DNA of 64,000 nt from Streptomyces cathayae (lineage in GTDB: Bacteria > Actinomycetota > Actinomycetes > Streptomycetales > Streptomycetaceae). Each line of letters starts with the position of its first letter. Positions within the stretch are counted from its first letter, which is position 1. Shown piece after piece: positions 1 to 64,000 of the stretch. The notes under the pieces are model-generated. The model was not told the DNA's origin. It did no database searches and was given only the letters and a program-made list of their open reading frames with translations. The stretch spans positions 6,076,001 to 6,140,000 of the forward strand of contig NZ_CP121682.1 in the NCBI RefSeq assembly GCF_029760955.1, given 5' to 3'. A program made the position numbers and the translations under genes.

Positions 1-161
<161 letters not shown>

Positions 162-319
162 TCGTGGAGCAGACCGCCTGATATGAGTGCAGGGCTCGGC
201 CGGCGCGCCACAGCGCTGTCCGAGCCCTGACGCGCGTATCGGAGCGGTCGACCTCTTCCGATCACGAGCGATCACGAGCGAACACGAGCTCTCTTCAGCT
301 CTTCTCCAGGAGTCCCCTC

Positions 320-1531
320 ATGAAGACGATCGACGCACTCCTCTCCGAAGGGGTCGCGGGCAAGCGGGTCTTCGTCCGCGCCGACCTCAACGTGCCGCTG
401 GACGGCACCGCCATCACCGACGACGGCCGCATCCGCGCCGTGCTGCCCACCGTCAAGGCCCTCGCCGACGCGGGCGCCCGCGTGGTCGTCGCCTCGCACC
501 TGGGCCGCCCCAAGGGCGCCCCGGACCCCGCCTTCTCGCTCGCCCCGGCCGCCGCGCGCCTGGGTGAACTCCTCGGCGCCGACGTGGCGTTCGCGACGGA
601 CACGGTCGGCGACTCCGCCACCGCCACCGTCGCGGGCCTCGCCGACGGACAGGTCGCGGTCCTCGAGAACCTGCGCTTCAACGCCGGCGAGACCGCCAAG
701 GACGACGCCGAGCGCGGGGCCTTCGCCGACCGGCTCGCCGCGCTCGCCGACCTCTACGTGGGCGACGGCTTCGGCGCGGTGCACCGCAAGCACGCGTCCG
801 TGTACGACCTCCCGGCGCGTCTGCCGCACGCCGCGGGCTTCCTCATCGCCACCGAGGTCGGCGTCCTGAAGAAGCTCACCGCCGACGTCAAGAGGCCCTA
901 TGTGGTGGCCCTCGGCGGCGCCAAGGTCTCCGACAAGCTCGCCGTCATCGACGAACTGCTCGGCAAGGCCGACCGCATCCTCATCGGCGGCGGCATGGCG
1001 TACACCTTCCTCAAGGCCAAGGGCTACGAGATCGGCACGTCGCTGCTCCAGGAGGACCAGCTGCCCGCCGTCACCGAGTACCTGGAACGCGCCGAGAAGA
1101 ACGGCGTGGAGCTGGTGCTGCCGGTCGACACACTGGTCGCCGAGGGGTTCCCGGACCTGAAGACCAAGGCTCCGGCCCATCCCGCCACCGTCGCCGCGGA
1201 CGCCATCCCGGCCGACCGGCAGGGTCTGGACATCGGTCCCGAGACCCGCACCCTGTACGCCTCGAAGCTCGCCGACGCGGCCACCGTCTTCTGGAACGGC
1301 CCCATGGGCGTCTTCGAGCACCCCGACTACGCCGAGGGCACCAAGGCGGTCGCCCAGGCCCTTCTCGACTCCCCGGGCTACACCGTGGTCGGCGGCGGCG
1401 ACTCCGCCGCGGCCGTCCGCATCCTGGGCTTCGACGAAAAGGCATTCGGCCACATCTCGACCGGAGGCGGCGCCTCCCTCGAATACCTCGAGGGCAAGAC
1501 GCTCCCCGGCCTCGCCGCACTGGAGGACTGA
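320..1531 (+). CDS. pgk: Phosphoglycerate kinase
   Basis: A 403-residue cytosolic phosphoglycerate kinase, the normal bacterial length, making ATP from 1,3-bisphosphoglycerate. The N-terminal substrate motif RVFVRADLNVPL is at about residues 16-27. The C-terminal nucleotide-binding loop GGGDSAAAV and the final STGGGASLEYLEG motif are intact. The ATG at 320 follows a CAGGAG Shine-Dalgarno. The stop is 6 bases before tpiA, so the two are probably translated from one message, continuing from gap. Confidence 0.98.
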   Translation: MKTIDALLSEGVAGKRVFVRADLNVPLDGTAITDDGRIRAVLPTVKALADAGARVVVASHLGRPKGAPDPAFSLAPAAARLGELLGADVAFATDTVGDSATATVAGLADGQVAVLENLRFNAGETAKDDAERGAFADRLAALADLYVGDGFGAVHRKHASVYDLPARLPHAAGFLIATEVGVLKKLTADVKRPYVVALGGAKVSDKLAVIDELLGKADRILIGGGMAYTFLKAKGYEIGTSLLQEDQLPAVTEYLERAEKNGVELVLPVDTLVAEGFPDLKTKAPAHPATVAADAIPADRQGLDIGPETRTLYASKLADAATVFWNGPMGVFEHPDYAEGTKAVAQALLDSPGYTVVGGGDSAAAVRILGFDEKAFGHISTGGGASLEYLEGKTLPGLAALED

Positions 1532-1537
1532 CCCTCA

Positions 1538-2326
1538 ATGACCGCTGCTGAAAAAGGCCGCACGCCGCTGATGGCGGGCAACTGGAAGATGAACCTCAAC
1601 CACCTCGAGGCCATCGCCCACGTCCAGAAGCTCGCCTTCGCCCTGGCCGACACGGACTACGAGGCCGTCGAGGTCGCCGTCCTGCCGCCCTTCACCGACC
1701 TGCGCTCCGTCCAGACCCTCGTCGACGGTGACAAGCTGAAGATCAAGTACGGCGCCCAGGACATCTCGGCGCACGACGGCGGCGCCTACACCGGCGAGAT
1801 CTCCGGCCCGATGCTGTCCAAGCTGAAGTGCACGTACGTGGCTGTCGGCCACTCCGAGCGCAGGCAGTACCACGACGAGACCGACGACGTCGTGAACGCC
1901 AAGGTCAAGGCCGCGTACAAGCACGGCATCACCCCGATCCTGTGCGTCGGCGAGGAACTGTCCGTCCGCGAGGCCGGCAACCACGTCGCCCACACCCTCG
2001 CCCAGGTCGAGGGCGGTCTGAAGGACCTCCCCGCCGAGCAGGCCGAGTCCGTCGTGATCGCCTACGAGCCCGTCTGGGCCATCGGCACCGGCAAGGTCTG
2101 CGGCGCCGGGGACGCCCAGGAGGTCTGCGCCGCCATCCGCGGCAAGCTCGCCGAGCTGTACTCGCAGGACGTCGCCGACCAGGTCCGCATCCAGTACGGC
2201 GGCTCGGTCAAGTCCGGCAACGTCGCCGAGATCATGGCGCAGGCCGACATCGACGGCGCCCTCGTCGGCGGTGCCTCGCTGGACGCGGACGAGTTCGTCA
2301 AAATCATCCGGTTCCGCGACCAGTGA
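1538..2326 (+). CDS. tpiA: Triosephosphate isomerase
   Basis: A 262-residue TIM-barrel enzyme interconverting dihydroxyacetone phosphate and glyceraldehyde-3-phosphate. The catalytic set is complete: Lys17 in GNWKMN, His105 in GHSERR and Glu177 in [12 protein letters not shown]. The phosphate-binding GGSVK loop is near the C-terminus. The ATG is 6 bases after the pgk stop. It is the last glycolytic gene of the gap-pgk-tpiA run; a hairpin follows before secG. Confidence 0.98.
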
Positions 2327-2369
2327 GCCGGGCAGTGAGTATGCGCTAGCGGCGATCCGTCGTACCCTT

Positions 2370-2398
2370 GCGGGGTCCAGTCCTGTACTGGACCCCGC
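2370..2398 (+). terminator. Hairpin between tpiA and secG
   Basis: A perfect 11-bp stem, GCGGGGTCCAG (2370-2380) with CTGGACCCCGC (2388-2398), encloses a 7-base loop. No U-tract follows. It sits 36 bases upstream of the secG start and could be an intrinsic terminator or attenuator for the glycolytic message, or a processing site that sets secG expression apart. Confidence 0.6.
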
Positions 2399-2433
2399 GT
2401 CGTTCATCCGAATCCGAGGAAGTTGGTCCAGCC

Positions 2434-2670
2434 GTGGTTCTGGGGTTCTCGATCGCCCTGATCGTCTTCAGCCTGTTGCTGATGCTGCTGGTGCTGATGC
2501 ACAAGGGAAAGGGCGGAGGCCTCTCCGACATGTTCGGTGGCGGCATGCAGTCCTCCGTCGGCGGCTCCTCGGTCGCCGAGCGCAACCTCGACCGGATCAC
2601 CCTCGTGGTGGGCCTGCTCTGGGTCGCGTGCATCATCGTGCTGGGCATCATGATGAAGACGACCAGCTGA
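2434..2670 (+). CDS. secG: Preprotein translocase subunit SecG
   Basis: A 78-residue membrane protein of the SecYEG channel. It has an N-terminal membrane helix (about residues 2-25), the conserved cytoplasmic GKGGGLSDMFGGG loop and a second helix ending LGIMMKTTS. The GTG at 2434 was chosen because GAGGAAG (2416-2422) lies 11 bases upstream and the protein then begins at the first helix, as in the family; the in-frame ORF extends upstream through the hairpin without support. secG next to tpiA is a conserved actinobacterial arrangement. Confidence 0.93.
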   Translation: MVLGFSIALIVFSLLLMLLVLMHKGKGGGLSDMFGGGMQSSVGGSSVAERNLDRITLVVGLLWVACIIVLGIMMKTTS

Positions 2671-2796
2671 CCCGGGAGAACAATCCGTACGCATCGGGTA
2701 CGCATTCCCCGCGTAAGGCCCCATGTCCGGTACGCGCAGCACAGCGCGGCCTATCATGGGGCTTGCGTCTGGATGGGGAAGCGGTAACTCCAATGA

Positions 2797-2825
2797 CTGG
2801 ACGCGCGTTGGGCCTTACGTAGACT
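2797..2825 (+). promoter_or_regulatory. Possible promoter for the RbpA-type gene
   Basis: TAGACT (2820-2825) fits a TANNNT -10 box with a poor -35 (CTGGAC, 2797-2802) at 17-base spacing, 67 bases before the GTG start. An overlapping GGTAA (2783-2787), 19 bases, GTT arrangement loosely resembles a sigma-R promoter, which is how some rbpA genes are expressed. Neither match is strong. Confidence 0.3.
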
Positions 2826-2891
2826 GAGGCGCTCGCAGCGAAGCGGAACGCCGACTCGCTTCGCCGCACCATCACGCAGGGAGTTACGACC

Positions 2892-3227
2892 GTGGCAAGT
2901 GGCAACGCGATCCGGGGAAGCCGGGTCGGGGCGGGGCCGATGGGCGAGGCCGAGCGCGGCGAGTCCGCGCCGCGGCTGCGCATCTCCTTCTGGTGCTCCA
3001 ACGGGCACGAGACCCAGCCGAGCTTCGCGAGCGACGCGCAGGTGCCCGATACCTGGGACTGCCCCCGCTGCGGCTTTCCGGCCGGTCAGGACCGTGAGAA
3101 CCCCCCGGACCCGCCCCGTACCGAGCCGTACAAGACGCACCTCGCCTATGTGCGCGAGCGGCGCAGCGACGCGGACGGTGAGGCGATCCTCGCCGAGGCG
3201 CTCGCCAAACTGCGGGGCGAGATCTAG
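2892..3227 (+). CDS. RbpA-family RNA polymerase-binding protein
   Basis: This 111-residue protein has the RbpA layout: a basic N-terminal segment with NAIRGSRVGAG, a zinc-binding core with Cys35, His39, Cys57 and Cys60 (CSNGH and CPRCG), and a C-terminal sigma-interaction helix (THLAYVRERRSDADGEAILAEALAKL, about residues 81-106). RbpA binds RNA polymerase and group 1/2 sigma factors and stimulates initiation in actinobacteria. Its core departs from the commonly described RbpA sequence, so it may be the second paralogue (RbpB-like). GTG start with AGGGAG 8 bases upstream. It stands alone between secG and pgi. Confidence 0.85.
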   Translation: MASGNAIRGSRVGAGPMGEAERGESAPRLRISFWCSNGHETQPSFASDAQVPDTWDCPRCGFPAGQDRENPPDPPRTEPYKTHLAYVRERRSDADGEAILAEALAKLRGEI

Positions 3228-3497
3228 CAGTTGCGGTAGCCGCCCGATTGCAGTAGTCGCCGCAGTCGCACCGACGGTCGGCCGGGCCGTTCGCGGTCGG
3301 CTTCTTCCCCCTGCCCGCAGCCCTGTTCGCCGTCCCGCCCGTCGCCGTGTTGATACCCGGAGGCCGGACGGCCGTATCTGTTGTCGTGCCCCACGGCGGA
3401 GGCACGACAGGCCATGCCCACCGCTGATCCATTAGGTTGGATCCGGCAGCGGGGCGGATACGCAGCACAGGCAGCAAGGAAGAAGGCTGAGTCCGAG

Positions 3498-5153
3498 ATG
3501 AACGCAGACGGCCGTACCAGGCTCGACCAGATCCCCGAGTGGACCGCACTGGCCAAGCACCGGGAGGAGCTCGGGGACGTGCGGTTGCGCGAGGTGTTCG
3601 CTGCCGATCCCGACCGCGGCACCGCGTACACCCTCCGAGTCGGTGATCTGTACATCGACTACTCCAAGCACCTCGTCACCGACGAGACCCTCCGGCTGTT
3701 GCGTGAACTGGCCTCGGCCACCGATGTGTTCGGACTGCGCGACGCCATGTTCCGCGGTGAGCGGATCAACACCACCGAGGACCGGGCCGTGCTGCACACC
3801 GCGCTCCGGGCGCCGCGGGACGCGGTGATCGAGGTCGACGGGGAGAACGTCGTACCGGGGGTGCACGAGGTCCTCGACAAGATGGCCGCCTTCGCCGACC
3901 GGGTCCGCTCCGGGGAGTGGACCGGCCACACCGGCAAGCGCATCCGCACCGTGGTCAACGTCGGCATCGGCGGCTCGGACCTCGGCCCCGCGATGGCGTA
4001 CGAGGCGCTGCGCGCCTACACCGACCGGGACCTCACGGTCCGCTTCGTGTCCAACGTGGACGGCGCCGACCTGCACGAGGCCCTCCGCGACCTGGACCCG
4101 GCCGAGACGCTGTTCATCATCGCGTCCAAGACCTTCACCACCATCGAGACGGTCACCAACGCCACCTCCGCGCGGACCTGGCTGCTGAACGCGCTGGGCG
4201 GTGAAGAGGCCGCCGTCGCCCAGCACTTCGTCGCCCTGTCGACGAACGCGGAGAAGGTCGCCGACTTCGGCATCGACACGGCCAACATGTTCGAGTTCTG
4301 GGACTGGGTCGGCGGGCGCTACTCGTACGACTCGGCGATCGGCCTGTCCCTGATGATCGCCATCGGCCCGGACCGCTTCCGGGAGATGCTCGACGGGTTC
4401 CGTCTCGTCGACGAGCACTTCCGGACGGCTCCCGCGGAGTCCAACGTGCCGCTCCTGCTGGGCCTGTTGGGCGTCTGGTACGGCAACTTCCTGGGCGCCC
4501 AGTCGCACGCGGTGCTGCCGTACTCGCACTACCTGTCGAAGTTCACCGCCTATCTCCAGCAGCTCGACATGGAGTCCAACGGCAAGTACGTCGGCCGGGA
4601 CGGGCGCGAGGTCCGCTGGCAGACCGGGCCCGTCGTCTGGGGCACGCCCGGCACCAACGGGCAGCACGCCTACTACCAGCTGATCCACCAGGGGACGAAG
4701 CTGATCCCGGCGGACTTCATCGGCTTCGCCGAGCCGGTCGCCGAGCTGAGTGAGGACCTCAAGGCGCAGCACGACCTGCTGATGGCCAACTTCTTCGCCC
4801 AGACGCAGGCCCTGGCCTTCGGCAAGACGCCGGACGAGGTGCGCGCCGAGGGCGTGCCCGAGGAGCTGGTGCCGCACAAGACCTTCAAGGGCGACCACCC
4901 CACGACCACGATCCTCGCGCGTGAGCTGACGCCGTCCGTCCTCGGCCAGCTCGTCGCCCTGTACGAGCACAAGGTGTTCGTGCAGGGCGCGATCTGGGAC
5001 ATCGACTCCTTCGACCAGTGGGGTGTCGAGCTGGGCAAGGTGCTCGCCCGGCGCGTCGAGCCCGCGCTCACCGAGGGCGCCGGCGTGCCGGGCCTGGACG
5101 CCTCCACCCAGGCCCTGGTCGCCACCTACCGGGAGCTGCGCGGCCGGCGGTGA
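3498..5153 (+). CDS. pgi: Glucose-6-phosphate isomerase
   Basis: A 551-residue phosphoglucose isomerase interconverting glucose-6-phosphate and fructose-6-phosphate. It contains [19 protein letters not shown] (sugar-phosphate site), the [20 protein letters not shown] segment, the PGI signature [18 protein letters not shown] and the C-terminal [15 protein letters not shown]. The ATG at 3498 was preferred to the ORF start at 3381 because GGAAGAAGG lies just upstream and the 39 extra residues are not typical of the family. Monocistronic, with a strong hairpin after the stop. Confidence 0.97.
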
Positions 5154-5162
5154 GCACGGTTG

Positions 5163-5197
5163 CGGGAGGCGGAGGGCGGAGCGCCGTCCGCCTCCCG
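5163..5197. terminator. Bidirectional terminator between pgi and the FtsX permease
   Basis: Perfect 11-bp arms CGGGAGGCGGA (5163-5173) and TCCGCCTCCCG (5187-5197), with a further GGCG/CGCC pairing inside the loop, lie between two convergent genes. Confidence 0.75.
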
Positions 5198-5260
5198 TGG
5201 AACCCGCCGGGGCGTCACCCCCACGGAGGCTGACGGCCGGGGCGTCCCGGCACAGGCCGG

Positions 5261-7543
5261 TCAGGCCACCGCGCTCAGCGTGTCCGCGAGGCGGCGCCGG
5301 GCCGCGCGGGCGGCAGGGAGGGCGGCGAGGACGGCGGCGCCCAGCACCGCGGCGGCGCCGAGCAGCAGCAGGAGCGCGAGGGAGGGCCCCCGGGCGATAC
5401 CGGCGCCGATGCCGCTCGACCTTCCCTGTTCGTCGATCAGCCAGTGCGCCAGCGGCAGCCCCAGGGCCAGGGCGACGAGCACGGCGGCCAGTGCCGTACC
5501 GGCGGTGGCCGTGACCGTGATCGCGGTGATCTGCCGCGGGGAGAGCCCGATGGCCTTGAGCGCGAGCAGGTCCCGTTCGCCCTCGCGGACCGTGCCGCCG
5601 ATCGCGGTGAGCAGTTCGACCAGCCCGATCAGGGCGAGTACGGCGATCAGACCGAGGACGACCGCGCGCAACGGGGAGAGCCCGTCGGCCGGGTTGGCCA
5701 CGGTGTGCACGTCGAGCAGGCCGCCCCCGGCCCCGGTCAGCCGGTCGGCGACGGTCCGCGGGTCCGCGCCGGGGTCCAGCTGGAGCTGGTAGAGGGTCGG
5801 CCGCAGATCGGGGTCGTTGCCGCGGAGGGTGTCGAGCGAGGTGGAGATGGTCCGGCCGGCGTTCTCGGTCTCGATGCTGCGGCCGACGATGTGCAGGATC
5901 TGCGGCCGGTCGCCGACGGTCATGCGCACCCAGTCGCCGACCTGGACGTGCAGCAGGTCGAGCAGCCCCTGCCCGGCCACCGCCTCGTCGGGTCCGTGCG
6001 CCGCGCGGCCCTCGGCCAGGGCGAACGGGTACGGCTCCCGGTGGGTGCCGTAGCCGCGCAGGGCGATCGTGGCGGTCTGGCCGGGCACCAGGGCGGCCAC
6101 CTCGACGCCCGGGTGGGCGGCGGCGACCTGCGGATCGCGCTCCAGCAGGGCGCGGGCCTCCCCGTCACCGAGCGAGGGGTCCGCACGGACGCTGAGCGCG
6201 GTGGGCAGCCCCATCCGCTCCGGGCTGCTCTGGAAGCGGTCGATGGTGGTCCACGCGCTCAGCGCCACCACGATCAGCAGCAGCGGCAGGGTCAGCCTGG
6301 CCACCGTGCCCAGCGCACGCGGGCGGCGGGTGAACGCCTTGTGCCAGCCGAGGACCAGTGCGGGCGGCACCCGCGCCCCGAGCGCCCGCCGCTCCACGCC
6401 CGTCAGCCCACCGGCCTCGGGCGCCGCCGGCCTCGGCACCGGCACCGGCGGCACCCGGCCCGCCCGCCACGCCGCGAGCCCGGTGGTGGCACCGATGAAC
6501 AGCACCGCCCCCACGGGCACCACGAACAGCGCCAGGGTGTGCCCGGGCAGCCCCTGCCACACGCCGACCGCCTCCCCGAGCCGCCCCGGTATGCCGCTGC
6601 CCAGCGCCTCGGTCAGCGCGGCGGCGGCCACGGCACCCAGCAGGGCGTAGCCGAGATGCTGGAGCAGGAAGACGCGGACGACCTGCCCCGGGGTGAAACC
6701 GATCGCCTTGAGGACGGAGATGTCCCGCAGATGACCCCGGATCCGGGTGCTGATCGCCCCGTGCACGGCGAACCCGGCGGCGGCCAGCGCGCCCAGACCG
6801 AACAGCCCCAGCACCTGGCCGAGCAGCCGGTTGTCGCCCTGTGCCTCGGCCCGTGCCTGCTGCCAGGTGGAGACCTCGCCGATGGCGCCCGCGCCCAGGA
6901 CCGTCACCGCCCGCTGCACCGCGTACCCGGTGTCGGCGGGGTCGGTCAGCCGCAGCCCGGTCACCTGCCCGTCGGGGTCGGCCACGGCCGACGGCAGCGC
7001 CCACACCAGGCCGGGCTGTTCCCCCGGCCGGTAGCGCGGCTCGGCGCTGTCGGCCACGCCCACCACGGTCAGGGTCCGCGCGGTGCCGGGCACGGTGAGG
7101 GTGTCGCCCGGCGTGGTCAGCAGGGCACGGGCGAGGCTGCTCTCCAGGACCACGCCGTCGGGGGCGCCGGGGTCCAGCCAGCGCCCCGAGGTGATCAGCG
7201 GGCGGCCGGTGCCGGGCTGTTCGGCGGTGCCGCGCAGTTCGGCGGAGGCACGGCTGCCGCGGGCGGCGAGGGTGACGGCGGCGGTGGGGTAGGGGCCGGC
7301 GACGGACTCCACACCGTCCAGGCCGGCCAGCTTCGCGGCGTCGGCCGGGGCGGTGGTGTGCAGCGTGACGTGGGCGCCGCGCGCCTGGGTGAAGATCCGC
7401 TGCCAGGGGTTGGTCGCGTACCCGAACAGGGCCGTGGCCAGCAGCAGGGAGGCGACGACACCCGCGGTGGCGAGGACCAGGAACAGTGCCTCACCGCGGT
7501 GCGTGCGCAGATCGGAGTGCGCCCAGCGCAGGGTCGCTCGCAC
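5261..7543 (-). CDS. ABC transporter permease, FtsX/MacB type
   Basis: A 760-residue membrane protein with two FtsX-type permease halves. An N-terminal helix (about 17-42) is followed by a large extracytoplasmic domain (45-250), a three-helix block (about 250-360), a fourth helix near 410, a second extracytoplasmic domain (440-620) and a final three-helix block ending in AARRRLADTLSAVA. This is the layout of exporters that move lipids, lipoproteins or peptides and often confer drug resistance. GTG start with a purine-rich AAGGGG upstream. It follows its ATPase (54 bases) and the PadR gene in one transcription unit. The substrate is unknown. Confidence 0.9.
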   Translation of the reverse strand: MRATLRWAHSDLRTHRGEALFLVLATAGVVASLLLATALFGYATNPWQRIFTQARGAHVTLHTTAPADAAKLAGLDGVESVAGPYPTAAVTLAARGSRASAELRGTAEQPGTGRPLITSGRWLDPGAPDGVVLESSLARALLTTPGDTLTVPGTARTLTVVGVADSAEPRYRPGEQPGLVWALPSAVADPDGQVTGLRLTDPADTGYAVQRAVTVLGAGAIGEVSTWQQARAEAQGDNRLLGQVLGLFGLGALAAAGFAVHGAISTRIRGHLRDISVLKAIGFTPGQVVRVFLLQHLGYALLGAVAAAALTEALGSGIPGRLGEAVGVWQGLPGHTLALFVVPVGAVLFIGATTGLAAWRAGRVPPVPVPRPAAPEAGGLTGVERRALGARVPPALVLGWHKAFTRRPRALGTVARLTLPLLLIVVALSAWTTIDRFQSSPERMGLPTALSVRADPSLGDGEARALLERDPQVAAAHPGVEVAALVPGQTATIALRGYGTHREPYPFALAEGRAAHGPDEAVAGQGLLDLLHVQVGDWVRMTVGDRPQILHIVGRSIETENAGRTISTSLDTLRGNDPDLRPTLYQLQLDPGADPRTVADRLTGAGGGLLDVHTVANPADGLSPLRAVVLGLIAVLALIGLVELLTAIGGTVREGERDLLALKAIGLSPRQITAITVTATAGTALAAVLVALALGLPLAHWLIDEQGRSSGIGAGIARGPSLALLLLLGAAAVLGAAVLAALPAARAARRRLADTLSAVA

Positions 7544-7597
7544 CGGCGTCAGCCCCTTCGCTCGTGCCGGACGCCCGGACCGCCGTACATCCGCATG

Positions 7598-8347
7598 TCA
7601 GTCCCTGAGCTCCAGCACCCCGGAGATGCCCCGGCCGGGCGAGGGTGCTCCGTCGAGTTCCGCGTCGTCGGCGATCCGCCCGTCGAAGAAACTGATCACC
7701 CGGTCGGCTGCGCTCGCCAGCCGGGCGTCATGGGTGACCAGCAGGATCGTCTGGCCGCGCCGGTGGAAGCGGGACAGCAGCCGCATCACCTCGCGGGTGC
7801 CCTTGCTGTCCAGGCTGCCCGCGGGTTCGTCGGCGAGCAGCAGCGGCGGATGGTTGACCAGGGCACGGGCCAGCGCGACCCGCTGCTGCTCACCGCCGGA
7901 CAGCTCGCCCGGCATGCTCCGCTCCTTGCCCGTCAGGCCCAGCTCGGCCAGCAGCCCCTCCCGCTCGGCGCGGGCCTTTCGCGGCGGCGTCCCGGCGAGC
8001 AGGGCGGGCAGTTCCACGTTGTCGGCGACCGACAGGTCGGAGACGAGGTTGAAGAACTGGAAGACGATCCCGATGCGCTTCCGGCGCTTCACCGCCCAGC
8101 GTGCCTCGCTGTAGCCGTCGGTGCGCTCGCCGTCCAGCCAGATGCTGCCGGAGTCGGGCCGCTGGAGCCCGCCGAGCAGATGCAGCAGGGTCGACTTGCC
8201 GGCGCCGGACGGCCCGGTCACCGCCACGAACTCGCCGCGCGTCACCCGCAGGTCGACCCCGCGCACCGCGTGCGCCGGGGCTCCCTCACCGTGGTGCGTC
8301 TTGACGAGGCCTTCGGCGCGCAGCACGGGAGCGGTCCTCTCGCTCAC
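7598..8347 (-). CDS. ABC transporter ATP-binding protein, FtsE/LolD type
   Basis: A 249-residue ATPase with Walker A GPSGAGKST (45-53), Q-loop FQFFNL, signature LSGGEQQ (149-155), Walker B LLLADEP and the H-loop VTHDA. The GTG at 8347 was chosen over an upstream in-frame ATG because it overlaps the PadR stop as GTGA, implying translational coupling, and has GGAGGAG within the end of padR. It powers the FtsX-type permease encoded next. Confidence 0.93.
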   Translation of the reverse strand: MSERTAPVLRAEGLVKTHHGEGAPAHAVRGVDLRVTRGEFVAVTGPSGAGKSTLLHLLGGLQRPDSGSIWLDGERTDGYSEARWAVKRRKRIGIVFQFFNLVSDLSVADNVELPALLAGTPPRKARAEREGLLAELGLTGKERSMPGELSGGEQQRVALARALVNHPPLLLADEPAGSLDSKGTREVMRLLSRFHRRGQTILLVTHDARLASAADRVISFFDGRIADDAELDGAPSPGRGISGVLELRD

Positions 8348-8859
8348 TCCAGCTCCTCCAGCTCTTCCTGGCACCGCTCCAGCCAGTCGAGGTCGGCCTG
8401 CAGGTGCAGCATCGCGCCCTCGATCAGCAGCTGGGCGACCCGGTTGTCCCGGTCTTCGGCGGCGGCCAGCTTCGACAACTGCCGCATGGTGTTCAGGTAC
8501 TGGCGCCGCTGCCGGTTGATCAGGGCGATCTGGTCGGCGAGTCCGCTCTGCGGTGCGAGGGCCAGCTTCATGAAGAACTCGTCCCGCACCCGCGGCTCGT
8601 CCGCGGTCTCCTCGAACCAGGCGCGCAGCGCCTCCCGCCCGGCGTCGGTGAGGTGGTAGACCTTCTTGTTGGGGCGGCCGGACTGCTCGACGTCCTCGCC
8701 CTCGATCAGCCCCGACTTCTCGAGGCGGCCCAGGGTGACGTAGATCTGGCCGACGTTCGGCTGAGGGTACGCGGAGCCCAGCAGTTGCTCAAGGTCCTGC
8801 TTGAGCTCGTAGCCGTGGGCCGGGCCGCGGGCGAGCAGGGCCAGGAGGGACTGCCGCAC
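8344..8859 (-). CDS. PadR-family transcriptional regulator
   Basis: A 171-residue regulator with the PadR winged helix at residues 1-75 (LLALLARGPAHGYEL, then YVTLGRLEKSGLIEGE, then GRPNKKVYHLTDAGREAL) and a C-terminal helical dimerisation domain (about 85-165). GTG start after GGGGGAGGAG. PadR genes placed first in an exporter operon commonly repress it and are released by the exported compound. The dyad at 8974-8988 is the likely binding site. Confidence 0.92.
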   Translation of the reverse strand: MRQSLLALLARGPAHGYELKQDLEQLLGSAYPQPNVGQIYVTLGRLEKSGLIEGEDVEQSGRPNKKVYHLTDAGREALRAWFEETADEPRVRDEFFMKLALAPQSGLADQIALINRQRRQYLNTMRQLSKLAAAEDRDNRVAQLLIEGAMLHLQADLDWLERCQEELEELE

Positions 8860-8973
8860 TCGTGCTCTCCTCCCCCGCGTCCTTCGTGCCGTGTGCCACG
8901 CGTCCGATGCCGGGCGCCCCGCCCGACGCGATGTCTCACCCGACGCAATGTGTCGCGGGCCCTAGTATCGCCC

Positions 8974-8988
8974 ATACCTAACAGGTAT
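8974..8988. promoter_or_regulatory. Candidate PadR operator in the divergent promoter region
   Basis: A perfect dyad, ATACCT-AAC-AGGTAT, is the only AT-containing palindrome between the divergent PadR-exporter operon and the binding-protein gene. A TAGTAT/ATACTA element 4 bases to its left could be a -10 box. Assignment to PadR is by position only. Confidence 0.5.
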
Positions 8989-9044
8989 ACATGGCCTCTG
9001 ACCCCGGCAAGGGTGCCCGGGTGCCGGTGCACAGGGAGGAACCT

Positions 9045-10319
9045 ATGCGGTGGATCCATGCCGCGGGTAGGGGCCTCCTCGTCCTCGTCGTGCTCCTGAC
9101 CGTGGGGGTGGCCTCCGGTGCGCGGGCCGAGCAGGCGGCTCCCGCCGACGGACGCGGCCCGCTCACCCTGGCCACCGCCGGGGACCTCACCGGCTATCTC
9201 GGCCCGCTGCTCGAGGGCTGGAACCGCACCCACCCCGGCGAGGAGGTCACCCTCGTCGAGCTGCCCGACTCGGCCGACGAGACCCGCGCGCAGATGATCA
9301 CCGAGCTGCGCGACGCCGGCCGCGGCCGCTTCGACGTGCTCAACATCGACGTCAGCTGGACCTCGGAGTTCGCCGCGGCCGGCTGGATCCGCCCGCTGCC
9401 GCGCGACCGCTTCCCGCTGGAGACGTTCCTGCCGCCCGTGGTGGACACCGCGACCTACGACGACCGGCTGTACGCCGTCCCGTACGTGACCAACGCCGGC
9501 CTGCTGCTGTACCGCAAGGACGTCCTCGACGCGGAGGGCGTGGCGCCCCCGCGCACCTGGGCCGAACTGGAACAGGCCGCGAAGACCCTCGCCCCGCGGC
9601 ACGGCCTCGACGGCTACGCGGGCCAGTTCCTGCCCTACGAGGGCCTGACCGTCAACGCGGCCGAGGCCGTCTACTCGGCGGGCGGCACCATCCTCGGCGA
9701 CGAGGGCGAGCGCGTCACCGTGAACTCCCGGGCGGCCCGCGAGGGCATCGGGTTCCTCGCCCGCGGGGTCCGCGAGGGCTGGATCCCCGAGGAGGCGCTG
9801 ACGTACAAGGAGGAGGAGTCCAAGCAGGCCTTCCAGGACGGCCGGCTGCTCTTCCTGCGCAACTGGCCCTACGCCTACGTCGCCGCGTCCGCCGAGGACT
9901 CCGCGGTCGCCGGGAAGGTCGGCGCGCTGCCGCTGCCGGGACCGGACGGGCCGGGGACGAGCGTGCTGGGCGGCTCCAACCTCGCCGTCGCCACCCATGC
10001 GCGCCACCCCGACTCCGCCGCGCGGCTGATCGCGTACCTCACCGGCGAGAGCGTCCAGCGCCAGGTCCTCACCCGGGGCGCGCTGCCGCCCGTCCGGGCC
10101 GCGCTGTACGACGACCCGGAACTGATCCGGCGGTTCCCCTACCTGCCGACGCTGCGCGAGAGCGTGCTCGCCGCCGCCCCGCGCCCCAAGAGCCCGCACT
10201 ACGACCAGGTGAGCCTGGTCGTGCAGGCGGTGGTGCACGACGCGATGGCCGGGCGGCAGACGCCCGGCGCGGCGGTGCGGCGGCTGGCGCGCGAACTCGC
10301 CGCCGTCTCCGCGCGCTAG
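9045..10319 (+). CDS. Extracellular solute-binding protein, family 1 (orphan)
   Basis: A 424-residue periplasmic-binding-type protein. The signal peptide MRWIHAAGRGLLVLVVLL is followed by a likely cleavage at ARA-EQ near residue 29; there is no lipobox cysteine, unlike most Gram-positive binding proteins. The body has typical sugar-binding features (LTLATAGDLTGYLGPLLEGWN, YAVPYVTNAGLLLYRKDVLD, GGSNLAVATHARHPDSAARLIAYL). Start from AGGGAGG 6 bases before the ATG; an upstream in-frame ATG at 8991 lacks support. No permease is adjacent, so it may serve the transporter at 13.7-15.9 kb or another system. Confidence 0.85.
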   Translation: MRWIHAAGRGLLVLVVLLTVGVASGARAEQAAPADGRGPLTLATAGDLTGYLGPLLEGWNRTHPGEEVTLVELPDSADETRAQMITELRDAGRGRFDVLNIDVSWTSEFAAAGWIRPLPRDRFPLETFLPPVVDTATYDDRLYAVPYVTNAGLLLYRKDVLDAEGVAPPRTWAELEQAAKTLAPRHGLDGYAGQFLPYEGLTVNAAEAVYSAGGTILGDEGERVTVNSRAAREGIGFLARGVREGWIPEEALTYKEEESKQAFQDGRLLFLRNWPYAYVAASAEDSAVAGKVGALPLPGPDGPGTSVLGGSNLAVATHARHPDSAARLIAYLTGESVQRQVLTRGALPPVRAALYDDPELIRRFPYLPTLRESVLAAAPRPKSPHYDQVSLVVQAVVHDAMAGRQTPGAAVRRLARELAAVSAR

Positions 10320-10342
10320 CCGGCGGCCGGGGTCCCGCGCAC

Positions 10343-10391
10343 CCGGGCCCCCTGGACCGGGGCCCGGACCGTCCTCGGGGCTGTGCCCCGA
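10343..10391 (+). terminator. Two hairpins after the orphan binding protein
   Basis: Stem 1 pairs CCGGGCCCC (10343-10351) with GGGGCCCGG (10359-10367). Stem 2 pairs TCGGGGC (10375-10381) with GCCCCGA (10385-10391). They begin 24 bases after the stop. Only an imperfect dyad GTTAC-N7-GTAAC (10462-10478) and the promoter below occupy the rest of this 343-base gap. Confidence 0.6.
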
Positions 10392-10560
10392 AGAGCGGCT
10401 GCGGGGCCTCCTTCCGGTCGAGGCCTTTCTCCGAACCGCGTACCCCAGCAGGACGCCGCTAGTTACATGTTAAGTAACGCGGATGTCTCAACTGTGCCTG
10501 ATATGGCCCGTTAAGCATGAGTTCATCCGTGGTAACTGCCCGACAAAGTGCGTCAGTTCA

Positions 10561-10591
10561 TTGACACCTCCGCGACACCCCTACCTAACAT
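10561..10591 (+). promoter_or_regulatory. Promoter of the alpha-glucosidase gene
   Basis: TTGACA (10561-10566) is a perfect -35 and TAACAT (10586-10591) a good -10 at 19-base spacing. Transcription would begin near 10598, past the in-frame ATG at 10594, which supports the GTG start at 10663. The dyad GTTAC-N7-GTAAC about 100 bases upstream may be a regulatory site. Confidence 0.55.
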
Positions 10592-10662
10592 GCATGCACA
10601 ACGGCGAGGATGCCGTCGGCCCGGGACTCCCGGGTCTCCGCACGCACAGACAGGTCGACGTG

Positions 10663-12300
<1,638 letters not shown>

Positions 12301-12330
12301 GACCCGCTCACTGCACACACCCGAAAGTCC

Positions 12331-12368
12331 TCCGAACGCACTTCTGAATATTTCCGAACGCTTCTGAA
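12331..12368 (+). promoter_or_regulatory. Duplicated TTCNGAA motif upstream of the sugar-binding lipoprotein
   Basis: Two direct copies, TCCGAACGCACTTCTGAA (12331-12348) and TCCGAACGCTTCTGAA (12353-12368), differ by a 2-base deletion. They contain three palindromic TTCNGAA cores. The second copy abuts the Shine-Dalgarno. The position suggests an operator for the ABC operon; the cognate regulator is not in the window. Confidence 0.45.
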
Positions 12369-12380
12369 GGGACATCAACG

Positions 12381-13715
12381 ATGATGCGACGACGTACCAC
12401 CCTGCTCACCGGCTGCACCGCCCTCGTGCTCGCCCTCGGCGCCACCGCCTGCGGCGCGGGCGAGCCCGTCTCGGCCGGCGGCGGTGACGGTGACAAGGCG
12501 CTCGGCGGCCGGACCGTCTCCGTCGCCGGAGTCTGGTCCGGCAGCGAGCAGAAGAACTTCCAGAAGGTGCTCGACGCCTTCACCGAGAAGACCGGCGCCA
12601 AGACGGAGTTCGTCTCCACCGGCGACAACGTCTCCACCGTCGTCGGCAGCAAGATCGAGGGCGGCAACGCCCCCGACGTCGTGATGGTCCCCCAGGTCGG
12701 CGTGCTGAAGCAGTTCGCCGAGGCGGGCTGGCTCAAGCCGCTGGACAAGAAGGTCCAGGGCACCGTGGAGAAGAACTTTGCCGAGGTCTGGCAGAACTAC
12801 GGCAGCGTCGACGGCACGCTGTACGGCCTCTACTTCAAGGCCGCCCACAAGTCGACCGTCTGGTACAGCCCCGAGGCCCTGGAGCAGGCGGGCATCACCC
12901 CGCCGAAGACCTACGACGCCATGCTGAAGGACGGACGCACGATCTCCGACTCCGGCCTCGCCGCCTTCTCGGTCGCCGGACAGGACGGCTGGACGCTGAC
13001 CGACTGGTTCGAGAACGTCTACCTCTCCCAGGCCGGGCCCGAGAAGTACGACGCCCTCGCCGCGCACGAGATCAAGTGGACCGACCCGACGGTCGTCGAG
13101 GCGCTCACCACGCTCGGCGAACTCTTCAAGGACAAGCAGCTCGTCTCGGGCGGCCAGAAGGAAGCCCTGAACACCGACTTCCCCGGTTCGGTGGAGAAGG
13201 TCTTCGGACCCGAGCCGGACGCCGCCATGGTCTACGAGGGCGACTTCGTGGCCGGCGTGGCCAAGGACCAGTTCGGCAAGGACATCGGCACCGACGCGAA
13301 CTTCTTCCCGTTCCCGCCGGTCGGCGACGGTGTGGCCCCGGTGGTCAGCGGCGGCGACGCGGCCGTGGTGCTCAAGGACGGCAAGAACGCCGAGGCCGGC
13401 ATGGCGTTCCTCGAGTACCTCGCCACGCCGGAGGCCGCCGCCGTGTGGGCCGAGGCCGGCGGCTTCCTCTCCCCGAACAAGGAGCTGGACCTCTCCTCCT
13501 ACGGCGACGACGTCACCCGCGCCACCGCACAGTCCCTGATCGAGGCCGGCGACTCGGTCCGCTTCGACATGTCGGACCAGGCCCCGGCGGCCTTCGGCGG
13601 CACCCAGGGCAAGGGCGAGTGGAAGATCCTCCAGGACTTCCTGCGTGACCCGTCCGACCCGAAGAAGACCGCGGCCGAGCTGGAGAACGCGGCGGCCAAG
13701 GCGTACGGGAACTGA
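12381..13715 (+). CDS. Alpha-glucoside-type ABC transporter, substrate-binding lipoprotein
   Basis: A 444-residue lipoprotein of solute-binding family 1. The leader MMRRRTTLLTGCTALVLAL ends in GATAC, with lipid attachment expected at Cys24. The mature part has VWSGSEQKNFQKVLDAFTEK, GNAPDVVMVPQ and the C-terminal LEYLATPEAAAVWAE typical of sugar-binding proteins of the AglE type. ATG codons at 12381 and 12384 are both possible; GAAGGGA is 8 bases upstream of the first. It is first of three transporter genes and follows a GH13 glucosidase, so an alpha-glucoside ligand is inferred. Confidence 0.92.
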   Translation: MMRRRTTLLTGCTALVLALGATACGAGEPVSAGGGDGDKALGGRTVSVAGVWSGSEQKNFQKVLDAFTEKTGAKTEFVSTGDNVSTVVGSKIEGGNAPDVVMVPQVGVLKQFAEAGWLKPLDKKVQGTVEKNFAEVWQNYGSVDGTLYGLYFKAAHKSTVWYSPEALEQAGITPPKTYDAMLKDGRTISDSGLAAFSVAGQDGWTLTDWFENVYLSQAGPEKYDALAAHEIKWTDPTVVEALTTLGELFKDKQLVSGGQKEALNTDFPGSVEKVFGPEPDAAMVYEGDFVAGVAKDQFGKDIGTDANFFPFPPVGDGVAPVVSGGDAAVVLKDGKNAEAGMAFLEYLATPEAAAVWAEAGGFLSPNKELDLSSYGDDVTRATAQSLIEAGDSVRFDMSDQAPAAFGGTQGKGEWKILQDFLRDPSDPKKTAAELENAAAKAYGN

Positions 13716-13720
13716 CGGTC

Positions 13721-15091
13721 ATGACCGCCACCCTGGTGAAAGAGGCGAGCCCTCCGGCTCCTTCGCACCCCGATCGTGCCCACCGCCGGCGCCTGCGCCG
13801 GCGGGGGCGGATCGTCGCCGTGCTGTTCGTGCTGCCCGCCCTGCTCCTGCTGGGCGCGCTGGTCGTCTACCCGGTGCTGTTCTCCGTCGGACGCAGCCTC
13901 TTCGACGCCTCCGGCACCCGGTTCGTGGGCGGCGAGAACTACCTCGAGGTGTTCCGCGACCCGGTCACCCTCAAGGCCGTCCGGAACACCGCGATCTGGG
14001 TCGTCATCGCCCCCACCCTGCTCACCGGCCTGGGTCTGATCCTGGCCGTGCTGGTGGAGAAGATCCGCTGGGCCACCGCCTTCAAACTGCTGCTGTTCAT
14101 GCCGATGGCGGTGTCCTTCCTGGCGGCCGGCATCGTCTTCCGGCTCGCCTACGACGAGGACCCGGACAAGGGCGTCCTGAACGCGGCCGTCGTCTCGGTC
14201 CACGACGCCTTCAAGGACAGCTCCTCCTACCCGACGGCCCGTGCCCGCGAGGGCGACGGTGGGATCCTGACCAAGGAGGCGGACGGCTCGTACGTGACCG
14301 GGGCGGACGTGTCGCCGGGCGGCACGGCGGCACTGGGCCTGGTCGGCGTGGCACCCAAGGACCTGCCCGGGGAGGCGGCACCCGCCTCCCCGGCGGCCTC
14401 CCGCGAGCCGGCCTCCGACGAGGTCGGGGGAGTGGTGTACCTGGACTTCACCCCCGGCGGGGGAGGAGAGCCGGGCCGGGTCGACGAGGGGGAGAGCGGA
14501 CTGCCCGGGATGAAGGTCGAGGCGCTCCGCGACGGACGCACGGTCGCCGGCACGACGACCGGGAGCGACGGCTCGTTCCGCTTCACCGGCCTGGCCGACG
14601 GCCCCTACACGCTGAAACTGCCCGCCGAGAACTTCGCGCCCCCCTACCAGGGCGTCTCCTGGCTCGGACCGGCGCTCGTCACCCCGGCCATCATCGGGGC
14701 CTACCTGTGGATCTGGACCGGCTTCGCGATGGTGCTGATCGGCGCCGGCCTCGCCGCGCTGCCGCGGGACGCGCTGGAGGCGGCGCGGATGGACGGCGCC
14801 AACGAGTGGCAGATCTTCCGCCGGATCACCGTCCCGCTGCTCGCACCGGTGCTCACCGTCGTCTTCGTGACCCTGGTGATCAACGTGATGAAGGTCTTCG
14901 ACCTCGTCTACATCATCGCGCCCGGACCCGTGCAGGAGGACGCGACCGTGCTCGCGACCCAGATGTGGCTGGTGTCGTTCGGCGGCGGCAACGACCAGGG
15001 GATGGGCAGTGCGCTCGGCGTGCTGCTCCTGCTGCTGGTGCTCCCCGCCATGGCCTTCAACGTCCGCCGCTTCCGAAGGAGCCAGCGATGA
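13721..15091 (+). CDS. Sugar ABC permease (MalF/AglF type) with a Cna-B-like extracellular insert
   Basis: A 456-residue permease, about 150 residues longer than the family. Helices lie at about 31-55, 92-112 and 120-142. A loop of about 170 residues (145-315) contains VGGVVYLDFTPGGGG (236-250) and LPGMKVEALRDGRTVAGTTT with GSDGSFRFTGLADGPYTLKL (261-300), the signature of a Cna-B/SdrD-type beta-sandwich. Helices resume at about 317-347 with the EAA loop EAARMDGANEWQIF (353-366), which contacts the ATPase. No ATPase gene is nearby; a shared MsiK-type ATPase is usual in Streptomyces. The stop overlaps the next ATG. Confidence 0.92.
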   Translation: MTATLVKEASPPAPSHPDRAHRRRLRRRGRIVAVLFVLPALLLLGALVVYPVLFSVGRSLFDASGTRFVGGENYLEVFRDPVTLKAVRNTAIWVVIAPTLLTGLGLILAVLVEKIRWATAFKLLLFMPMAVSFLAAGIVFRLAYDEDPDKGVLNAAVVSVHDAFKDSSSYPTARAREGDGGILTKEADGSYVTGADVSPGGTAALGLVGVAPKDLPGEAAPASPAASREPASDEVGGVVYLDFTPGGGGEPGRVDEGESGLPGMKVEALRDGRTVAGTTTGSDGSFRFTGLADGPYTLKLPAENFAPPYQGVSWLGPALVTPAIIGAYLWIWTGFAMVLIGAGLAALPRDALEAARMDGANEWQIFRRITVPLLAPVLTVVFVTLVINVMKVFDLVYIIAPGPVQEDATVLATQMWLVSFGGGNDQGMGSALGVLLLLLVLPAMAFNVRRFRRSQR

Positions 15092-15927
15092 ACGCGATCC
15101 GGCGCGGCCTGGGCAACGCGGTCGTGCAGGCCTTCCTGGTCGTGATCGGGCTGGTGTGGATGACCCCGCTGGCCGGCCTGTTCCTGTCCTCGATGCGCTC
15201 CGCCGAGGACACGGCCAAGGGCGGCTGGTGGACGGTGTTCACCAGCCCCGGGCAGCTGTCCTTCGACAACTACGCGGCCCTGCTGAAGAACTCGGGGATG
15301 ACCCAGGCGTTCTGGAACACCGTGCTGATCTCGGTGCCGACCACGGTGCTGGTGGTGATCGTCGCGGCGCTCGCCGGATACGCCTTCGCCTGGCTGGACT
15401 TCCCCGGCCGGGACACGATCTTCCTCGTGGTGGTCGCCCTGCTGGTGGTGCCCGTGCAGATCGGGCTGCTGCCGGTGGCCAAACTCTTCGGCCAGCTGGG
15501 CCTGTTCGGCACCATCCCCGGGGTCGTGCTGTTCCACGTGGCGTACGGACTGCCGTTCGCGGTGTTCCTGCTGCGGAACTACTTCGCCGAGATGCCCAAG
15601 GAGATGCTGGAGGCCGCCCGTATGGACGGCGGCAGCGAGTGGCGCATCTTCACCCGGCTGATCCTGCCCGTCGGGCGGCCGGCCATCGCCAGCCTGGCCA
15701 TCTTCCAGTTCCTGTGGGTCTGGAACGACATGCTGGTGGCGCTGCTGTTCGCGGACAGCTCCTCGCAGCCGCTGACGGTGGAACTCCAGTCGCAGATCCG
15801 CCAGTTCGGCAGCAACATCGACGTGCTCGCACCGGGCGCGTTCCTGTCCCTGGTGGTGCCGGTGGCCGTGTTCTTCGCCTTCCAGCGGCACTTCGTCCAG
15901 GGGGTGATGGCGGGGTCGGTGAAGTAA
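15088..15927 (+). CDS. Sugar ABC permease (MalG/AglG type)
   Basis: A 279-residue permease of ordinary length with six predicted helices (first at 11-34). The EAA loop EAARMDGGSEWRIFTRLILP is at about 176-195 and the C-terminus FVQGVMAGSVK is typical. It starts at an ATGA overlap with the preceding permease, so the two are coupled. It completes the binding protein/F/G set and is followed by a strong terminator. Confidence 0.95.
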   Translation: MNAIRRGLGNAVVQAFLVVIGLVWMTPLAGLFLSSMRSAEDTAKGGWWTVFTSPGQLSFDNYAALLKNSGMTQAFWNTVLISVPTTVLVVIVAALAGYAFAWLDFPGRDTIFLVVVALLVVPVQIGLLPVAKLFGQLGLFGTIPGVVLFHVAYGLPFAVFLLRNYFAEMPKEMLEAARMDGGSEWRIFTRLILPVGRPAIASLAIFQFLWVWNDMLVALLFADSSSQPLTVELQSQIRQFGSNIDVLAPGAFLSLVVPVAVFFAFQRHFVQGVMAGSVK

Positions 15928-15951
15928 CGGCCACCCCCTCACCCGGAAACA

Positions 15952-15988
15952 CACGGACCCCCGCCTCCTGGGGAGGCGGGGGTCCGTG
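15952..15988. terminator. Bidirectional terminator between the sugar ABC operon and pgl
   Basis: A perfect 17-bp stem, CACGGACCCCCGCCTCC (15952-15968) with its complement (15972-15988), closes on a 3-base loop, 25 bases after the permease stop and 22 bases from the convergent pgl stop. Confidence 0.88.
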
Positions 15989-16009
15989 CGTGTTCACGCG
16001 GTCACGCGT

Positions 16010-16795
16010 TCACGGGGAAGCCGGCGGATACAGCGTCCGCGGCAGCTGCGAGGCCGCCGCCGCGTCCAGCAGCCACAGGGTGCGGGCACGGCCGTACGCG
16101 CCGGCCGCCGGGGCCTGGATCTCGCCCGCGCCCGACAGGGCGATCGCCGCGGCCTCCGCCTTGTCCTCGCCGGCCGCCAGCAGCCACACCTCGCGGGCCG
16201 CGCGGATCGCCGGGAGGGTGAGCGTCACCCGGGTCGGCGGCGGCTTGGGCGCCCCGTGGACGCCGACCACCGTGCGCTCCGTCTCCCGCACCGCGGGCAA
16301 CTCCGGGAAGAGGGACGCCACATGCGTGTCCGGGCCGACACCCAGCATCAGCACGTCGAACGTCGGCACCGCGCCGTGGTCCGTCGGACCCGCGGCACGG
16401 GCCAGCTCCTCGGCGTACGCGGCCGCCGCCGCGTCCACGTCGGCGCCGTGCGGTCCGTCGGACGCGGGCATGGCGTGCACGCGCTTCGGGTCCAGCGGCA
16501 CCGCGTCGAGCAGTGCCTCACGGGCCTGGGTGACATTGCGCTCCGGGTCGCCGTCCGGCAGGAACCGCTCGTCGCCCCACCACAGGTCGATCCGGCTCCA
16601 GTCGACCGCGTCCCGGGCGGGCGCGGCCGCGAGCGCGGCCAGCAGACCGTTGCCGTTGCGGCCGCCGGTCAGCACCACGGACGCCGAACCCCGCGAGGCC
16701 TGCGCGTCCACCACCTTGGTGATCAGCCGGGCCGCCGCGGCCTGCGCCATCAGCTCCTTGTCGCGGTGCACGACCAACTGCGGTGCCGTACTCAC
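16010..16795 (-). CDS. pgl: 6-phosphogluconolactonase
   Basis: A 261-residue DevB/SOL-type lactonase hydrolysing 6-phosphogluconolactone, step two of the oxidative pentose phosphate pathway. Motifs are VVLTGGRNGNGLLAAL (phosphate loop), WWGDERFLPDGDPERN and MLGVGPDTHVASLFP. The usual GGT-P and GMGXDGH patterns appear here as GGRNG and GVGPDTH. It starts at a GTGA overlap with opcA and ends the tkt-tal-zwf-opcA-pgl operon. Confidence 0.95.
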   Translation of the reverse strand: MSTAPQLVVHRDKELMAQAAAARLITKVVDAQASRGSASVVLTGGRNGNGLLAALAAAPARDAVDWSRIDLWWGDERFLPDGDPERNVTQAREALLDAVPLDPKRVHAMPASDGPHGADVDAAAAAYAEELARAAGPTDHGAVPTFDVLMLGVGPDTHVASLFPELPAVRETERTVVGVHGAPKPPPTRVTLTLPAIRAAREVWLLAAGEDKAEAAAIALSGAGEIQAPAAGAYGRARTLWLLDAAAASQLPRTLYPPASP

Positions 16796-18003
16796 TTCGC
16801 CTCCACCTTCTTCAGCGGTGCCTGCGCCGGCGCTTCGCCCGCGGAGGAACCTTCCGCAGCCGGTCCGCCGACAGCGGCGCCCGCTGCTCCTTTGGCCGAC
16901 GGACCGGCTGACGGCTCACCGGCTGACGACGGGCCGGCCGCCGGCTTCCCGGGGCCGCCCGACGCCTCGTCCAGCGCGCGCGACACCTCGTCGAGCGCGG
17001 TCGACGCCTCGGTCAGCCCGCGCGACACCTCGTCCAGCGCACCGGAGGACGCCTTCGTGGCGCCCGCCCCCGTCGCCGGACTCCGCAGCCGCTCGATGCC
17101 GTACCGCAGGGCCGACGCGTACGTGTCGTCCGGGTCCAGCCGGCGCAGCTCCTCCGCGATCAGCTCCGCGGTGTCCCGGCGCTTGAGCGCCACCGCCCGC
17201 TTCGGCTGGCCCTGGATGGACAGCGTCGCGAGCGAACCGTCGGCCCGGTCCAGCACGATCGGGCCGCAGTCGGTCGACAGCCGGACCGCGGTGAGCCCCG
17301 GGCCGCCCGAGAGCGAACGCTTCACGGGCACGCCCAGCCGGTCCGCGAGCCACATGGCCAGCAGCTCGCAGCTCGGGTTGAACTCCTCGCCCTCGACCTC
17401 CACGCCCTGTACCTCGCAGGTCACCTGGTCCAGAGCCGCGGCCAGCATCGAACGCCAGGGCGTGATCCGGGTCCAGGACAGGTCCGTGTCGCCCGGGGTG
17501 TAGGCCTCGGCGCGGGCCGCGAGCTCCCGCACCGGCTGCTCGCAGGCGTAGGTGTCGGTCACCCGGCGCTGGGCCAGCGCGCCCAGCGGGTCGCCGGCCG
17601 GGTTCAGCGGGGCGGTGACCGGCCACCAGACCACCACCGGGGCGTCCGGCAGCAGCAGCGGCAGCACCACCGACTGGGCGTGGTCGGCGACCTCGCCGTA
17701 CAGCCGGAGCACCACCGTCTCGCCGGTGCCCGCGTCCGCGCCGACCCGCACCTCGGCGTCCAGCCGGGACTGCGTGCGGTCGCGGGGGGAGCGGGACACC
17801 CGCTTGATGACGACCAGGGTGCGCGAGGGGTGCTCGCGCGAGGCGTCGCCCGCGGACTTCAGGGCGTCGTAGGCGTTCTCCTCGTCGGTCACGATGACCA
17901 GGGTGAGCACCATGCCGACCGCCGGAGTGCCGATGGCCCGGCGGGCCCGCACCAGCGACTTGTTGATCTCGCCGGCCGTGGTGTCCGTGAGGTCTGTCTT
18001 CAT
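16792..18003 (-). CDS. opcA: OpcA, glucose-6-phosphate dehydrogenase assembly protein
   Basis: A 403-residue protein whose first 310 residues are the OpcA domain (GTPAVGMVLTLVIVTDEENA, then SRTLVVIKRVSR, then APVVVWWPVTAP). OpcA is needed for assembly or activity of glucose-6-phosphate dehydrogenase in actinobacteria and cyanobacteria. Residues 311-403 are an extra low-complexity tail: four heptads of the form A-L-D-E-V-S-R at 322-349, then a Pro/Ala/Gly/Ser-rich stretch. The start overlaps the zwf stop (ATGA) and the end overlaps pgl. Confidence 0.95.
   Translation of the reverse strand: MKTDLTDTTAGEINKSLVRARRAIGTPAVGMVLTLVIVTDEENAYDALKSAGDASREHPSRTLVVIKRVSRSPRDRTQSRLDAEVRVGADAGTGETVVLRLYGEVADHAQSVVLPLLLPDAPVVVWWPVTAPLNPAGDPLGALAQRRVTDTYACEQPVRELAARAEAYTPGDTDLSWTRITPWRSMLAAALDQVTCEVQGVEVEGEEFNPSCELLAMWLADRLGVPVKRSLSGGPGLTAVRLSTDCGPIVLDRADGSLATLSIQGQPKRAVALKRRDTAELIAEELRRLDPDDTYASALRYGIERLRSPATGAGATKASSGALDEVSRGLTEASTALDEVSRALDEASGGPGKPAAGPSSAGEPSAGPSAKGAAGAAVGGPAAEGSSAGEAPAQAPLKKVEAK
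16957..17040 (-). repeat. Four 21-bp tandem repeats inside opcA
   Basis: Residues 322-349 of OpcA are four consecutive heptads, ALDEVSR, GLTEAST, ALDEVSR and ALDEASG, encoded by about 21-bp imperfect DNA repeats. The heptad spacing with Leu at the second position could form a short amphipathic or coiled-coil helix. The copy number is likely variable between strains. Confidence 0.75.
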
Positions 18004-19523
18004 GGCCGGCGCCAGCTCCGTCCGTCTCGCTCGAGCATGTGGTCCGCCTCCACGGGCCCCCAGGTACCGGCCGGGTACTGGGCCGGCCGGCCGTGGTTGT
18101 CCCAGTGATCCTCGATCGGGTCGAGGATCTTCCAGGACAGCTCGACCTCCTCGGTGCGCGGGAAGAGATTGGAGTCACCGAGCAGGACGTCCAGGATGAG
18201 CCGCTCGTACGCCTCCGGGCTGGACTCGGTGAACGACTCGCCGTAGGCGAAGTCCATCGACACGTCCCGGATCTCCATCGACGTGCCCGGCACCTTGGAG
18301 CCGAACCGCACCGTGACGCCCTCGTCCGGCTGGACGCGGATCACGATCGCGTTGGAGCCCAGTTCCTCGGTGGCCGTCGTGTCGAACGGCGAGTGCGGCG
18401 CCCGCTGGAACACCACCGCGATCTCGGTGACCCGGCGGCCCAGCCGCTTTCCGGTGCGCAGGTAGAAGGGGACACCCGCCCAGCGGCGGTTGTCGATCCC
18501 CAGCTTGATCGCGGCGTACGTGTCGGTCCTGGAGGAGGCGTCGATGCCCTCCTCCTCCAGGTACCCGACCGCCTTCGCGCCACCCTGCCAGCCCGCCGCG
18601 TACTGCCCGCGCACGGTGTCCCGGCCCAGGTCCTTCGGCAGCCGCACGGCGCCGAGCACCTTGGTCTTCTCCGCGGCCAGCGCGTCCGCGCCGAAGGAGG
18701 CCGGCTCCTCCATGGCGGTGAGCGCCAGCAGCTGGAGCAGGTGGTTCTGGATGACGTCCCGGGCGGCGCCGATGCCGTCGTAGTAGCCCGCCCGGCCGCC
18801 GATGCCGATGTCCTCGGCCATGGTGATCTGCACATGGTCCACGAAGGACCGGTTCCAGATCGGCTCGAACATCGTGTTGGCGAAGCGGAGCGCCAGGATG
18901 TTCTGGACGGTCTCCTTGCCCAGGTAGTGGTCGATCCGGAAGACCTGGTCCGGGGCGAACACCTCGTGGACGAGCGCGTTGAGCTCCTCGGCCGACTTCA
19001 GGTCGTGGCCGAAGGGCTTCTCGATCACCGCGCGCCGCCAGGAACCGCTGGACTGGTCGGCCAGCCCGTGCTTCTTCAGCTGCTGGATGACCACCGGGAA
19101 GGACCGCGGCGGCACCGACAGGTAGAACGCGAAGTTGCCGCCCGTGCCCTGTGCCTTGTCCAGCTCCTCGATGGTGCCGCGCAGCCGCTCGAAGGACTCG
19201 TCGTCGTCGAAGGTGCCCTGGACGAAGCGCATGCCCTGGATGAGCTGCTGCCAGACCTCCTCGCGGAACGGAGTGCGGGCGTGCTCCTTGACCGCGTCGT
19301 GCACCACCTGCGCGAAGTCCTCGTGCGCCCACTCGCGGCGGGCGAACCCGACCAGCGAGAAGCCCGGCGGCAGCAGACCCCGGTTGGCGAGGTCGTACAC
19401 GGCGGGCATCAGCTTCTTGCGCGAGAGGTCGCCCGTGACGCCGAAGATGACCAGGCCCGACGGCCCCGCGATACGCGGGAGCCGTCGGTCCGCGGGGTCA
19501 CGCAGCGGGTTGCTGCTCGACAA
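18000..19523 (-). CDS. zwf: Glucose-6-phosphate 1-dehydrogenase
   Basis: A 507-residue enzyme that oxidises glucose-6-phosphate to 6-phosphogluconolactone with reduction of NADP or NAD. The dinucleotide loop FGVTGDLSRKK is at 27-37, IEKPFGHD at about 167-174 and the active-site signature RIDHYLGKE at 196-204. The start is TTG (19523), preceded by GGAGGG inside the end of tal. The stop overlaps the opcA start, which fits the requirement for OpcA in the same complex. Confidence 0.97.
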   Translation of the reverse strand: MSSSNPLRDPADRRLPRIAGPSGLVIFGVTGDLSRKKLMPAVYDLANRGLLPPGFSLVGFARREWAHEDFAQVVHDAVKEHARTPFREEVWQQLIQGMRFVQGTFDDDESFERLRGTIEELDKAQGTGGNFAFYLSVPPRSFPVVIQQLKKHGLADQSSGSWRRAVIEKPFGHDLKSAEELNALVHEVFAPDQVFRIDHYLGKETVQNILALRFANTMFEPIWNRSFVDHVQITMAEDIGIGGRAGYYDGIGAARDVIQNHLLQLLALTAMEEPASFGADALAAEKTKVLGAVRLPKDLGRDTVRGQYAAGWQGGAKAVGYLEEEGIDASSRTDTYAAIKLGIDNRRWAGVPFYLRTGKRLGRRVTEIAVVFQRAPHSPFDTTATEELGSNAIVIRVQPDEGVTVRFGSKVPGTSMEIRDVSMDFAYGESFTESSPEAYERLILDVLLGDSNLFPRTEEVELSWKILDPIEDHWDNHGRPAQYPAGTWGPVEADHMLERDGRSWRRP

Positions 19524-19527
19524 GGTC

Positions 19528-20646
19528 TCAGCCCTCCGAAGGGGCGAGGCGCGCGAGCTCCGCCTCGGTCGACTTCAGCAGGTCGTTCCAGGACGCCTCG
19601 AACTTCTCGACGCCCTCCTCCTCCAGCAGCCGCACCACGTCGTCGTACGAGATCCCCAGCCGCTCCACGGCGTCCAGGTCGGCGCGGGCCTGCTCGTAGG
19701 TGCCGGCGACGGCGTCGCCCTTGATCTCGCCCTGCTCCTCGGTGGCGAACAGCGTCGCCTCCGGCATGGTGTTCACCGTGTTCGGCGCCACCAGGTCGTC
19801 GACGTACATCGTGGACTTGTACGCCTTGTCCTTCACCCCGGTGGAGGCCCACAGCGGACGCTGCCTGTTGGCGCCCTCCCGCTCCAGCGCGCTCCAGCGG
19901 TCGGTGGCGAAGACCTCCTCGTACGCCTGGTAGGCCAGGCGCGCGTTGGCGACGGCGGCCTTGCCGCGCACCGCCTTCGCCTCGTCGGTGCCGAGCGCGT
20001 CGATCCGCTTGTCGATCTCGGTGTCCACGCGGGACACGAAGAACGACGCCACCGAGTGGATCTTCGACAGGTCCAGGCCGCGCTCCCTGGCCTTCTCCAG
20101 GCCGGTCAGGAACGCGTCCATGACCTTGCGGTACCGCTCCAGGGAGAAGATCAGCGTGACGTTGACGCTGATGCCCAGGCCGATGACCTCGGCGATCGCC
20201 GGGATGCCCGCCTCGGTCGCCGGGATCTTGATCAGGGTGTTGGGCCGGTCCACCAGCCAGGCCAGCTGCTTGGCCTCGGCGACGGTGGCGCGCGTCTCGT
20301 GCGCCAGGCGCGGGTCGACCTCGATGGAGACCCGGCCGTCCTTGCCGTCGGTGGCGTCGAAGACCGGGCGCAGGATGTCGGCGGCGTCCCGGACGTCCGC
20401 CGTGGTGATCATCCGGATGGCTTCTTCGACCGTGACCCGGCGGGCGGCGAGGTCGGCGAGCTGCTGCTCGTAACCGTCACCCTCGGAGATCGCCTTCTGG
20501 AAGATCGACGGGTTGGTGGTGACGCCCACGACGTGCTGCTGGTCGATCAGCTCGGCGAGGTTGCCGGACGTGATCCGCTTGCGCGACAGGTCGTCCAGCC
20601 AGATCGCGACGCCTTCGTCGGAAAGGCGCTTCAGTGCGTCTGTCAT
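19528..20646 (-). CDS. tal: Transaldolase
   Basis: A 372-residue transaldolase transferring a dihydroxyacetone unit in the non-oxidative pentose phosphate pathway. [13 protein letters not shown] is at 41-53. The Schiff-base lysine is Lys140 in NTLIKIPAT. The length matches the longer actinobacterial/cyanobacterial type. ATG start, 37 bases after the tkt stop; the zwf Shine-Dalgarno lies in its last codons. Confidence 0.97.
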
Positions 20647-20683
20647 GGAAATTCCATCTCCTACTACGTGTCGTATGTGAGCG

Positions 20684-22771
20684 TCAGCGCTGGGTCGCGG
20701 CGAGTGAATCCCGGGCCGCGGCCGTCACGTTCTCTGCGGTGAAGCCGAACTCCTCGAACAGCACCTTGCCGTCGGCGGACGCGCCGAAGTGCTCCAGGGA
20801 CACGATGCGCCCGGCGTCCCCGACGTACTTGTGCCACGTCAGACCGATACCGGCCTCCACCGCGACGCGCGCCTTCACGGAGGGCGGCAGGACGCTGTCC
20901 CGGTACCCCTGGTCCTGCTCCTCGAACCACTCCACCGACGGCATGGACACCACGCGGGTCGGCACCCCGTCGGCCTGGAGCCGCTCGCGGGCCTCGACGG
21001 CGACGTGCACCTCGGAACCGGTGGCGATCAGCACGACCTGCGGCGTGCCGCCGTCCGCCTCGAACAGCACGTACCCGCCGCGCGCGGCGTTCTCGTTCGA
21101 CTCGTAGGTCGGCACGCCCTGGCGGGTGAGGGCCAGACCGTGCGGGGCGCCCTTGCCGAACTCCTTCGTCCAGCGCTTGAGGATCTCCCGCCAGGCGATC
21201 GCGGTCTCGTTGGCGTCCGCGGGGCGGACGACGTTCAGACCCGGGATGGCGCGCAGCGAGGCCAGGTGCTCGACCGGCTGGTGGGTCGGGCCGTCCTCGC
21301 CCAGACCGATGGAGTCGTGCGTCCACACGTACGTCACCGGCAGGTGCATCAGGGCCGACAGCCGCACCGCGTTGCGCATGTAGTCGGAGAACACCAGGAA
21401 GGTGCCGCCGTAGATCCGGGTGTTGCCGTGCAGCGCGATGCCGTTCATCTCCGCGGCCATGGCGTGCTCGCGGATACCGAAGTGGATGGTGCGGCCGTAC
21501 GGGTCCGCCTCGGGCAGCGGGTTGCCGACCGGGAGGAACGACGACGTCTTGTCGATCGTCGTGTTGTTGGAGCCCGCCAGGTCGGCCGAGCCGCCCCACA
21601 GCTCCGGGACGACCGCGCCGAGCGCCTGGAGCACCTTGCCGGAGGCGGCACGGGTGGCGACCGCCTTGCCCGGCTCGAAGACGGGAAGCGTGTCCTCCCA
21701 GCCCTTGGGCAGCTCACCGGCCGCGATGCGGTCGAACTCGGCCGCGCGCTCCGCGTTGTTGCTCCGCCACTCCTGGAACGACTTCTCCCACTCGGCGCGC
21801 GCCTGCTTGCCGCGCTCCAGCGCGCCACGGGTGTGACCGAGGACCTCGTCGGTCACCTCGAAGGTCTGCTCCGGGTCGAAGCCCAGCACCCGCTTGGTGG
21901 CCGCCACCTCCTCGTCGCCGAGCGCCGAACCGTGGGAGGCCTCGGTGTTCTGCGCGTTCGGGGCCGGCCAGGCGATGATCGAGCGCATCGCGATGAACGA
22001 CGGCCGGTCGGTGACCTTCCTGGCCTCCTGGACGGCGTCGTAGATCGCGTGCGGGTCCAGGTCGCCGTCCGGCTTCGGGGCCACCCGCTGCACGTGCCAG
22101 CCGTAGGCCTCGTACCGCTTGACGACGTCCTCGGAGACGGCCGTCTCGGTGTCGCCCTCGATCGAGATGTGGTTGTCGTCCCACAGCAGGACCAGGTTGC
22201 CGAGCTTCTGGTGGCCGGCCATCGAGGACGCCTCCGCGGAGATGCCCTCCTGCAGGCAGCCGTCACCGGCGATGCAGTAGACGAAGTGGTCGAACGGAGA
22301 CTCGCCCGGGGCGGCCTCCGGGTCGAACAGCCCGCGCTCGTAGCGGGCGGCCATGGCCATGCCGACCGCGTTGGCGACGCCCTGGCCCAGCGGCCCGGTC
22401 GTCGTCTCCACACCCGTGGTGTGCCCGTACTCCGGGTGGCCCGGCGTCTTCGAGCCCCAGGTGCGGAACGCCTTCAGGTCGTCCAGTTCCAGACCGAAAC
22501 CGGCCAGGTACAGCTGGGTGTAGAGAGTCAGGGACGAATGGCCGGCGGACAGGACGAAACGGTCCCGCCCGACCCAGTCGGCGTCCGAGGGGTCGTGCCG
22601 CATCACCTTCTGGAAGAGGGTGTACGCGGCGGGCGCCAGGCTCATCGCCGTACCGGGATGGCCGTTGCCGACCTTCTGTACGGCATCGGCGGCCAGGACG
22701 CGGGCGGTGTCCACGGCCCGCTGGTCCAGTTCGGTCCACTCGAGGTCTGTGGTGGTCGGCTTGGTGCTCAC
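20684..22771 (-). CDS. tkt: Transketolase
   Basis: A 695-residue thiamine-diphosphate enzyme, first gene of the pentose phosphate operon. The ThDP motif [19 protein letters not shown] is at about 169-187, [13 protein letters not shown] and TTTGPLGQG precede it, and the transketolase signature lies around [20 protein letters not shown] (about 480-500). GTG start; the stretch between the GAGGAG Shine-Dalgarno and the start is a small palindrome (CCCTGA-C-TCAGGG) that could mask or expose the ribosome site. Confidence 0.97.
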
Positions 22772-22806
22772 CCTGAGTCAGGGCTCCTCTCCACATGTCT
22801 TCGGAT

Positions 22807-22840
22807 GCCGGATGAGTACTCACCGGCGAGGTCGAGCCTA
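22807..22840 (-). promoter_or_regulatory. tkt operon promoter region with palindrome
   Basis: On the minus strand TAGGCT (22840-22835) is a good -10. A palindrome centred on TGAGTACTCA, extended as GCCGG...CCGGC with one bulge (22807-22827), covers the predicted start of transcription and the early leader, so it could be an operator or leader hairpin controlling the whole operon. Confidence 0.45.
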
Positions 22841-23019
22841 CCCCCGTAGGAGGCGCATTCCCCGAGTCGTTCCAGACTGCCGGGAGTCCCGGCGATCCGC
22901 CTCCTGACCGGTCAGTCTTCCGGTTCGGCAGATGAATACGGAGCCGCTCATCCGGTTGCTCAATCGAGCTCGGAACCCGGTGGTGAGCGGCCGCCGACAA
23001 CACGACCGGACCCCCGCGA

Positions 23020-23047
23020 TTGTCCGGGTCTGGGCAACGTCTAAGGT
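23020..23047 (+). promoter_or_regulatory. ctaB promoter
   Basis: TTGTCC (23020-23025) and TAAGGT (23042-23047) at 16-base spacing form a recognisable housekeeping-type promoter about 73 bases before the GTG start of ctaB. Confidence 0.5.
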
Positions 23048-23119
23048 GGCGTGGTACGCGCGAGTCTTTACCGGCACCTCACCCGGGAGGGCTTGCTGGG
23101 AACTCTGTCAGGGGTGCGA

Positions 23120-24067
23120 GTGACGGCCGTTGAATCCCGTCCTGCGGGGATTGCCGGGACCATCCAGAGCCCGAGCCACCGGCCGTTCGGGGCCCGTGTC
23201 GGGGCGTTCGTGGCGCTGACCAAGCCGCGGATCATCGAACTGCTGCTCATCACCACGGTCCCGGTGATGTTCCTGGCGCAGCAGGGCGTGCCCGACCTGG
23301 GGCTGGTGCTGCTGACCTGCGTCGGCGGCTACCTGTCGGCGGGCGGCGCCAACGCGCTCAACATGTACCTCGACCGCGACATCGACGCGCTGATGGACCG
23401 CACCTCGCAGCGCCCCCTGGTCACCGGCATGGTCAGCCCGCGCGAATGCCTGGCCTTCGGCATCACCCTGGCCGTCGTCTCGACGCTGATGTTCGGCCTC
23501 ACCGTCAACTGGCTGTCCGCCTGGCTCTCCCTCGGGGCGCTCCTCTTCTACGTCGTCGTCTACACGATGATCCTCAAACGGCGTACGGCGCAGAACATCG
23601 TGTGGGGCGGCATCGCCGGCTGCATGCCGGTGCTGATCGGCTGGTCCGCGGTCACCAACTCGATGTCCTGGGCGCCGGTCATCCTCTTCCTCGTCATCTT
23701 CTTCTGGACGCCGCCGCACTACTGGCCGCTGTCCATGAAGGTGAAGGAGGACTACGCGCGGGTGGGCGTGCCGATGCTCCCGGTGGTGGCCGGCAACAAG
23801 GCCGTCGCCCGGCAGATCGTGATCTACAGCTGGGTCATGGTCGCGGTGTCGCTGCTGCTCACCCCGCTCGGCTACACCGGCTGGTTCTACACCGCGGTCG
23901 CGCTGGCCGCGGGCGGCTGGTGGCTGTGGGAGGCGCACGCGCTCCTCAACCGCGCCAAGGCCGAGGTGACCGGTGGCAAGCTCAAGGAGATGCGCCTGTT
24001 CCACTGGTCCATCACCTATGTGTCGCTGCTCTTCGTGGCCGTCGCGGTGGACCCCTTCCTGCGGTAG
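23120..24067 (+). CDS. ctaB: Protoheme IX farnesyltransferase (heme O synthase)
   Basis: A 315-residue membrane prenyltransferase of the UbiA family, adding a farnesyl group to heme B to give heme O for cytochrome aa3 oxidase. The metal/prenyl site is [20 protein letters not shown] (about 82-101), with a second acidic motif further on and about nine membrane helices. The GTG at 23120 follows AGGGG; a GTG two codons upstream is an alternative. ctaA lies 1.8 kb downstream on the other strand. Confidence 0.96.
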
Positions 24068-24096
24068 GCCCGCGGTGGACGTCTTCCGGAACGCTC

Positions 24097-24140
24097 CGAC
24101 GGGCGAGGTCCGTGGCCAAGACCACGGACCCCGCCCGTCG
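24097..24140 (+). terminator. Terminator after ctaB
   Basis: A 19-bp stem with one mismatch runs from CGACGGGCGAGGTCCGTGG (24097-24115) to its partner at 24122-24140, with a 6-base loop, 30 bases after the ctaB stop and immediately before the -10 box of the next gene. Confidence 0.82.
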
Positions 24141-24160
24141 CCGTTCGATCTACCCGTCGG

Positions 24161-24166
24161 TAGCAT
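24161..24166 (+). promoter_or_regulatory. -10 box placing a leaderless start
   Basis: TAGCAT ends 7 bases before the ATG at 24174, and no Shine-Dalgarno is present, so the transcript should begin at or next to the start codon. No clear -35 was seen. Confidence 0.5.
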
Positions 24167-24173
24167 CCTGGTC

Positions 24174-24554
24174 ATGGCAGACAAGCAGCAGACGGACCCG
24201 GCGGCCGAGCAGAACAGCGGGCAGCGGGCCGGACAGAAGACCGAACGCAAGGCCGAGCGCAAGGTGGCCCGCCTCACCAAGCGGATCAACGGCTTCGCCA
24301 CGGCCCACGGCGGCGCCGAGGGGCAGATCGCCTACCTGGGACAGCGCGGCGCCCGGATCGTGCTGGTCGGTGAGGACGGAAACTGGGGCGACCTGGTCGC
24401 CCACTCCTGCGCGATCGCCGAGAAGGCGGCCGAGAGGGCGGGCATCACCCTCCACGAGAACTTCGACGGCGAGTTCGCGGCCAAGGTCAGGACCGGCCCG
24501 TACGAGTGGACCCGGATGGCGGGCAGCCAGATCGGCGGCCCGGCCAACGGCTGA
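24174..24554 (+). CDS. Conserved small protein of unknown function
   Basis: A 126-residue soluble protein I do not recognise. The first 35 residues are charged and Gln/Lys/Arg-rich (QKTERKAERKVARLTKRING). The rest forms a compact alpha/beta-looking region with GQRGARIVLVGEDGNWGDLV and HENFDGEFAAKVRTGPYEWT. No signal peptide, membrane helix or metal motif. It appears leaderless and stands alone between ctaB and the amidohydrolase. Confidence 0.75.
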   Translation: MADKQQTDPAAEQNSGQRAGQKTERKAERKVARLTKRINGFATAHGGAEGQIAYLGQRGARIVLVGEDGNWGDLVAHSCAIAEKAAERAGITLHENFDGEFAAKVRTGPYEWTRMAGSQIGGPANG

Positions 24555-24657
24555 CCCCGGGCCCGCCGGCCCACCGATCGGCCCACCGGCCGTCCGCGGC
24601 GGACACCCTGCCGGACGCGCCGCAACACCTCGACCCCGGTTCACCCGTTAGAGACCT

Positions 24658-25806
24658 GTGGAAGCAGAGACAGCGTCTTTCGTGGGGGGAGCCCGGATGA
24701 TCGACATGCCGTCCCTCGTGGACCAGTACTGCCACGGCGTGCTGCGCACCGAGCTGGGCCTCGGCACCTTCGAGGCCCAGCTGGTCCGCACCGAGGGCCC
24801 GCCCGCCCCGGGGACCACCCTGTTCGACACCCAGACCGGTTTCGCCGTACGCCGCTGGTGCCCGCCCCTGCTCGGCCTGGAGCCGCACTGCCCGCCGGCC
24901 CGCTACCTCGCCCGGCGCCGCGAACTGGGCGTGGCCGAGACGGCCCGCCGGCTGCTGCGGGCCAGCGGCATCACCACCTACCTGATCGACACCGGACTGC
25001 CCGGCGACCTCACCGGCACGGCCGAACTGGCCACGGCCGGCGCCGCCGAGGCCCACGAGATCGTGCGCCTGGAACAACTGGCCCAGCAGGTCGCCGACAC
25101 CTCCGGCACGGTGGAGTGCTTCCTCGCCAACCTCGCCGAGTCCGTGCACGGGGCCGCCGCGCACACCGTCGCCTTCACCTCCGTCGCCGGCGTACGCGAC
25201 GGGACGGCGCTCGCGCCCGAGCCACCGGGGCCCGGAGAGGTGCGCGGCGCGGCCGCGCGGTGGCTGGCCGCCCGCCGGGTCGGGGACGGGCCGAGCGACC
25301 CGGTGCTCCTGGGCCACCTGCTGTGGATCGCCGTCGCCTCGGGCCGGCCCCTGCAACTGCACGTGGGGCTCGGCACGCCCGGCGGCTCCCGGGCACAGGG
25401 CGCCGACCCGGGGTTCCTCGACGGGTTCGTCCGGGCCACCGCCGGGCTCGGCACCGACCTCGTCCTGCTGCACGGCTACCCGGACCACCGCCACGCCGCC
25501 CACCTGGCCGGCGTCCACCCGCACGTCTACGTCGACTCCGGCGCCGCCCTGGCCCGCACCGGCGCCCGCGCGGCGACCGTCCTCGAGGAGGTCCTGGAAC
25601 TCGCCCCCTTCGGCAAGATCCTCTTCTCCAGCGGCGCCCAGGGGCTGCCCGAACTGCACGTCGTGGGCGCCCGGCTGTTCCGTGAGGCGCTCGGCCGGGT
25701 GCTCGGTGCGTGGGTGACCGAGGGGGCCTGGTCCCCAAAGGACGCGCAGCGGGTGGCCGGGATGATCGCGTCGGGGAACGCGGGCCGGGTGTACGGGCTG
25801 GACTGA
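24658..25806 (+). CDS. FluG/amidohydrolase_2-like protein with altered metal-site residues
   Basis: A protein of up to 382 residues with the TIM-barrel layout of the amidohydrolase-2 (FluG N-terminal) family: VDQYCHGVL near the start, PLQLHVGLGTPGG in the middle, VLLHGYPDHRHAAHLA, HVYVDSG, and ILFSSGAQGLPELHVVGARLF near the end. The metal-site pattern D-x-H-x-H reads D-Q-Y-C-H here, and the usual S-D-A-H-G segment reads S-G-A-Q-G, so the canonical metal site is probably impaired. The start is uncertain: GTG at 24658 or ATG at 24697, which has GGGGGAG 5 bases upstream. Function unknown. Confidence 0.8.
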   Translation: MEAETASFVGGARMIDMPSLVDQYCHGVLRTELGLGTFEAQLVRTEGPPAPGTTLFDTQTGFAVRRWCPPLLGLEPHCPPARYLARRRELGVAETARRLLRASGITTYLIDTGLPGDLTGTAELATAGAAEAHEIVRLEQLAQQVADTSGTVECFLANLAESVHGAAAHTVAFTSVAGVRDGTALAPEPPGPGEVRGAAARWLAARRVGDGPSDPVLLGHLLWIAVASGRPLQLHVGLGTPGGSRAQGADPGFLDGFVRATAGLGTDLVLLHGYPDHRHAAHLAGVHPHVYVDSGAALARTGARAATVLEEVLELAPFGKILFSSGAQGLPELHVVGARLFREALGRVLGAWVTEGAWSPKDAQRVAGMIASGNAGRVYGLD

Positions 25807-25861
25807 CGACCGCGGGCGACCGGACCGGGGGCCACGGCCCCGCGACCACGGCCCCGCGGGC

Positions 25862-26875
25862 TCAGGCGGTCGTCAGCCTCGTCCCGGCCGCCGTGTCCGC
25901 CGGACCCGCCGTGTCCGGCAGGTCGGCCGCGGCCTCGGGCCGCTCCCGCAGGGACAGCAGCACCCGCACCACCCAGATCCACATGACGCAGGAGCCGAAC
26001 ATGTGGGCGCCGACCAGGATCTCGGGCAGGTCCGTGAAGTACTGCACATAACCGATCACACCCTGCGCGAGAATGATCAGGAACAGTTCGCGGGTGCGGT
26101 GCAGCGGACCCGCGGGGGCGTCGACCGCCTTGAGCACGAACCACAGGGCGAACGTCAGCGTCGCCACGATCCACGCCAGCACGGCGTGCACCTTGCTGAC
26201 CATCGCCGGGTCCAGCGGCATCCGCGGGACCTCGCTGGAGTCACCCGCGTGCGGTCCCGAACCGGTCACCACCGTGCCGACCGCGATGACCAGGACGGAC
26301 GCCACCACCAGGAACCACACCAGCTGCCGCACGGCTGCGCCGACCAGCGGCCGGGGCTCCCCGTCGCCCTCGCGGGTGCGCTGCCACATCACCGTGGCCA
26401 CCGCGATCAGCGCCGAGGAGAGCAGGAAGTGCGCCGCGACCGTGTACGGGTTGAGGCCGACGAGGACCACGATGCCGCCGAGGATCGCGTTGCCCATCAC
26501 GACCCAGAACTGCGCCCAGCCCAGCCGGGTCAGGCTGCGCCGGTACGGCTTCTGGGAGCGCGCGGCGACGATCGCCCAGCCGACGGCGGCGCACAGCACG
26601 TAGGTCAGCAGGCGGTTGCCGAACTCGATGACCCCGTGCAGGCCCATCTCCCGGGTGGAGACGAGCGAGTCGTCGGTGCACTTGGGCCAGGTGGGGCAGC
26701 CCAGGCCGGAGCCGGTCAGCCGTACGGCTCCACCGGTGACCACGATGACCACCGCCATGACGAGCGCGGCGAGGGCCGCCCGCCGGACCGTCCGGGGGTC
26801 CGGGGTCCAGCGTGCGGCGATGAAGGCGAGCGGGTTGCGCAGGACCGCCTGGGCGTCGGCGCGGGTCACGTTTGG
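25862..26875 (-). CDS. ctaA: Heme A synthase (COX15/CtaA family)
   Basis: A 337-residue polytopic membrane protein oxidising the C8 methyl of heme O to give heme A. Eight helices are expected. The N-terminal half has TGSGLGCPTWPKC, the extracytoplasmic Cys pair of the family, and candidate heme-ligand histidines occur in HGVIEFGNR, AAHFLLSSAL, KVHAVLAW and GAHMFGSC. The GTG at 26875 was preferred because a TACGAT -10 ends 8 bases upstream (leaderless); a longer in-frame ATG at 26908 lies upstream of that promoter. Confidence 0.93.
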   Translation of the reverse strand, partial: PNVTRADAQAVLRNPLAFIAARWTPDPRTVRRAALAALVMAVVIVVTGGAVRLTGSGLGCPTWPKCTDDSLVSTREMGLHGVIEFGNRLLTYVLCAAVGWAIVAARSQKPYRRSLTRLGWAQFWVVMGNAILGGIVVLVGLNPYTVAAHFLLSSALIAVATVMWQRTREGDGEPRPLVGAAVRQLVWFLVVASVLVIAVGTVVTGSGPHAGDSSEVPRMPLDPAMVSKVHAVLAWIVATLTFALWFVLKAVDAPAGPLHRTRELFLIILAQGVIGYVQYFTDLPEILVGAHMFGSCVMWIWVVRVLLSLRERPEAAADLPDTAGPADTAAGTRLTTA

Positions 26876-26957
26876 CACGCGTCCATCGTAGGGCGCCCGC
26901 TTGTGCACGCTTTCACGAGGGTCCCGGTCGGCGGGCCGGAGATGCCGGGGAGCCTGC

Positions 26958-27776
26958 TCACTCCCAGCGGAAGAAGCGGCCCGCCGCGGCGAGCCCCGCC
27001 GCCGCCCACACGGCGAGGATCCCGAGGTCGCCCCAGGGCAGTCCCGCCCCGTGCTGGAGCACGTCCCGCAGGCCCTCCGACAGCGCCGCGATGGGCAGCA
27101 GGCCGAGGAGGTTCTGCGCGCCCTGGGGGAAGGTGTCCAGCGGCACGACGACCCCGCCGCCGACGAGCAGCAGCAGGAACACCAGGTTGGCGGCGGCCAG
27201 CGTCGCCTCGGCCTTCAGGGTGCCCGCCATCAGCAGACCGAGCCCCGAGAAGGCGGCCGTGCCCAGCACCAGCAGCAGCAGCACGGTGAGCGGGTTGCCC
27301 TGCGGCGACCAGCCCAGCGCGAACGCGATCACCGTGAGCAGGACGATCTGGAGCACCTCGGTGACCAGCACCGACAGCGTCTTCGCGGTCATCAGCGCCC
27401 AGCGCGGCAGCGGTGAGGCCGCCAGCCGCTTCAGCACCCCGTACCGGCGCTCGAAGCCGGTGGCGATGGCCTGTCCGGTGAACGCCGTCGACATCACCGC
27501 CAGGGCGAGGACCCCGGGGGCGAGGAAGTCCACGGCCGCGCCCTCGCCGGTGTCCACGATGTCCACGGTGCTGAACAGCACCAGCAGCAGGGTGGGGATC
27601 ACCACGGTGAGCAGCAGCTGCTCGCCGTTGCGCAGCAGCATCTTCGTCTCGAGCAGGGCCTGCGCCGCGATCATGCGGGGGAGCGGAGCCGCGCCCGGCT
27701 GCGGCGCGTACGCGCCGGTCCCCGTGGCCGCCGGAGTCACCTGATGCACCGGATGCGCTGGATTTACCTGATTCAC
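26958..27776 (-). CDS. ABC-2 type transporter permease
   Basis: A 272-residue permease with six helices and the ABC-2 pattern: a Pro-rich cytoplasmic start (about 1-33), AQALLETKMLLRNGEQLLL before helix 1, the FTGQAIATGFERRYGVLKRL cytoplasmic loop and PLDTFPQGAQNLLGLLPIA near the end. GTG start with CGGAGG 6 bases upstream. Its partner ATPase lies upstream on the same strand but is separated by a 284-base stretch holding a TnpB-element remnant, where such pairs are normally adjacent. Substrate unknown; daunorubicin-type exporters share this build. Confidence 0.9.
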   Translation of the reverse strand: MNQVNPAHPVHQVTPAATGTGAYAPQPGAAPLPRMIAAQALLETKMLLRNGEQLLLTVVIPTLLLVLFSTVDIVDTGEGAAVDFLAPGVLALAVMSTAFTGQAIATGFERRYGVLKRLAASPLPRWALMTAKTLSVLVTEVLQIVLLTVIAFALGWSPQGNPLTVLLLLVLGTAAFSGLGLLMAGTLKAEATLAAANLVFLLLLVGGGVVVPLDTFPQGAQNLLGLLPIAALSEGLRDVLQHGAGLPWGDLGILAVWAAAGLAAAGRFFRWE

Positions 27777-27796
27777 TGGAAACCTCCGAGGACGCT

Positions 27797-28063
27797 TCCG
27801 GCTTCAGCCGGGGGATGAATCGGAATCCTGCGGAGCAGGACAGGGAACGGGATTTCGCCCAAAAGGTGAAAGACCGCCCGGATGGCCGGGTAGGCTGAGC
27901 GCCGTGCGTCGCGAGAGCCAAGCACGCGCAACTCCTTTGTCTTGAATGGGCAACCGGGCAGGTTCCGTCCCGGCTGGTGCTGAGAGCGTCAGACTCGTTC
28001 GCTTGCTGAGTGAATGAGCTGCTTGAGCCAGGAATCCCCCTGCTTCAGCTGGGGGAGGGTTCA
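27797..28063 (+). mobile_element. Decayed TnpB (IS605/IS1341-type) element 3' end
   Basis: The segment matches the intact tnpB at 39.9-41.2 kb in order. GCGAGAGCCAAGCACGC (27911-27927) is identical to 40973-40989. CCGGGCAGGT, CCCG and GGTG of the 3' coding end are kept. TGAGCCAGGAATCCCC (28024-28039) equals 41147-41162, the tnpB stop and right-end entry. A hairpin with G5/C5 arms and the terminal TCAA follow. The reading frame is destroyed and most of the gene is gone. A second end-like hairpin, CCGGCTTCAGCCGGGGGATG (27798-27817), may be another right-end relic. It separates the two genes of an ABC exporter. Confidence 0.72.
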
Positions 28064-28984
28064 AGAACGCAGCTCCTTGCCGGTCAGCTCCAGGAAGACG
28101 TCCTCGAGGGTGTGTCGTTCGACCGAGATCCGGTCCGGCAGCACGCCGTGCTGCGCACACCAGGACGTCACCGTGGCGAGCAGTTGCGGGTCCACCTCGC
28201 CGACGACCCGGTACGAGCCGGGGGTCAGCTCGGCGGCCTGGGAGTCGGGCGGCAGGGCCTTGAGCAGGGAGGCCACGTCCAGCCCCGGCCGGCCCGAGAA
28301 GCGCAGGGTGTTCTCGGCGCCGCCCCGGCACAGCTCCTCGGGACTGCCCTGGACCACCACCCGGCCGGCGTCGATGATCGCGACGTCGTCGGCGAGCTGC
28401 TCGGCCTCGTCCATGTGGTGCGTGGTGAGGATGACGGAGACCCCGTCGGCGCGCAGATCCCGTACGAGGTCCCAGGTGGCGCGGCGGGCCTGCGGGTCGA
28501 GTCCGGCGGTCGGCTCGTCCAGGAACACCAGTTCCGGGCGCCCGACCACGGCCATCGCCAGCGCGAGCCGCTGCTGCTGCCCGCCGGAGAGCCGCCGGTA
28601 CGTCGTACGGCCGCAGGAGCCGAGCCCGAGGCGTTCGATCAGCGCGTCCACGTCCAGGGGGTGGGCGTGCAGTTTCGCCGTGTGGCGGAGCATCTCGTCG
28701 GCCCGCGCGCCCGAGTAGACGCCGCCGGACTGGAGCATCACACCGATCCGGGGCCGGAGTGCGGCCGACTGCCGGACCGGGTCCAGGCCCAGGACGCGCA
28801 CCGTGCCGGAGTCCGGCCGCCGGTATCCCTCGCAGGTCTCGACCGTGGTCGTCTTGCCCGCCCCGTTGGGTCCGAGCACGGCCGTCACGCCCTGTCGTGC
28901 CACCAGGTCGAGGCCGTCCACCGCGGTCTTCGTGCCGTACCGCTTCACCAGGGCCTGCACCTGGACCACGGGCTCACTTCGCAT
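28061..28984 (-). CDS. ABC-2 type exporter ATP-binding protein
   Basis: A 307-residue ATPase of the drug/antibiotic exporter type. Walker A GPNGAGKTT is at 38-46, signature LSGGQQQRL at 132-140, Walker B VFLDEP with TAGLD at 153-163, and a C-terminal regulatory region follows (after about 225). The ATG appears leaderless: TAGACT on the minus strand ends 8 bases before it and no Shine-Dalgarno is visible. The TGA stop lies exactly at the TCAA end of the transposon remnant, so the last codons may have been altered by insertion. Confidence 0.92.
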   Translation of the reverse strand: MRSEPVVQVQALVKRYGTKTAVDGLDLVARQGVTAVLGPNGAGKTTTVETCEGYRRPDSGTVRVLGLDPVRQSAALRPRIGVMLQSGGVYSGARADEMLRHTAKLHAHPLDVDALIERLGLGSCGRTTYRRLSGGQQQRLALAMAVVGRPELVFLDEPTAGLDPQARRATWDLVRDLRADGVSVILTTHHMDEAEQLADDVAIIDAGRVVVQGSPEELCRGGAENTLRFSGRPGLDVASLLKALPPDSQAAELTPGSYRVVGEVDPQLLATVTSWCAQHGVLPDRISVERHTLEDVFLELTGKELRS

Positions 28985-29115
28985 GGGTCACGAGTCTAGG
29001 GACGCGCCGGGGCCCCCGGACGCCGGGGGCGGGTGCGGGCCTGCCCGGGAGGGTTCCCCGAGCGGCACCGGGAGCGGCCGGTCCGATCGATCAAAGATCG
29101 TTTCCGCAGGTCGGA

Positions 29116-29129
29116 TTAGGTTCACCTAA
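29116..29129. promoter_or_regulatory. Operator candidate upstream of sufR
   Basis: A perfect dyad, TTAGGT-TC-ACCTAA, overlaps a TAGGTT -10 box (29117-29122), about 70 bases before the sufR GTG. The half-sites resemble the DmdR/IdeR iron box, but the spacing is 5 bases shorter than the usual 19-bp site. It could be the SufR autoregulatory operator or an iron-regulator site. A second dyad CGATC-AAA-GATCG lies at 29088-29100. Confidence 0.55.
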
Positions 29130-29200
29130 GTGACGCAGCGCACCCGGGGGAGAACGGACGCGGCTTGCCCGTCCCCGATGAATTACGCAACAATGGCGTT

Positions 29201-30037
29201 GTGAAAAAGGTTGGCGAGGCTCCCCAGGAGGAACTTGCGACCGGTGAGCGGTCCACCCGCAACCGGGTCGCTCGGTCCGTGCTGGACCACGGCCCGTCGA
29301 CCGTCTCCGAGCTCGCCGAGCGGCTCGGGCTGACCCAGGCGGCCGTCCGCCGCCACCTCGACGCCCTGGTCACCGACGGCATCGTGGAGGCGCGCGAACG
29401 GCGGGTCTACGGCGCACGCACCCGCGGGCGCCCGGCCAAGGTCTTCGCCCTCACGGACTGCGGGCGGGACGCCTTCGACCAGTCGTACGACGAGCTGGCC
29501 GTGGACGCCCTGCACTGGATCGGCGAGCAGGGGGGCGGTGACGAGGCGATCGCGGCGTTCGCCCGCGCCCGGATCGCCGCCCAGGCCGGCGCGTACCGCG
29601 AGGCGGTCGAGGCCGCGGCCCCCGAGGAGCGGACCCGGGCGCTGGCCAAGGCGCTCAGCGCGGACGGGTACGCTGCCACGGCGCGCAGCGCCCCCGACCC
29701 GCAGCAGGGCGAGCAGCTGTGCCAGCACCACTGCCCGGTCGCCCACGCGGCCGAGCGGTTCCCGCAGCTGTGCGAGGCGGAGACGGAGTTCTTCGCCGAG
29801 CTGCTCGGTACTCATGTGCAGCGGCTGGCCACCATCGCGCACGGCGACGGTGTCTGCACCACCTTCATCCCGAAGGGTGCGCAGACGGCGGCGTCCGCGC
29901 CGCGGTCCGTCAAGGCCGCACGCACCTCGCAGACGTCGAAACAGGCGTCGACACAGACTTCGAAGACTTCTGCGAAGAAGACTTCGCCGCACATCCACAA
30001 CGCATCTGCAAGCACGGCCGGGAGGAACCCCGCATGA
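29201..30037 (+). CDS. sufR: SufR, Fe-S assembly operon regulator
   Basis: A 278-residue DeoR/ArsR-like winged-helix regulator. The HTH is at about residues 17-65 ([40 protein letters not shown]). The Fe-S ligand region has [20 protein letters not shown] and a later Cys in GDGVCTTF. SufR senses Fe-S status through a bound cluster and represses the suf operon. The C-terminal 50 residues are an unusual Ser/Thr/Lys/Ala-rich tail ([20 protein letters not shown]). GTG at 29201 chosen; the stop overlaps the sufB ATG (ATGA). Confidence 0.92.
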
Positions 30038-31455
30038 CTCTCCCCACGGAGACTGCCCACCCCGAACTCGAGGGCCTGGGTACGTACGAATTCGGCTGGG
30101 CCGACTCCGACGAGGCAGGCGCCGCGGCCAAGCGCGGTCTGAACGAGGACGTCGTCCGCGACATCTCCGCCAAGAAGAACGAGCCGGAGTGGATGCTGAA
30201 GCTGCGGCTGAAGGGTCTGCGGCTGTTCGACAAGAAGCCCATGCCGAACTGGGGCTCGGACCTGTCGGGCATCGACTTCGACAACATCAAGTACTTCGTG
30301 CGCTCCACCGAGAAGCAGGCCGCTTCCTGGGAGGACCTGCCCGAGGACATCAAGAACACCTACGACCGGCTCGGCATCCCCGAGGCGGAGAAGCAGCGCC
30401 TGGTCGCCGGTGTCGCCGCGCAGTACGAGTCCGAGGTCGTCTACCACCAGATCCGCGAGGACCTGGAGGAGCAGGGCGTCATCTTCCTCGACACCGACAC
30501 CGCGCTGAAGGAGCACCCGGAGCTCTTCCAGGAGTACTTCGGCACCGTCATCCCGGTCGGCGACAACAAGTTCGCGTCGCTGAACTCGGCCGTGTGGTCC
30601 GGCGGGTCGTTCATCTACGTCCCCAAGGGCGTCCACGTGGACATCCCGCTGCAGGCCTACTTCCGGATCAACACGGAGAACATGGGCCAGTTCGAGCGGA
30701 CGCTGATCATCGTCGACGAGGACGCCTACGTCCACTACGTCGAGGGCTGCACCGCCCCGATCTACACCTCGGACTCGCTGCACAGCGCCGTCGTCGAGAT
30801 CATCGTCAAGAAGGGCGGCCGCTGCCGCTACACGACGATCCAGAACTGGTCGAACAACGTCTACAACCTGGTCACCAAGCGCGCCGTGGCCTATGAGGGC
30901 GCGACCATGGAGTGGGTCGACGGCAACATCGGCTCCAAGGTGACGATGAAGTACCCGGCCGTCTACCTCATGGGCGAGCACGCCAAGGGCGAGACCCTGT
31001 CCATCGCCTTCGCCGGCGAGGGCCAGCACCAGGACGCCGGCGCCAAGATGGTCCACATGGCCCCGAACACCTCGTCGAACATCGTCTCCAAGTCGGTGGC
31101 GCGCGGCGGTGGCCGTACCTCCTACCGCGGCCTGATCGAGATCGGTGAGGGCGCTCCCGGCGCCAAGTCCAACGTGCTGTGCGACGCGCTGCTCGTGGAC
31201 ACCATCTCCCGCTCCGACACCTACCCCTACGTCGACGTCCGCGAGGACGACGTCTCCATGGGCCACGAGGCGACCGTCTCCAAGGTCTCCGAGGACCAGC
31301 TCTTCTACCTGATGAGCCGCGGTCTGTCCGAGTTCGAGGCGATGGCGATGATCGTGCGCGGCTTCGTCGAGCCGATCGCCAAGGAACTCCCCATGGAGTA
31401 CGCGCTCGAACTCAACCGGCTGATCGAGCTGCAGATGGAAGGCGCGGTCGGCTAA
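30034..31455 (+). CDS. sufB: Fe-S cluster assembly protein SufB
   Basis: A 473-residue SufB, scaffold of the SufBCD complex on which Fe-S clusters are built. Diagnostic stretches are [29 protein letters not shown]-type [26 protein letters not shown], and the C-terminal [20 protein letters not shown]. The ATG overlaps the sufR stop and has GGGAGGA upstream. It shares its C-terminal beta-helix fold with SufD, encoded next. Confidence 0.97.
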
Positions 31456-31513
31456 CCCACCACGCCGTTCCGTCAAGCCCCTTACGCAAAGGAAAGCGAG
31501 CACTACGACAGCC

Positions 31514-32698
31514 ATGGCTGAGGCTCAGAACATCCCCGTGGGTTCCACCACCGCGGGCTCGATCGCGGTCGCCGCGGAGTCGACCGTCGCCACCCGCATG
31601 AGCGCGCCCCCGTCCTTCGACGTGGCGGACTTCCCCGTCCCCCACGGCCGTGAGGAGGAGTGGCGGTTCACTCCGCTGGAGCGGCTGCGCGGTCTGCACG
31701 ACGGCACCGCCGCCGCCACCGGCGAAGGCGTCAAGGTGGCGATCGACGCACCCGAGGGCGTCCGCGTCGAGACCGTCGGCCGCGACGACGCGCGGCTCGG
31801 CCGGGCGGGCAAGCCGGTCGACCGCGTCGCCGCCCAGGCGTACAGCTCCTTCGAACAGGCCTCGGTCGTGACCGTGCCGAAGGAGACCGTCCTCACCGAG
31901 CCGATCCGCATCGCGGTGCACGGCGAGGGCGGCGCTGCCTACGGGCACCAGGTGATCGAGCTCGGCGCCTTCGCCGAGGCGGTCGTCGTCATCGACCACA
32001 CCGGTGACGCGGTGCTCGCCGCGAACGTCGAGTACGTCCTCGGCGACGGCGCCAAGCTCACCGTCGTCTCCATCCAGGACTGGGACGACAAGGCCGTGCA
32101 CGTCGCCCAGCACAACGCCCTCGTCGGCCGCGACGCCTCCTTCAAGTCGGTCGTCGTCACCTTCGGCGGCGACGTGGTCCGGCTGCACCCCCGGGTGGTC
32201 TACGCGGGCACCGGCGGTGAGGCCGAGCTGCTCGGCCTGTACTTCACCGACGCCGGCCAGCACCAGGAGCACCGCCTCCTGGTCGACCACAACGTTCCGC
32301 ACTGCACGTCGAACGTCGCCTACAAGGGCGCGCTCCAGGGCGACGACGCGCACGCCGTGTGGATCGGTGACGTGCTCATCGAGGCCAAGGCCGAGGGCAC
32401 CGACACCTACGAGATGAACCGCAACCTGGTGCTGACCGACGGCGCCCGCGTCGACTCCGTGCCCAACCTGGAGATCGAGACCGGTGAGATCGTCGGAGCC
32501 GGCCACGCCTCCGCGACCGGCCGCTTCGACGACGAGCAGCTCTTCTACCTGATGGCCCGCGGCATCCACGAGAAGGACGCCCGTCGTCTGGTGGTCCGCG
32601 GCTTCTTCGCCGAACTCGTCCAGCAGATCGGCGTCCCGGACATCGAGGAGCGCCTGATCGCCAAGATCGAGGAGGAGCTGGAGGCCGCGGTCGCATGA
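31514..32698 (+). CDS. sufD: Fe-S cluster assembly protein SufD
   Basis: A 394-residue SufD, partner of SufB and SufC. It has the REEEWRFTPLERL N-terminal motif, a beta-helix core and LFYLMARGIHEKDARRLVVR with FFAEL near the C-terminus. The ATG at 31514 is 58 bases after sufB; the purine-rich AAAGGAAAG is rather distant (about 18 bases), so initiation may be weak or coupled. The stop overlaps the ferredoxin start. Confidence 0.95.
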   Translation: MAEAQNIPVGSTTAGSIAVAAESTVATRMSAPPSFDVADFPVPHGREEEWRFTPLERLRGLHDGTAAATGEGVKVAIDAPEGVRVETVGRDDARLGRAGKPVDRVAAQAYSSFEQASVVTVPKETVLTEPIRIAVHGEGGAAYGHQVIELGAFAEAVVVIDHTGDAVLAANVEYVLGDGAKLTVVSIQDWDDKAVHVAQHNALVGRDASFKSVVVTFGGDVVRLHPRVVYAGTGGEAELLGLYFTDAGQHQEHRLLVDHNVPHCTSNVAYKGALQGDDAHAVWIGDVLIEAKAEGTDTYEMNRNLVLTDGARVDSVPNLEIETGEIVGAGHASATGRFDDEQLFYLMARGIHEKDARRLVVRGFFAELVQQIGVPDIEERLIAKIEEELEAAVA

Positions 32699-33024
32699 CC
32701 TTTCAACGCGCCTGCGGACTGAGCGAGCTGGAGGAGGACACTCCGAAAAGAGTGGAACTCGACGGCACGCCGGTCTCCCTCGTGCACACCGAGGGCGAGG
32801 TGTTCGCGATCAACGACATCTGCTCGCACGCCAACGTCTCCCTCTCGGAGGGCGAGGTCGACGACTGCCACATCGAGTGCTGGCTGCACGGCTCGCGCTT
32901 CGACCTCCGCTCGGGCAAGCCCGACAGTCTTCCGGCCACCCGCCCCGTCCCCGTATACCCCGTAAAGATCGAAGGGGGCAGCGTCTTTGTCGACGTACGC
33001 GCCTCCCTCACCCAGGAGTCCTGA
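32695..33024 (+). CDS. Rieske [2Fe-2S] ferredoxin of the suf operon
   Basis: A 109-residue Rieske-fold ferredoxin similar to non-heme dioxygenase ferredoxin subunits. The cluster ligands are Cys43-x-His45 (ICSHANVSL) and Cys62-x-x-His65 (CWLHGSRFD). It starts at an ATGA overlap with sufD and sits between sufD and sufC, a position conserved in actinobacterial suf operons. Its likely role is electron supply to cluster assembly; this is inferred from context. Confidence 0.92.
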   Translation: MTFQRACGLSELEEDTPKRVELDGTPVSLVHTEGEVFAINDICSHANVSLSEGEVDDCHIECWLHGSRFDLRSGKPDSLPATRPVPVYPVKIEGGSVFVDVRASLTQES

Positions 33025-33031
33025 GGCACCC

Positions 33032-33796
33032 ATGGCAACGCTTGAAATCCGAGACCTGCACGTCACCGTCGAGGCCGACAACGCCACGAAGGAGATCCTC
33101 AAGGGCGTCGACCTCACCGTGAAGCAGGGCGAGACGCACGCCATCATGGGCCCCAACGGCTCCGGCAAGTCGACCCTCGCCTACGCCCTGGCCGGTCACC
33201 CCAAGTACACCGTGTCCGGCGGCACCGTCACCCTCGACGGCGAGGACGTCCTGGAGATGTCCGTCGACGAGCGCGCCCGCGCCGGCCTCTTCCTCGCCAT
33301 GCAGTACCCGGTCGAGGTCCCCGGCGTCTCCGTCTCCAACTTCCTGCGCACCTCCGCCACCGCCATCCGCGGCGAGGCGCCCAAGCTGCGCCACTGGGTG
33401 AAGGAGGTCAAGGAGACCATGGAGCGCCTCCACATGGACCCCGCCTTCGCCGAGCGCAACGTCAACGAGGGCTTCTCCGGCGGTGAGAAGAAGCGCCACG
33501 AGATCCTCCAGCTGGAGCTGCTCAAGCCCAAGGTCGCGATCCTCGACGAGACCGACTCCGGTCTGGACGTCGACGCGCTGCGCGTCGTCTCCGAGGGCGT
33601 CAACCGGGTCCGCGAGTCCGGCGAGGTCGGCACCCTGCTGATCACGCACTACACGCGCATCCTGCGCTACATCAAGCCCGACTACGTCCACGTGTTCGCC
33701 GACGGCCGGATCGCCGAGTCCGGCGGCGCCGAGCTCGCGGACAAGCTGGAGAACGAGGGCTACGAGGCATACGTGAAGGGTGGCGCATCCGCGTGA
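33032..33796 (+). CDS. sufC: Fe-S cluster assembly ATPase SufC
   Basis: A 254-residue ABC ATPase of the SufBCD complex, without membrane partners. Walker A GPNGSGKST is at 40-48, the signature reads FSGGEKKRHEI and Walker B AILDETDSGLD has the DETDSG form characteristic of SufC. The ATG at 33032 has GAGG upstream within the end of the ferredoxin gene region; the longer ORF start at 32987 overlaps that gene. The stop overlaps the sufS GTG. Confidence 0.96.
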   Translation: MATLEIRDLHVTVEADNATKEILKGVDLTVKQGETHAIMGPNGSGKSTLAYALAGHPKYTVSGGTVTLDGEDVLEMSVDERARAGLFLAMQYPVEVPGVSVSNFLRTSATAIRGEAPKLRHWVKEVKETMERLHMDPAFAERNVNEGFSGGEKKRHEILQLELLKPKVAILDETDSGLDVDALRVVSEGVNRVRESGEVGTLLITHYTRILRYIKPDYVHVFADGRIAESGGAELADKLENEGYEAYVKGGASA

Positions 33797-35049
33797 CACA
33801 GCTGCCGGGCCTCCTCGACACCGAGGCGATCCGCAAGGACTTCCCGATCCTGGACCGCCAGCTCCACGACGGGCGGAAACTGGTCTACCTGGACAACGCG
33901 GCGACCAGCCAGAAGCCCCGTCAGGTACTGGACGCGCTCAGCGAGTACTACGAGCGCCACAACGCCAACGTCCACCGTGGAGTGCACGTCCTCGCCGAGG
34001 AGGCCACGGCACTGTACGAGGGCGCACGCGACAAGGTCGCCGCGTTCATCAACGCGCCCAGCCGCGACGAGGTGATCTTCACCAAGAACGCCTCCGAGTC
34101 GCTCAACCTCGTGGCCAACATGCTCGGCTGGGCCGACGAGCCCTACCGGGTGGACCACGAGACCGAGATCGTCATCACGGAGATGGAGCACCACTCCAAC
34201 ATCGTGCCGTGGCAGCTGCTCGCGCAGCGCACGGGCGCGAAGCTGAAGTGGTTCGGCCTCACCGACGACGGCCGCCTCGACCTGTCGAACATCGACGAGA
34301 TCATCACCGAGAAGACGAAGATCGTCTCCTTCGTGCTGGTGTCCAACATCCTGGGCACGGTCAACCCGGTCGAGGCGATCGTGCGCCGCGCCCAGGAGGT
34401 CGGCGCCCTGGTGTGCATCGACGCCTCCCAGGCGGCGCCGCACATGCCGATGGACGTCCAGGCCCTCCAGGCCGACTTCGTGGCCTTCACCGGCCACAAG
34501 ATGTGCGCTCCGACCGGCATCGGCGTCCTGTGGGGCCGCCAGGAACTGCTCGAGGACCTGCCGCCGTTCCTCGGCGGCGGTGAGATGATCGAGACCGTGT
34601 CGATGAGCTCGTCGACGTACGCCCCGGCCCCGCACAAGTTCGAGGCGGGCACCCCGCCGGTCGCGCAGGCGGTCGGCATGGGCGCGGCGATCGACTACCT
34701 GAGCGCCATCGGCATGGACAGGATCCTCGCCCACGAGCACGCCATCACCGAATACGCCGTCAAGCGCCTGACCGAGATCCCGGACCTGCGCATCATCGGC
34801 CCCGCCACGGCCGAGGACCGCGGCGCCGCGATCTCCTTCACGCTGGGGGACATCCACCCGCACGACGTGGGCCAGGTCCTCGACGAGCAGGGCATCGCGG
34901 TCCGGGTCGGCCACCACTGCGCGCGGCCGGTCTGCCTCCGGTACGGAATTCCCGCGACCACGCGAGCGTCGTTCTATCTGTACTCCACGCCGGCCGAGAT
35001 CGACGCTCTGGTCGACGGACTGGAGCACGTACGGAACTTCTTCGGCTGA
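33793..35049 (+). CDS. sufS: Cysteine desulfurase SufS
   Basis: A 418-residue PLP-dependent desulfurase that takes sulfur from cysteine for cluster assembly. DNAATSQKP is at 34-42, His133 in the EMEHHSN motif stacks on PLP, Lys236 in FTGHKMCAPTGIG binds PLP, and Cys376 in RVGHHCARPVC carries the persulfide. GTG start overlapping the sufC stop (GTGA). The sulfur acceptor SufU is encoded 19 bases downstream. Confidence 0.97.
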   Translation: MTQLPGLLDTEAIRKDFPILDRQLHDGRKLVYLDNAATSQKPRQVLDALSEYYERHNANVHRGVHVLAEEATALYEGARDKVAAFINAPSRDEVIFTKNASESLNLVANMLGWADEPYRVDHETEIVITEMEHHSNIVPWQLLAQRTGAKLKWFGLTDDGRLDLSNIDEIITEKTKIVSFVLVSNILGTVNPVEAIVRRAQEVGALVCIDASQAAPHMPMDVQALQADFVAFTGHKMCAPTGIGVLWGRQELLEDLPPFLGGGEMIETVSMSSSTYAPAPHKFEAGTPPVAQAVGMGAAIDYLSAIGMDRILAHEHAITEYAVKRLTEIPDLRIIGPATAEDRGAAISFTLGDIHPHDVGQVLDEQGIAVRVGHHCARPVCLRYGIPATTRASFYLYSTPAEIDALVDGLEHVRNFFG

Positions 35050-35068
35050 GGGGCTGGCGAGCGATCGC

Positions 35069-35533
35069 ATGAAGCTGGATTCGATGTACCAGGAAGTCAT
35101 CCTGGACCACTACAAGAACCCGCACGGGCGGGGCTTGCGGGATGGCGACGCCGAGGTGCACCACGTCAACCCGACGTGCGGCGACGAGATCACGCTGCGC
35201 GTGAAGTACGACGGCACGACGATCAGCGACGTCTCCTACGAGGGGCAGGGCTGCTCCATCAGCCAGGCCTCCGCCTCCGTGCTGAACGAGCTGCTGGTCG
35301 GTGAAGAACTCGCCAGGGCGCAGAAGATCCAGGAGACCTTCCTGGAACTGATGCAGTCCAAGGGGAAGATCGAGCCCGACGACGCGATGGAGGAGATCCT
35401 GGAGGACGCGGTCGCGTTCGCCGGGGTCTCCAAGTACCCGGCCCGGGTCAAGTGCGCCCTCCTCAGCTGGATGGCGTGGAAGGACGCGACGGCCCAGGCA
35501 CTGGGCTCCGACGCCGAAAGGACAACGGCATGA
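35069..35533 (+). CDS. sufU: SufU, zinc-dependent sulfur acceptor
   Basis: A 154-residue SufU of the IscU-like fold. Ligands are Cys37 and Asp39 (NPTCGDE), Cys62 (GQGCSIS) and Cys129 (RVKCALL), and the SufU-specific insertion between the second and third cysteines is present. SufU accepts persulfide from SufS. ATG start; the stop overlaps the next ATG. Confidence 0.95.
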   Translation: MKLDSMYQEVILDHYKNPHGRGLRDGDAEVHHVNPTCGDEITLRVKYDGTTISDVSYEGQGCSISQASASVLNELLVGEELARAQKIQETFLELMQSKGKIEPDDAMEEILEDAVAFAGVSKYPARVKCALLSWMAWKDATAQALGSDAERTTA

Positions 35534-35862
35534 GTGAGACCGTGGAGATGAAACCGGCCTCCGAGGAGGAGGTCCGCGAGGCCCTGATGGACGTCGTCGA
35601 CCCCGAACTGGGCATCGACGTCGTCAACCTCGGCCTGATCTACGGCGTCCACGTCGACGACGGCAACGTGGCGACCATCGACATGACCCTCACGTCCGCG
35701 GCCTGCCCGCTGACGGACGTCATCGAGGACCAGGCCAAGTCCGTGACGGACGGCCTGGTCAACGAGCTGCGCATCAACTGGGTCTGGATGCCCCCGTGGG
35801 GCCCCGACAAGATCACGGACGACGGCCGTGAGCAGCTGAGGGCGCTCGGCTTCAACGTCTGA
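35530..35862 (+). CDS. SufT-like Fe-S assembly factor (DUF59/MIP18 family)
   Basis: A 110-residue MIP18-family protein: DVVDPELGIDVVNLGLIYGV (about 19-38), DMTLTSAACPLTD with the conserved cysteine, and WVWMPPWGPDKITDDGRE near the end. These proteins assist Fe-S maturation (SufT, PaaD-like). It starts at an ATGA overlap with sufU and is last in the operon, followed by a strong terminator. Confidence 0.92.
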   Translation: MSETVEMKPASEEEVREALMDVVDPELGIDVVNLGLIYGVHVDDGNVATIDMTLTSAACPLTDVIEDQAKSVTDGLVNELRINWVWMPPWGPDKITDDGREQLRALGFNV

Positions 35863-35900
35863 GCCGAGGCACGACCGGCCGACCGGCCGCACGCACGTCG

Positions 35901-35956
35901 GAGGAACGGCGGGTGACCCCCTGCGGGGACCACCCGCCGTTCCTCTTTTCCTTTTT
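35901..35956 (+). terminator. Intrinsic terminator of the suf operon
   Basis: A perfect 15-bp stem, GAGGAACGGCGGGTG (35901-35915) with CACCCGCCGTTCCTC (35931-35945), contains an inner CCCC/GGGG pair and is followed by a T-rich run, TTTTCCTTTTT, rare in this genome. Confidence 0.92.
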
Positions 35957-35978
35957 ACGCGCTGGTGCGGCCGTTCGT

Positions 35979-35996
35979 TGTGTACGCTCGTACACA
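35979..35996. promoter_or_regulatory. TetR-type operator overlapping the -10 box and start codon
   Basis: A perfect 18-bp palindrome, TGTGTACG-CT-CGTACACA, ends on the A of the SMR pump start codon and contains the -10 box TACGCT (35983-35988). The ATG lies 7 bases after that box, so the message is leaderless, and a bound repressor would cover the promoter and the translation start together. Confidence 0.75.
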
Positions 35997-36316
35997 TGGG
36001 ATACCTGCTGCTCGCCGGAGCGATCGTCGCGGAGGTGGGCGCCACCACCGCCATGAAGTACAGCGACGGCTTCAGCAGACTCTGGCCCTCACTGCTGACC
36101 CTGCTCGGCTACGTGGTCTCCTTCAGCCTGCTCGCCCAGACACTGCGCACCCTCTCCATCGGCACCGCGTACGCCATCTGGGCCGGGGTGGGCACCGCCG
36201 CCATCGCCGCGATCGGCGTCCTGTTCATGGGGGAGGGACTCACCGCCCTCAAGGCCCTCGGCATCGCGCTGATCATCGTGGGCGTGGTCGTGCTCAACCT
36301 CGGCGGCGCGCACTGA
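35996..36316 (+). CDS. Small multidrug resistance (SMR/EmrE-type) efflux protein
   Basis: A 106-residue four-helix SMR transporter. The essential membrane glutamate is Glu13 in LAGAIVAEVGATTAMKYSDG, and the YAIWAGVGTA motif of helix 3 and the GLTALKALGIALIIVGVVVL helix 4 are normal. It exchanges cationic drugs or guanidinium-like compounds for protons. The stop overlaps the following tetR start by one base (TGATG). Confidence 0.93.
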   Translation: MGYLLLAGAIVAEVGATTAMKYSDGFSRLWPSLLTLLGYVVSFSLLAQTLRTLSIGTAYAIWAGVGTAAIAAIGVLFMGEGLTALKALGIALIIVGVVVLNLGGAH

Positions 36317-36858
36317 TGGCCCGGCGGTACGACCCCGAGCGGCGCCGGCGGATCATCGACGCGGCGATCCGGGTGGTCGGCAGGAGCGGCATCGCGGGGC
36401 TCAGCCACCGCAGCGTCGCCGCCGAGGCCGATGTGCCGCTCGGCTCCACGACGTACCACTTCAAGACCCTCGACGAGCTGATGGTCGCCGCGCTGCGCCA
36501 GGCGAACGAGGGCTTCGCCAAGGCCATCGCCTCCCGCGGCGGCCTGGAGGACACACGCACCGACCTGGCGACCGAGCTCGCCGGGCTGCTCGGCGAATGG
36601 CTCGACGGCGAGCGCACCGGCGTCGAGCTGGAGTACGAGCTGTATCTGGCCGCCCTGCGCCGGCCCGCGCTGCGCCCCGTGGCGGCCGAGTGGTGCGAGG
36701 ACGTCACCGTGCTGCTGTCCCGCCGCACGGACCCGGTCACGGCCCGCGCCCTGGTCGCCCTGATGGACGGCATCTGCCTCCAGGTACTGCTGACCGGCAC
36801 ACCGTACGACGAGGCGTACGCGCGGGAGATGCTGGACCGGGTCGTCTCCGGTACCTGA
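36316..36858 (+). CDS. TetR-family regulator of the SMR pump
   Basis: A 180-residue regulator with an N-terminal HTH (RRRRIIDAAIRVVGRSGIAG, LSHRSVAAEADVPLGSTTYHF, about 9-50) and a variable ligand domain. Short C-terminal part, as in the RutR/QacR-like branch. It is translationally coupled to the SMR gene, so the palindrome at 35979-35996 is its probable operator and the pair is autoregulated. Confidence 0.9.
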   Translation: MARRYDPERRRRIIDAAIRVVGRSGIAGLSHRSVAAEADVPLGSTTYHFKTLDELMVAALRQANEGFAKAIASRGGLEDTRTDLATELAGLLGEWLDGERTGVELEYELYLAALRRPALRPVAAEWCEDVTVLLSRRTDPVTARALVALMDGICLQVLLTGTPYDEAYAREMLDRVVSGT

Positions 36859-36899
36859 GACGGCGCGACACCGGTTCGCATCCCCGGGCCCCGGCTGGT

Positions 36900-36905
36900 T
36901 AGGTT
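36900..36905 (+). promoter_or_regulatory. -10 box of leaderless dapD
   Basis: TAGGTT ends 6 bases before the dapD ATG and there is no Shine-Dalgarno, so transcription should start at the ATG. Confidence 0.5.
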
Positions 36906-36911
36906 GCCCTC

Positions 36912-37901
36912 ATGACCGACACGACTGCTCAGAGCACCACCGGCGCGGTGGCCGCCGGCCTCGCCACCCTCGCCGCCGACGGCACCGTCCTCGACACCTG
37001 GTTCCCCGCCCCCGAACTCTCCGGCGCGCCCGGCCCGTCCGGCACCGAGCGGCTGTCCGCCGAGCGCGCCGCCGAACTGCTCGGTGGCGGCGCGACCGCG
37101 GCGATCGGGCCGGACGCCCGCCGGGGCGTCGAGGTGGTCGCGGTCCGCACGGTCATCTCCTCGCTCGACGCGAAGCCGGTCGACGCCCACGACGCCTACC
37201 TGCGCCTCCACCTGCTCTCGCACCGTCTGGTCAAGCCGCACGGCCAGAACCTGGAGGGCATCTTCGGCTGCCTCGCCAACGTCGCCTGGACCTCGCTCGG
37301 CCCGGTCGCCGTCGACGACGTCGAGAAGGTGCGGCTGAACGCCCGTGCCGAGGGCCTGCACCTGGCCGTGACGTCCGTCGACAAGTTCCCCCGGATGACG
37401 GACTACGTCACCCCCAAGGGCGTCCGCATCGCCGACGCCGACCGGGTCCGCCTGGGCGCCCACCTCGCCGAGGGCACCACGGTCATGCACGAGGGCTTCG
37501 TCAACTTCAACGCGGGCACCCTCGGCACCTCGATGATCGAAGGCCGCATCTCCGCGGGCGTCGTCATCGGCGACGGCTCGGACGTCGGCGGCGGCGCCTC
37601 CACCATGGGCACGCTGTCCGGCGGCGGCAACGTGATCATCTCCATCGGAGAGCGCTGCCTGATCGGCGCCGAGGCGGGCGTCGGTATCGCGCTCGGCGAC
37701 GAGTGCGTGGTCGAGGCCGGCCTGTACGTCACCGCGGGCACCCGCGTGACCATGCCCGACGGCGAGGTCGTCAAGGCCCGCGCGCTGTCCGGCGCCTCCC
37801 ACATCCTCTTCCGCCGCAACTCGCTCACCGGCACGGTCGAGGCCCGCCCGAACAACGCGGTCTGGGGCGGCCTCAACGACGTCCTGCACAACCACAACTG
37901 A
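36912..37901 (+). CDS. dapD: 2,3,4,5-tetrahydropyridine-2,6-dicarboxylate N-succinyltransferase
   Basis: A 329-residue actinobacterial-type DapD, succinylating tetrahydrodipicolinate on the way to diaminopimelate and lysine. The C-terminal half is a left-handed beta-helix ([60 protein letters not shown]). Glu in the MHEGFVNFN stretch is part of the active site. Monocistronic and apparently leaderless. Confidence 0.95.
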
Positions 37902-37934
37902 CCACCGGCAGAGTCCACAGCCCCGGTCAGCGCC

Positions 37935-37976
37935 GAGCGCCCTCCCACGGCCCCAGAACGGCCCGGGAGGGCGCTC
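37935..37976. terminator. Terminator between dapD and the convergent membrane protein gene
   Basis: Perfect 12-bp arms, GAGCGCCCTCCC (37935-37946) and GGGAGGGCGCTC (37965-37976), enclose an 18-base loop with a possible inner GGCC pair. Confidence 0.8.
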
Positions 37977-38052
37977 GTGCGCGCACAGGCTTCTCCCGGT
38001 ATCGCGCTGCCCGCGCCGGCACTCGTCGCCCCACCGGTGCGGGAGCCGGAGT

Positions 38053-38424
38053 TCAGTCCGCGTACACGATGATCAGGCCCAGAGCCGCGAACGACACGAC
38101 GGACGAGCCGAGCAGCGTCAGCGCTGCCGACACCGCCGCCGTCAGCCGCTCGTAGCCCTTGCGCAGGCCCGAACGGAACACCACTCGGGCCAGGACGAGC
38201 GGCAGCGCCACGAAGGTGAGGAAGACCAGCGGCGCCGAGAGCCGACTGAACACGGTGGTGCCGGTGTCGGTGACCAGGTGCCGGACGGCTGCGCCGAAAA
38301 AGGCCGCCGGATAGGCCAGCAGACCGAACGAGAGGACCGACGCCACGGCGACGGTCAGTCCCTCGGTCAGCCGCTCGGTACGCGAGCGCTCCCAACGCAC
38401 TTCCATTGCACCGCTGTTCCCCAT
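38053..38424 (-). CDS. Small membrane protein of unknown function
   Basis: A 123-residue protein with a short basic N-terminus (EVRWERSRTERLTEGL) and three predicted membrane segments: VAVASVLSFGLLAYPAAFFG, LVFLTFVALPLVLARVVF and LTLLGSSVVSFAALGLIIVY. The ATG at 38424 has AGGGGTGG upstream; the ORF extends 44 codons further, but that part is Ala/Pro-rich and unsupported. No family recognised. Confidence 0.65.
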   Translation of the reverse strand: MGNSGAMEVRWERSRTERLTEGLTVAVASVLSFGLLAYPAAFFGAAVRHLVTDTGTTVFSRLSAPLVFLTFVALPLVLARVVFRSGLRKGYERLTAAVSAALTLLGSSVVSFAALGLIIVYAD

Positions 38425-38674
38425 GCCCACCCCTGAATGCCTCAGTGCGGTCGCCGTCGGCTCAGCCGGTTCCGCTCGACAGCGCCCCGCTCCGCAGGAG
38501 TGTGTCACAGGGGGCGCCCGGCTCCCGCCTGTGAGCAGTTCGGAGACGACCCTCACGGTCCGTCACGAGTCAGAGACGTCACGATGAGGTGAGGACCTTC
38601 GTGCGGCCGGGCCACAGGGATGGCATACGATGCGTGCGACATTTATGAAGATCATGTAAGAGGATGTACACGCC

Positions 38675-39562
38675 ATGGCAATCCGCGCCCCGTATCGCTC
38701 CCTTCGCGGCATGTCCGCCGTTGTCGCCCTGCTCGCGGTCGGTGCGGTGGGATGCTCGGACGTCTCCGACGCCGTCGACAGCGCCAAGGACGGCGCGAAG
38801 AAGGTGGCTCGCCAGCGCTCGGTGTTCTCGCTGGACCTCGGCGACTGCTACAACCCGAACGGCAAGGCCGAGGGGGAGGCGTACGCCGTCGAGATCGTGC
38901 CCTGCGACGAGGCGCACGAGGGCCAGGTCGTCGGCGAGTTCGCGATCGACGAGGGCAAGGAGTACCCCGGCGACGACGAGATCGCGGCGATCGCGGACGA
39001 ACGCTGCCCGGTCGAGGCGCAGAAGTACGCCCCGGACACCTGGGCGCTCCCCAAGGGCGTCGACCTCTACTACTACACCCCGACCAAGGAGAGCTGGGCG
39101 ACGGGTGACCGCGCGGTGAGCTGCACCTACACCGCAGAGAAGAGCACGTTCAAGGGCTCGCTGGACACCGTGAAGTCCCTCAAGCCCGAGCAGACCACAT
39201 ACCTCAACGGCTCGAACGCGGTCTACGAGGCCCTGTGGGCGAACCAGCCCGAGAAGGACACCGTCGAGGACGACCTGGCCGGCTACAAGGCGCAGGCCAA
39301 GGCCGTCGCGGCCGCCCTCGACACGCACGTCAAGGGCCTGGACGGCATCGACGGCACCGAGGTCGGCAAGCTCCGCGCGACGCTGACGAAGGCGGCCGGC
39401 AACTGGAAGAAGGCCGCGAACGCCGCCGACGCCGACGCGTTCTACACCGCCTACGAACCGGCGTTCACCGACATCGACCCGAACGAGTCGGTCGCCGCCC
39501 GCAAGGAACTGGGCCTGGCCACCACGGTCCCGGCCGACGAGGCCGACGTCTGGGCAGGCTGA
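38675..39562 (+). CDS. Septum-formation-domain lipoprotein
   Basis: A 295-residue predicted lipoprotein. The leader RGMSAVVALLAVGAVGC puts lipid attachment at Cys27. The body has the paired Cys pattern of the actinobacterial septum-formation domain (SLDLGDCYNP, then EIVPCDEAHEGQVVGEF, DERCPVEA, VSCTYTAE), followed by a helical C-terminal region (about 190-290). It is probably exported and anchored on the outer face of the membrane. AGAGGATG precedes the ATG; a TACGAT -10 lies at 38626-38631. Confidence 0.82.
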   Translation: MAIRAPYRSLRGMSAVVALLAVGAVGCSDVSDAVDSAKDGAKKVARQRSVFSLDLGDCYNPNGKAEGEAYAVEIVPCDEAHEGQVVGEFAIDEGKEYPGDDEIAAIADERCPVEAQKYAPDTWALPKGVDLYYYTPTKESWATGDRAVSCTYTAEKSTFKGSLDTVKSLKPEQTTYLNGSNAVYEALWANQPEKDTVEDDLAGYKAQAKAVAAALDTHVKGLDGIDGTEVGKLRATLTKAAGNWKKAANAADADAFYTAYEPAFTDIDPNESVAARKELGLATTVPADEADVWAG

Positions 39563-39577
39563 CGCCCCGTCGGGTCA

Positions 39578-39609
39578 GCGGGGCCGGGTCCGCCAAGGGC
39601 CGGCCCCGC
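39578..39609 (+). terminator. Terminator after the septum-formation lipoprotein
   Basis: GCGGGGCCGG (39578-39587) pairs with CCGGCCCCGC (39600-39609) across a 12-base loop, 15 bases after the stop. Confidence 0.7.
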
Positions 39610-39937
39610 TTCCCATGGCCTGCTCGGCGGGTCAGATCGCAGGAAAACGGCGGCGCCTCATCCGCGCGGGCGAGCAGGGCGATGGGGGTCGCCTGCTCGA
39701 AGAGCGTGGGGAGGGCGCGCCGGCCCCCTCGTGCGCGGCATGGTGTGCCGGACACGCCCCGGTTGGGCGCGGAGTGCTCTGGAAGCCGCCCGGCGGAGCC
39801 GAGAGAGGCGCGAACGTGCGTGCCCCTGTTCGCTGGTAGGGGTGGTAGGGGTGGAAGAGGTGTGCGGGTGTGCGGGACCCGTACGTACGGTCAGTTGGCC
39901 GGGTACCGGCTGTCCGGAACAGAGGTGAGGGGGGTGA
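39610..39937. other. Non-coding stretch left of tnpB
   Basis: No supportable gene was found in these 328 bases. They hold a duplicated GGTAGGGGT (39836-39853), a perfect palindrome CCGTACGTACGG (39879-39890) and a short minus-strand reading frame (LPTLFEQATPIALLARADEA at about 39649-39708) that could be a gene remnant. The element's left end should lie here, but no boundary could be fixed. Confidence 0.4.
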
Positions 39938-41149
39938 GTGATGGGGGAGACCGCTGGGCGTGCCCGGTATACGTATCGGTTGCGGGTGTCGGCCACTGCC
40001 CAGGAGGGGCTGGAGGCGGAGTGGGGACGGTGCCGGTGGCTGTGGAACGAATGCGTCGCCAAGTCGCGTCAGGTGCACGTGCACCATCAGGCGCACCCCG
40101 GAGACAGGCTGACCTGCGGTCCGGCGCGGCTCGATCGGATGCTCACCGATGTCCGCGCCAAGGCGTTGTGGCTCCGTGAGGGTGCGAGTGTTCCCCAGCA
40201 GCAGACGATCCGTGACTTCGCCGCCTCCCGTAGCAAAGCGTTGAAGGACATCAAGAACCGGCTGCCGCAGAAGCGGCGGGCCGGGATGCCCCGGCACAAG
40301 AAGCGGCGCGGGAGTGATCCGTCGCTGAACTACACGCGGCGCGGCTTCCGCCTCAAAAAGGGGCGACTGCACCTGGCGGGCGGGATCGTCCTGACCGTGG
40401 TCTGGTCGCGTCCTCTGCCGGCCGAACCGTCGAGCGTGCGGGTCTACCGCGACCATGCCGGGCACTGGTATGCCTCGTTCGTCGCCCCCGCCCGGGTCGA
40501 GGCGCTGCCGCAGACCGGCGCGGTGATCGGCATCGACTGGGGAGTGAGGGAGACCGCCACCACCACCTCCGACGCCCACGACCTCCCCCACCCCCGCCAC
40601 GGCTTCAAGGCGCAGCAGAAGCTGTCCCGCTACGACCGGATGATGGCCCGCCGCAAACCGGCGAAGGGGCAGCCTGCGTCGAAGGGGTACCGGGAGGCGA
40701 AGAAGTGGCGGGCGAAGACCTACGCCAAGATCGCCCGACAGCGGCAGGACACCGCCCGCAAGTGGGCCAAGAAGGTCGTGCGCGACCACGATGTGATCGC
40801 GGTGGAGGACTTCCGGCCGAAGTTCCTCACCAGGACCACGATGGCGCGCAAGGCGGCCGATGCCGCGATCGGCGCCACCAAACAGGCCCTGATCGACATG
40901 GGCCGCAAACACGCCCGGGATGTACGGCTCGTACATCCTGCGCACACCACCATGGACTGCGCCAGGTGCGGAGCGAGAGCCAAGCACGCCCTGCCGCTGT
41001 CGGAACGTACCTACACCTGCACCGCGTGCGGAGCCGTGTCTCCCAGAGACAAGAACTCCGCCCGCGTGATGCTCCTCCGGGCAGGTCTGGACCCGACTGG
41101 TGTCGAGGGCACAAGACCTCCCGGAGCGCCGCTCCGGGAGGCCGCCTGA
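39938..41149 (+). CDS. tnpB: TnpB, RNA-guided nuclease of an IS605/IS1341-type element
   Basis: A 403-residue TnpB that looks intact. It has an N-terminal helical region (RYTYRLRVSATAQEGLEAEW), then the split RuvC-like domain with Asp200 (IGIDWGVRE), Glu290 (IAVEDF) and Asp371 (SPRDKNSARVM). A zinc finger with Cys341, 344, 361 and 364 (CARCG and CTACG) is inserted between the last two. TnpB cleaves DNA next to a short motif, guided by an RNA made from the 3' end of its element. GTG (39938) or ATG (39941) start after GAGGGGGG. No tnpA transposase is present. Confidence 0.93.
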   Translation: MMGETAGRARYTYRLRVSATAQEGLEAEWGRCRWLWNECVAKSRQVHVHHQAHPGDRLTCGPARLDRMLTDVRAKALWLREGASVPQQQTIRDFAASRSKALKDIKNRLPQKRRAGMPRHKKRRGSDPSLNYTRRGFRLKKGRLHLAGGIVLTVVWSRPLPAEPSSVRVYRDHAGHWYASFVAPARVEALPQTGAVIGIDWGVRETATTTSDAHDLPHPRHGFKAQQKLSRYDRMMARRKPAKGQPASKGYREAKKWRAKTYAKIARQRQDTARKWAKKVVRDHDVIAVEDFRPKFLTRTTMARKAADAAIGATKQALIDMGRKHARDVRLVHPAHTTMDCARCGARAKHALPLSERTYTCTACGAVSPRDKNSARVMLLRAGLDPTGVEGTRPPGAPLREAA

Positions 41150-41188
41150 GCCAGGAATCCCCTCCCCCTTCAGGGAGGGGAGCAGTCA
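41117..41188 (+). ncRNA. Probable omega-RNA 3' part and right end of the TnpB element
   Basis: Two adjacent hairpins occur: CCTCCCGGAGC/GCTCCGGGAGG (41117-41141, 11 bp, inside the last tnpB codons) and CCCCTCCC/GGGAGGGG (41159-41180). The terminal TCAA is at 41186-41189. In characterised TnpB elements the guide RNA scaffold covers the 3' coding end and right end, and the guide is the flanking DNA, here starting near 41190. The 5' boundary cannot be seen. Confidence 0.55.
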
Positions 41189-41500
41189 ATCCTGCCGCAG
41201 AGAGGCGAGCCAGCGGCCGTCCTGGAATTCAGCAGGGACCTCGTCCTCCCAAGGATCGATCCCGCGGCGCTCCAGCTCGCCGAACCACCGATCCCGCTGC
41301 GACGCGGGGAGGCGTCGTCCGCACCAGGGGCAGAAGCTGATCGTGATGCTCGACGTGCCGCCGTCATGGATGATCAGCCCGTACTCCTGGAACTTGGCGC
41401 TGAAGTCGACCAGTGCGTCCGGGCAGGCGAAGGGGTCATCGTGCTGGTCGCAGCACACGTTCACACGGTTGGTCATCGCCTCGCAGCAGTGATCGGCCAT
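41186..41500 (-). CDS. Small Cys-rich protein (DUF6980-like), unknown function
   Basis: A 104-residue protein with two CC pairs and a CxxC: DHCCEAMTNRVNVCCDQHDD and FCPWCGRRLP, likely zinc-binding. The GGTSSITISFCPWCG and DRWFGELERRGIDPWEDEVP segments suggest a conserved actinobacterial family, which I recall as DUF6980 without certainty. ATG start. Its TGA is formed at the TCAA right end of the tnpB element, so the natural C-terminus may have been altered. Confidence 0.75.
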   Translation of the reverse strand: MADHCCEAMTNRVNVCCDQHDDPFACPDALVDFSAKFQEYGLIIHDGGTSSITISFCPWCGRRLPASQRDRWFGELERRGIDPWEDEVPAEFQDGRWLASLRQD

Positions 41501-41657
41501 AACCTCGGCTTCTCGTCGTTCGGCATCGTGACCAGAAGTAGATCACGGCCTGTGGTGATCACCGGGTGGCCCGTGGAGAACTGACGGGCCGACGGCTTCT
41601 GGTCAAGGGTGAGCAGGGGCATCACCGTTGAGCGGAGTAGGCGGCAATGATCAGCGT

Positions 41658-42308
41658 ATGAACGAGATCGTGCTCATGTCGGATCCGAAGATCGCGGCGA
41701 TCCCGGTGGTCGACTGCGGCGAACCGCTTGTCGATGTCCGGCTCCAGGGATCCCTCGCCGTCGACTCCCGTAAGGCCGACCAATCAGGGGCGTTCGCGCA
41801 TCTGCGGGAAGGGGTCCTGACCCGACTTCTCACGGCACAGCAATTGCTCCCGGGCGGCGTGCTTCTGCTGTTCGTCGAGGGATACAGGCCGCCCGCGTTG
41901 CAGCGCTTTTACTTCGAGCGGTACGCCGACCATCTGCGAGCCGACCGTCCGGACTGGTCACCGAAGCAGATTCGAGAGGCCGCGAGCCGGTACGTTTCGC
42001 CACCGGAGATCGCGCCGCACAGTGCCGGCGCCGCAGTAGACCTCACTTTGATCTCCGCCGACGGGAGCGAACTCGACATGGGAACCCGGGTGAACGCCAG
42101 CCCGGAGGAGAGTGACGGTGCCTGTTACACGGACGCCGGCGGAGTCGGCTCCGAGGCGCGGGCCAACCGGCGGGTGCTCGGTGACGCACTGACCGCTGTG
42201 GGTCTGGCGAATTATCCCACCGAGTGGTGGCACTGGTCCTACGGCGACCGCTATTGGGCCCTTCAAGTCGACGCCGACCGTGCGATGTACGGGCCGCGGG
42301 AGCTCTGA
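41658..42308 (+). CDS. D-alanyl-D-alanine dipeptidase-like peptidase (VanX/M15 family)
   Basis: A 216-residue M15D-type metallopeptidase. Arg77 in EGYRPPALQRFYF, zinc ligands His121 and Asp128 in PHSAGAAVDLTLI, and Glu189 with His192 in EWWHWSYGD form the VanX active site. It would hydrolyse D-Ala-D-Ala or similar dipeptides in the cytoplasm (no signal peptide). It is not beside vanH/vanA or vanRS homologues, so a vancomycin role is unproven; peptidoglycan recycling is possible. The ATG at 41658 is preferred to the ORF start at 41628. Confidence 0.85.
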   Translation: MNEIVLMSDPKIAAIPVVDCGEPLVDVRLQGSLAVDSRKADQSGAFAHLREGVLTRLLTAQQLLPGGVLLLFVEGYRPPALQRFYFERYADHLRADRPDWSPKQIREAASRYVSPPEIAPHSAGAAVDLTLISADGSELDMGTRVNASPEESDGACYTDAGGVGSEARANRRVLGDALTAVGLANYPTEWWHWSYGDRYWALQVDADRAMYGPREL

Positions 42309-42541
42309 TGAGCGGCGGGTGACGCTCCCACCCACCGGGCCCGGGCAGGGCTTGTGCCAGGCGGTGGCGTCAGCCTGTCATGACGAGAGCCTGGCCGAGG
42401 CCGCCTGATCGACGGCCTCACCACCGACTGACCCCGGCCGCCTGCCTCGACCGAGAGGTCCGGGAGGAGAACGGCTGGGCCGGCTCCGGCGTCTGTACGT
42501 CCGTACGTCTGTTCGCTCGATCGACGGAAGGTGCCCGGAAC

Positions 42542-43036
42542 GTGTTCGTCCTGCTGGCCTTCGCGGCCCTGTTCACCGTCCCCGTCTGGGGCATCGCGGT
42601 GATCGTCAAACTGGTGTCCGTCGTCCTGCCGGGCCGGCCGCCCGACTGGGGCGTGCGGCTGCTGCGTTGGGGCGCCGGCATGGCGGCGGCAGCGGCGGTC
42701 GTCCTCCTGGTCCTGGCACTCGGCTCTGTGCAGGCCTCCGACCACGAGTCCCGGTCCGGTACCGATTCCTCCCCCGCGCCCGCCTGTCGCAACGCCGCTC
42801 CCCACCTTGTGGAGGGACTCGTCGGCCACCGTGCCTCGTATCTGCCACCGGCTTTCGACTGCGTCCGGGACGACGGGACGACGTACCCGAGTTCCGGAAG
42901 CTATGCGTGGCTCAACGGCCTCGTCGTCACCTGGGCGACGGCCTCCGTACTGCTGGCGGCGGGCGCCAGGTACGCGACCGGCCGGCAGACGGCGCGGCAG
43001 GTGGAGGTGCCAGAACCCGATGGGTCGTCGCGATGA
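42542..43036 (+). CDS. Membrane protein of unknown function
   Basis: A 164-residue protein with three predicted membrane helices (FVLLAFAALFTVPVWGIAVI, GAGMAAAAAVVLLVLALGSV and a C-terminal one around VVTWATASVLLAAGARY), and an extracytoplasmic stretch between helices two and three with two cysteines (APACRNAAP and AFDCVRDD) that could form a disulfide. GTG at 42542 with GGAAGGTG upstream; the longer ORF start at 42380 has no support. No family recognised. The 233-base gap upstream shows no feature. Confidence 0.6.
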   Translation: MFVLLAFAALFTVPVWGIAVIVKLVSVVLPGRPPDWGVRLLRWGAGMAAAAAVVLLVLALGSVQASDHESRSGTDSSPAPACRNAAPHLVEGLVGHRASYLPPAFDCVRDDGTTYPSSGSYAWLNGLVVTWATASVLLAAGARYATGRQTARQVEVPEPDGSSR

Positions 43037-43140
43037 CCCCCTCGCGGGGAACGGTGTGAGGATGGCCGAATCCGGTTTCCGGTCCGGGGGCCGGGCGGAA
43101 ATCAGGTGCGTGTGCATCGCCGCCGTGTCAGGCTCCGCCC

Positions 43141-43878
43141 GTGGACCGGGAACAGATCTCCAGGCGTGCTCATGCGGACCATCCGATCGCAGCCCCGCTC
43201 GACGACGACTCGGTGCGCCGACTGCTGGAACGTGGTCTCTCACGCGGTGCCGGGCGTGTACTCGACCTCGGCTGCGGCGGCGGAGAGTGGCTCCTGCGGG
43301 CCCTGGCCGTGCAGCCGCGGCTGCGGGCCGAGGGCGTCGACATCTCCAAGAGCTCGCTGGCGCACGCGCGTCAGGCCGCGCGGCGGCTCGGAGTGGACGA
43401 CCGCCTGACCCTCCACCATCAGGACGCTGCGCGTTTCGTCGCCTCCCACGCCTTCGACCTGGTGCTCTGTGTGGGAGCCACGCACGCTTTCGGTGGCCTG
43501 CTCCCCACTCTCGCGGCGGCGCGTGAGCACCTGGCTCCCGGGGGATGCGTTCTGGTCGGTGACGGGTTCTGGGACCGCGAGCCCTCTCCCGAGGCCGTCG
43601 AGCTGTTCGGGGACCTCGCCGACCTGCCGACCACGCTGGACCGGATCGCCGCGGACGGGTGGACGCCTGTCCAGGGACATATCAGCTCCCGTCAGGAACT
43701 CGACGACTACGAGTGGGCCTGGACAGGGTCGCTGGCCTCATGGGCCCTGGACCATCCCGATGATCCGGACAGCGCCCAGGCGCTCGAGGCGGCTACCACT
43801 CATCGCGACCAATGGCTGCGTGTCTACCGGGACGTGCTGGGTTTCGTGTGCCTCGTCCTGCGTCCGGCGCGGGACTGA
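43141..43878 (+). CDS. SAM-dependent methyltransferase, class I
   Basis: A 245-residue methyltransferase. Motif I is VLDLGCGGGEW (about 40-50), followed by GVDISKSSLAHARQAARRLG and HLAPGGCVLVGDGFW. The substrate is unknown; the family acts on small molecules. GTG start without a clear Shine-Dalgarno. Its last 86 bases overlap the end of the convergent dapA paralogue. Confidence 0.85.
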   Translation: MDREQISRRAHADHPIAAPLDDDSVRRLLERGLSRGAGRVLDLGCGGGEWLLRALAVQPRLRAEGVDISKSSLAHARQAARRLGVDDRLTLHHQDAARFVASHAFDLVLCVGATHAFGGLLPTLAAAREHLAPGGCVLVGDGFWDREPSPEAVELFGDLADLPTTLDRIAADGWTPVQGHISSRQELDDYEWAWTGSLASWALDHPDDPDSAQALEAATTHRDQWLRVYRDVLGFVCLVLRPARD

Positions 43879-44803
43879 ACTCCGGGCGGAGCTGCGCTGG
43901 TGGCGGGGGGCAGGCTGTGGTCAGGGCCTCGTGGAGGGACCTGAGGGTGGCGGACGCCTCGGGGGATGCGGGGCGTAGAGGTGGGCGGGGTGGGCCTGCG
44001 GGGAGGGAGAGGGCGGTGAGGAGGGCCTTGGTGGTGACCGTGCCGGGGAGGCCGTTCGCCATCATCGCCTCGATGAGGGGGGTGGCCCGCTGCTGGAGGT
44101 CGGCCGCGCGAGTGGTCTCGTCGGCGTCGAACGCGTCCAGGACGGAGCGCAGGTGGTCCGGGACCACGTTCGCGACCGTACTGACGTAGCCGGAGCCGCC
44201 GACCGCGTACAGGGCGAGGATGTGCTCGTCGCAGCCCGCGTAGTAGGCGAGATCCGTGCGGGAGAGGATCTTCTGGGCGGCCAGGAAGTCGTACGAGCAG
44301 TCCTTCACCGCCACGATCCGGGGATGCTCGGCGAGCCGTAGCATCGTGTCCGGCTCGATGCGGGTGCCCGTGCGGGCCGGGATGTCGTACAGGATCAGGG
44401 GGAGGCCAGTGGCGTCCGCGACCTCGTGGAAGTGCGCCTCGATCGCGTCCTGCGGCGGGCGGCTGTAGTACGGGGTGGCGACCAGGAGACCGTCGGCGCC
44501 CGCCCGCTCGGCCTCACGGGCGAGGTCGGCGGTGTGCGCGGTGTCGGCGGTGCCGACACCGGCGACGATCGAGGCGCGATCGCCCACCGCCTCCCGTACG
44601 GCCGTGACGAGGGCGGACTTCTCGGCGTCCGTCGTGGTCGGGGACTCGCCCGTAGTACCGGACAGCACCAGGCCGTCGCAGCCGTGGCTCACCAGGTGGT
44701 CGGCCAGACGCGCGGCACCGTCCAGGTCCAGGGCACCGGCAGGGGTGAACGGCGTGACCATGGCGCACAGGGCGCGGCCGAAGGGAGGCGTCGATGGGGT
44801 CAT
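43793..44803 (-). CDS. dapA: 4-hydroxy-tetrahydrodipicolinate synthase (DapA paralogue)
   Basis: A 336-residue DapA/NAL-family aldolase. It has Thr50-Thr51 (LSGTTGESPT), Tyr139 (YDIPARTGT) and the Schiff-base Lys167 (IVAVKDCSYD), so condensation of pyruvate with aspartate semialdehyde is likely. The usual end would be near LHEALTTA (about residue 290); here a Pro/Arg-rich tail of about 45 residues continues into the convergent methyltransferase gene. ATG at 44803 with GGAG 9 bases upstream. dapD lies 7 kb away. Confidence 0.88.
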   Translation of the reverse strand: MTPSTPPFGRALCAMVTPFTPAGALDLDGAARLADHLVSHGCDGLVLSGTTGESPTTTDAEKSALVTAVREAVGDRASIVAGVGTADTAHTADLAREAERAGADGLLVATPYYSRPPQDAIEAHFHEVADATGLPLILYDIPARTGTRIEPDTMLRLAEHPRIVAVKDCSYDFLAAQKILSRTDLAYYAGCDEHILALYAVGGSGYVSTVANVVPDHLRSVLDAFDADETTRAADLQQRATPLIEAMMANGLPGTVTTKALLTALSLPAGPPRPPLRPASPEASATLRSLHEALTTACPPPPAQLRPEFSPAPDAGRGTRNPARPGRHAAIGRDEW

Positions 44804-44855
44804 GGGAGTAGTCTCCGCTCGACCACCGTGTACCTCCACTTAAATCTTCTGTCCT

Positions 44856-44865
44856 TTATTGATAA
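44856..44865. promoter_or_regulatory. AT-rich dyad upstream of dapA
   Basis: TTAT-TG-ATAA lies in an unusually AT-rich stretch (44838-44875) between dapA and the divergent holin-like gene. The base composition suggests promoter elements; no regulator is assigned. Confidence 0.35.
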
Positions 44866-44949
44866 GCATCAGTAAGGGATGGCGCTCAGGATAGGCACCT
44901 CGCGCTCCGGGTACTCGGAAGACACCCGACCGAGAGGAGGCGGAACACC

Positions 44950-45411
44950 GTGACCGCAACCATCGAACAACCGCGGGTTCGCGACACGCGCAGCCGCGGC
45001 AGCGGCAGCCGCGCCGAATACAGCCATGACGGGCACAGCGTGGGCGAACTCGTCGGACAGGCCACCGAGCAGGTCTCCCGGCTGGTGCGGCAGGAAGTGG
45101 CCCTGGCCAAGGTGGAGCTGGCCGAGAAGGGCCGCCGGGCCGGACGCGGCGGCGGCATGCTGGGCGCCGCGGGCGCCTTCGCCTACGCCGGCCTGCTGGC
45201 GACGGCTTTCACCGGTGGTGCCGCACTCTCTCTCGTCCTGCCGGTGTGGGCGGCGGCGCTGATCATCACGGCCGTGCTGTTCGTGATCGCCGCCGTGCTG
45301 GCAGCGCTCGGCCGGGCCGAGCTCAAGAAGGCCACGCCGGCCGCCCCGGAACAGACGCTGGGCAGCGTGAAGGCCGACGTGGAGGAGATCAAGGGGAGGG
45401 CGCACCGATGA
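44950..45411 (+). CDS. Actinobacterial holin-X/DUF1469-like membrane protein
   Basis: A 153-residue protein. An amphipathic N-terminal region, VGELVGQATEQVSRLVRQEV with ALAKVELAEKGRRAG (about 31-66), precedes two membrane helices (GAAGAFAYAGLLATAFTGGA and AALIITAVLFVIAAVLAALG). This is the phage-holin-superfamily III pattern common in Streptomyces, usually not a lysis protein. GTG with GGAGG 10 bases upstream. Its stop overlaps the next gene (ATGA). Confidence 0.82.
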   Translation: MTATIEQPRVRDTRSRGSGSRAEYSHDGHSVGELVGQATEQVSRLVRQEVALAKVELAEKGRRAGRGGGMLGAAGAFAYAGLLATAFTGGAALSLVLPVWAAALIITAVLFVIAAVLAALGRAELKKATPAAPEQTLGSVKADVEEIKGRAHR

Positions 45412-45803
45412 CGCGGGATGTGAACGGGGCGAACCCGCCTGCGCGGGCGGTGGATTCCGGTTCCGGTTCCCACATCGAGCCCGGGGTCGAGCAGGACGCC
45501 GCCGCCCGCGGAGCCAAGGGGCCGGACGAACTGCGGCAGGAGATCGAGCGGACCCGGCACGAACTCGGCGACACCGTCGAGGAGCTGGCCGGAAAGATGG
45601 ATGTCAAGGGGCATGCGCTGGCCCGCGTGGACGACCTGCGCGACAAGGCCGGTGCGATGACCGTGCAGCTGCGGAGCAGCGCCACCCAGGTCCGGCGGGC
45701 CGGAACACGGAAGCCGTGGCCGGTGATGGTCGCCGGGGGAGCGGCGGCCGGGCTGGCCGCGACGGCCGGGATGGCGGTGCTGCGGCGGCGCGGGGCGCAC
45801 TGA
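45408..45803 (+). CDS. DUF3618-domain protein
   Basis: A 131-residue protein with the DUF3618 helix PDELRQEIERTRHELGDTVE and ELAGKMDVKGHA (about 39-71), then a predicted C-terminal membrane anchor (VMVAGGAAAGLAATAGMAVL). These proteins are regularly encoded after the holin-like DUF1469 gene, as here by ATGA coupling, and are thought to work together at the membrane; the function is unknown. Confidence 0.85.
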   Translation: MTRDVNGANPPARAVDSGSGSHIEPGVEQDAAARGAKGPDELRQEIERTRHELGDTVEELAGKMDVKGHALARVDDLRDKAGAMTVQLRSSATQVRRAGTRKPWPVMVAGGAAAGLAATAGMAVLRRRGAH

Positions 45804-45848
45804 CTGCGGACCGGAAGCGCCGCGGATTCGGGCGGGCACGGCCGGGGC

Positions 45849-45872
45849 CGGCCGGACGGGAGCGTCCGGCCG
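45849..45872. terminator. Bidirectional terminator between DUF3618 and nuclease genes
   Basis: CGGCCGGACG (45849-45858) pairs perfectly with CGTCCGGCCG (45863-45872) across a 4-base loop, between convergent genes. Confidence 0.75.
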
Positions 45873-45894
45873 ACCCTCGACGCGGGTGCACGCC

Positions 45895-47721
45895 CTACGG
45901 GCGGAAGCGCAGGATCTGTGGGTCGTGGTCGCTGATCTGGTCGTGGAACTCGGCGTTGATGTGCACGCTGTCGTACGAGAACGTGCCGCCGCGGCGGATC
46001 GACGGGCTGATCAGGATCTGGTCCAGGACCTGGCTGTTGCCCTGGTAGACGTAGGAGTAACGCTCGCTCCTGGGGAGGGACTTGACGGCTGACCAGAGAG
46101 TGTCCCGGCCCTCGAGGATCTTGGTCGTGGTGGAGAACTCGAAGTCGTTGATGTCGCCCAGGACGACGACGTCCGCGTTCTTCTGGGTCTTGAGGACCTT
46201 CGCGGTGAAGTCGTGGACCGCCTTCGCCTGGAGGTGGCGCTGGGTCTCGGAGCCGCGCGACGGCGGCTGGTACTGCGAGGTCAGGCTCTGGTCGCCGCCC
46301 TTGGAGGCGAAGTGGTTGGCGATCACGATGACCGTGCGGCCGCGGAAGACGAACTCGCCGGCCAGCGGCTTGCGGCTGTTCTCGAAGGCATGGGACGTCG
46401 GATCGATCCGGCCGGGGGAGTGCGTCAGGGCCGCCTTGCCGCGCACCTTGGCGACGCCGACGGCCGTGGTGGCGTCGCCGCCCGCGCGGTCGGTGAAGGA
46501 GACCCGCTCCGGGTCGAAGAGGAACACCTGGCGGATGTTGCCGCCCGGTTCGCCGCCGTCGGCCTTGTCCGCCGGGTCGACGGAGCGCCAGTCGTAGCGC
46601 GGGCCGCCGGCCGCCTCGATCGCGTCGATCAGCCCGGCCACCGTCTCGTCGGCGGCGACCGTGCCGTCGTCGGTGGAACCGTTGTTGTCCTGGATCTCCT
46701 CCAGGGAGACGATGTCAGGCGACCTCAGGTGGCGCACGATCGCGTCGGCGTGCGCGGCGAAGGTGCCGTCGGACGGGTCGAGGTTCTCCACGTTGTAGGT
46801 GGCGATCGCCAGTTCACCGGTGTGCTGCCGGCGGGTGGACTCGCGCCGCTGGTCCTTGCTCTTCAGCGTGCCGAGTTCGCCCGCCACGAGCGTGTAGCCG
46901 CCGAACTGGTTGAAGTCCAGCGGGCCCGCGGTGGTGCCGGCGAGGGTGTCGCCGACGTTCGCGTCGGGGAAGTCCGCGGCCCGGCCCAGGGACTGGATCT
47001 GCAGGCGGCCGGTGTTCCGGTCGTCGTAGGAGCCGTAGACCGTGCCGCCGCGCAGGGTGCGGTTCTCCCACGGCTTCACGGTGACCCAGAGTTCGGTGTA
47101 CGGGTCGGTGGCGCCGACCACCCGGGCGTCGGAGACCTGGACGTTCATGCCCTCCAGGGACTCGTAGAGGTCCAGGGCGTACCGGTCGGGGCGCAGCGGG
47201 AGTGCGTTGACCGAGCCGTTCGCGGCGGGGTCGCCGGCCGGGGTGTAGGCGGCGGGTACGGACCGCGCGTCGATCCTGGTGGCGGCCGGGACCGGGTTGC
47301 CGCGGGAGACGACGGTGACCGTGGGCCGGGTGATCTCCGTCAGCGACTGGTTGCCGGAGGCCGTACCGCCGGGGACGAACTCCGTGACCGTGCCGGAGAC
47401 CGTGACGGCGTCGCCGACGGCGACCCCCTGGGGGGTCGAACCGGTGAAGACGAAGACGCCCTCGCTGGTGGCCGGGTCGGCGTCCGGGTTCGGGTCCTGG
47501 ATCCAGAAGCCGCGGGACGAGCCGTAGGTGCGGATGCCGGTGACGATTCCGGTCACGTCGGTGACCTGCTGTCCGGCGTACGGCGATATCCGGGTGTCGC
47601 CCTGGATGTCGTGGATGCGCACGGACTCCGCGTGCGCGGGCGAGGCGAGGGTGACGGCGGACGCCGCGCACACGGCGGCGACGGTGAGCGCGGCGAGGCG
47701 CGCGGACGACTTGCTCGGCAA
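45895..47721 (-). CDS. Secreted endonuclease/exonuclease/phosphatase-family nuclease (ExeM/NucH-like)
   Basis: A 608-residue exported protein. The signal peptide runs MPSKSSARLAALTVAAVCAA to about AHA-ES at residue 31. An OB-fold-like domain (RIHDIQGDTRISPYAGQQVT, about 35-130) precedes the catalytic domain (about 300-608), with ATYNVENL, SLEEIQDN, NHFASKGGD, LGDINDF and SDHDP holding the Asn, Glu, His and Asp metal and catalytic residues. It probably degrades extracellular DNA. TTG start after GGAGGGA. Confidence 0.9.
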   Translation of the reverse strand: MPSKSSARLAALTVAAVCAASAVTLASPAHAESVRIHDIQGDTRISPYAGQQVTDVTGIVTGIRTYGSSRGFWIQDPNPDADPATSEGVFVFTGSTPQGVAVGDAVTVSGTVTEFVPGGTASGNQSLTEITRPTVTVVSRGNPVPAATRIDARSVPAAYTPAGDPAANGSVNALPLRPDRYALDLYESLEGMNVQVSDARVVGATDPYTELWVTVKPWENRTLRGGTVYGSYDDRNTGRLQIQSLGRAADFPDANVGDTLAGTTAGPLDFNQFGGYTLVAGELGTLKSKDQRRESTRRQHTGELAIATYNVENLDPSDGTFAAHADAIVRHLRSPDIVSLEEIQDNNGSTDDGTVAADETVAGLIDAIEAAGGPRYDWRSVDPADKADGGEPGGNIRQVFLFDPERVSFTDRAGGDATTAVGVAKVRGKAALTHSPGRIDPTSHAFENSRKPLAGEFVFRGRTVIVIANHFASKGGDQSLTSQYQPPSRGSETQRHLQAKAVHDFTAKVLKTQKNADVVVLGDINDFEFSTTTKILEGRDTLWSAVKSLPRSERYSYVYQGNSQVLDQILISPSIRRGGTFSYDSVHINAEFHDQISDHDPQILRFRP

Positions 47722-47774
47722 CGGATTCCCTCCGGGAAACGTGATGAGTGCCGGGGCGAGGGTGGCAGATGTGA

Positions 47775-47819
47775 CGTGCGGGGCGTGCGGGGTGTACGGG
47801 GTGTACGGGGCGTGCAGGC
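47775..47819 (-). repeat. Five 9-bp tandem repeats upstream of the nuclease gene
   Basis: Consecutive 9-mers read CGTGCGGGG, CGTGCGGGG, TGTACGGGG, TGTACGGGG and CGTGCAGGC on the plus strand, 54-98 bases upstream of the nuclease start. Regular 9-base spacing in a leader or promoter may mark repeated protein-binding sites, or may be slippage-prone simple sequence. Confidence 0.7.
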
Positions 47820-48007
47820 CCGGTGCGCGACCGTCCGCCGTTTTCTACGCGCGTCAATCTCCAGCCTGGCCAGGCCACTTGTCAAGGTTCCAGCCATGTA
47901 CGGCGGCTGAAGGAGAGGTGAAGCGGGCGGCTTGGGGGGGAAATCCGTCTAGGCTGAGCGGTTGAGCCACATGAGGCGCCGAGGACAGCACCTAGGAGAA
48001 ACAGCCG

Positions 48008-49471
48008 ATGTCAGACAGCTCCACCCTGCCGCCGGCGCGACTGCACCCCGACGCGGAGCTGGCGCGTGAAGCACTGTCCACGCCGTTGCTGTCCCGGGCG
48101 GTCCGACTCGCCCGCTGGGCCGGACCCGAGACCCGGGTCGACGCCGGTGGCGGGCTCGTCGACGCGCAGCTGCCCGCGGCGGCCGAGGTGCTCGGGCTGA
48201 GCGGGGAGGAGGCCGCCGCCGACGCCGGTGAGGCGTGGCGGGTCGCCGTGGACGCCGGGCTCGTCGACGTGGTCGACGAGGAGGAGGGCACCGTCACCGC
48301 GGGTGCCGACCTCGCGCTGCTCGCCGGGGGCGCGCCGCAGGACGTCCTCACGGTCTGGCTCGCCGCCCTGGAGACGGTGCTCGCCGACGCGAGCGTGCCC
48401 GACCTGGAGGGGCTCGTCGACGCCATCGCCGCCGGGGACGGATCCGGCGAACTCGACCTCGCCTCACTCGACTGGAACCCCGAGGCCGAGGCGGAGTTCC
48501 TGGACGGGGTGCTCCGCAACCTCTACCTGCTGACCGCCGGTGAGGAAGGCCCCGCCGGGGTACCGGTGCCGCTGCCCGCGCTGGCCGCGTCCGCGCTCGT
48601 CCCCGACGACATGCCGGAGCCCACCGACGACGTGCTGCGGCAGGTGTCCGACGCGATGATGCGGCTGGACGACCAGTTCCGCATGCTGGCGCCGGTCGGA
48701 CTCGTGGAGTACCAGCCGGTCGACGAGACGCTGTTGGTCGAGACCGATGAAGAGTCTGTGGATCCTGCAGAGTCCGTGGAGTCCGCGGAGCCGCAGGACG
48801 ACACCGACGTCTCCCGCTACGGCGTGGTGCGGCTGACCCCGCTCGGGCTGTACGGGCTGCGGGCCCGGCTGCTGGAGGCCGGGTTCGAGGCACCGGCGGT
48901 CGGGGACCTCGCGGACAAGGGTGCCGACGCGCTGCTCGACGGTACGGCCGTGTTCCCGCCGTCGGCGGCTCACGCGGAGACCGAACAGTGGCTCGCCCGG
49001 CGTGAACCGCTGGCCGCGGCACGGGAGTTGCTGGCCGCGGCGCGCGGGAGCGACAAGAGCGCCCCGCTGCGGCGGCTGCAGTGCCAGCAGGCGCTGTCGC
49101 TGGTCGGCCTCTCGGCCGAGCCCGCCCTGCGGGAGGTGCTCGACGACGCGGAACTCGGCGGGCTGGCCCGGGTGTGGCTGACCGAGCACGGGGCCGCCGA
49201 CGTCCCGCCGCCCTCCGAGGCGATGATCTTCTGGCTGACCGTCGACACGGTCGCCGCGCAGCTCGCCGCCGAGGGCAACTCCGAGGAACTGCGGGCCCTG
49301 GTGGAGGGACTGGCCCGCCAGCACAGCGGCTTCTTCGCCACGGCCTGGCGGGTGGAGCACCCGGCCACGGCGGAGGTGCTGGAGGCGATGGGCCGGCTGC
49401 ACCCGGACAAGAAGATCGCCAAGGAGGCCCGCAAGGCAGCCTTCAAGGCCCGCTCGCAGCACGGGGGTTGA
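48008..49471 (+). CDS. Conserved hypothetical protein
   Basis: A 487-residue soluble, acidic, Ala/Leu-rich protein that I do not recognise. No signal peptide, membrane helix or nucleotide motif is visible. A helical N-terminal region (ARLHPDAELAREALSTPLLS) may include a winged-helix-like stretch (YGVVRLTPLGLYGLRARLLE). The C-terminal part (HPDKKIAKEARKAAFKARSQ) resembles HEAT-like or armadillo-like helices. ATG preceded by TAGGAGA. Confidence 0.75.
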   Translation: MSDSSTLPPARLHPDAELAREALSTPLLSRAVRLARWAGPETRVDAGGGLVDAQLPAAAEVLGLSGEEAAADAGEAWRVAVDAGLVDVVDEEEGTVTAGADLALLAGGAPQDVLTVWLAALETVLADASVPDLEGLVDAIAAGDGSGELDLASLDWNPEAEAEFLDGVLRNLYLLTAGEEGPAGVPVPLPALAASALVPDDMPEPTDDVLRQVSDAMMRLDDQFRMLAPVGLVEYQPVDETLLVETDEESVDPAESVESAEPQDDTDVSRYGVVRLTPLGLYGLRARLLEAGFEAPAVGDLADKGADALLDGTAVFPPSAAHAETEQWLARREPLAAARELLAAARGSDKSAPLRRLQCQQALSLVGLSAEPALREVLDDAELGGLARVWLTEHGAADVPPPSEAMIFWLTVDTVAAQLAAEGNSEELRALVEGLARQHSGFFATAWRVEHPATAEVLEAMGRLHPDKKIAKEARKAAFKARSQHGG

Positions 49472-49502
49472 GGGTTCCCACTCGGGGGCCTTGGAGCACG
49501 TG

Positions 49503-49520
49503 CGGGGCCGGACGGCCCCG
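49503..49520 (+). terminator. Hairpin after the conserved hypothetical gene
   Basis: CGGGGCC (49503-49509) and GGCCCCG (49514-49520) with loop GGAC, extendable by two G-T pairs, 31 bases after the stop. Confidence 0.55.
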
Positions 49521-49558
49521 TGCGGTTCACCGAAGCGGTGGCCGGGATGCCCCGCGGA

Positions 49559-49580
49559 GTTCAATCGGCGTTCAGGCGTG
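49559..49580 (+). promoter_or_regulatory. Possible PHO box upstream of the PhoX gene
   Basis: Two 11-base direct repeats, GTTCAATCGGC and GTTCAGGCGTG, match the spacing and GTTCA core of Streptomyces PhoP-binding repeats. A GTTCACC core also occurs at 49525-49531. The sites lie 63-118 bases before the phosphatase start, consistent with phosphate control. Confidence 0.5.
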
Positions 49581-49642
49581 GGCGGAAGCGTGACGGTGTA
49601 CGAGGCCGGTCCTCACGGCAACTCACCGCCACAGGAGACTCC

Positions 49643-51100
49643 ATGTCGCTCACCCGCAGGGACTTCACCAGAACATCCGCGGTCGCCGGTGCCGGTGTCG
49701 CACTGGTGGGCAGCGTCGGCGCCCTCGCCTCCGCACCCCACGCCCTCGCGTCCCACGACGCCGAGAGCGTGGGAGAGGACCGGGAGCAGGCCCGGCGGCA
49801 CCACCCCACGGTCGGCTACGGCCCCCTGGTCCCCGACCCCGACGGCATCCTCGCCCTGCCCGCCGGCTTCTCGTACCGCATCCTCACGTACACGGGCAGG
49901 ACCAGGCTCGAGACCGGCGAGTTCACCCCGGCCGAGCACGACGGCACGGCCGCCTTCCCCGGCCCGCGCGGCACCACCCTCCTGGTCAACAACCACGAGA
50001 TCGACGGCCCGCGCGACGAGGCGGAGTTCCCCGTCCCGCTCGCCGAGGGCCTCGTCTACGACCCGGGCGCCCCCGGCGGCTGCACGGTCGTCGAGGTGCG
50101 CCCCGACGGCAGCGTCGCCGAGTGGGTCGGCATCGCCGGCACCGCCGACAACTGCGCGGGCGGCAGCACCCCCTGGGACACCTGGCTCACCTGCGAGGAG
50201 AACTCCGACCGGGCCGGCGAGAACGGCATGACCAAGGACCACGGCTACGTCTTCGAGGTCGACCCGGCCGACCGGCGCGCCAACCGCGACCCCAAGCCGC
50301 TGAAGTTCTTCGGCCGTTACGACCACGAGGCCGTCGTCATCGACCCCAGGCGCGGCCACGCCTACCTCACCGAGGACGCCGACGAGCCCAACGGCCTGTT
50401 CTTCCGCTGGAGTCCGCCCGAGGACTTCCGCCACGGCCCCGGCAGGTTCCGCACCCTCGCCGACGACGCGGGCGTCCTCCAGGCGCCCAAGTGCTACGAC
50501 TCCGGCGGCCGGTTCGTCGACGACCTCTCCCGCGCCACCAGGACCGGCACGGTGTACGGCGTCGACTGGGTCGACGTACCGGACCGCGACGCGCGGACCG
50601 TCTCCGTGCGCGAGCAGTTCGGGCCCGGTGAGATCACCCGGGGCCGCAAGCTGGAGGGCATGTGGTGGGGCGACGGCGGGGCGTACTTCGTCTCCTCGTA
50701 CGCCCGTGAGGAGAGCCCCGTCCAGCACGACGGCCAGGTCTGGTTCTACGACCCCCGGCGCCGCACCCTGACCCTCAAGGTCCTGCTCGGCGTGAACCCC
50801 GACCCCGGCAAGGAAGGCGCCTTCGACGGCCCCGACAACATCACCGTCTCCCCGTACGGCGGGCTGGTCATCGCCGAGGACGGCGACGGCGTGCAGCACC
50901 TGTTCGGCGCCACCGACAGCGGACGCACCTACCCCATCGCCCGCAACGAACTGAACATCGGCACCGAACAGGAGCCGGAGTTCAGCGAGTTCACCGGCGT
51001 CACCTTCTCGCCCGACGGAAGGACCCTGTACACCAACATCCAGGAACCGGGCATCCTGCTCGCCGTCACCGGCCCCTGGAAGCGGCAGAAGCGCCGGTAG
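49643..51100 (+). CDS. PhoX-family (DUF839) alkaline phosphatase, Tat-exported
   Basis: A 485-residue PhoX-type protein. The twin-arginine leader is SLTRRDFTRTSAVAGAGVAL. The beta-propeller body has NNHE, ENSDRAGENGMTKDHGYVFE, FGRYDHEAVVIDP, YLTEDADEPNGLFFRW and KLEGMWWGDGGAYFVSSYA, the residues that hold the Ca/Fe site in PhoX. ATG at 49643 with AGGAG 6 bases upstream. The likely role is scavenging phosphate from esters outside the cell; the neighbouring secreted nuclease would supply nucleotides. Confidence 0.9.
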   Translation: MSLTRRDFTRTSAVAGAGVALVGSVGALASAPHALASHDAESVGEDREQARRHHPTVGYGPLVPDPDGILALPAGFSYRILTYTGRTRLETGEFTPAEHDGTAAFPGPRGTTLLVNNHEIDGPRDEAEFPVPLAEGLVYDPGAPGGCTVVEVRPDGSVAEWVGIAGTADNCAGGSTPWDTWLTCEENSDRAGENGMTKDHGYVFEVDPADRRANRDPKPLKFFGRYDHEAVVIDPRRGHAYLTEDADEPNGLFFRWSPPEDFRHGPGRFRTLADDAGVLQAPKCYDSGGRFVDDLSRATRTGTVYGVDWVDVPDRDARTVSVREQFGPGEITRGRKLEGMWWGDGGAYFVSSYAREESPVQHDGQVWFYDPRRRTLTLKVLLGVNPDPGKEGAFDGPDNITVSPYGGLVIAEDGDGVQHLFGATDSGRTYPIARNELNIGTEQEPEFSEFTGVTFSPDGRTLYTNIQEPGILLAVTGPWKRQKRR

Positions 51101-51133
51101 TTAATTCGCTCGCCCGACCGAGGGTCGCCCTTT

Positions 51134-51139
51134 TAGAGT
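51134..51139 (+). promoter_or_regulatory. -10 box of the Y-RNA cluster
   Basis: TAGAGT ends 7 bases before 51147, the first base of the closing helix of RNA A, so the predicted transcription start coincides with the RNA's 5' end. No good -35 was seen. A weak hairpin (CGACC/GGTCG at 51115-51127) and CCCTTTT just upstream may end phoX transcription. Confidence 0.5.
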
Positions 51140-51146
51140 GATGCAC

Positions 51147-51284
51147 GTCCAGGTGCGAAGGCAGGACCTACTTCCACTCATAATGGGGCGGTCACGGGTT
51201 CGAGTCCCGTCACCGGCACAACACGCCGGTGTAGCTCAGGGGTCAGAGCACCATCGTCGGTTCCGCCGGCCTTGATCTCTGGAC
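51147..51284 (+). ncRNA. YrlA-type Y RNA (A) with circularly permuted tRNA-like domain
   Basis: The order is T-arm, acceptor 3' strand, loop, acceptor 5' strand, D-arm, the reverse of a tRNA. T-arm ACGGG-TTCGAGT-CCCGT is at 51194-51210. CACCGGC (51211-51217) pairs with GCCGGTG (51225-51231) across ACAACAC. D-arm GCTC-AGGGGTCA-GAGC is at 51234-51249. Outer helices are GTCCAG/CTGGAC (51147-51152 with 51279-51284), AAGGC/GCCTT (51158-51162 with 51269-51273), GGACC/GGTTC and ATGG/CCAT. An internal loop GTGCG opposite GATCT lies between the first two. This is the YrlA layout: a Ro-binding stem plus a tRNA mimic without a free CCA end. Confidence 0.8.
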
Positions 51285-51300
51285 ACCACAACTTCATGCA

Positions 51301-51372
51301 CCTCCCGGTGCGCGGGCGAAGGTTCCTTCGTTGTGATCGAATCCAGGCCGCCGCCGACTTGATCTCGGGAGG
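51301..51372 (+). ncRNA. Short Y RNA (B) without the tRNA-like domain
   Basis: A perfect closing helix CCTCCCG (51301-51307) with CGGGAGG (51366-51372) is followed inside by the same GTGCG (51308-51312) opposite GATCT (51361-51365) internal loop as RNA A. GGCG/CGCC pairs come next, but the base-pairing competes with a hairpin CGAAGG-TT-CCTTCG (51317-51330). TTGATCGAATCC-like sequence near 51335 may be a trace of a T-loop. At 72 bases it is about half the size of RNAs A and C. Confidence 0.6.
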
Positions 51373-51385
51373 CGCGGCATCTGGT

Positions 51386-51527
51386 GGGTGCCCGGTGCGC
51401 AGGCAGCGGGTACTTCTCGGATCGGGTTCATTGCGGGTTCGAATCCCGTCATCGGCTTCGGGCCGGTGTGGCGGAAGTGGAAGACGCGCCTGACTTGTTC
51501 CGCGGCCGCCTCGTTTCTCGGGCACCC
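51386..51527 (+). ncRNA. YrlA-type Y RNA (C) with tRNA-Leu-like permuted domain
   Basis: A perfect 9-bp closing helix, GGGTGCCCG (51386-51394) with CGGGCACCC (51519-51527), is followed by GTGCG (51395-51399) and AGGC/GCCT (51401-51404 with 51508-51511). The tRNA mimic has T-arm GCGGG-TTCGAAT-CCCGT (51433-51449), acceptor CATCGGC (51450-51456) with GCCGGTG (51462-51468) closed by a UUCG-type loop, and D-arm GCG/CGC (51471-51473 with 51485-51487) enclosing an A/G-rich loop. The last part resembles the 5' third of a tRNA-Leu. It ends 51 bases before the Ro60 start. Confidence 0.78.
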
Positions 51528-51578
51528 TCCTTTGTCGTGCCTCCCTCCGGAACGGAAATGAATTCGGGGGAATTCACC

Positions 51579-53162
51579 ATGGCGCGATTCAACACCCGGG
51601 CCGCCAAGGCACAGTCGGCGTCGCGCGTGACGTCGACCGGCCGCGTGCTGCGTACGTACGAGGGCGGCCGTGGGCGCGAGCGGGAGCCGCGCTCCGAACT
51701 CTTCCTGCTCGCCGTCTCCCACCTCGTGACGCAGCGGACCTTCTACGAGGCCGGCGACGACCGTGACGACCGGTTCGCGAAGCTCGTGCGCGAGCTCGCC
51801 GTGAGCGACCCGTCCTGGACGGCCGGGCTGCTCGGCTGGCTGCGCGGCGAGGGAAACCTGCGGACCGCCTCGATCGTGGGCGCCGCCGAGTACGTCAAGG
51901 CCCGCCTCGACGCCGGCGTGACCGGCGGCCCGTCGAACCGGCAGGTCGTGGACTCCGTGCTGCGGCGGCCCGACGAGCCCGGCGAACTGCTCGCCTACTG
52001 GACCGCGATGTACGGCCGGAACGTCCCGAAGCCGGTCAAGCGAGGTGTCGCCGACGCCGTACGGCGGCTCTACGGCGGCAAGGCCCTGCTGAAGTACGAC
52101 ACCGCCTCCAAGGGCTACCGCTTCGGCGACATCCTCAACCTGGTGCACGCGGCCCCCGACCCGGACAAGCCGTGGCAGGGCGAACTGTTCCGGTACGCCC
52201 TCGACCGCCGGCACAACCCGGACACCGCGGTTCCGCCCGCCCCGAACCGTGTCCTCACCGCGCACCACGAGCTGATGGCGCTGCCCGTCGAGGAGCGGCG
52301 CGCGGTCGTCACCGCACCCGACGGAGCCGAGCGGCTCGCCGCCGCGGGCATCACCTGGGAGGCGCTGGCGGGCTGGCTGCAGGGGCCGATGGACAAGGCG
52401 GCCTGGGAGGCCATGATCCCGTCCATGGGCACGATGGCCCTGGTGCGGAACCTGCGGAACTTCGACGAGGCGGGGGTGTCCGACGAGGTCGCCGCGCGGG
52501 TCGCCGACCGCCTCGCCGACCCGGCGGAGGTCGCGAAGTCGCGGCAGTTCCCCTTCCGGTACCTCGCCGCGTACCGGCACGCGCCGTCGCCGCGCTGGTC
52601 GTACCCGCTGGAGCGGGCGCTCGGTCACTCGCTGGCCAACGTGCCCGCGATGCCCGGCCGCACCCTGGTGCTCGTCGACCGCTCGGGCTCGATGTTCTCC
52701 TCACGGATGTCGGACCGCTCCGAGCTGACCCGCGCGGACGCGGCGGCGGTCTTCGGCACGGCGCTCGCGCTGCGGGCCGCGAAGGCGGACCTCGTCGAGT
52801 TCGGCTCGACGAGCAAGCCGGTGCCGTTCCGCCGGGGCGAGGCGGTGCTGAAGATCCTCGGCCGGTTCGGCGACCTCGGCGGCACCGACACCACCGGGGC
52901 GGTGCGCCGGCACTACGAGCGGCACGACCGGGTGCTGATCGTCACCGACGAGCAGTACACCCACAGCCGGCACGGCGACCCGACCGAGCAGGTCCCGGCC
53001 GATGTGCCGGTCTACACCTGGAACCTCGCCGGATACCGTGCGGGCCACGGCCCGTCGGGCACGGCGAACCGGCACACCTTCGGCGGCCTGTCGGACGCCG
53101 CTTTCCGCATGGTCCCGCTGCTCGAGGCCGGGCGGGACGCCGACTGGCCGTGGGCCGTCTGA
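51579..53162 (+). CDS. rsr: Ro60/Rsr orthologue: TROVE domain with von Willebrand A domain
   Basis: A 527-residue protein with an N-terminal TROVE HEAT-repeat ring (about 20-350; QRTFYEAGDDRDDRFAKLV, FPFRYLAAYR) and a C-terminal vWA domain whose MIDAS motif is intact: Asp367-x-Ser369-x-Ser371 (VLVDRSGSMFSS), Thr near 438 and Asp457 (VLIVTDEQY). Ro60 binds Y RNAs and misfolded RNAs; in Deinococcus Rsr works with PNPase through a Y RNA. The ATG at 51579 has GGGGGA upstream. Three Y-RNA modules lie directly before it, an arrangement expected for a Ro ribonucleoprotein. Confidence 0.94.
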   Translation: MARFNTRAAKAQSASRVTSTGRVLRTYEGGRGREREPRSELFLLAVSHLVTQRTFYEAGDDRDDRFAKLVRELAVSDPSWTAGLLGWLRGEGNLRTASIVGAAEYVKARLDAGVTGGPSNRQVVDSVLRRPDEPGELLAYWTAMYGRNVPKPVKRGVADAVRRLYGGKALLKYDTASKGYRFGDILNLVHAAPDPDKPWQGELFRYALDRRHNPDTAVPPAPNRVLTAHHELMALPVEERRAVVTAPDGAERLAAAGITWEALAGWLQGPMDKAAWEAMIPSMGTMALVRNLRNFDEAGVSDEVAARVADRLADPAEVAKSRQFPFRYLAAYRHAPSPRWSYPLERALGHSLANVPAMPGRTLVLVDRSGSMFSSRMSDRSELTRADAAAVFGTALALRAAKADLVEFGSTSKPVPFRRGEAVLKILGRFGDLGGTDTTGAVRRHYERHDRVLIVTDEQYTHSRHGDPTEQVPADVPVYTWNLAGYRAGHGPSGTANRHTFGGLSDAAFRMVPLLEAGRDADWPWAV

Positions 53163-53192
53163 GCCGGTCCCCGGGGAGGCCGGCCCACGGTC

Positions 53193-53221
53193 TTGTCGGC
53201 GCGCTTACTGACATCTAACAT
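53193..53221 (+). promoter_or_regulatory. Promoter and dyad of the GntR-acdS pair
   Basis: TTGTCG (53193-53198) and TAACAT (53216-53221) at 17-base spacing form a good promoter. The ATG at 53229 is 7 bases after the -10 (leaderless). ACTGA-N11-TCAGT (53207-53227) is centred on the -10 box and may be an autoregulatory operator. Confidence 0.6.
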
Positions 53222-53228
53222 TTCAGTC

Positions 53229-53885
53229 ATGGAGGCCATGCGACCCGTACGGCGCACCCTGCTCAGGGAGCGTGCCCACGAAGCGATCCGGGACGCCATC
53301 GTGGCCGGGGAGATCGAACCCGGGGCGGTGGTGCGGGACGCCGAGCTCGCCGAGCGGCTCGGGCTGTCCCGCGCACCGGTGCGCGAGGCGTTCTCGCGGC
53401 TGGTCGACGAGGGGCTGCTGGAGAGCAAGCCGCAGAGCTACACCCGCGTGACCCCCCTGGTGGCCGGTGACGTCCAGGACGCGGCGGCCGTCGTCGGCGC
53501 CATGCACGAACTGGTCACCCGCGTCGCCGTACCGCGGCTGCGCGAGGCCGACGTGGACCTCATGCGTGCCGCCAACGAGCGGTTCGCCGCCGCCGTACGG
53601 GCCGGTGACGTGGACGGCGCGCTGCGCGCCGACGACGAACTGCACGACGTACTCGTACGGGTGAGCGGCAACCGCGCCGCCGCCGCGACCGCCGCCCGCT
53701 ACACGCCCCTCATCCGCCGGCTGGAACGGCAGCGCTTCGGCGAGGGCGGCACCTGCCGTTCCGCCGGGCTGCACGAACGGCTGATCGAGGCCTGCGCGGC
53801 CGGAGACCCGGACGAAGCGGTCCGGGTCACGGCGGAGATCTGGCGGGGTCTGGTAGAGCTCGCCGACGTTCCCGAGGCTCTCTGA
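53229..53885 (+). CDS. GntR-family (FCD) transcriptional regulator
   Basis: A 218-residue regulator: winged helix at about 8-75 ([20 protein letters not shown], then [20 protein letters not shown]) and an all-helical FCD effector domain (about 85-215) with [10 protein letters not shown] and [15 protein letters not shown] regulators sense small organic acids or amino acids. It lies 14 bases before acdS in the same direction, so it probably controls ACC deaminase and itself. Confidence 0.9.
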
Positions 53886-53899
53886 CGGAAGGATCGCCC

Positions 53900-54916
53900 A
53901 TGTCCCTGTCTGCCTACGAGCGTTACCCCCTGCTCTTCGGACCCTCGCCCGTGCATCCGTTGGAGCGGCTGACCGCGCATCTCGGTGGCGCCACCCTGTG
54001 GGCCAAGCGTGAGGACTGCAACTCCGGTGTGGCCTACGGCGGGAACAAGACCCGCAAGCTCGAGTACCTGGTCGCCGACGCGCTCGCCCAGGGCTGCGAC
54101 ACCCTGGTCTCCATCGGCGGGGTGCAGTCCAACCACACCCGCCAGGTCGCCGCCGTCGCCGCCCGCGCCGGACTGGGGTGCGTACTGGTGCAGGAGAGCT
54201 GGGTGGAGTGGCCGGACGCCGTGTACGACAAGGTCGGCAACATCCTGATCAGCCGGCTCGCCGGCGCCGATGTGCGCCTGGTGCGGGCCGGTTTCGGGAT
54301 CGGCTTCAAGGAGAGCTGGGAGCAGGCGCTCAGGGAGGTCGAGGAGGCCGGCGGCAAGCCCTATGCCATCCCGGCCGGCGCCTCCGACCATCCGCTCGGC
54401 GGGCTCGGCTTCGCCAACTGGGCGCAGGAGGTCGCCGAGCAGGAGCGAGAGCGGGGCGTCTTCTTCGACACCGTGATCGTGTGCTCGGTCACCGGGTCCA
54501 CCCAGGCCGGCATGGTCGCCGGTTTCCGCGCCCTGGAGGAGGCGGGCGGGCGCCCCCGGCGGGTGATCGGGATCGACGCGTCGGCGGCACCCGTCCGCAC
54601 CCGCGAACAGATCGCGCGGATCGCGCAGAACACCGGCCGGCTCATCGGGGTCAAGGCCGAGTTGACCGAGGGCGACGTCGAACTGGACGAGCGGTACCAC
54701 GCGGGCACCTACGGCATCCCCGACGACACCACGCTGGACGCGATGCGGCTCGCGGCCCGCACGGAGGGGATGGTCACCGACCCCGTGTACGAGGGCAAGT
54801 CGATGGCCGGGCTGATCGACCTGGTGTCCCGCGGCGAGATCGGCCGCGAGTCCACCGTGCTCTACGCCCACCTGGGCGGGCAGCCCGCGCTGAACGCGTA
54901 CAGCGCGCTGTTCTGA
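53900..54916 (+). CDS. acdS: 1-aminocyclopropane-1-carboxylate deaminase
   Basis: A 338-residue PLP fold-type II enzyme. Lys50 in [13 protein letters not shown] binds [21 protein letters not shown] and [12 protein letters not shown] hold the cofactor phosphate, and [12 protein letters not shown] plus [13 protein letters not shown] keep the Glu and Leu positions that separate true ACC deaminases from D-cysteine desulfhydrases. It converts the plant ethylene precursor ACC to 2-oxobutyrate and ammonia, a trait of plant-associated bacteria. Coupled to a GntR regulator. Confidence 0.93.
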
Positions 54917-54941
54917 GCGGCCGGTGGGCAACTGGTTCTGA

Positions 54942-54969
54942 GCGGGCGCCCCATGGTCGGGGCGCCCGC
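54942..54969. terminator. Terminator between acdS and the TerD-domain gene
   Basis: Perfect 11-bp arms GCGGGCGCCCC (54942-54952) and GGGGCGCCCGC (54959-54969) with a 6-base loop, between convergent genes. Confidence 0.8.
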
Positions 54970-54985
54970 GGGACCGTAGGCGTGG

Positions 54986-56209
54986 CTACAGCGACTGGGC
55001 GGCCGGTTTGACCATGCCGCGGACCGTGCGGGACTTCACGAACTCGCCCATCGCGGTCATCTCCCACTCGCCGGTGAACTGGCGGATCAGCTTCGCCATC
55101 ATCACGCCCGTCTGCGGCTCGGCGGAGGTGAGGTCGAAGCGGACCAGCTCCTCGCCGGTGCCGGCGTCCAGGAGACGGCAGTACGCCTTGGCCACCTGGG
55201 TGAACTTCTGGCCGGAGAACGAGTTGACCGTGAAGACCAGGCCGGTGACGTCCTGCGGGAGGCGGCCGAGGTCCACCGTGATCGTCTCGTCGTCCCCGGC
55301 GCCCTCGCCCGTGAGGTTGTCGCCGGAGTGCTGGATCGCGCCGCCCACGATCTGGAGCTTGCCGAAGTAGCAGCTGTCGATGTGGTTGCGCTGCGGGCCG
55401 TAGGCGATGACCGAGGCGTCGAGGTCGATGTCCTTGCCCCGGTACGCGGGCTCCCAGCCGAGGCCCATCCGGACCCGCGAGAGCAGCGGGCGGCCGCCCT
55501 TCATCAGGGAGACGGTCTGGTGCTTCTGGAGGCTGACCCGGCCCTTGTCGAGGTTGATCTTCCCGGTGCCGGGCGCGGCGGCGGGCGGCGCCTGGGGAGC
55601 GGCGGGCGCCGGCGGGGCCTGCGGGGCGGACGTCGGCGGGGCCGGCGGGCTCACCGGCGGCTGCACGGCGGGCGGGGGCGGGGTGACCGGCTGGGCGGGG
55701 GCGGCCGGTTCCTCGACCGTGACTCCGAAGTCGGTGGCGATGCCGGCCAGGCCGTTGGCGTAGCCCTGGCCGACCGCGCGGGCCTTCCAGGCGCCGTTGC
55801 GCAGGTAGATCTCGACGACCACCAGTGCCGTCTCGGAGCCGAGGCTCGGGGGAGTGAACGTCGCCAGGACGGCGCTGCTGTCCGCGTCGCGGATGGTGGC
55901 CGTCGGCTCGATGCCCTGGAAGGTCTGTCCTGCGGCGTCGGGGCTCGCGGTGACGACGATCTTCTCGATGCCGGGCGGGACGGCCGCGGTGTCGATGATG
56001 ATGGCGTCGGGGGCCGTGCCGCCGCCGGAACGGTAGGTCACACCGGGGCCGGCGGGCTGGTTGTAGAAGATGAAATCGTCGTCGGAGCGCACCTTGCCGT
56101 CGGCGGTGAGCAGCAGGCCCGAAACGTCGAGACGCACGGGCGCGGCGACGTCCACCGCCACACGGGCGGTGGAGAGGGGGATGTTCGAGCCGGGGGTCAT
56201 AGCTGTCAT
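54986..56209 (-). CDS. Double TerD-domain protein with Pro-rich linker
   Basis: A 407-residue protein with two TerD-type domains. The first (about 20-165) has SDDDFIFYNQPAGPGVTYRS and VVVEIYLRNGAWKARAVGQG. A linker of Pro/Ala/Gln (about 170-215) follows. The second (about 218-400) has SRVRMGLGWEPAYRGKDIDL, DLTGEGAGDDETITVDLG-like residues (the acidic calcium-binding loop) and QFTGEWEMTAMGEFVKSRTV. TerD proteins belong to stress-response and tellurite-resistance systems. No TerB/TerC partners lie next to it. Confidence 0.87.
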   Translation of the reverse strand: MTAMTPGSNIPLSTARVAVDVAAPVRLDVSGLLLTADGKVRSDDDFIFYNQPAGPGVTYRSGGGTAPDAIIIDTAAVPPGIEKIVVTASPDAAGQTFQGIEPTATIRDADSSAVLATFTPPSLGSETALVVVEIYLRNGAWKARAVGQGYANGLAGIATDFGVTVEEPAAPAQPVTPPPPAVQPPVSPPAPPTSAPQAPPAPAAPQAPPAAAPGTGKINLDKGRVSLQKHQTVSLMKGGRPLLSRVRMGLGWEPAYRGKDIDLDASVIAYGPQRNHIDSCYFGKLQIVGGAIQHSGDNLTGEGAGDDETITVDLGRLPQDVTGLVFTVNSFSGQKFTQVAKAYCRLLDAGTGEELVRFDLTSAEPQTGVMMAKLIRQFTGEWEMTAMGEFVKSRTVRGMVKPAAQSL

Positions 56210-56341
56210 GCCGGGTGAACGAGCGGGGGCGTTTTACTGTTCCCTTACCTGGGATCGGATCGGGGAGCATTGGTTTCCCGGGAGGATTTCGCCCTCGCCG
56301 CCCCTTCCCATTCCCATCCCGACCTGGGGCTCCGCCCCAGA

Positions 56342-56401
56342 CCCCGGTCCTCAGACGCCGGACGGGCTGAAATCAGCCCGTCCGGCGTCTGAGGACCGGG
56401 G
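56342..56401. repeat. 29-bp perfect palindrome after the ABC permease operon
   Basis: Two 29-bp arms (56342-56370 and 56373-56401) pair without a mismatch around a 2-base centre. The core is GACGGGCTGA-AA-TCAGCCCGTC with flanks CCGGCGTCTGAGGACC. It begins 41 bases after the stop of the minus-strand transporter operon, so it works as a terminator, and is preceded by a GGGGCTCCGCCCCAGACCCC stretch. I recall similar blocks as dispersed repeats in Streptomyces genomes, so it may also be a repetitive element. Confidence 0.7.
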
Positions 56402-56441
56402 CCCGCAGGGCCGAAGGGAACCTACGGCACCACCACGGTCT

Positions 56442-57293
56442 TCATTTCACGGCTCCCAGCGACAGGCCCTGGACGAGTTTGTCCTGAGCGGCGAACCCCG
56501 CGGCGAGCACCGGCAGGGAGATGACCAGCGACGCGGCGCACACCTTGGCCAGGAAGAGGCCCTGGCTGGTGATGAAGCCGGTCAGGAAGACGGGGGCGGT
56601 CCCGGCGACCACGCCCGTCAGCACCCGGGCGAACAGCAGTTCGTTCCAGCTGAAGATGAAGCAGATCAGGGCCGTCGCCGCGATGCCGGGCAGCGCCATC
56701 GGGGCGATCACGCGCGCCAGCACCGTCGGCAGCCGGGCGCCGTCGATCCGGGCGGCCTCGATCACCGCGACCGGGATCTCCGAGAGGAAGGAGTGCATCA
56801 TCCACACGGCGATCGGCAGGTTCATGGACGTGTAGAGCAGGACCAGCAGCCAGATGTTGTCGAGCATCCCGGTGTTCTTGGCGAACAGGTAGATCGGCAG
56901 CAGGCCGGCCACGACCGGCAGCATCTTGGTGGAGAGGAAGAAGAACAGGACGTCCGTCCACCGCTTCACCGGACGGACGGACAGGGCGTACGCCGCCGGG
57001 AGCGCGAGCAGCAGGACCAGGAGCACCGAGGCCACGGACGCCACCGTCGAGTTGATCAGGGACGGCCAGGGGCTCGCGCCGCCGCCCGCGCCGAAGAACT
57101 CGCGGTAGCCGTCCAGGGTGAGGGCGGCGGTGAAGGACGGCGGGTTGGTGGCCGCGTCCTCCTCGGAGTGGAAGGACGTCAGCGCCATCCAGGCGACGGG
57201 CAGGAAGAAGACGATCCCGGCCAGCCAGGCCACCAGACCGAGACCCGCTCCCCTGCGGATCCGGCCGCGGGTGCGTACGGCGGTGGTGCTCAT
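56442..57293 (-). CDS. Sugar/polyol ABC transporter permease (MalG-type)
   Basis: A 283-residue permease with six helices. The EAA loop is EAARIDGARLPTVLARVIAP (about 183-202) and the end LVQGLSLGAVK is typical of the polyol/sugar group. It starts at an ATGA overlap with the other permease. No ATPase is encoded in this operon, again suggesting a shared multiple-sugar ATPase. A large hairpin follows. Confidence 0.93.
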   Translation of the reverse strand: MSTTAVRTRGRIRRGAGLGLVAWLAGIVFFLPVAWMALTSFHSEEDAATNPPSFTAALTLDGYREFFGAGGGASPWPSLINSTVASVASVLLVLLLALPAAYALSVRPVKRWTDVLFFFLSTKMLPVVAGLLPIYLFAKNTGMLDNIWLLVLLYTSMNLPIAVWMMHSFLSEIPVAVIEAARIDGARLPTVLARVIAPMALPGIAATALICFIFSWNELLFARVLTGVVAGTAPVFLTGFITSQGLFLAKVCAASLVISLPVLAAGFAAQDKLVQGLSLGAVK

Positions 57294-58231
57294 GCGCGGG
57301 ACACCTCCTCGCGGAACAGGGACGACACGACGCGCAGGGCGAAGGTCGCGATGATGATCGAACCGATGACGACCAGGACGCCGGCGGCCGAGGCCAGGCC
57401 GTTCTCATGGGCCTGGTAGAAGGTCTGGTAGACGGTGTAGGGGAGGTTGGCGGTGCCCAGGCCGCCGGACGTGATCGTGAAGACGGCGTCGAAGTTCTGC
57501 ACGATGTAGATCGAGCCGAGCAGGGCGCCCAGTTCGAGGTAGCGGCGCAGGTGGGGCAGGGTGAGGTGGCGGAAGATCTGCCAGTCGCTCGCGCCGTCGA
57601 CACGGGCCGCCTCGAGCTGCTCCTGGTCCCGGCTCTGCAGCCCGGCGAGCAGGATCAGCATCATGAACGGCGTCCACTGCCACACCAGCGCGGCCTGAAC
57701 GGCCGGCAGCGGGGTGCCCGAGATCCAGTCCGGCTGCGGCCCGCCGACATAGTGCAGCAGGCCGTTGAGCAGGCCGTACTCGGGGTTGTAGAGCACGTGC
57801 TTCCACAGCAGGGCCGCCGCCACCGGCACCACCAGGAACGGGGCGATGAGCAGGGTGCGGACGATGCCCCGGCCGCGGAACCTCCGGTCGAGCAGCAGGG
57901 CGAGCAGCAGTCCGAGGACCAGGCTGGTGAGGACGACCGCCACCGTCAGCAGGATCGTCGTCCAGACCGACCGGCGGAGGGCGGGGTCGCCGAGGACCTC
58001 TCCGTAGTTCTCGAAGCCGGCGAACCGCCGGGCGTCGGGGTAGAGGGAGTTCCAGTCGAAGAAGGAGATCACCAGCGTGGCCACGAAGGGCAGCTGGGTG
58101 ACCGCGATCATGAAGATCAGGGCGGGCAGCAGCGGGGCTCTGGTGGCCCAGCCGCGCAGCCGGCCGGAGCGTCGGCCACCGCTCGTGCGGCTGTCCGGGA
58201 CGGCTGAGGGGGCCGGTGCGGTGGCGGTCAT
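57290..58231 (-). CDS. Sugar/polyol ABC transporter permease (MalF-type)
   Basis: A 313-residue permease with the EAA loop LEAARVDGASDWQIFRHLTL (about 210-229) and six helices starting at about 33-55. The start ATG at 58231 overlaps the binding-protein stop (ATGA), although the reading frame is open much further upstream. It is the second gene of the binding protein/permease/permease set. Confidence 0.93.
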   Translation of the reverse strand: MTATAPAPSAVPDSRTSGGRRSGRLRGWATRAPLLPALIFMIAVTQLPFVATLVISFFDWNSLYPDARRFAGFENYGEVLGDPALRRSVWTTILLTVAVVLTSLVLGLLLALLLDRRFRGRGIVRTLLIAPFLVVPVAAALLWKHVLYNPEYGLLNGLLHYVGGPQPDWISGTPLPAVQAALVWQWTPFMMLILLAGLQSRDQEQLEAARVDGASDWQIFRHLTLPHLRRYLELGALLGSIYIVQNFDAVFTITSGGLGTANLPYTVYQTFYQAHENGLASAAGVLVVIGSIIIATFALRVVSSLFREEVSRA

Positions 58232-59601
58232 CGTCCCTCGTACTCCTCGGAGATCTCTTCGGCGAGCTGCTGGGACTTCCTCAGGGCCGACTCGACGGAC
58301 TGGCGTCCGGCGATGGCCGCGCTGATCTCCTGGGAGACCCGGGTGCCGAGGTCCGTGAACTCGGGGATGCCGACGAACTGGATGCCGGGCGCGGGCCGCG
58401 GCTGCACACCCGGGTCGTCCGGGCGGGCTCGCCCGATGGCCAGCCGGGTCATCTCCTGGAAGGCCGCGGCCTCCGCGCGGTAGTCGGGGTTCTCGTAGGT
58501 GGAGGCGCGCTTGCCGGCCGGGACGTTCGACCAGCCGATCTCGTCGCCGACCAGCTGCTCGTACTCCTTGCCGGAGGCCCAGGAAACGAACTTCCAGGCG
58601 TTGTCCGGGTTCCGGGAGGCGTTCTGGATGCCCCAGGCCCAGGTGTAGAGCCAGCCGGCCGACTCCGTCTTCTCGACGGGGGCGGGGGCGTAGCCCATCC
58701 TGCCCTTGACGGGGGAGCCGGCGGACTCCAGGGAGCCGGCCGCGGAGGTGGCGTCGTACCACATGGCGGTCTTTCCCTGGGTGGTGTTGTTCAGGCACTC
58801 GGCGAAGCCGGACTGGGCGGCGCCGGCCTGGCCGTGCTCGCGGACCAGGTCGACGTAGAACTTCGTCGCCCGGTGCCACTCGGGGGAGTCGAGGCGGGCG
58901 TTCCAGTCCTCGTCGAACCAGGTGCCGCCGAAGGTGTTCACCACGGTCGTCAGCGGCGCCATGACCTCGCCCCAGCCGGGCAGACCGCGCAGGCAGATGC
59001 CCTTCATGCCGGGCTCGGCCCCGTCGAGTTTCGCGGCGATGTCGGCCACCTGCTCCCAGGTGGGGTCGGCCGGCATCGTCAGGCCCTCCCGCTCGAGGAT
59101 GTCCTTGCGGTACATCAGGAACGAGGACTCGCCGTAGAAGGGCTGGCCGTAGAGCCTGCCGTCGTCGCCGCTGAGGGACCGGCGCATCGGCTCCAGGACG
59201 TCCTGTTCGTCGTAGGCGGTGTCCTCGTCGACGTAGGAGTCCATCTCCCGGAGCCAGCCGTTGCGGGCGTAGATCGGGATCTCGTAGTTGGAGAGGGTGG
59301 CGACGTCGTACTGGCCGGCCTGGTTGGCGAAGTCCTGGCTGATCTTGTCGCGGACGTCGTTCTCCGGCAGCACGGTGAAGTTCACCTTGATGCCGGTCTC
59401 CTCGGTGAAGTGCGCGGCGGTCAGCTTCTGCAACTCCACCATCTGCGGGTTGTTGACCATCAGGACGTTGACGGCGTCACCGCCGGATCCGGCCCCGCCC
59501 GCTCCGACCCAGCAGCCGGAGAGCAGCGGGGCGAGCAGCGTCCCTGCGGCGGCCGCGGCGAGTGCGGCTCGCGGCGGCCGCCGCCGGCTCGGGGTTCGCA
59601 T
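58228..59601 (-). CDS. Sugar/polyol ABC transporter, substrate-binding lipoprotein
   Basis: A 457-residue lipoprotein with lipobox LLSGC at Cys30 after an Ala-rich leader. The mature part has NVLMVNNPQMVELQKLTAAH, YDVATLSNYEIPIYARNGWL, YGQPFYGESSFLMYRKDILE and TWAWGIQNASRNPDNAWKFV, resembling sorbitol/mannitol-type binding proteins. Start ATG after GAGGAGT. The ligand is not determinable here; the neighbouring uronate and glucarate-pathway genes suggest an acid or polyol sugar. Confidence 0.9.
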   Translation of the reverse strand: MRTPSRRRPPRAALAAAAAGTLLAPLLSGCWVGAGGAGSGGDAVNVLMVNNPQMVELQKLTAAHFTEETGIKVNFTVLPENDVRDKISQDFANQAGQYDVATLSNYEIPIYARNGWLREMDSYVDEDTAYDEQDVLEPMRRSLSGDDGRLYGQPFYGESSFLMYRKDILEREGLTMPADPTWEQVADIAAKLDGAEPGMKGICLRGLPGWGEVMAPLTTVVNTFGGTWFDEDWNARLDSPEWHRATKFYVDLVREHGQAGAAQSGFAECLNNTTQGKTAMWYDATSAAGSLESAGSPVKGRMGYAPAPVEKTESAGWLYTWAWGIQNASRNPDNAWKFVSWASGKEYEQLVGDEIGWSNVPAGKRASTYENPDYRAEAAAFQEMTRLAIGRARPDDPGVQPRPAPGIQFVGIPEFTDLGTRVSQEISAAIAGRQSVESALRKSQQLAEEISEEYEGR

Positions 59602-59774
59602 GGATCACTCCTCGGCATGAGCGGTCGTACGGGGAGGTACCGGGCATCGCCTGGACGGTTCGGCCCGCGGGGAGGTGGAACGGTGTGCGGTGGAAACGGC
59701 GCGCGGTGCGTCGTGCCTCCATGGCGTGGGGGCGTGGGGCGCGCCGGGGTGCGCCGTGGTGCGGTTCCGCCGGC

Positions 59775-60545
59775 TCAGACCCGGATGACCTGGGGTCCCA
59801 GCAGGGAGTAGCGATGGGCCTCGGACGCCGGGAGCAGCGTGCTCGTGACGATCGCTTCCAACGCGCCGACCTCGGCGAACCGGCAGAAGCTGACCGCCCC
59901 GAACTTGGTGTGGACGCCCGCGAACACCACCCGGCGCGCGGCTCGGACCGCCTGCGTCTTGACCTGGCTGACCGCCGGGTCGGGCGTGGTCAGCCCGTGT
60001 TCGCGGGAGATGCCGTTGGCGCCGATGAACGCCAGGTCGACGACGAAGCCGGAGAGCATCTTCGTCGTCCAGTGGTCGACGGTGGCGAGGGTGCCGGAGC
60101 GGACCCGGCCGCCGAGCAGCAGCACGGACATGGTGCCGGTCTCGGCGAGCGCGCCCGCGACCGGCAGGGAGGCGGTGACCACGGTGAGCGGCCGGTCCCG
60201 GGGCAGTGCCTCGGCGATGAGCTGCGGGGTGAAGCCCTCGTCGACGAAGACCGTCTCCGCGTCGCCGAGCAACTCGGCCGCGGCGTTCGCGACCCTGCGC
60301 TTCTCGGCCACATGGCTGGTGGCGCGGAAGGCGAGCGTGGTCTCGAAGGCGGCGCTCTCCACGGGATAGGCGCCGCCATGGGTGCGGCGCACCAGGCCGT
60401 GGTCCTCCAGCGCGCGCAGGTCCCGTCGCACGGTCTCCTTGGCCACGCCCAGATCGGTGGCGAGCGCCGTGACGTCGACCGAGCCGGTGGCGCGCGCCAC
60501 CCGCACGATCTCCCGCTGGCGCTCTTCGGCCGTTCTGTCACGCAT
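59775..60545 (-). CDS. DeoR-family sugar-operon regulator
   Basis: A 256-residue DeoR/GlpR-type repressor: HTH at about 6-55 (ERQREIVRVARATGSVDVTA, LGVAKETVRRDLRALEDHG) and the sugar-phosphate-sensing DeoRC domain (GGAYP, FVDEGFTPQLIAEALP, LLGGRVRSGTLATVDHW, AFIGANGISREHGLTTPDPA). It lies 173 bases upstream of the binding protein in the same direction and probably controls that transporter. No clear operator was seen in the gap, which has a G/T-rich simple stretch. Confidence 0.9.
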   Translation of the reverse strand: MRDRTAEERQREIVRVARATGSVDVTALATDLGVAKETVRRDLRALEDHGLVRRTHGGAYPVESAAFETTLAFRATSHVAEKRRVANAAAELLGDAETVFVDEGFTPQLIAEALPRDRPLTVVTASLPVAGALAETGTMSVLLLGGRVRSGTLATVDHWTTKMLSGFVVDLAFIGANGISREHGLTTPDPAVSQVKTQAVRAARRVVFAGVHTKFGAVSFCRFAEVGALEAIVTSTLLPASEAHRYSLLGPQVIRV

Positions 60546-60755
60546 GGCCGAACACCTGCTTCCTGATCTCGCTGCCCGTTCGGGCCCTATGAGGTCCTTG
60601 CAGGCAGTTGTACAGGTGGTCCGCGCGGCTGACCAGGTCTGTTGTAGAACCGGTATCGCCCGTTCCCGCCCGTTCGCCTCCAGCAGTGCCCGGCTCGGAC
60701 CTGCACGGGGGTGGGGCGGGGGACGGAAACGGGCATCACGCGTGCCCGAATGCGG

Positions 60756-60788
60756 CGGCGGGCGGGCCCGTTCGGTGCCCGCCCGCCG
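60756..60788. terminator. Terminator downstream of the uronate dehydrogenase gene
   Basis: CGGCGGGCGGGC (60756-60767) pairs with GCCCGCCCGCCG (60777-60788), 12 bp, 9-base loop. The rest of the 381-base gap between deoR and udh (60546-60926) has hexamer-like GTGCCG and TCTGCG repeats at about 60840-60890 and no gene. Confidence 0.65.
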
Positions 60789-60926
60789 GTGGGGGCGTCG
60801 GATGTCCGCCGCGGCCGCGTACGCGCGTGCCGTCGGTGTGTTGGTGCCGGTGCCGGTGTCTGCGTCTGCGTCTGTGTCGGTGCCGCGCCGGGCCCGTGGC
60901 TTCGGTGGTGCGTCGGGCCCGTGGTC

Positions 60927-61736
60927 TCAGTACGGCCAGATCGGCGGGTCGGTCACGAAGTGGCCGCCGATGCGCGCGTGCGCCTCGTTGTCCGGATCCA
61001 GCTCGCCCTGCTCGGCGACGAGCTTCGCGGCGAACGGTTCGGAGTCGTCCTGCGGGTCGTAACCGAGCGCACGCGCGGAGGCGAGGTCCCACCACAGGCG
61101 TGTGTTGGCGGAGGAGCCGTGGACGACCGTGTGTCCGACGTGCTCGGCGGTCAGGGCGGCGTGCAGGAGGCGGGCGCCGTCGGCGGGGCTCATCCAGATC
61201 GAGAGCATCCGCACACTGGTCGGCTCGGGGAAACAGGACCCGATGCGTACGGAGACGGTCTCCAGGCCGTGCTTGTCCCAGTAGAGCTGGGCGAGGTCCT
61301 CGCCGAAGCACTTGGACAGACCGTAGAAGGTGTCCGGGCGGTGCGGGGTGTCGACGGGGATGAGCGGGCCGTCGGCCGCAGGGCGGGGGGTGTAGCCGAC
61401 GGCGTGGTTGGAGGAGGCGAAGACGATGCGCCCGACGCCCTCCTCTCGTGCGGCCTCGTACAGGTGGTAGGTGCCCTCGATGTTCGCCGCGAGGATCTTC
61501 TCGAAGGAGGCCTCGAGGGAGATGCCCGCGAGGTGGATGATCGCGTCGACACCGCGGACCGCCTCGCGCACGGCCTCCTGGTCGGCCAGGTCCGCGACGA
61601 TCGCGTCCGGCTCGCCCTCGACCGGGTGCAGGTCGAGCAGGCGCAGCCGGTAGCCGTAGTCCGGGAGCAGGCCCCGCATCAGGGTGCCGAGGCCGCCGGC
61701 GGCGCCGGTGAGCAGAACGGTGCGGGGAGCGGGCAT
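60927..61736 (-). CDS. udh: Uronate dehydrogenase
   Basis: A 269-residue extended short-chain dehydrogenase. NAD loop TGAAGGLGTLMRGLL is at 10-24, FASSNHAVGY at 107-116, and the catalytic Tyr138-x-x-x-Lys142 in FYGLSKCFGE. VRIGSCFPEPTSVRMLSIWM is diagnostic of hexuronate dehydrogenases, which oxidise glucuronate or galacturonate to aldarolactone. ATG at 61736 with AAGGAG 8 bases upstream; longer in-frame starts are less likely. Divergent to kdgD, which acts later in the same pathway. Confidence 0.88.
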   Translation of the reverse strand: MPAPRTVLLTGAAGGLGTLMRGLLPDYGYRLRLLDLHPVEGEPDAIVADLADQEAVREAVRGVDAIIHLAGISLEASFEKILAANIEGTYHLYEAAREEGVGRIVFASSNHAVGYTPRPAADGPLIPVDTPHRPDTFYGLSKCFGEDLAQLYWDKHGLETVSVRIGSCFPEPTSVRMLSIWMSPADGARLLHAALTAEHVGHTVVHGSSANTRLWWDLASARALGYDPQDDSEPFAAKLVAEQGELDPDNEAHARIGGHFVTDPPIWPY

Positions 61737-61797
61737 CCAGGGGTCTCCTTGCATCACCGGCCGTGCATGTGTGCGCACGGCATTCATATTCGTGGAC

Positions 61798-61827
61798 ACG
61801 CTAGGGAGGAGGGCCGTGGCCCGTCAA
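61798..61827 (-). promoter_or_regulatory. udh promoter
   Basis: On the minus strand TTGACG (61827-61822), 18 bases, TAGCGT (61803-61798). An ATTCATATTC motif (61782-61791) lies at the expected transcription start. Confidence 0.65.
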
Positions 61828-61886
61828 GTATCCCGTGCCTTCGCGCGGATGGGGGGAATCGGCTGCTGCCTGCCCGGTCGGCCTGC

Positions 61887-61916
61887 TTGACCGGCGTCCC
61901 CCGGGCGCCCTAGCGT
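61887..61916 (+). promoter_or_regulatory. kdgD promoter
   Basis: TTGACC (61887-61892), 18 bases, TAGCGT (61911-61916), the same -10 and spacing as the divergent udh promoter. ATGAATAT (61946-61953) in the leader is the inverse of the ATATTCAT near the udh start, suggesting a common regulator. Confidence 0.65.
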
Positions 61917-61969
61917 GGCATCGTTCAGAGATGTAGACGTCAATCATGAATATGGACCAGGGAGAGCTT

Positions 61970-62911
61970 GTGACGCCAGCCCCTCTCGCCGCCCGACTCG
62001 GCAACCCCAGCGGACCGCTGTTCTTCCCGGTCACCGCCTACGGAACCGACGGCGCCATCGACCTCGACACCTACCGGCTCCATGTACGGCGCGGGGTCGA
62101 GGCCGGGGCCGCCGCCGTCTTCGCCTGCTGTGGGACCGGGGAGTTCCACGCCCTGACGCCCGAGGAGTTCGAGGTCTGTGTGCGGGCCGCCGTCGAAGCG
62201 GCCGAGGGACGCGTCCCGGTCGTCGCGGGCGCCGGCTACGGCACCGGGCTCGCGGTGCACTGGGCCGGACTCGCCGAACGCGCCGGGGCGGACGGGCTGC
62301 TCGCCATGCCGCCCTACCTGGTACGGGCCGGCCAGGAGGGGCTGCTGCGGCACTACCGGGAGCTCGCCGCGGCGACCACCCTGCCGGTGATCGTCTACCA
62401 GCGCGACAACGCCGTGTTCACCCCCGCGAGCGTCGTCGGACTGTCCCGCACCGACGGGATCATCGGCCTCAAGGACGGCCACGGCGACCTCGACCTCCTG
62501 CAGCGGACCCTCAGCGCCGTACGCACCGAGGCTCCCGGCGACTTCCTCTACTTCAACGGGCTGCCCACCGCCGAACTGACCCAGCCCGCCTACCGGGGCA
62601 TCGGCGTCACCCTCTACTCGTCCGCGGTGTTCTGTTTCCTGCCCGAGGTCGCCCTCGCCTGCCATCAGGCCCTGCGCACCGGCGACCGGGCCACCGTGGA
62701 CCGCCTGCTGGACGGCTTCTACCGGCCCTTCGTCGAACTGCGCGACCAGGGCCCCGGGTACGCCGTCTCCCTGGTCAAGGCCGGGGTGCGGCTGCGCGGG
62801 CTCGACGTGGGCGAGGTGCGGCCGCCGCTGGACGAACCGTCCGGGGATCATGTCGAACAACTCGCCCGGCTGATCGAGCGAGGGCTCGCGCTGCTCGAGG
62901 AGGCCAAGTGA
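61970..62911 (+). CDS. kdgD: 5-dehydro-4-deoxyglucarate dehydratase
   Basis: A 313-residue DapA-family enzyme converting 5-dehydro-4-deoxy-D-glucarate to 2-oxoglutarate semialdehyde with loss of CO2 and water. GPLFFPVTAYGTDGAIDL opens the barrel, FACCGTGEFHALTPEEF replaces the DapA Thr-Thr motif, Tyr143 is in IVYQRDNA and the Schiff-base lysine is Lys168 (GIIGLKDGHGD). GTG at 61970 preferred because AGGGAGAG lies 5 bases upstream; ATG codons at 61946 and 61952 are alternatives. The stop overlaps the next start (GTGA). Confidence 0.9.
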   Translation: MTPAPLAARLGNPSGPLFFPVTAYGTDGAIDLDTYRLHVRRGVEAGAAAVFACCGTGEFHALTPEEFEVCVRAAVEAAEGRVPVVAGAGYGTGLAVHWAGLAERAGADGLLAMPPYLVRAGQEGLLRHYRELAAATTLPVIVYQRDNAVFTPASVVGLSRTDGIIGLKDGHGDLDLLQRTLSAVRTEAPGDFLYFNGLPTAELTQPAYRGIGVTLYSSAVFCFLPEVALACHQALRTGDRATVDRLLDGFYRPFVELRDQGPGYAVSLVKAGVRLRGLDVGEVRPPLDEPSGDHVEQLARLIERGLALLEEAK

Positions 62912-64000
62912 AGGCATCGGCGTTCGTCTACCCCTGGGACGTCAACGGGGACCCGGAGGCTCCCGCGCGGATCGCCGCGCTCGGCGTGGCGCAGGTGACG
63001 CTCGCCTCCGCCTACCACTCCACCCGTGCGCTGACCCCCCGCCACCCGCGCCACCGCGTGGTCACCGCCGAGTACGCGGCCGTGCTCTACCCGCCCGGCG
63101 CCCACTGGACGGGCCGCACCCCGCGCCCCCACCCGGCGGGGGACTGGGCCCCCGGCGACGCCTTCGGCGAGGCCGCGACGGCGCTCGCACAGGCGGGCCT
63201 GGAGGTGCACACCTGGGTCGTGCTCGCGCACAACTCCCGGCTCGGCGCCGAACACCCCGCCACCTCGGTCGTCAACGCCTACGGCGACCGCTACCCCTGG
63301 GCGCCGTGCATCGCGCAGCCCGCCACGCGCGCGTACCTGACCGACCTGGCCGCCGAGGCGGCGGTGCGGCCCGGAGCGCGCGGCACCGAACTGGAGTCCC
63401 TCGGCTGGTACGGGCTGGCCCACCTGCACGCCCACGACAAGACCGCCGGGGTCGGCCTCGGGGACGCGGGGCAGTACCTGATGTCCCTGTGCTTCTGCCC
63501 GTCCTGCCACGAGGGCTACGGGGCCCAGGGCCTGGACGCCGGTGAACTGGCCGCCTCCGTGCGGACCGCGCTGGAGCCGGTGTGGCGGGGGGCGCCCTCC
63601 GGCGGAGGCTGGACGGGCGTCGAGAAGCTCCTCGGCGCGAAGCCGGCGGCCGCCGCGCGCGCGTGGCGCGAGGAAACGGCCCGCACGCTCCAGGAGACGG
63701 CGGTCCGGGCGGTACGCGACGCGGCGCCCGAGGGCTTCCAGGTCCTGCTGCACGCGGACCCGGTGCCGTACCACTGCGGCGCCAACGCCGGCGTCGACCC
63801 CGGGCACATCCTCTCCGTCGCCGACGGTGTGGTCGTCCCCTGCACCGGGGACCCCGGCCCGCTGACGCCGTTCGCCCGGGAGAACCACCCGGGCAGCGTC
63901 CTCGCCGCCAACTTCACCGTGGTCTCCGGCATGGGCGGCAGCCCCGGCACCCTCACCGCGGACGCCACCGAGGCCCGCCGCCTCGGCGCCACGGAACTAC
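62908..64000 (+). CDS. Unrecognised protein, possibly TIM-barrel hydrolase-like (runs off the window)
   Basis: At least 364 residues with no stop before the end. GTG start overlapping the kdgD stop (GTGA), so it is co-translated with it. It opens KASAFVYPWDVNGDPEAPAR, has LEVHTWVVLAHNSRLGAEHP, SLGWYGLAHLHAHDK and a FCPSCHEGYGAQGLD cysteine pair also seen in some glycosidase-like TIM barrels. No signal peptide. A role in hexuronate or aldarate metabolism is suggested by position only. Confidence 0.8.
   Translation, partial: MKASAFVYPWDVNGDPEAPARIAALGVAQVTLASAYHSTRALTPRHPRHRVVTAEYAAVLYPPGAHWTGRTPRPHPAGDWAPGDAFGEAATALAQAGLEVHTWVVLAHNSRLGAEHPATSVVNAYGDRYPWAPCIAQPATRAYLTDLAAEAAVRPGARGTELESLGWYGLAHLHAHDKTAGVGLGDAGQYLMSLCFCPSCHEGYGAQGLDAGELAASVRTALEPVWRGAPSGGGWTGVEKLLGAKPAAAARAWREETARTLQETAVRAVRDAAPEGFQVLLHADPVPYHCGANAGVDPGHILSVADGVVVPCTGDPGPLTPFARENHPGSVLAANFTVVSGMGGSPGTLTADATEARRLGATEL

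Follow-up and report, generated by a model that had tools for sequence, protein, structure and literature searches.

The segment at positions 51147-51284 of the window (the whole stretch of 64,000 nucleotides from Streptomyces cathayae analysed here) is very probably the leading member of a tandem array of three Y RNAs, which are placed behind one promoter and ahead of a Ro60 gene, all on the plus strand. The array, its helices, the permutation of its tRNA-like parts and the layout of its promoter are established by sequence comparison. What appears to be new is a Y RNA variant resembling a whole tRNA, with an anticodon arm, a tertiary pair and another break point, which stands beside a Y RNA of the YrlA type in the same array. 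According to PMC8394870, the likeness of bacterial Y RNAs to tRNA concerns the D, T and acceptor arms. Neither Streptomyces Y RNAs nor a Y RNA anticodon arm were found in the Y RNA and WblC literature searched by title and abstract, a scope that does not take in Chen 2014 and Wang 2018, the founding studies, or the Sim and Wolin review of 2018. With a variant that is spread through a bacterial group, the purpose of the tRNA mimicry of Y RNAs becomes directly testable in Streptomyces, and so does the timing of Ro60 particle production.

The Ro60 gene and its upstream modules

The gene downstream of the array (51579-53162, plus strand) encodes a Ro60 ortholog, a TROVE-domain protein of 527 amino acids. 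The Pfam TROVE domain matches the product over a short stretch with an E value of 7e-14, and a profile of 18 close sequences retrieved two solved TROVE proteins (E 2e-30) as well as the Ro60 structures 1yvp (E 0.0013) and 9nen (E 0.0091). Close relatives of the ortholog are annotated as TROVE or vWA domain-containing proteins. Typing of the neighbours gave a PhoX-type phosphatase, whose gene lies upstream of the array and ends at 51100, a GntR-type regulator and a PLP enzyme.

Module 1 (M1, 51147-51284, about 138 nt) has a Ro60-type basal stem formed by 51147-51171 and 51259-51284, which carries a cloverleaf permuted at 26/27. Module 2 (M2, 51301-51372, 72 nt) is minimal and consists of a Ro60-type stem with a short loop, the tRNA-like domain being absent, and module 3 (M3, 51386-51527, 142 nt) is of the YrlA type. 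Common to all three is the basal stem GGUGCG..UACUUC / UUGAUCUC, enclosed by an outer helix. As in bacterial Y RNAs, this stem is built from the 5' and 3' ends and contains a conserved internal loop; the loop resembles the motif of vertebrate Y RNAs and we take it to be the Ro60 site. The basal stem is most likely the part to which Ro60 binds.

Covariance models were built for M1 (R1), M2 (R2) and M3 (R3). Each of them includes the window's own copy of its module, and therefore only matches across modules are a real test. R3, trained on M3 sequences alone, matches the M1 segment with 80 bits (E 4e-15), R1 matches M3 at E 9e-12, and R2 matches M1 at E 5e-7, all within the 64-kb window. Folding of the M1 segment as a single sequence is unexceptional (z -1.12).

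A Ro60 match at E <=1e-20 is present in 99 of 199 genomes of the genus, in 111 match rows. Two rows near contig ends and seven fragment rows were left out, and 102 loci were analysed. The earlier note had seen a Y RNA adjoining the Ro60 gene, a position that marks Y RNAs, and the comparison supports this: a module lies upstream of Ro60 in 102 of the 102 loci. The motif GGTGCG is repeated up to three times at regular positions upstream of Ro60 in this set. By a fixed pattern at least one module is recognised in 85/102 loci and all three in 22/102, and each of the remaining 17 has an upstream R2 match, some of them weak (40-69 bits). M1 is absent by pattern in 49/102 loci, a few of which are recovered by the models. 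Among the best 80 of 248 named Streptomyces loci, which may overlap the set of 102, the pattern finds at least one module in 80/80 and all three in 33/80. Thirteen loci (L085, L086, L088-L095 and L097-L099) carry a divergent module before Ro60 that scores only 40-54 bits on R2 and possibly represents another type of Y RNA. Seven of these belong to a second Ro60 copy of their own genome.

The linkage between array and Ro60 is also visible at the level of whole genomes. R2 matches occur in 95 of the 199 genomes, namely in 93/99 Ro60-positive and 2/100 Ro60-negative ones. One of the two negatives (G170, L186) has clear decayed pieces of Ro60 beside the array, and the other (G186, L176) a single weak Ro60 piece of 34 residues (E 3e-4). 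Six Ro60-positive genomes are devoid of an R2 match: four of them (G044, G059, G140, G141) show an R1 match just upstream of Ro60, and the other two (G081, G177) contain Ro60 fragments only. The loci of G170 and G186 suggest that the array may outlive the Ro60 gene. The Ro60 matches in G115, G056 and G005 carry one in-frame TGA each, due to either decay or sequencing error.

The tRNA-like domains of M1 and M3

The arms described in the earlier note are all found in M1. Within 51194-51250 the T-arm with the T-loop TTCGAGT (51194-51210) is followed by a closed acceptor hairpin of 7 bp with the loop ACAACAC (51211-51231), by the D-arm with its G-rich loop (51234-51249) and by position 26 (51250), and the outer helix GTCCA/TGGAC joins the two ends. 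What had been missed, besides the modules at 51301-51372 and 51386-51527, is a hairpin at 51172-51188 (TTCCA-CTCATAA-TGGGG), which corresponds to tRNA positions 27-43 and is separated from the T-arm by a variable loop (51189-51193). It has the form of a full anticodon arm, with five base pairs, a loop of seven nucleotides and U33, and its loop is identical to the CAT loop of the tRNA-Met of the same genome. In tRNA numbering M1 reads as positions 27-72 followed by 1-26. RNAalifold, unprompted, predicted for 23 M1 relatives a hairpin of 5 bp with a 7-nt loop, then the T-arm, the acceptor hairpin and the D-arm; 11 of the 38 pairs, 3 of the 7 acceptor pairs among them, show double changes.

The set of M1-type RNAs comprises 73 sequences, 53 of them from Ro60 arrays and 20 from places that lack an intact Ro60 nearby. 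A fixed register fits 71 of them, in which U33 is kept in 71/71, A38 in 70/71, a purine at position 37 in 64/71, and all five stem pairs in 67/71. In 58 of the 71, the loop of the anticodon arm is letter for letter that of an actual tRNA anticodon loop encoded in the same genome as the window. The two unparsed sequences are L078, which has lost the anticodon arm, and L169, in which the letters just before the arm differ and the arm is visible by eye. A second M1 copy, L323, has likewise lost this arm.

When the domains are rejoined at 26/27, ARAGORN calls a tRNA in 71/71 cases (56/56 in the named genomes), compared to 13/73 in native order, 0/355 shuffled sequences and 0/426 domains joined at other points. 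The MAFFT alignment moved the gap that belongs to a 4-nt variable loop into the anticodon loop, and covariation was for that reason counted on pieces cut in the fixed register. The cutting pattern itself fixes UUC at positions 27-29 and the start of the T-loop, so that the T-loop signature is imposed by it, and it places the acceptor and D helices, but not the anticodon and T helices, by best pairing. In a set of 57 non-redundant domains the anticodon helix shows 97.9% pairing and 37 double-change cells, a number reached by none of 1000 shuffles; U-G predominates at its two outer pairs. The acceptor helix, placed by best pairing, has 41 double-change cells (0/1000 shuffles). A lack of covariation in the acceptor and outer helices had been named in the earlier note as one result that would refute its reading. 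The acceptor does covary, whereas the outer helix of M1 (GTCCA/TGGAC) is invariant among the relatives and thus uninformative on covariation; in M3, covariation is seen in the homologous outer helix. Features of the tertiary structure are kept as well: the 15-48 pair is GC in 51/57 and AU in 4/57 domains, and U8 (55/57), A14 (56/57) and A21 (55/57) are conserved. The anticodon itself varies, with 15 kinds among the 57 domains. By these comparisons the M1 domain is a complete tRNA with four arms and the tertiary 15-48 pair, whose ends have been moved to 26/27.

R1 matches at E 1e-12 were obtained in 23 of 296 genomes of the class, 10 of which are from outside the genus. In another family of the class the same anticodon arm is present in 7 of 8 inspected loci, which were found with a model containing the hairpin and therefore lean towards it.

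The earlier note had proposed the architecture of YrlA, a Y RNA reported in Salmonella, Deinococcus and Mycobacterium smegmatis (PMC8394870, PMC7790460). Like YrlA, M1 is located beside Ro60/Rsr and combines a basal stem with a permuted T-arm, a closed acceptor hairpin and a D-arm, and this part of the proposal stands. The connecting helix of YrlA, which corresponds to a split anticodon stem, is in contrast unsupported in M1: on the M1 columns it is 83.8% paired compared to 83.2% in shuffles, 271 of 500 of which reach it. In M3 this helix (51422-51426 with 51489-51493) is 92.3% paired compared to 65.1%, with 52 double-change cells and none of 500 shuffles reaching it. Two break points are thus combined in one array, one between positions 26 and 27 (M1) and one inside the anticodon loop (M3). 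M3, with its T-arm (51433-51449), acceptor hairpin (51450-51468) and tRNA-Leu-like D-arm (51471-51487), has the YrlA architecture, including the connecting helix drawn in Rfam, and M1 differs from it by a full anticodon hairpin and the break at 26/27. Further differences to YrlA are the presence of up to three different modules per array, the existence of free-standing copies, and the scores obtained with the Rfam model.

A covariance search with Rfam, recommended earlier as a test, did not give a significant hit. The scan of the window at the gathering score was without a match; YrlA (RF02553) matches M1 at 51187-51252 with 31.2 bits and M3 with 16.0 bits, both below the gathering score of 69. 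Among 18 related sources no YrlA match reached that score either (best 56.2 bits; 4/18 without any match). A tandem pair of tRNA-Asn genes of the same genome (L001) obtains 41.3 bits on this model and hence outscores M1, so the YrlA score alone proves nothing. Other YrlA matches in this genome (L004, L006, L007) overlap ordinary tRNA genes and were rejected; L003 is a match without a tRNA. Weak matches to Plastid-ycf2, Plastid-psbl-rps4, permuted tmRNA, tRNA-Sec and tmRNA look like resemblances to tRNA arms and were also discarded.

One could still regard M1 as an ordinary Y RNA of the YrlA type, in which a fortuitous hairpin in front of the T-arm is mistaken for an anticodon arm. No Rfam family other than YrlA gives a plausible match, and the description given in PMC8394870, in the portion consulted, names D, T and acceptor arms only. 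This view is very improbable in the light of U33 in all 71 sequences, the 58 loops that equal a real tRNA anticodon loop, the covariation of the anticodon helix, and a connecting helix that is strong in M3 and unsupported in M1.

Promoter of the array and copies away from Ro60

The predicted promoter (51101-51139, plus strand) consists of TTAATT at 51101-51106, a -35-like TCGCCC at 51110-51115, a spacer of 18 bp and the -10 box TAGAGT at 51134-51139. The box had been noticed before, 7 nt in front of the helix, and is confirmed; M1 is, however, the head of a three-RNA array and not a lone RNA. A TANNNT box is found 6-7 nt before the helix in 53/53 arrays headed by M1 and at most 30 nt before it in 26/29 arrays headed by M2, compared to 0/33 internal M2 and 1/59 M3 modules (shuffles 11-23%). 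Such a box before the first module and hardly ever before the inner ones indicates, in the simplest view, that the array is transcribed as a single unit.

Further upstream, an AAA(T)..T.GC element is common to the arrays and to the free-standing and metK-priA copies described below. Promoters activated by WblC in S. coelicolor are composed of GAAAWY, 3 bp, TKGMNN, 16-19 bp and TANNNT (PMC7157823), and most of the Y promoters resemble this WblC/WhiB7 type in layout. The site predicted in the window fits in spacing and agrees in 7 of 10 letters with the consensus, which is that of S. coelicolor. Among 105 Y promoters that have a -10 box, 101 reach a score of at least 7 of 10 (51/53, 26/26, 16/18 and 8/8), where promoters of related arrays are not independent of each other. 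Among the controls such a score is obtained for 11% of 375 TANNNT sites, some of which are themselves Y promoters, and for 7 of 75 sites that precede predicted genes. The WblC regulon of S. coelicolor is reported to include 22 noncoding RNAs, among them 6 tRNAs and 4 independent intergenic RNAs (PMC7157823). We consider the chances that WblC controls the expression of these Y RNAs to be about even. Promoters of the WblC type would suggest translation stress as the time at which Ro60 particles are made.

At least 30 R1 and R2 matches lie far from Ro60, and 30 were analysed. Eighteen are single free-standing copies of the M1 type (L157-L175 except L162), mostly tRNA-Glu-like. All 18 have a -10 box 6-7 nt upstream, and 16 of the 18 are followed within 60 nt by a GC-rich stem of at least 8 bp, compared to 47 of 360 shuffles. 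No recurring cluster of three or more genes was seen beside them by crude gene calling. One genome that is 99% complete (G196) has two M1-type Y RNAs with all arms (L159, L160) and no Ro60 match at E 0.001. Nine further copies (L177-L185) are of the M2 type, about 100 nt long, and occur in one conserved setting between metK and priA, around base 4000 in RNA orientation. In L181, Pfam assigns an omega subunit, a CoaBC-type protein and S-adenosylmethionine synthetase (metK) before the RNA and PriA after it. A second Y-like stem follows in 4 of the 9 metK-priA copies, as judged by reading, and the loop part of the metK-priA RNA itself does not look tRNA-like. L162 (genome G065) is a second array with M2 and a tRNA-like Y RNA, distant from the only Ro60 match present there.

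Directly before the Ro60 start, the palindromic leader GAATTCGGGGGAATTC (51560-51575, plus strand) includes the ribosome-binding G-run. Of the 89 loci covered by the leader analysis, which excluded 13 others, 58 keep the palindrome around the G-run, and an upstream CUCCC stretch may be able to pair with it. The idea of a regulatory hairpin in this leader was considered and set aside; folding is weak, with a mean z of -0.85 over 23 loci. This bears on the possibility that the array is only a cis leader of the Ro60 mRNA, autoregulated via Ro60 binding, and does not give rise to separate Y RNAs. Such a role would agree with the position of the array just upstream of Ro60 in the analysed loci and with the conserved palindrome that comes after it. 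The weak folding of the leader speaks against it, as do the M1-type copies that stand alone elsewhere with their own -10 boxes and with GC-rich stems behind most of them, and we regard a pure cis leader as quite unlikely.

Possible functions and origin of the tRNA-like domains

In the reading preferred here, that of separate Y RNAs, each module would bind Ro60 via its basal stem, which would be held at the Ro60 ring. The permuted tRNA-like domains of M1 and M3 would serve as effector-binding modules and recruit PNPase or another tRNA-binding effector, and M2 would occupy the ring without an effector. The recruited effector could gate Ro60-bound RNA or direct it to decay, and expression would be raised under translation stress through the WblC-type promoter. 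Known cases in which a Y RNA links Rsr/Ro60 to PNPase have been reported (PMC8394870; PMC7790460), and the comparison with the YrlA-PNPase machine (RYPER), where the tRNA-like domain tethers PNPase to Ro60, is one of analogy. That the tRNA-like domains studied here tether PNPase in the same manner is a real possibility, which we place slightly below an even chance. In the rsr-yrlBA-rtcBA operon of Salmonella, at least two tandem Y RNAs likewise accompany a Ro60 gene (PMC7790460). The Salmonella Y RNAs are part of an RNA repair operon controlled by RtcR, whereas those of the present array are located upstream of Ro60 and behind a -35/-10 promoter of the WblC type.

With a closed acceptor and no CCA end, M1 should not be chargeable. 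Proteins that bind tRNA could still read it, and M1 and its free-standing kin may also act as decoys or sensors towards proteins that recognise or cleave anticodon arms, with Ro60 as the carrier. For Salmonella it was suggested that the tRNA-like domain inhibits an anticodon nuclease, and YrlA itself was reported to remain uncut by the nuclease (PMC7790460). Promoters of the WblC type, and an anticodon arm that is kept tRNA-like while the anticodon varies, are in line with decoys. U33 and A38, conserved beside a changing anticodon, fit either a decoy or a mimicry that attracts tRNA-modifying enzymes. However, the uncut YrlA argues against decoys, and the same loops suit plain tRNA mimicry for modification or for PNPase binding; a decoy or sensor function is unlikely on this evidence. 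A still broader proposal is that actinobacterial Y RNAs are a family of uncharged, permuted full tRNAs, in which the anticodon arm still looks functional while its identity shifts as parts of real tRNAs (Met, Ile, Lys, Asn, Glu, Asp and Leu types) are captured, that Ro60 carries them and WblC induces them during translation stress, and that they act as anticodon-arm decoys or sensors beyond a PNPase tether. We put it forward as speculative and on balance doubtful. The natural series of tRNA types in one scaffold would be ready material for finding the proteins that read them.

As to the origin of the domain, tandem tRNA genes offer a parallel. The M1 domain corresponds to positions 27-72 of one tRNA plus 1-26 of the next, and tandem tRNA-Asn genes (L001, L218, L219) match this permuted domain and show how such a slice could arise. 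R1 also gives many 79-nt matches (model positions 30-108, about 63 bits); two were inspected and are tandem tRNA-Asn pairs, and such partial matches were therefore not counted as Y RNAs. One may ask whether the array itself consists of decayed or recently duplicated tandem tRNA genes and not of functional RNAs, the tRNA-Asn pairs being the possible source of the domain. M1 differs from such genes, and from permuted tRNAs, in that it lacks a CCA end, is enclosed by the Ro60 stem and receives no tRNA call; indeed ARAGORN finds no linear tRNA in the window. The flanking Ro60-type stem is moreover nearly invariant among relatives, and the domain shows covariation and stays with Ro60 in a large number of genomes. 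The probability that the modules are such tRNA genes is negligible.

The resemblance to particular tRNAs, for which the counts refer to sequences related by descent and not to independent events, changes from copy to copy. In 70 of 71 M1-type RNAs the D-region is at a distance of 4 or less from a tRNA, compared to 5 or more for shuffled sequences. Of the M1-type copies located apart from Ro60, 15/19 have tRNA-Glu(UUC) as their closest tRNA. The D-regions of M3 were typed in 57 of the 59 copies, two being unparsed, and are nearest to tRNA-Leu in 15/57, the window's own copy included (distance 3). A variable region of at least 21 nt is present in 12 of these 15 tRNA-Leu-like copies (the window's not among them) and in 0/42 other M3 copies. 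We infer that parts of real tRNAs were captured repeatedly. The M3 D-region of L066 differs by one change from a tRNA-Met, which is presumably the initiator.
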